Below are positions 1 through 12,458 of a DNA stretch of 12,458 nt, piece by piece. Below the pieces are notes generated by a model that worked only from the letters and a program-made list of their open reading frames with translations, had not been told where the DNA came from and ran no database searches. The DNA comes from Oscillospiraceae bacterium (GTDB lineage: Bacteria; Bacillota; Clostridia; Oscillospirales; Acutalibacteraceae): positions 1 through 12,458 of the forward strand of contig CADBOL010000106.1 in NCBI GenBank assembly GCA_902796295.1, written 5' to 3'. The position numbers and the translations under genes are program-made. Within the stretch, counting starts at the first letter, position 1. Every line of letters starts with the position of its first letter.

Positions 1-384
1 GAAATCGCCCCCGGCGCAATGGCAAGCTTCGGCCTTCATCACTTTGACGGCCTTCACTATGATGACGAAATGTATGATTACAGCGGCGAGACCGTAAACG
101 CTACCGAGTGCAAGCTCACACGCAGAGATCTCAAGTCGGCAGAGGAAGAAATCACACACTCAAGATGGCACTGGTATGAATACCTCACTCACAACTGCAC
201 CAACTTTGCGACCTCAGTCTGGAAGAAGGTCACCGGCAAAGGTTTCTTCGTATTCTGCTTCCCGTTTGTGGTTCAGATTCAGATGGCAAAAGAAGGCCTC
301 AAAAAGATAAACATAGAAAGACAGGAAAAGAAAGCGGTGCACTCTCCGGCAATCCCCGCATCTGCAACTCCTTCCGAGGCATAA
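1..384 (+). CDS. C-terminal part of a papain-like (NlpC/P60-type) hypothetical protein, 5' end outside window
   Basis: The frame is open from base 1 to the TAA at 382-384 (127 codons visible), so the gene starts upstream; the ATG at 19 is simply an internal methionine with no ribosome binding site before it. The only recognisable signature is the segment HNCTNFATSVWKKVTG, with Cys encoded at 196-198. An Asn-Cys-Thr/Ser-x-Phe-Ala motif followed by a Trp helix marks papain-like amidase or peptidase families in Bacillota and would place the nucleophile at that Cys. The His partner is not identifiable in the visible part. The last 30 residues are Lys/Ala/Pro-rich and look like a disordered tail. 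A strong terminator follows 19 bases after the stop. Function and substrate are unknown; the family call is an inference from one motif. Confidence 0.6.
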   Translation, partial: EIAPGAMASFGLHHFDGLHYDDEMYDYSGETVNATECKLTRRDLKSAEEEITHSRWHWYEYLTHNCTNFATSVWKKVTGKGFFVFCFPFVVQIQMAKEGLKKINIERQEKKAVHSPAIPASATPSEA

Positions 385-403
385 TGCAAATATTTAAATA
401 TGC

Positions 404-438
404 GCTGCGAACGGATTTACTCCGTTCGCGGCTTTTTT
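404..438 (+). terminator. Rho-independent terminator after the papain-like gene
   Basis: A 12-bp stem (404-415 with 421-432, one G-T wobble), a 5-base TTTAC loop and a run of six T at 433-438. It follows the stop codon at 384 and precedes the GH5 operon promoter, so it insulates the operon from upstream transcription. Confidence 0.9.
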
Positions 439-512
439 GAATTCCTGTCACAAAAACGCCGCCCCGGTTTTGTGCATAATTCTCATATATTCGGCGGTAA
501 CGCATTTAGACA

Positions 513-541
513 TTGAAAACAGCGCATTGCTATATTATAAT
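513..541 (+). promoter_or_regulatory. Sigma-A promoter of the GH5-GPH-phosphoesterase operon
   Basis: TTGAAA at 513-518 and a perfect TATAAT at 536-541 are separated by 17 bases, the ideal vegetative spacing. Transcription would begin near 548. This rules out any GH5 start codon upstream of about 548, including the in-frame TTG at 437. Confidence 0.8.
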
Positions 542-587
542 GATTTCAATACATATTGCGGCCTGATGTGTTTAATACGGATTGAAT

Positions 588-594
588 GGGGTGG
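588..594 (+). promoter_or_regulatory. Ribosome binding site that decides the GH5 start
   Basis: GGGGTGG lies 4 bases before the GTG at 599. GGTGG differs from GGAGG by one base. The alternative in-frame ATG at 566 has no purine-rich sequence before it. The spacing is slightly short, so the choice is probable, not certain. Confidence 0.5.
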
Positions 595-598
595 TTCA

Positions 599-2065
599 GT
601 GGACAGAATAAGCACCTGCGGTTTATACTTCACCGATGAGGCGGGGCGTATCCGCATTTTCAACGGGATGAATATTGACGATAAGATGATCGGCGATAAA
701 TTCCGTTATAATCTTGATGAGGAGTTTTTTTCAAAATACAGGGCAAACGGTTTCAATCTGATACGTCTCGCAGTGCAGTGGGCGAATATTGAGCCGGAGC
801 CCGGGAAATACAGCGTGAGCTATCTTGCTTCTATAGATAATATTTTCCGCATTGCGGAGAAATACGGAGTTTATATCCTGCTCGATATGCATCAGGATTT
901 ATATTCCGGTTTCGGAGGTGTCGGCGGAGGAGACGGCGCACCCGCCTGGGCCTGTCTTACGGACGGTGTTGAGCCGAAACCGTATAAATTTGTATGGGCG
1001 GAGCTTTATGTTTTCGGCAAGTGGGTGCATAACTGTTTTGACCACTTCTGGAATAACGATGAAGTTCAGGGCAGGGGGCTGCAGGACCGCTATGCCGATT
1101 TATGGCAGATGATGGCAGAGAGATACGGTGACAGCCCGGCTCTTTTCGGCTATGATCTGCTGAATGAACCCGCTCCGGGCTCGGGAGCAAAAAAGATGAT
1201 TGCCCGGCTTGCTGCAAGCGGAACGCGCCGGGTTTTGCTGAGCAAAAAAATCAAGCGCCTTGATATAATCGGATCGCTCATTAAAAAAGACCCGAAAAAG
1301 CTTCTCGACAGCATACCCGGTACGGTTATCAGGGATATAATGGAAAAAATCGATCCCTATGAAGAAGCTTTTGATTACAAGTATTATTCTCCGTTTCTCA
1401 ATAAAATGGCGGCGGCAATCCGGAGCGTTACACCAAACGGTATACTTATGATTGAGCAGCCTTTTCTCTGTAACGGAGGCGTGAAGCTTTCCGTTCCGCC
1501 CATAACCGTCAACGGGGAGCGTGAGCCGCTTCAGTGTTTCGGGCCTCACGCTTACGATATGACGGTCGATACTCCGCTCTATAAATATGCCAACGCAAAC
1601 CGCGTGAAGGCGTTTTTCGGAGAGATGCGCAAATCGCAGCTTCGTCTCAATATGCCCGCAGTTGTCGGCGAATGGGGCGGATGCAGCGACAACAAAGATA
1701 CTTCCTGGTTCGGTCACGCGAATGAGCTGCTCGATTATTTTGACGGCAATCATTGGGGTCAGCTTTACTGGGATTATCACGGCGATGATATGGATGCTCC
1801 GCTGATGCAGATGCTCAGCCGCACCTGCCCCGTGGCAGTTGCGGGCAGGATAAAGAGATACGGCAGGAGCGAAGACAGAAAAACATATTATCTCGATTAC
1901 GAATCCGTCTCTCAGGGTGAGAGTGAAATCTATATCCATGCGCCGGCAAAGGTTGAGTGTGACGGCGCGATGAGGATTATCGAGGAATATCCGAACGGTG
2001 CGCGGCTCATAGGCGTTTCCTGCGGAGCCGGCGCTCACAGTGTATCGGTTTTTATTGAGAATTAA
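599..2065 (+). CDS. Endoglycoceramidase-like glycoside hydrolase family 5 protein, cytoplasmic
   Basis: A 488-residue retaining beta-glycosidase with a clan-A (beta/alpha)8 barrel. The sequence reads like the endoglycoceramidase branch of GH5: LLDMHQDLYS, then GDGAPAWA, then FDHFWNN, then GYDLLNEPAPG. Glu190 in the NEP motif is the expected acid/base and Glu358 in VVGEWGG the expected nucleophile. A beta-rich C-terminal domain follows from about residue 400. Known endoglycoceramidases cut the bond between oligosaccharide and ceramide, but related members cleave other glucosides, so the substrate is open. Start: GTG 599 is chosen because the promoter ends at 541, it has a Shine-Dalgarno-like site, and the conserved domain begins about 20 residues later; ATG 566 is the alternative. 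Neither start gives a signal peptide, so the enzyme should act in the cytoplasm, presumably on what the downstream GPH carrier brings in (22-base gap, same operon). Confidence 0.85.
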   Translation: MDRISTCGLYFTDEAGRIRIFNGMNIDDKMIGDKFRYNLDEEFFSKYRANGFNLIRLAVQWANIEPEPGKYSVSYLASIDNIFRIAEKYGVYILLDMHQDLYSGFGGVGGGDGAPAWACLTDGVEPKPYKFVWAELYVFGKWVHNCFDHFWNNDEVQGRGLQDRYADLWQMMAERYGDSPALFGYDLLNEPAPGSGAKKMIARLAASGTRRVLLSKKIKRLDIIGSLIKKDPKKLLDSIPGTVIRDIMEKIDPYEEAFDYKYYSPFLNKMAAAIRSVTPNGILMIEQPFLCNGGVKLSVPPITVNGEREPLQCFGPHAYDMTVDTPLYKYANANRVKAFFGEMRKSQLRLNMPAVVGEWGGCSDNKDTSWFGHANELLDYFDGNHWGQLYWDYHGDDMDAPLMQMLSRTCPVAVAGRIKRYGRSEDRKTYYLDYESVSQGESEIYIHAPAKVECDGAMRIIEEYPNGARLIGVSCGAGAHSVSVFIEN

Positions 2066-2087
2066 TCGCTGCAGAGAGGTAAATCAG

Positions 2088-4283
2088 ATGGAATTACTTA
2101 ATAAAGGCATAGGAATGCTCAAGGATGTAAAAACTTACTGGAAAAAGCCGCCCGAAGGGAAGTATATGACCTTCAGGGAGATTTTCGCTTACTCTGTGGG
2201 CGGTGTGGGCGCTTACTCGATTTTCACTATGGCTCAGGCGCTTCTGCTCTCAACGACGAATGTTATAATCGGCAATACGATAGGAATTCAGCCGATGCAT
2301 ATGTATGTGATGTATCTCATTTCGGTCATCACGAATATCCCTCTGACTATGGTCAGGGCCAATATGGTTGATAACGTGAAATACAAAGAGGGCAAATACC
2401 GTCCGTATCTGCTGAGGATGGGCATTCCGACAGTCGCAATTTCCATGCTCTTTGTGTTTACCCCGTATTCAAAGGTCAGCTATCTTATCCGCTGTATTCT
2501 TATATTCATTTATAATTTCGGCCTGCAGTTTTTCTATAATTTTTTCTATGACGCTTATGAAAATCTGATTCACGTGCTCTCGCCGAATTCCCAGGAGCGT
2601 ACAAACGCCACGGCTATCAAGAGCATGATTTACTCTCTTTCGCCCACCATAACAAATTTCGTTACCCCACTCATAGCAAACAAGGTCGCAAACGGCAATA
2701 TGTATGATTTGAGAGTTTATCAGTGGCTCTATCCCTTCATTGCCGTGACCGGTGTTGCTCTTATTATTCTCGTCTATGCGAGGACAGAGGAAAAAATCGT
2801 TATCGCCAAGACGCACCCGATGAAGATAAAATTCATGGATGCCCTTCGCGAGGTTGCGAAGAATAAATATTTCTGGATTATTTCTCTCGCGGGTTGGCTC
2901 GGCTTTCTCGAAACCTGCACTTATGTAATCCTCCAGTGGCTTTATAACTATGCCCATCTCTGCACTGCGGAGCAGTATTCATTTATCACTCTCATCCGCG
3001 GAACCGCTTACAGCTGGGGAATGATTTTAGCCCCGTTCGCAATAAAAAGATGGGGCAAGAAAAAAGTGCTCATAGTGACCAATCTCTTTAATATTGGCTT
3101 TCTCGCTCTCGTTTATCCTCTCATGGGGTCTATATGGACCGTCCTGTTGTGTATGTATATGAATTCGGTTGCAGATTCCTTCATACTTGTTCTCAACCCC
3201 GCAATCCAGGCGGATATCCGCGATTATCAGCATTATAAGAGCGGCGAGAGAATAGACGGAATGTTCGGCGCGGTTGCCATGATAGGATCGTTTGTCACTA
3301 TGGCGACAAGCTCCGTCTTGCCCGCCGTCTATGAAAAATACGGCATCTTCTCCGGCAACGGATATGAGAATATGTATGACGTTCTCTATGATACAAACGT
3401 GCTTTACAGGCTTGTGGGCGTGCTGGTAATACTCTCGGCTGTAGGAGCTGCGCTGAATGTTATCCCTTATTTCTTTTATGACCTGACCGAAACCAAACAA
3501 AAGGCAATAATCAGGATCCTTAAAATCCGCGCAATGTTTGAGGATTACGGCAACGGAGTGCTGACGGATGAAGATATGCGCAGCACTATGGATATGATAA
3601 GCGACGCCAAAGAAAAAATCGCAGGCGGCAGAGTTGATACGGAGAAGCTGAAAAAAGAAAAGGCGCCGCGCTCCGAAATCAAGAGCGCCGCGGCTGTAAA
3701 TGAAGAATATGAGATTTCCGTTTCCGTTATGGAGGAGCTCGAAAGATTCCTTCAGCCGGAATCCGTCGAGAGACTGAAATGGGCTGAGGAAATCAGAGAC
3801 AAAGGTATTGCAGGAATACTCGCAATTGATGACAGTTCTCTCGCCAAAGCGAAAACTCTGCCTTCGGAAACAAAAGAGGAGCGCGCTGTACGTAAGCAGG
3901 CGGTCGCGGACGCAAAACTCGGTATCCGCTCAAGAAACGCGGCGCGCAAATACTACCCGCAGGGTATAGCTGTCTTTGATGAAGCCGCGCTTAACTCTCT
4001 TTATGAGGAAGAAAAGGCGCTTGCCGGGAAAAAGACCGAGCTGCTGAAAGCCAAGGCGGATAAAAAAGAGATTGCAGATGTTTCCGCTCAAATGAAGACT
4101 CTCTCAAAGCAAATCAAGGAAATGCACGAGGAATATCAGCATTATATCGAGAGCACAAAGGTTGTGAAAGAAGCGGAGAAATTCATCACACAGGCCGAGA
4201 ATTACTCAAGATTCGGTGAGCTTGACAGCCTTTATGTGACGTCTTCTGCTGATGACAGCCTTGAATCCGGCGGGACAGAATAA
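2088..4283 (+). CDS. GPH-family (MelB-like) glycoside:cation symporter with a long C-terminal cytoplasmic extension
   Basis: A 731-residue membrane carrier. Residues 1-465 form the usual multi-helix MFS-type transporter of the glycoside-pentoside-hexuronide family. The signature after the second helix pair is seen as NMVDNVKYKEGKYRPYLL (Asp95 and the K-Y-R-P end), the counterpart of the family's N-x-x-D-x-x-x-G-R-x-R-P loop. Typical GPH proteins are 450-500 residues long. This one adds about 265 hydrophilic, charged residues, with a likely coiled coil at about 640-710 rich in Lys, Glu and Ala. The extension resembles neither the EIIA-like tail of LacS nor any domain I recognise. ATG 2088 is chosen over an upstream GTG at 2040, which lies inside the GH5 gene, because AGAGAGG precedes it at 2073-2079. 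The gaps of 22 bases from GH5 and 18 bases to the phosphoesterase indicate one transcript. It probably imports the glycoside cleaved by the GH5 enzyme. Confidence 0.85.
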   Translation: MELLNKGIGMLKDVKTYWKKPPEGKYMTFREIFAYSVGGVGAYSIFTMAQALLLSTTNVIIGNTIGIQPMHMYVMYLISVITNIPLTMVRANMVDNVKYKEGKYRPYLLRMGIPTVAISMLFVFTPYSKVSYLIRCILIFIYNFGLQFFYNFFYDAYENLIHVLSPNSQERTNATAIKSMIYSLSPTITNFVTPLIANKVANGNMYDLRVYQWLYPFIAVTGVALIILVYARTEEKIVIAKTHPMKIKFMDALREVAKNKYFWIISLAGWLGFLETCTYVILQWLYNYAHLCTAEQYSFITLIRGTAYSWGMILAPFAIKRWGKKKVLIVTNLFNIGFLALVYPLMGSIWTVLLCMYMNSVADSFILVLNPAIQADIRDYQHYKSGERIDGMFGAVAMIGSFVTMATSSVLPAVYEKYGIFSGNGYENMYDVLYDTNVLYRLVGVLVILSAVGAALNVIPYFFYDLTETKQKAIIRILKIRAMFEDYGNGVLTDEDMRSTMDMISDAKEKIAGGRVDTEKLKKEKAPRSEIKSAAAVNEEYEISVSVMEELERFLQPESVERLKWAEEIRDKGIAGILAIDDSSLAKAKTLPSETKEERAVRKQAVADAKLGIRSRNAARKYYPQGIAVFDEAALNSLYEEEKALAGKKTELLKAKADKKEIADVSAQMKTLSKQIKEMHEEYQHYIESTKVVKEAEKFITQAENYSRFGELDSLYVTSSADDSLESGGTE

Positions 4284-4301
4284 AGAAACAGAGGGAAGAA
4301 A

Positions 4302-5981
4302 ATGAAAATGGCCAAAAAAGCAATATCCGTCATACTCGCGATTATTATGGCTGCAGGCGCGGCAGCTGTTTCTCTCACCGCTTTTGCGGATGATGAAACG
4401 GTAAAATTTGCCGTGGGAACGGATATACATGTTGAAAACGACAAAACAGAGATTGATGTTAATTACCCCGAAAACGAGCTTTACTTTCAGGCATCCGGAA
4501 CGGGCAATCTATATGACCAGGCAGCCGCGCTGACAAAGGATTTCCTTTATAACAGCGCTGCCGAGGGCGCGGAGTTTATCCTTGTTCCCGGTGATCTGAC
4601 AAGGGGCGGCAAAGAGGTACAGCACAGGTGTGTCGCCTCGGTTTTTGCGGAATTTGAGAAGGAAACCGGAGTGCAGGTCTATACCATCCCCGGTAACCAT
4701 GACTATTATGATTCATCCACCACTCCCGCAGCCTTCAGAGAGTATTATGCCGATTTCGGTTATAACACGGCTCTTGCCGCCGATGAGGCGACCGCCTCAT
4801 ATACAGCGGATCTCTGCGGCAAATACCGCCTTATCGCGGTTGATTCAAATGACCCGGGTGAAGACGGAGACGGTATTACAGACAGCCTGCTTGCCTGGAT
4901 TGAGGAGCAGACATCTCAGGCTCATAAGGATGGCAAAGAAATTATATATATGATGCATCATTCTTTGCTTGAGCATCTGTATCTAGGCAAAACTCTCATG
5001 AAGGATTTTATAGTGAGAAACAGCGAAGAGCTTGCCGAAAAATTCACCGGATGGGGAATCCGCTATGTTTTCAGCGGCCATGAGCACGGCAATGATATTT
5101 CATCATTTACGGGAAAAAACGGAGCTGTTGTTTATGATGTCCTTACCACATCGCTCTCTTCCTATCCGCTTGAATACAGATTTGTCACGATGTCGGATAA
5201 AGGCGCAGACATAAAGATGAGAAGAATCGATAACTGCGATCTCGAAAGCCTCATTGACGGCTATACCGATGAGCAGAAGGCGATGCTTTCATCCGATTAT
5301 CAGGGGTATGCATACGGTCTTTTCAAGTTTGCGATTGAGAAGAAAATTCTGAAATATGTCAAGCCCGATTTCATAAAGGGAAAGCTCAAGGTTAACGACG
5401 GGCCGCTCGCGGATACCGTTGACAATCTTTTCAATGCGGTCGGCGAGGCCCTGACGATGCCCCTCTATGAGGATGACGGCGGAGACGTGAGTGTTGAAAA
5501 ACTTGCCGCTTCAAAAGGCGTGACAATTCCGGAGTCCGGTTACGGCTCTCTGATTGAGCTTGCCGCGGCGATGGTTGCCATGCATTATCACGGCGATGAA
5601 AACCTTGTGCCCGGAGAAACACCGGAGTGCGAGATTTTAGTGAAAGGTCTCAATACCGGTCTTCAGTATATTCTCACAAAAACAGGCCGCAGCGGTCTGA
5701 ATACGCTTCTGAGCGTAATCGGAACTCAGGTAGATACAGATGAGCTCAGCCCGCTCTTCAGCGCCGTCAGTTTCGGTAAGGAAGAGTCATATGCAGTCGC
5801 CGAGCGCGTACTCTATCCGCTTCTCGAAAAATTTGCCGTTGATTCGGGCCTCCCGGACAGAGATGCTTTCCTGCCTGCCGGGCCGGATTCTCCGGAGGAG
5901 ACGGCTCCTTTGAGCTTCTTCGGGAGAATAATTGAGTTCATAAAGCGCTTGTTTAATTCCGTTTTCGGATTTTTGAAATGA
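4302..5981 (+). CDS. Secreted calcineurin-like metallophosphoesterase
   Basis: A 559-residue exported phosphoesterase. Residues 1-29 form a signal peptide (AxKK start, hydrophobic core, cleavage expected after TAFA, before DDE). The dinuclear-metal motifs of the calcineurin-like superfamily are all present in order: GTDIH (Asp41, His43), VPGD (Asp98), IPGNHD (Asn132, His133), MHH (His219/220) and SGHEH (His260, His262). The catalytic domain covers about residues 33-290. A helical region without known motifs follows, and the protein ends in a hydrophobic amphipathic tail, FGRIIEFIKRLFNSVFGFLK. The substrate cannot be named; the family includes nucleotidases, phosphodiesterases and phospholipid-type phosphatases. 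The start has GAGGGA at 4291-4296. It is the last gene of the GH5-GPH operon, so it may strip phosphate from the same substrate outside the membrane; that link rests on position alone. Confidence 0.88.
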   Translation: MKMAKKAISVILAIIMAAGAAAVSLTAFADDETVKFAVGTDIHVENDKTEIDVNYPENELYFQASGTGNLYDQAAALTKDFLYNSAAEGAEFILVPGDLTRGGKEVQHRCVASVFAEFEKETGVQVYTIPGNHDYYDSSTTPAAFREYYADFGYNTALAADEATASYTADLCGKYRLIAVDSNDPGEDGDGITDSLLAWIEEQTSQAHKDGKEIIYMMHHSLLEHLYLGKTLMKDFIVRNSEELAEKFTGWGIRYVFSGHEHGNDISSFTGKNGAVVYDVLTTSLSSYPLEYRFVTMSDKGADIKMRRIDNCDLESLIDGYTDEQKAMLSSDYQGYAYGLFKFAIEKKILKYVKPDFIKGKLKVNDGPLADTVDNLFNAVGEALTMPLYEDDGGDVSVEKLAASKGVTIPESGYGSLIELAAAMVAMHYHGDENLVPGETPECEILVKGLNTGLQYILTKTGRSGLNTLLSVIGTQVDTDELSPLFSAVSFGKEESYAVAERVLYPLLEKFAVDSGLPDRDAFLPAGPDSPEETAPLSFFGRIIEFIKRLFNSVFGFLK

Positions 5982-5998
5982 TTATCTTTTAAGAATAA

Positions 5999-6030
5999 CG
6001 GGTCTGCCCTGATTCGGGCAGACCCGTTTT
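5999..6030 (+). terminator. Strong Rho-independent terminator at the end of the operon
   Basis: A perfect 11-bp GC-rich stem (5999-6009 with 6016-6026), a 6-base TGATTC loop, and TTTT at 6027-6030. It sits between two convergent genes, 17 bases after the phosphoesterase stop. On the minus strand the stem is followed by TTATTCTT, so it could also stop the HTH-desulfoferrodoxin transcript, less efficiently. Confidence 0.9.
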
Positions 6031-6036
6031 ATCGCT

Positions 6037-6621
6037 TTACGGCTTTATATAAAAAAGCCCGTGGCGGTTGCAGTAAGCGTAAATGTATTTAATACGGTTA
6101 ATTTTGAATCTCGCCTCTGCGCCGCTCTGGGGATAAAGCTTGACAAACTGTATTCTGTCATCCGATACCGCCGCCAGGAAGGAGATATAATGCTCTTTTT
6201 CCATCGGATGGCTGACCGTGACATAGTATTCATCTTCAACAGTCTGCACGGAAACTGAGTGCTCTTCATCCGCGTCTTCGGCCTCGAGGGGCGGCAGTGT
6301 TATTCCGCAGCAGCTTATCACCGCTTCACCTGTAGCGTGTATTACATTCGAGCAGACCGGGCATACATAAAATCTGCTTTTTGCAATATTTGAGGAGCGG
6401 TTCAGATTGCGTATATCCTCGCCCGAGAGCAATTCAATAACCGAAATTCCGAGTGCTCCGGCAAGCGGCTCGATGAGGCTGATATCGGGGAATCCCTGCC
6501 CCGTTTCCCATTTGCTGACCGCTTTCGCGCTGACATAGATTTTGCCTGCCAGCTCTTCCTGAGTCATTTTTTTGCTTTCGCGCAGCCGTTTTATGACTGC
6601 TCCGGTTACATATTTATCCAT
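6037..6621 (-). CDS. XRE-type HTH regulator fused to a desulfoferrodoxin (superoxide reductase-like) module
   Basis: A 194-residue fusion. Residues 5-65 are a Cro/C1-type helix-turn-helix (MTQEELAGKIYVSAKAVSKW, then GFPDISLIEPLAGALGIS). Residues 85-112 carry the desulforedoxin-like rubredoxin iron site: Cys87-x2-Cys90 and the adjacent pair Cys104-Cys105 before Gly. Residues 119-192 match the superoxide reductase iron centre: His121, then SHPMEKEHYI (His138, His144), and YCNRHGLF (Cys184, His187), which is all five ligands of the Fe(His)4Cys site. The E-K-H-x-P motif of active superoxide reductases reads E-E-H-S-V here, so the catalytic Lys is replaced by Glu. I infer a cytoplasmic redox, iron or superoxide sensor that binds DNA rather than a simple detoxifying enzyme. 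The start has an AAGGAGG site at 6629-6635. It lies 68 bases after the GH42-like gene on the same strand and may be partly read through from it. Confidence 0.9.
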   Translation of the reverse strand: MDKYVTGAVIKRLRESKKMTQEELAGKIYVSAKAVSKWETGQGFPDISLIEPLAGALGISVIELLSGEDIRNLNRSSNIAKSRFYVCPVCSNVIHATGEAVISCCGITLPPLEAEDADEEHSVSVQTVEDEYYVTVSHPMEKEHYISFLAAVSDDRIQFVKLYPQSGAEARFKINRIKYIYAYCNRHGLFYIKP

Positions 6622-6661
6622 AGTTTTTCCTCCTTACATCCGGAGTTTAGCACAGGCGGAT

Positions 6662-6686
6662 AAAAAACACCACCCACGTATCGTGG
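6662..6686 (-). terminator. Weak possible terminator or attenuator after the GH42-like gene
   Basis: On the minus strand, CCACG-ATA-CGTGG (6686-6674) is followed, after GTGGTG, by TTTTTT (6667-6662). The stem is only 5 bp and the T run is 6 bases away from it, so termination would be partial at best. Read-through into the HTH-desulfoferrodoxin gene is plausible. Confidence 0.3.
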
Positions 6687-6689
6687 AGT

Positions 6690-8600
6690 CTATTGCTTTG
6701 TTATTTCAAACAGCTTTGTTTCATTTTCCTTCATCGGTATGATTAGGGTATCGGTTTCGGTTATTATTCCGTTATCCGTCAGCAGTTCGCGGCAGGAATA
6801 AACCGCGCCGAGCTTAATCTTCTTTTCTCCCGGTGTTACCGAGTGAATGGCAATATAATCCGTGCCGGTATAAACTATGTCATCCGAATCGCAGTATATA
6901 TGCGCTCCCTGAGATTCGCAGAAGGCGCGCAGCTCCCGGGCTGTGAAATCTTTCTTTATTTCGGATGGCGCCAGGTATCTGATATTGTTCTTTTTGCAGT
7001 AATTGAGCGCGTTTTCCATTCCGGCGGTTCTGACACATGATGTGAAGATTATTGCCTTGTAGTTTTTACAGACCGCCTCAAAATCGCCGATATCATAGGA
7101 GTCGTAAGACGCGCCAAGATATCCCAAAGGTTTTCTCATATTGAAAGAGGCGTTTCTCAGAGCGCAGTCGGTCATGTATCTGTATGAGCTCTCATCTGAA
7201 AAAACGGCGATTTCGGCTTTGCTCTTTCTAACGTCTTTCTTGAGCGAGCCGGCGTATATTTCTCTCATATTCTTCATTTCCGAGATAATGTCGGGGTCAT
7301 TGTACCAGCCGCCCCACATATCAAACCACCAGAAGCCGTTGCCTTTTATCAGCTGACGGCTGAATGATTTGCGTATCATGCTGATTGACTGCTCTTTGCT
7401 GCCGGGTCCCAGCCATATCTGCGAGGAGTATTTATTGTCTCTGTCATATTCCGGCGCAGCTTCGGAAAGGAGCTTTGTCAGATGCGTGCGGATATCGCAT
7501 TCCTGCATGCAGATTTTGCCGTGAAGTTTTACGGAGTCGGCGGGATACATCTCTGTCCAGTCAGTATTCATATCTCTTGTGCCGATATATGAATTCGGCG
7601 AGCAGATAAAATCTATATTTTCGCACTCAAGTATTGTTCTGAGCGCGTGAGTGCCGTGTAGGGGAGAGGTAACCTCAAGAGAATATCCGTAAAATGTGCC
7701 GATAACGAGATTCCTGCCCGTTGCCTCTTTTGCAACTGAGCTGAAACAGCAGATGTCATCTGCGACGGCGTTTGAGGCGAATTCAAGATATTTTGCAAGG
7801 TGTTCGCTTTTGTGATAAGGGCCCTTGCCGTTAAGCAGTGAGAGATCGGGAAGGCCTCTGAAACCGCAGCCGGGGTAATATTTATCAAGATAATCGTTAA
7901 AAGCTTTTTCTGCGTTTTTGCAGTAACCGGCATTCATATCAAAATGAAACCATTCCTCGGTGTTTCCGCCCGCGAGCTGATAGCCGGCGATGTGTGAGGC
8001 GTAGCTGCTCTCATTTATGTGCTCAATCACACTGCGCAGCATATCCGAGGCGGTCTCACGGTATTTATCCGAAAATAGAGATTCACGCTTGCCGGTTCCG
8101 TCAAGGCATTCTTTGTTTTCTTCCGTCCACCACAAAGGCATCGACATATTGATTCTCGGGAAAATGTAAGCTTGCGGGCAGGCGTCGATAATTCTTTTTA
8201 TTGAGGAGTCAAGAGAGGAATAATCGGGTTCTCCTTTTTTATCGAATATCCCGCCGTGAAACGGTTTACAGTAATCGTTTGAGTTGATCCACCTGCCGGC
8301 AAAAAGCACGGGTACGGAAAACAGATCATACCCCGCGCCGGCAAACAGTGTGTAATCATTGTATTCCTCAAGATATGTCATATAAGCCGCCGCCGGAAAA
8401 GGTTCTCCGTTTATAAAAAGAGACGGCACCCCACCGCAATCCGCAGCGCACGAATAGATACCCCTGTATTTTTCCATGTTTCTTTCCCCGGTTTCATAAT
8501 CAGTCACGAAGTGTGCCGGATTTTCGGGACGGTAAAAATTGAATGCTGCCCCGAAAAGCGAAATAACGGCAAGCAAAAAACCGATAATCCTGTTTATCAT
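6690..8600 (-). CDS. GH42-like clan-A glycoside hydrolase with N-terminal export/anchor segment
   Basis: A 636-residue protein. Residues 3-23 are hydrophobic after a short positive start (MINRIIGFLLAVISLFGAA), giving a signal peptide or an uncleaved membrane anchor; the cleavage site is not clear-cut. The body looks like a (beta/alpha)8 barrel related to beta-galactosidase family 42. A strand-4 motif AGGNTEEW carries the probable acid/base Glu215 or Glu216. The segment CENIDFICSPNSY precedes KICMQECDIRTH, whose Glu367 is the probable nucleophile, and a Trp-rich strand FWWFDMWGGWYNDP follows. From about residue 465 (AEIAVFSDESSYRYM) comes a trimerisation-like alpha/beta domain of the GH42 type and then a short beta domain. 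GH42 itself is an imperfect match, so the exact family and substrate are open. At least 13 cysteines fall in the first 370 residues, unusual for an exported Bacillota protein. A GGAGG site lies 9 bases before the ATG. The promoter and a cre-like operator lie just upstream. Confidence 0.75.
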   Translation of the reverse strand: MINRIIGFLLAVISLFGAAFNFYRPENPAHFVTDYETGERNMEKYRGIYSCAADCGGVPSLFINGEPFPAAAYMTYLEEYNDYTLFAGAGYDLFSVPVLFAGRWINSNDYCKPFHGGIFDKKGEPDYSSLDSSIKRIIDACPQAYIFPRINMSMPLWWTEENKECLDGTGKRESLFSDKYRETASDMLRSVIEHINESSYASHIAGYQLAGGNTEEWFHFDMNAGYCKNAEKAFNDYLDKYYPGCGFRGLPDLSLLNGKGPYHKSEHLAKYLEFASNAVADDICCFSSVAKEATGRNLVIGTFYGYSLEVTSPLHGTHALRTILECENIDFICSPNSYIGTRDMNTDWTEMYPADSVKLHGKICMQECDIRTHLTKLLSEAAPEYDRDNKYSSQIWLGPGSKEQSISMIRKSFSRQLIKGNGFWWFDMWGGWYNDPDIISEMKNMREIYAGSLKKDVRKSKAEIAVFSDESSYRYMTDCALRNASFNMRKPLGYLGASYDSYDIGDFEAVCKNYKAIIFTSCVRTAGMENALNYCKKNNIRYLAPSEIKKDFTARELRAFCESQGAHIYCDSDDIVYTGTDYIAIHSVTPGEKKIKLGAVYSCRELLTDNGIITETDTLIIPMKENETKLFEITKQ

Positions 8601-8635
8601 TTTTGTTTTCCTCCGGTTAATGCGGATGTGTTATC

Positions 8636-8664
8636 ATTATACCAGTTTGTAAACGCTTTATCAA
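8636..8664 (-). promoter_or_regulatory. Sigma-A promoter of the GH42-like gene
   Basis: On the minus strand, TTGATA (8664-8659) and a perfect TATAAT (8641-8636) are 17 bases apart. The start of transcription should be near 8629, giving a leader of about 28 bases that contains the GGAGG site. Confidence 0.8.
8648..8661 (-). promoter_or_regulatory. cre/LacI-family operator overlapping the GH42-like promoter
   Basis: The plus strand reads TGTAAACGCTTTAT, which agrees with the CcpA cre consensus TGWAARCGYTWNCW at 13 of 14 positions. It is centred between the -35 and -10 boxes and overlaps the -35, a placement that would block RNA polymerase. It could serve CcpA (glucose repression) or a dedicated LacI-type regulator; no such regulator is in the window. 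Confidence 0.65.
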
Positions 8665-8780
8665 CACCGTGACCGGGATTTGTTTTTAATTAATTTTATG
8701 AATTATATTGATTTTTTTTCATAATTGTTTAAAATAAGATAGAGGATTATTTCAAAAAATATTTGAAGATGTTTGATTAA

Positions 8781-8860
8781 AGTTTCAGAATAAATAAGCC
8801 GCGGATGCGTATTCTAACAAAAATGTTAGAAAAGCAGCGTTTATTCCGCGGAGTTTCAGA
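8781..8860 (+). repeat. Direct repeat AGTTTCAGA flanking the inverted repeat
   Basis: AGTTTCAGA occurs at 8781-8789 and again at 8852-8860, 71 bases apart. Both copies are followed by an AT-rich A/T-A-A-T-A-A sequence. The two copies bracket the nested inverted repeat, as a bound regulator pair or a small duplication would. Confidence 0.5.
8799..8851 (+). repeat. Nested inverted repeat upstream of the giant secreted-protein gene
   Basis: An outer pair CCGCGGA (8799-8805) / TCCGCGG (8845-8851) encloses an inner perfect 8-bp hairpin TTCTAACA (8812-8819) / TGTTAGAA (8824-8831) with an AAAA loop. No T run follows, so it is not a simple terminator. It is either a DNA-level operator close to the -35 region or, if transcription starts upstream near 8742, a leader RNA structure. 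Confidence 0.6.
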
Positions 8861-8868
8861 TATATAAT
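8840..8868 (+). promoter_or_regulatory. Probable promoter of the giant secreted-protein gene
   Basis: A perfect TATAAT at 8863-8868 lies 17 bases after a poor -35 candidate, TTTATT (8840-8845). The weak -35 suggests dependence on an activator or on the palindromes directly upstream. The alternative is the TTGATT/TAAAAT pair at 8708-8735. Confidence 0.5.
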
Positions 8869-8912
8869 AAAGAAGTAAAATGCGAATATTATTTTCAGGA
8901 GGTAAAACCGAA

Positions 8913-11900
8913 ATGAAAAGAATCATCAGTATTACAATGGCGCTGTTGCTTACGGTTTCTGCGCTGACGATCGGCATTATGGGCTTAACCGCATCGGCAG
9001 ACGGCAGCACGGGTAATAACTTCCTTCTTTCTCATCCGGGTACCGCAAATCTCAATGATCAGACAAGCAACCCGTACAGCCAGCCCAGAGGGCAGAATTT
9101 TTCTCTCTCAACCATGAACGAGCTGTACTATTATGCTTCATACGACAGTAAGTATTATTCCCGCTTGTTTGATGAGATGTCAACAAGCGCCACCAAGTCG
9201 GGCGATTATTACTGGATGAAACATATCAATATGCATAATTCAAACGGCTTTGATGCCGCCCCGTCTTCCGGTGACAATTATCTCTCAAAATACAGGCTCA
9301 GCTATGTTCAGGCTGTTGGATTCGATCCTCTCGGAAACGGAAGGAAAGACCATATTGCTTTTATAGGTTACTCCAATTACAAGTCCGGAAACAGCTGGCT
9401 TTATTATACCTATATTGTGGTTCAGGATCTCAGAGCTAACTCGAGTGGCTCAGACGGCAATCGCCGGATGTATGCATACGAGCTTGACAGATCCTCATGG
9501 GCACGTAACCGTGACCTTCCCTATTATCTGGGCTCGGCATATTTTGCCATTGCTGCCGGAGACTTTGACGCTGACGGAAAAGACACATTGGTTGCCTACT
9601 GCCCCTCGGATACCAACAGTGTCAAAGTATCCGAAATCAATTTCAACGGCTCAGCGTTTACCTGCAGTACGCTGAAAAAAATTGAAGATTTGAGGTCAGA
9701 CACAGCCGATCTGCTTACCGGCCGCGAATCAAACTGGGAATTCAAGCCGACAGTCAGCTTTGCTGTCGGAGACTTTGACGCTGACGGAATTGACAATCTT
9801 GCCATTTCCACCGGTTTCGGAAACCCCGCATCATATGATAATGACAGTTCAACAGACGGACTCTCAAAAGACAACACAAGCGTCAAAAAGTTTGTCACGA
9901 ATGTCAGTATAATGAATTATGATAAGAACACAAGTACCTGGAGTATAGCAAGTCAGGATTATATGTATAACAGAGGGGCGCTTATCAGAAGCGATAATGA
10001 TTCTAAAACATATCGTTATGATGTAATGCATATGGGCGCCATCACTGCAGGTGATATAAACAACAACGGTTATGATGATATTATAGCCGTCGGATTCACA
10101 TCATATTCTGATGACAATGATCACTGCAGAGTGAAGGAATGGAATAATTCACCAAGAACAGATGTTTATGATCTCGGAGACATAGACAAGACACAATATG
10201 CTTATTCCGTTATCTCCTATGATTCGGCTAATAAGGTGTATCAGAGAACCGCGCTCGGCAAAATCAAAATGAATAATTTTGAAGCACATAATTTCAAAGA
10301 CGATTCCAACTCTATGTGGCCTCAGATTCAGATAGCGGCCGCCTACACAAACGGGCATTCAAATCCTGCCGAAATATTTATAAACGGAGAAATCTTCAAC
10401 GGGAAAAGCGGAGAATTGATAACCCAGTATAAACCGCAGATTTTCACCCAGACATTCACTACACTGATGGACGGCGGTACAAACGCAGATATGAGTTTCA
10501 CCGCTCAGGTGGCTGCGGGCAATTTTGACAATAATAATGCAGGGCGCGAACAGTTTGCCTATACAATTGCGTTTAAAGAAAATAATGCTAGAGACTATGC
10601 GATGTATCTGGGCTATGTCGGAGGCTGTGAATTTGACGATGATATTCAGAACGGTAAGGTTGTTGACTACGGTCAGCTTGTCAATTACGGCAATTCCGAC
10701 ATAAGAGATAAGGGCGACGGCAGCGCCAGCGGAAATAAAGTTCATAACACAGATAAAGCGAACGCATCCCAGATTATGTATAACAACGGTGACCACTGGA
10801 CTGATGACAGCGGCAAATGTCTTAACGGCGTAATCTGCGCTGTGGACTGGGACAGCGACGGCCTTATCGGCAAATTCAGTAAGCACGGATACATTACTTC
10901 CGACCCCACGCCTGTTGCGGTTCTTCAGGTTTCCCCTTATTTTGATTCTCTTATGAAGGCCGGCGTTTACGGCACTGAACAGAGCGAAGCCGGCACAACA
11001 TATAAAATCGGATACAGCTTTGAAAAGACCACTTCAAAAGGCAACAGCGTTTCTTTCGGAGTCGGAGTCACCGGAGAAATAGAATTGAAGCACGTCAAGA
11101 TGAGCGCTGAGATCGGTTATTCTCTCGACTGGAATGAAACATTTGAAAAATCGGTTCAAAAAGAATACGAAAAAGAATTTACGGTGAATGAGGATTCAGT
11201 GCTTGTAACCATAGTCCCGGTCGATATATATTCATATGACGTATATAATCCGCAGACCGGAAGATATATTTCAGACGGATACACGGTCAGGACTCCGTCC
11301 AGCCCGGTTTATCAGGTTATGACCATCGCTGAGTATAACGCCGCAGTGGCAGAGTATAACGCTTATATTGACAGCTCAAATGCTCCCGGAGCTCAAAAAG
11401 CAAACAAACTCAAACAGATACAATACGGTACCTTAATCAGTGACAGCGTTCAGCTTCCCGCAAATGCCGAGGGCAATCCTTATGTTTATGCGAAGTGGAC
11501 AACAGAGAATTCAAATAAGATGGATTTGCTCAGCGACCCCATTAATATGGGCTACGCCGGAGCCAGTATATCTGCCAGTTATACTTATTCAACAGGAAAC
11601 ACACACAGCACAGAAATGGCTCACGGATTCAATTTCAGCTTCACCATTATGTTTGGCGGAGAGGTGGCCAATGATGTAGGACTTTGGGGCGGCGGATATG
11701 TAAACCTCGACTATTCGGAGTCAAAGGGAAACAGTGTATCAATCAGCAACTCTGAGGGATGCACCGGAGAAGTTGTCGATCCCAAAGCCAATGAACAGGT
11801 TTCCTATAATGAATTGCAAAAATATGCTTTCCAGTGGCGCCTGGCTCAGTGGACTTCAAAGCTTGTACAAGGCACCGATGATATTACTCCCGTAGTCGGA

Positions 11901-12458
11901 TATGCGCTGAGTAATGTTATATCACCGTCAGGTCCTCCCAAAGATCTTGAAGCGGTTTATAATTACAATGAACAGAATGCAGCTAATTCCTCCATCACTC
12001 TGACATGGAAAAAGCCCGACCCGATTCCTTACGGTCCCGGAGTCAAAGGCTACAATGTTTACGATGACGGAGAAAAGGTCAACGGTCAGATTGTCCTGCC
12101 CGGAAACTCCGACACCGTCACTTATACAATAGGCAGTGTTGAATACGGCAGTAAGCATCACTTTACCGTAAAAGCCATAACCCAAGGCACAGAAGCACTC
12201 AGTACTCCTTCCAATGAGGCGGTGCTCGGCTGGGTAAGCAACGCTGTAAGCATTGAAACCATAGTTAAGGATACAAGTTATGTGTCAACTGACGGGCTTA
12301 CAGACAGATATATTATCACTCTCTCCGACGGCACCGAATCAGATTTCTTTGTCAAAAACGGTAAAGACGGCGCAAACGGCACAAGCGTAAGCTCAGGTTA
12401 TATCAATAATGACGGAAATCTCGTTATCACACTTTCCGACGGAAACGTGCTTACACTC
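8913..12458 (+). CDS. Giant secreted multidomain protein (FG-GAP/VCBS-like repeats, beta-rich region, FN3-like, SDG/NGKDG repeats), 3' end outside window
   Basis: ATG 8913 follows AGGAGG at 8897-8902. The frame is open for 1182 codons to the last base, with no stop. Residues 1-29 are a signal peptide (KR start, TASA before DGS). Residues about 130-660 carry FG-GAP/VCBS-like repeats with Asp-rich loops, such as AAGDFDADGKD (near 217), AVGDFDADGID (near 287), TAGDINNNGYDD (near 381), AAGNFDNNN (near 537) and DWDSDG (near 645). This suggests a calcium-binding beta-propeller. Residues about 697-1000 are Ser/Thr/Gly-rich and beta-prone, with SKGNSVS at 708 and 937; they vaguely recall aerolysin/ETX-type pore formers, but I cannot assign them. 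An FN3-like domain (about 1005-1106) is followed by TLSDGT, VKNGKDGANG and TLSDGN repeats, as found in surface proteins of gut anaerobes. Any anchor would lie beyond the edge. A surface adhesin or toxin-like role is inferred. Confidence 0.85.
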   Translation, partial: MKRIISITMALLLTVSALTIGIMGLTASADGSTGNNFLLSHPGTANLNDQTSNPYSQPRGQNFSLSTMNELYYYASYDSKYYSRLFDEMSTSATKSGDYYWMKHINMHNSNGFDAAPSSGDNYLSKYRLSYVQAVGFDPLGNGRKDHIAFIGYSNYKSGNSWLYYTYIVVQDLRANSSGSDGNRRMYAYELDRSSWARNRDLPYYLGSAYFAIAAGDFDADGKDTLVAYCPSDTNSVKVSEINFNGSAFTCSTLKKIEDLRSDTADLLTGRESNWEFKPTVSFAVGDFDADGIDNLAISTGFGNPASYDNDSSTDGLSKDNTSVKKFVTNVSIMNYDKNTSTWSIASQDYMYNRGALIRSDNDSKTYRYDVMHMGAITAGDINNNGYDDIIAVGFTSYSDDNDHCRVKEWNNSPRTDVYDLGDIDKTQYAYSVISYDSANKVYQRTALGKIKMNNFEAHNFKDDSNSMWPQIQIAAAYTNGHSNPAEIFINGEIFNGKSGELITQYKPQIFTQTFTTLMDGGTNADMSFTAQVAAGNFDNNNAGREQFAYTIAFKENNARDYAMYLGYVGGCEFDDDIQNGKVVDYGQLVNYGNSDIRDKGDGSASGNKVHNTDKANASQIMYNNGDHWTDDSGKCLNGVICAVDWDSDGLIGKFSKHGYITSDPTPVAVLQVSPYFDSLMKAGVYGTEQSEAGTTYKIGYSFEKTTSKGNSVSFGVGVTGEIELKHVKMSAEIGYSLDWNETFEKSVQKEYEKEFTVNEDSVLVTIVPVDIYSYDVYNPQTGRYISDGYTVRTPSSPVYQVMTIAEYNAAVAEYNAYIDSSNAPGAQKANKLKQIQYGTLISDSVQLPANAEGNPYVYAKWTTENSNKMDLLSDPINMGYAGASISASYTYSTGNTHSTEMAHGFNFSFTIMFGGEVANDVGLWGGGYVNLDYSESKGNSVSISNSEGCTGEVVDPKANEQVSYNELQKYAFQWRLAQWTSKLVQGTDDITPVVGYALSNVISPSGPPKDLEAVYNYNEQNAANSSITLTWKKPDPIPYGPGVKGYNVYDDGEKVNGQIVLPGNSDTVTYTIGSVEYGSKHHFTVKAITQGTEALSTPSNEAVLGWVSNAVSIETIVKDTSYVSTDGLTDRYIITLSDGTESDFFVKNGKDGANGTSVSSGYINNDGNLVITLSDGNVLTL
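9550..9789 (+). repeat. Near-identical 30-base direct repeat encoding two FG-GAP-like calcium loops
   Basis: Bases 9550-9579 and 9760-9789 agree at 29 of 30 positions. They lie exactly 210 bases (70 codons) apart and in frame. Both encode the A-x-GDFDADG loop. The DNA identity exceeds what the protein motif alone requires, suggesting recent duplication or gene conversion between propeller blades. Confidence 0.85.

Follow-up and report, generated by a model that had tools for sequence, protein, structure and literature searches.

A helix-turn-helix protein with a superoxide reductase fold and a conserved operator-like element at its own predicted promoter

Introduction

PerR, Fur, IscR and SoxR are one-component metal or redox regulators. 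To our knowledge, the superoxide reductase (SOR) fold does not serve as the sensor in any characterised regulator. A class of 19 proteins was named HTH-Dx-SOR in SORGOdb in 2011 (PMC3116461), and these proteins share with the one analyzed here an identical domain order, with an N-terminal helix-turn-helix (HTH), a desulforedoxin (Dx) and a SOR domain; the parts of that article available to us give no function, operator or regulon for the class. Such a fusion was proposed for the DNA studied here by an earlier sequence-only reading, and it is real, but its architecture is not new and belongs to the class named in SORGOdb. A literature search found no functional study of HTH-Dx-SOR proteins. TrtA of Treponema denticola was considered as a characterised member and discarded because, as described in the part of PMC12724145 available to us, it has 104 amino acids and no Dx-SOR module.

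The present work deals with an HTH-Dx-SOR gene found in a stretch of 12,458 nucleotides from an Oscillospiraceae bacterium (GCA_902796295.1, contig CADBOL010000106.1; hereafter, the window), with its relatives and with the DNA upstream of them.

Results

The gene of the window and its product

The features of the locus are collected in Table 1. The protein joins an XRE helix-turn-helix to desulforedoxin and SOR folds, and all nine metal ligands (those of the Cys4 site and of the His4Cys centre II) are present. The HTH, the four-Cys site, the five centre-II ligands and an E-E-H motif where canonical enzymes have E-K-H had all been read from ORF 6037-6621(-), and each of them was confirmed. The TIGR00320 equivalog score of the protein is 54.6 bits, under the cut-off of 146.9 bits. 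A convergent gene (4302-5981) faces the HTH-Dx-SOR gene across a likely terminator, recognised by eye, and because of this separation the gene looks monocistronic.

Table 1. Features of the HTH-Dx-SOR locus in window coordinates
Feature	Position	Strand	Remarks
HTH-Dx-SOR coding sequence	6037..6621	-	194 aa
HTH_3 helix-turn-helix, aa 10-64	6430..6594	-	HTH_3 45.5 bits; fold matches that of P22 c2 repressor
Desulforedoxin-type Cys4 site, aa 87-105: Cys87, 90, 104, 105	6307..6363	-	Sequence
SOR (centre II) domain, aa 118-194	6040..6270	-	His121, His138, His144, Cys184, His187; Glu120 replaces Lys
Operator-like near-palindrome TCCACGATACGTGGGTGG	6670..6687	-	Sole 0-1 mismatch site of the genome; element in 79/81 genes
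Predicted -35 hexamer TGGTGT, weak, overlaps operator	6667..6672	-	Placed by consensus geometry
Predicted -10 hexamer TAAACT	6644..6649	-	17-bp spacer as in 73/79 genes
Ribosome-binding site AGGAGG	6629..6634	-	Sequence
Inverted repeat and T run, likely terminator	5997..6034		By eye

Elsewhere in the window, a 636-aa protein encoded at 6690-8600 (-) has no Pfam or NCBIfam match, and the gene upstream in one relative (L063) encodes a C-terminus that by eye is similar to it. A GH5-type glycosidase gene (437-2065) precedes the gene of a GPH-type sugar symporter (2040-4283, +), in which MFS_2 covers aa 77-484 and a long charged C-terminal extension runs to aa 747. The frame at 8880-12458 (+) begins with a signal-like sequence, spans at least 1193 aa and is open at the window end.

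Distribution and relation to canonical desulfoferrodoxins

Protein searches gave at least 8000 matches to the window protein, a figure that counts matches and not SOR-bearing proteins, and the 120 matches listed all show 76-99% identity over at least 91% of its length. Within an even sample of the phylum, formed by 398 genomes with the window's own genome included, the fusion was detected in 35 (E <= 1e-20), in four of which (G361, G310, G138 and G246) the match is partial, lacking the HTH or broken. Named HTH-Dx-SOR records come from rumen and gut Clostridia, including Butyrivibrio, Roseburia and Faecalibacterium, and from Treponema.

The window's genome also encodes a canonical desulfoferrodoxin of 126 aa with the motif EKHVP (L001, 1384-1764), and a 211-aa gene, rubrerythrin-like by eye, ends 16 bases before it. 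A strong PF01880 match, which we read as a canonical SOR, was found in 21 of the 35 fusion genomes, the window's among them, and the other 14 lack it. A tree built on the Dx-SOR part places 18 canonical rows on one side of a single branch with 100/100 support and 34 fusion-type rows on the other. Two copies devoid of HTH, L060 (G361:C14) and L240 (G298:C14), are nested among the fusions, a placement that suggests loss of the HTH there.

Variation in the metal ligands and in the E-K-H motif

Over 110 aligned members of the fusion family, Cys87, Cys90, Cys104, His138, His144 and Cys184 are found without exception (110/110), whereas Cys105 is kept in 93 and replaced by His in 17, His121 is kept in 101, and His187 in 86, the rest having Asp (22), Gly (1) or Ser (1). 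The five centre-II ligands are complete in 78 members and lost in part in 32, and both sites are complete in 76. The intact five-ligand centre claimed by the sequence-only reading is thus true of the window protein but not of the family as a whole, where His121 and His187 drift. All nine ligands appear in every row of 121 close relatives, window included, so the drift appears with distance. Asp or Ser stands at position 187 in 15 of the 17 rows that have His105, a co-occurrence that may be due to shared ancestry.

Alignment of the E-K-H position across the fusions, a check that the same reading had proposed, showed that just 2 of the 110 members (L075 and L131) have Lys at position 120 and that 55 have Glu at position 119, against EKH in 18 of 18 canonical desulfoferrodoxins obtained from 21 loci; an EKH tally of 28/31 loci was set aside, its search pattern having favoured EKH. 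The missing Lys is in itself no proof of lost activity. Active SOR without this Lys exists, although a literature search for one found nothing. According to the title of reference B112 in PMC3116461, a SOR without the conserved Glu still reduces superoxide.

A conserved element overlapping the promoter

The stretches preceding 80 named genes and the window gene (81 in total) were searched for a common element. As a result, CTCYACGNNRCGTRGGTNG was detected with at least 12 of 16 positions matched in 79 of them, the window included, the two failures being L128, whose record starts 34 bases before the gene, and L136. Base-shuffled upstream stretches, in which base content but not dinucleotides was kept, reached this level in 51 of 1600 cases. 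In 59 of the 79 genes its end is located 47-51 bases ahead of the gene start. The element overlaps the -35 box of the predicted promoter in all 79, with TNGYNN at the expected -35 position. A -10 of the form T[AT]nnnT follows after a 17-bp spacer in 73/79 genes and after 16-18 bp in 78/79, being preceded by TGn in 44/79, and the -35 is weak, with three or fewer of six matches in 59/79.

Among 29 loci of the phylum, both HTH clades counted together, inspection by eye places the element or a variant of it directly upstream in 23; in the distant WERG clade the variant is TCYACGGAGCGTTNRTTG, at the same place of the promoter. In L038, L054 and L061 the element is located further up, ahead of the gene upstream in line. 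A search of conserved upstream DNA for an operator had been recommended by the sequence-only reading, and its claim that the protein binds DNA is indirectly supported by an operator-like element at the gene's own promoter that differs with the HTH clade. This conserved, putative operator overlapping the predicted -35 is new for the HTH-Dx-SOR class.

Association of the sites with the gene

The exact form TCYACGNNGCGTAGGTNG has 6 sites in 6 of the 398 genomes, and exact TCYACGGAGCGTTNRTTG has 10 sites in 7. The 13 genomes with a strict pattern are all among the 35 that carry the gene, with none in the 363 others; the window's own site matches neither form. Twelve of these 16 strict sites lie directly before the fusion gene, one heads the operon that contains it (G226) and three precede FMN_red-type genes. 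Because the patterns were derived from such promoters, hits at the gene itself are expected, and the informative part of this search at sequence level is the 0/363 elsewhere together with the second sites. When TCYACGNNNCGTRGGT was searched in 50 other genomes, 31 of them yielded a total of 33 hits, and the remaining 19 have none because their own site deviates. Thirty of the hits precede an HTH-Dx-SOR gene (27 checked at the gene, 2 matched by eye and 1 before a second HTH-Dx-SOR gene) and 3 are inside other reading frames. The second gene (L316, G434:C22) is a paralogue in the same genome with an exact operator of its own.

In the window's own genome, the window site is the sole one with 0 or 1 mismatch, and no broad stress regulon is visible; this genome is 79% complete, so targets may be missing.

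Candidate targets and rejected sites

Second exact sites were found in G203 and G307, of one genus, and in G155, of another family, in all cases directly before genes for flavodoxin-fold proteins of 223-229 aa and with promoters that also show the 17-bp geometry. Two of these three proteins, as well as the one of G226, match FMN_red and Flavodoxin_2, and the third resembles them by eye. The operator of G226 lies at the head of a pair formed by the FMN_red-type gene and the HTH-Dx-SOR gene. A one-mismatch variant is located 2.9-4.3 kb upstream of HTH-Dx-SOR in G050, G335 and G321, before in-line genes that end in it and include one for an AAA_5 protein; at the operon-head site L218, no -10 follows after 17 bp. 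Weaker cases are the one-mismatch, well-spaced sites before an HTH-less Dx-SOR gene (L240) and before the gene of a CAT-family protein (L220).

Other hits were less informative. One scan gave seven non-self hits, namely the three before FMN_red-type genes, the CAT-like L220, L214 and L224 with unfit spacing, and L215 at a contig end. Another gave twelve non-self one-mismatch hits, with control counts as high or higher; of the eight inspected, a set without L238, L241, L242 and L246, only L240 was kept as possible. In 30 close relatives, TCYACKNNNCGTRGGTNG with 0-1 mismatch gave 74 hits, which by our reading include 30 at the HTH-Dx-SOR gene, against 207 for a reversed control pattern. From the 44 other hits, 39 were fetched, 36 of which fall inside long mechanical ORFs and 3 are intergenic, one of these (L291) having a fitting -10 and no recognisable target; the 5 remaining belong to G410, G411 and G424, and one extra fetched stretch (L280) is the gene itself. 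Control of the canonical desulfoferrodoxin found no support, as none of the 16 strict sites precedes one.

Neighbourhood and carriage

No conserved neighbour gene was found in the 67 of 80 loci that were parsed, the largest other neighbour cluster being present at 8 loci, in scattered positions; the 13 loci dropped are those in which the ORF filter lost the gene itself. In 19 of 60 loci a co-directional gene begins no more than 100 bases downstream, and in 11 of 64 one ends no more than 60 bases upstream; judging from this spacing, some copies may be in operons. In the subclade of L248 (G050), L249 (G335), L251 (G316), L252 (G351) and L218 (G321), HTH-Dx-SOR is the last gene of a run that also encodes an AAA_5 protein and a small protein or two, one of which was scanned and has no Pfam match; in L054 and L061, Pro replaces His121.

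Loci L239, L244 and L245 of G328 show the same one-mismatch site with identical surroundings near three contig ends, and are probably a repeated element. Carriage of the gene by mobile elements was considered and discarded. A record labelled Bacteriophage sp. (MT835563.1, L315) has an HTH-Dx-SOR relative and the operator, with neighbours that look chromosomal by eye. Two records with HTH-Dx-SOR relatives were found in the plasmid set, one of them of chromosome size.

Discussion

The account that we favour, and hold to be rather probable, is that HTH-Dx-SOR proteins are self-regulating one-component metal or redox switches that act as dimers on their own promoter, sometimes also on that of an FMN-reductase-type gene or of the operon to which they belong. 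Comparison provides the architecture, the ligands, the upstream element, the promoter geometry, the clade variant and the very small candidate regulon, and from them we infer binding by this protein, its dimeric state, sensing and the identity of the metal. Two HTHs carried by a dimeric Dx-SOR body would read the near-palindrome CTCYACGNNRCGTRGGT, centred about 44 bp before the transcription start and overlapping the gene's own -35, and binding there would set the amount of the protein; in some relatives it would also control an FMN-reductase-type flavoprotein or its own operon. The Dx-SOR module, with its metal-binding fold kept and Glu-Lys mostly lost, would most likely be the metal- or redox-sensing and dimer-forming part, so that metal occupancy or oxidation at one of its two sites would shift the HTHs. 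The protein could repress by covering the -35 or activate a weak promoter as cI does, and both fit because the site adjoins a weak -35. The invariant residues suggest that selection keeps metal binding more than turnover, and the drift of His121 and His187 means that no single centre-II sensing chemistry fits all members. A broader picture, to which we give somewhat less than even weight, is that the SOR fold became the sensing half of a transcription factor. In the window's lineage it would run the smallest possible circuit, with a single good operator in each genome, located at its own promoter, and the sensor would double as the effector, dosing itself as a buffer of metal or superoxide. 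The two metal sites would have been re-tuned jointly in one branch, that of the rows with His105 and Asp or Ser at 187, and a flavin reductase would take part in some lineages.

For a pure sensor it is odd that no target besides the own gene is visible in the window's genome. As the only good site there is at the own promoter, no output can be seen other than the amount of the protein itself, and this keeps alive a different reading, in which a working SOR or metal buffer regulates its own synthesis, with the FMN-reductase-type protein as a possible electron donor. Trigger enzymes of this kind are a known concept. Such a role would agree with the 78/110 members that keep all five centre-II ligands, with the 14/35 fusion genomes devoid of a strong canonical SOR match, and with the persistence of at least two HTH-less copies (L060 and L240, the latter behind an operator variant), so that the module may have a role that needs no DNA binding. 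We nevertheless judge it unlikely, though worth keeping in view, because Glu119 is present in just 55/110 members, Lys120 in 2/110 and ligands are lost in 32/110, against EKH in 18/18 canonical proteins, and because 21/35 fusion genomes, the window's too, have a canonical-looking SOR in addition.

The ligand losses could also mean that the module is only a zinc-stabilised dimer-former, with DNA binding following some other signal or none. Cys3His sites are typical of zinc, and Cys105 is His in 17/110 members; moreover, the element stays while the ligands drift, 20 of 21 loci with non-standard ligands (within L063-L142) passing the element test. The presence of His138, His144 and Cys184 in 110/110 members goes beyond what a dead site needs, however, and makes this reading improbable. 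Least credible of all, to a degree that leaves it hardly any weight, is that the element serves some other transcription factor or is part of an RNA hairpin. Read as RNA, the window site could form a short hairpin that follows the upstream gene, but strict patterns are found in 0/363 genomes without the gene and the element varies with the HTH clade. A hairpin or terminator in RNA was in fact discarded as its meaning, since the site is upstream of the predicted -10, outside the predicted transcript, and 25/79 sites have C3/A13 or A3/A13, which breaks the pairing of a stem.

If the self-regulating switch is correct, an old enzyme fold would seem to have been taken over, in an anaerobe, for a switch whose main task is to set its own level. 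The putative operator, its position in the promoter and the very small candidate regulon make HTH-Dx-SOR directly testable as a regulator, and the natural variants of the SOR centre within the family, altered at one or two ligands, form a series with which catalysis could be separated from sensing. We found no literature on the function of this fusion, although it is present in 35/398 sampled genomes of the phylum, in named Clostridia of the gut and rumen, and in Treponema.

Compared with desulfoferrodoxin, the class I two-iron SOR (1dfx, 2ji1 and the copy of the window's own genome), the fusion has the fold and the metal ligands in common, but it adds an HTH, mostly loses E-K-H, falls across the 100/100 branch and scores below the TIGR00320 cut-off. 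It differs from XRE and P22 c2-type repressors in that the partner of its HTH is a metal-binding SOR fold. With PerR, Fur, IscR and SoxR it would share its logic, the metal or redox state setting DNA binding, although the folds are different.
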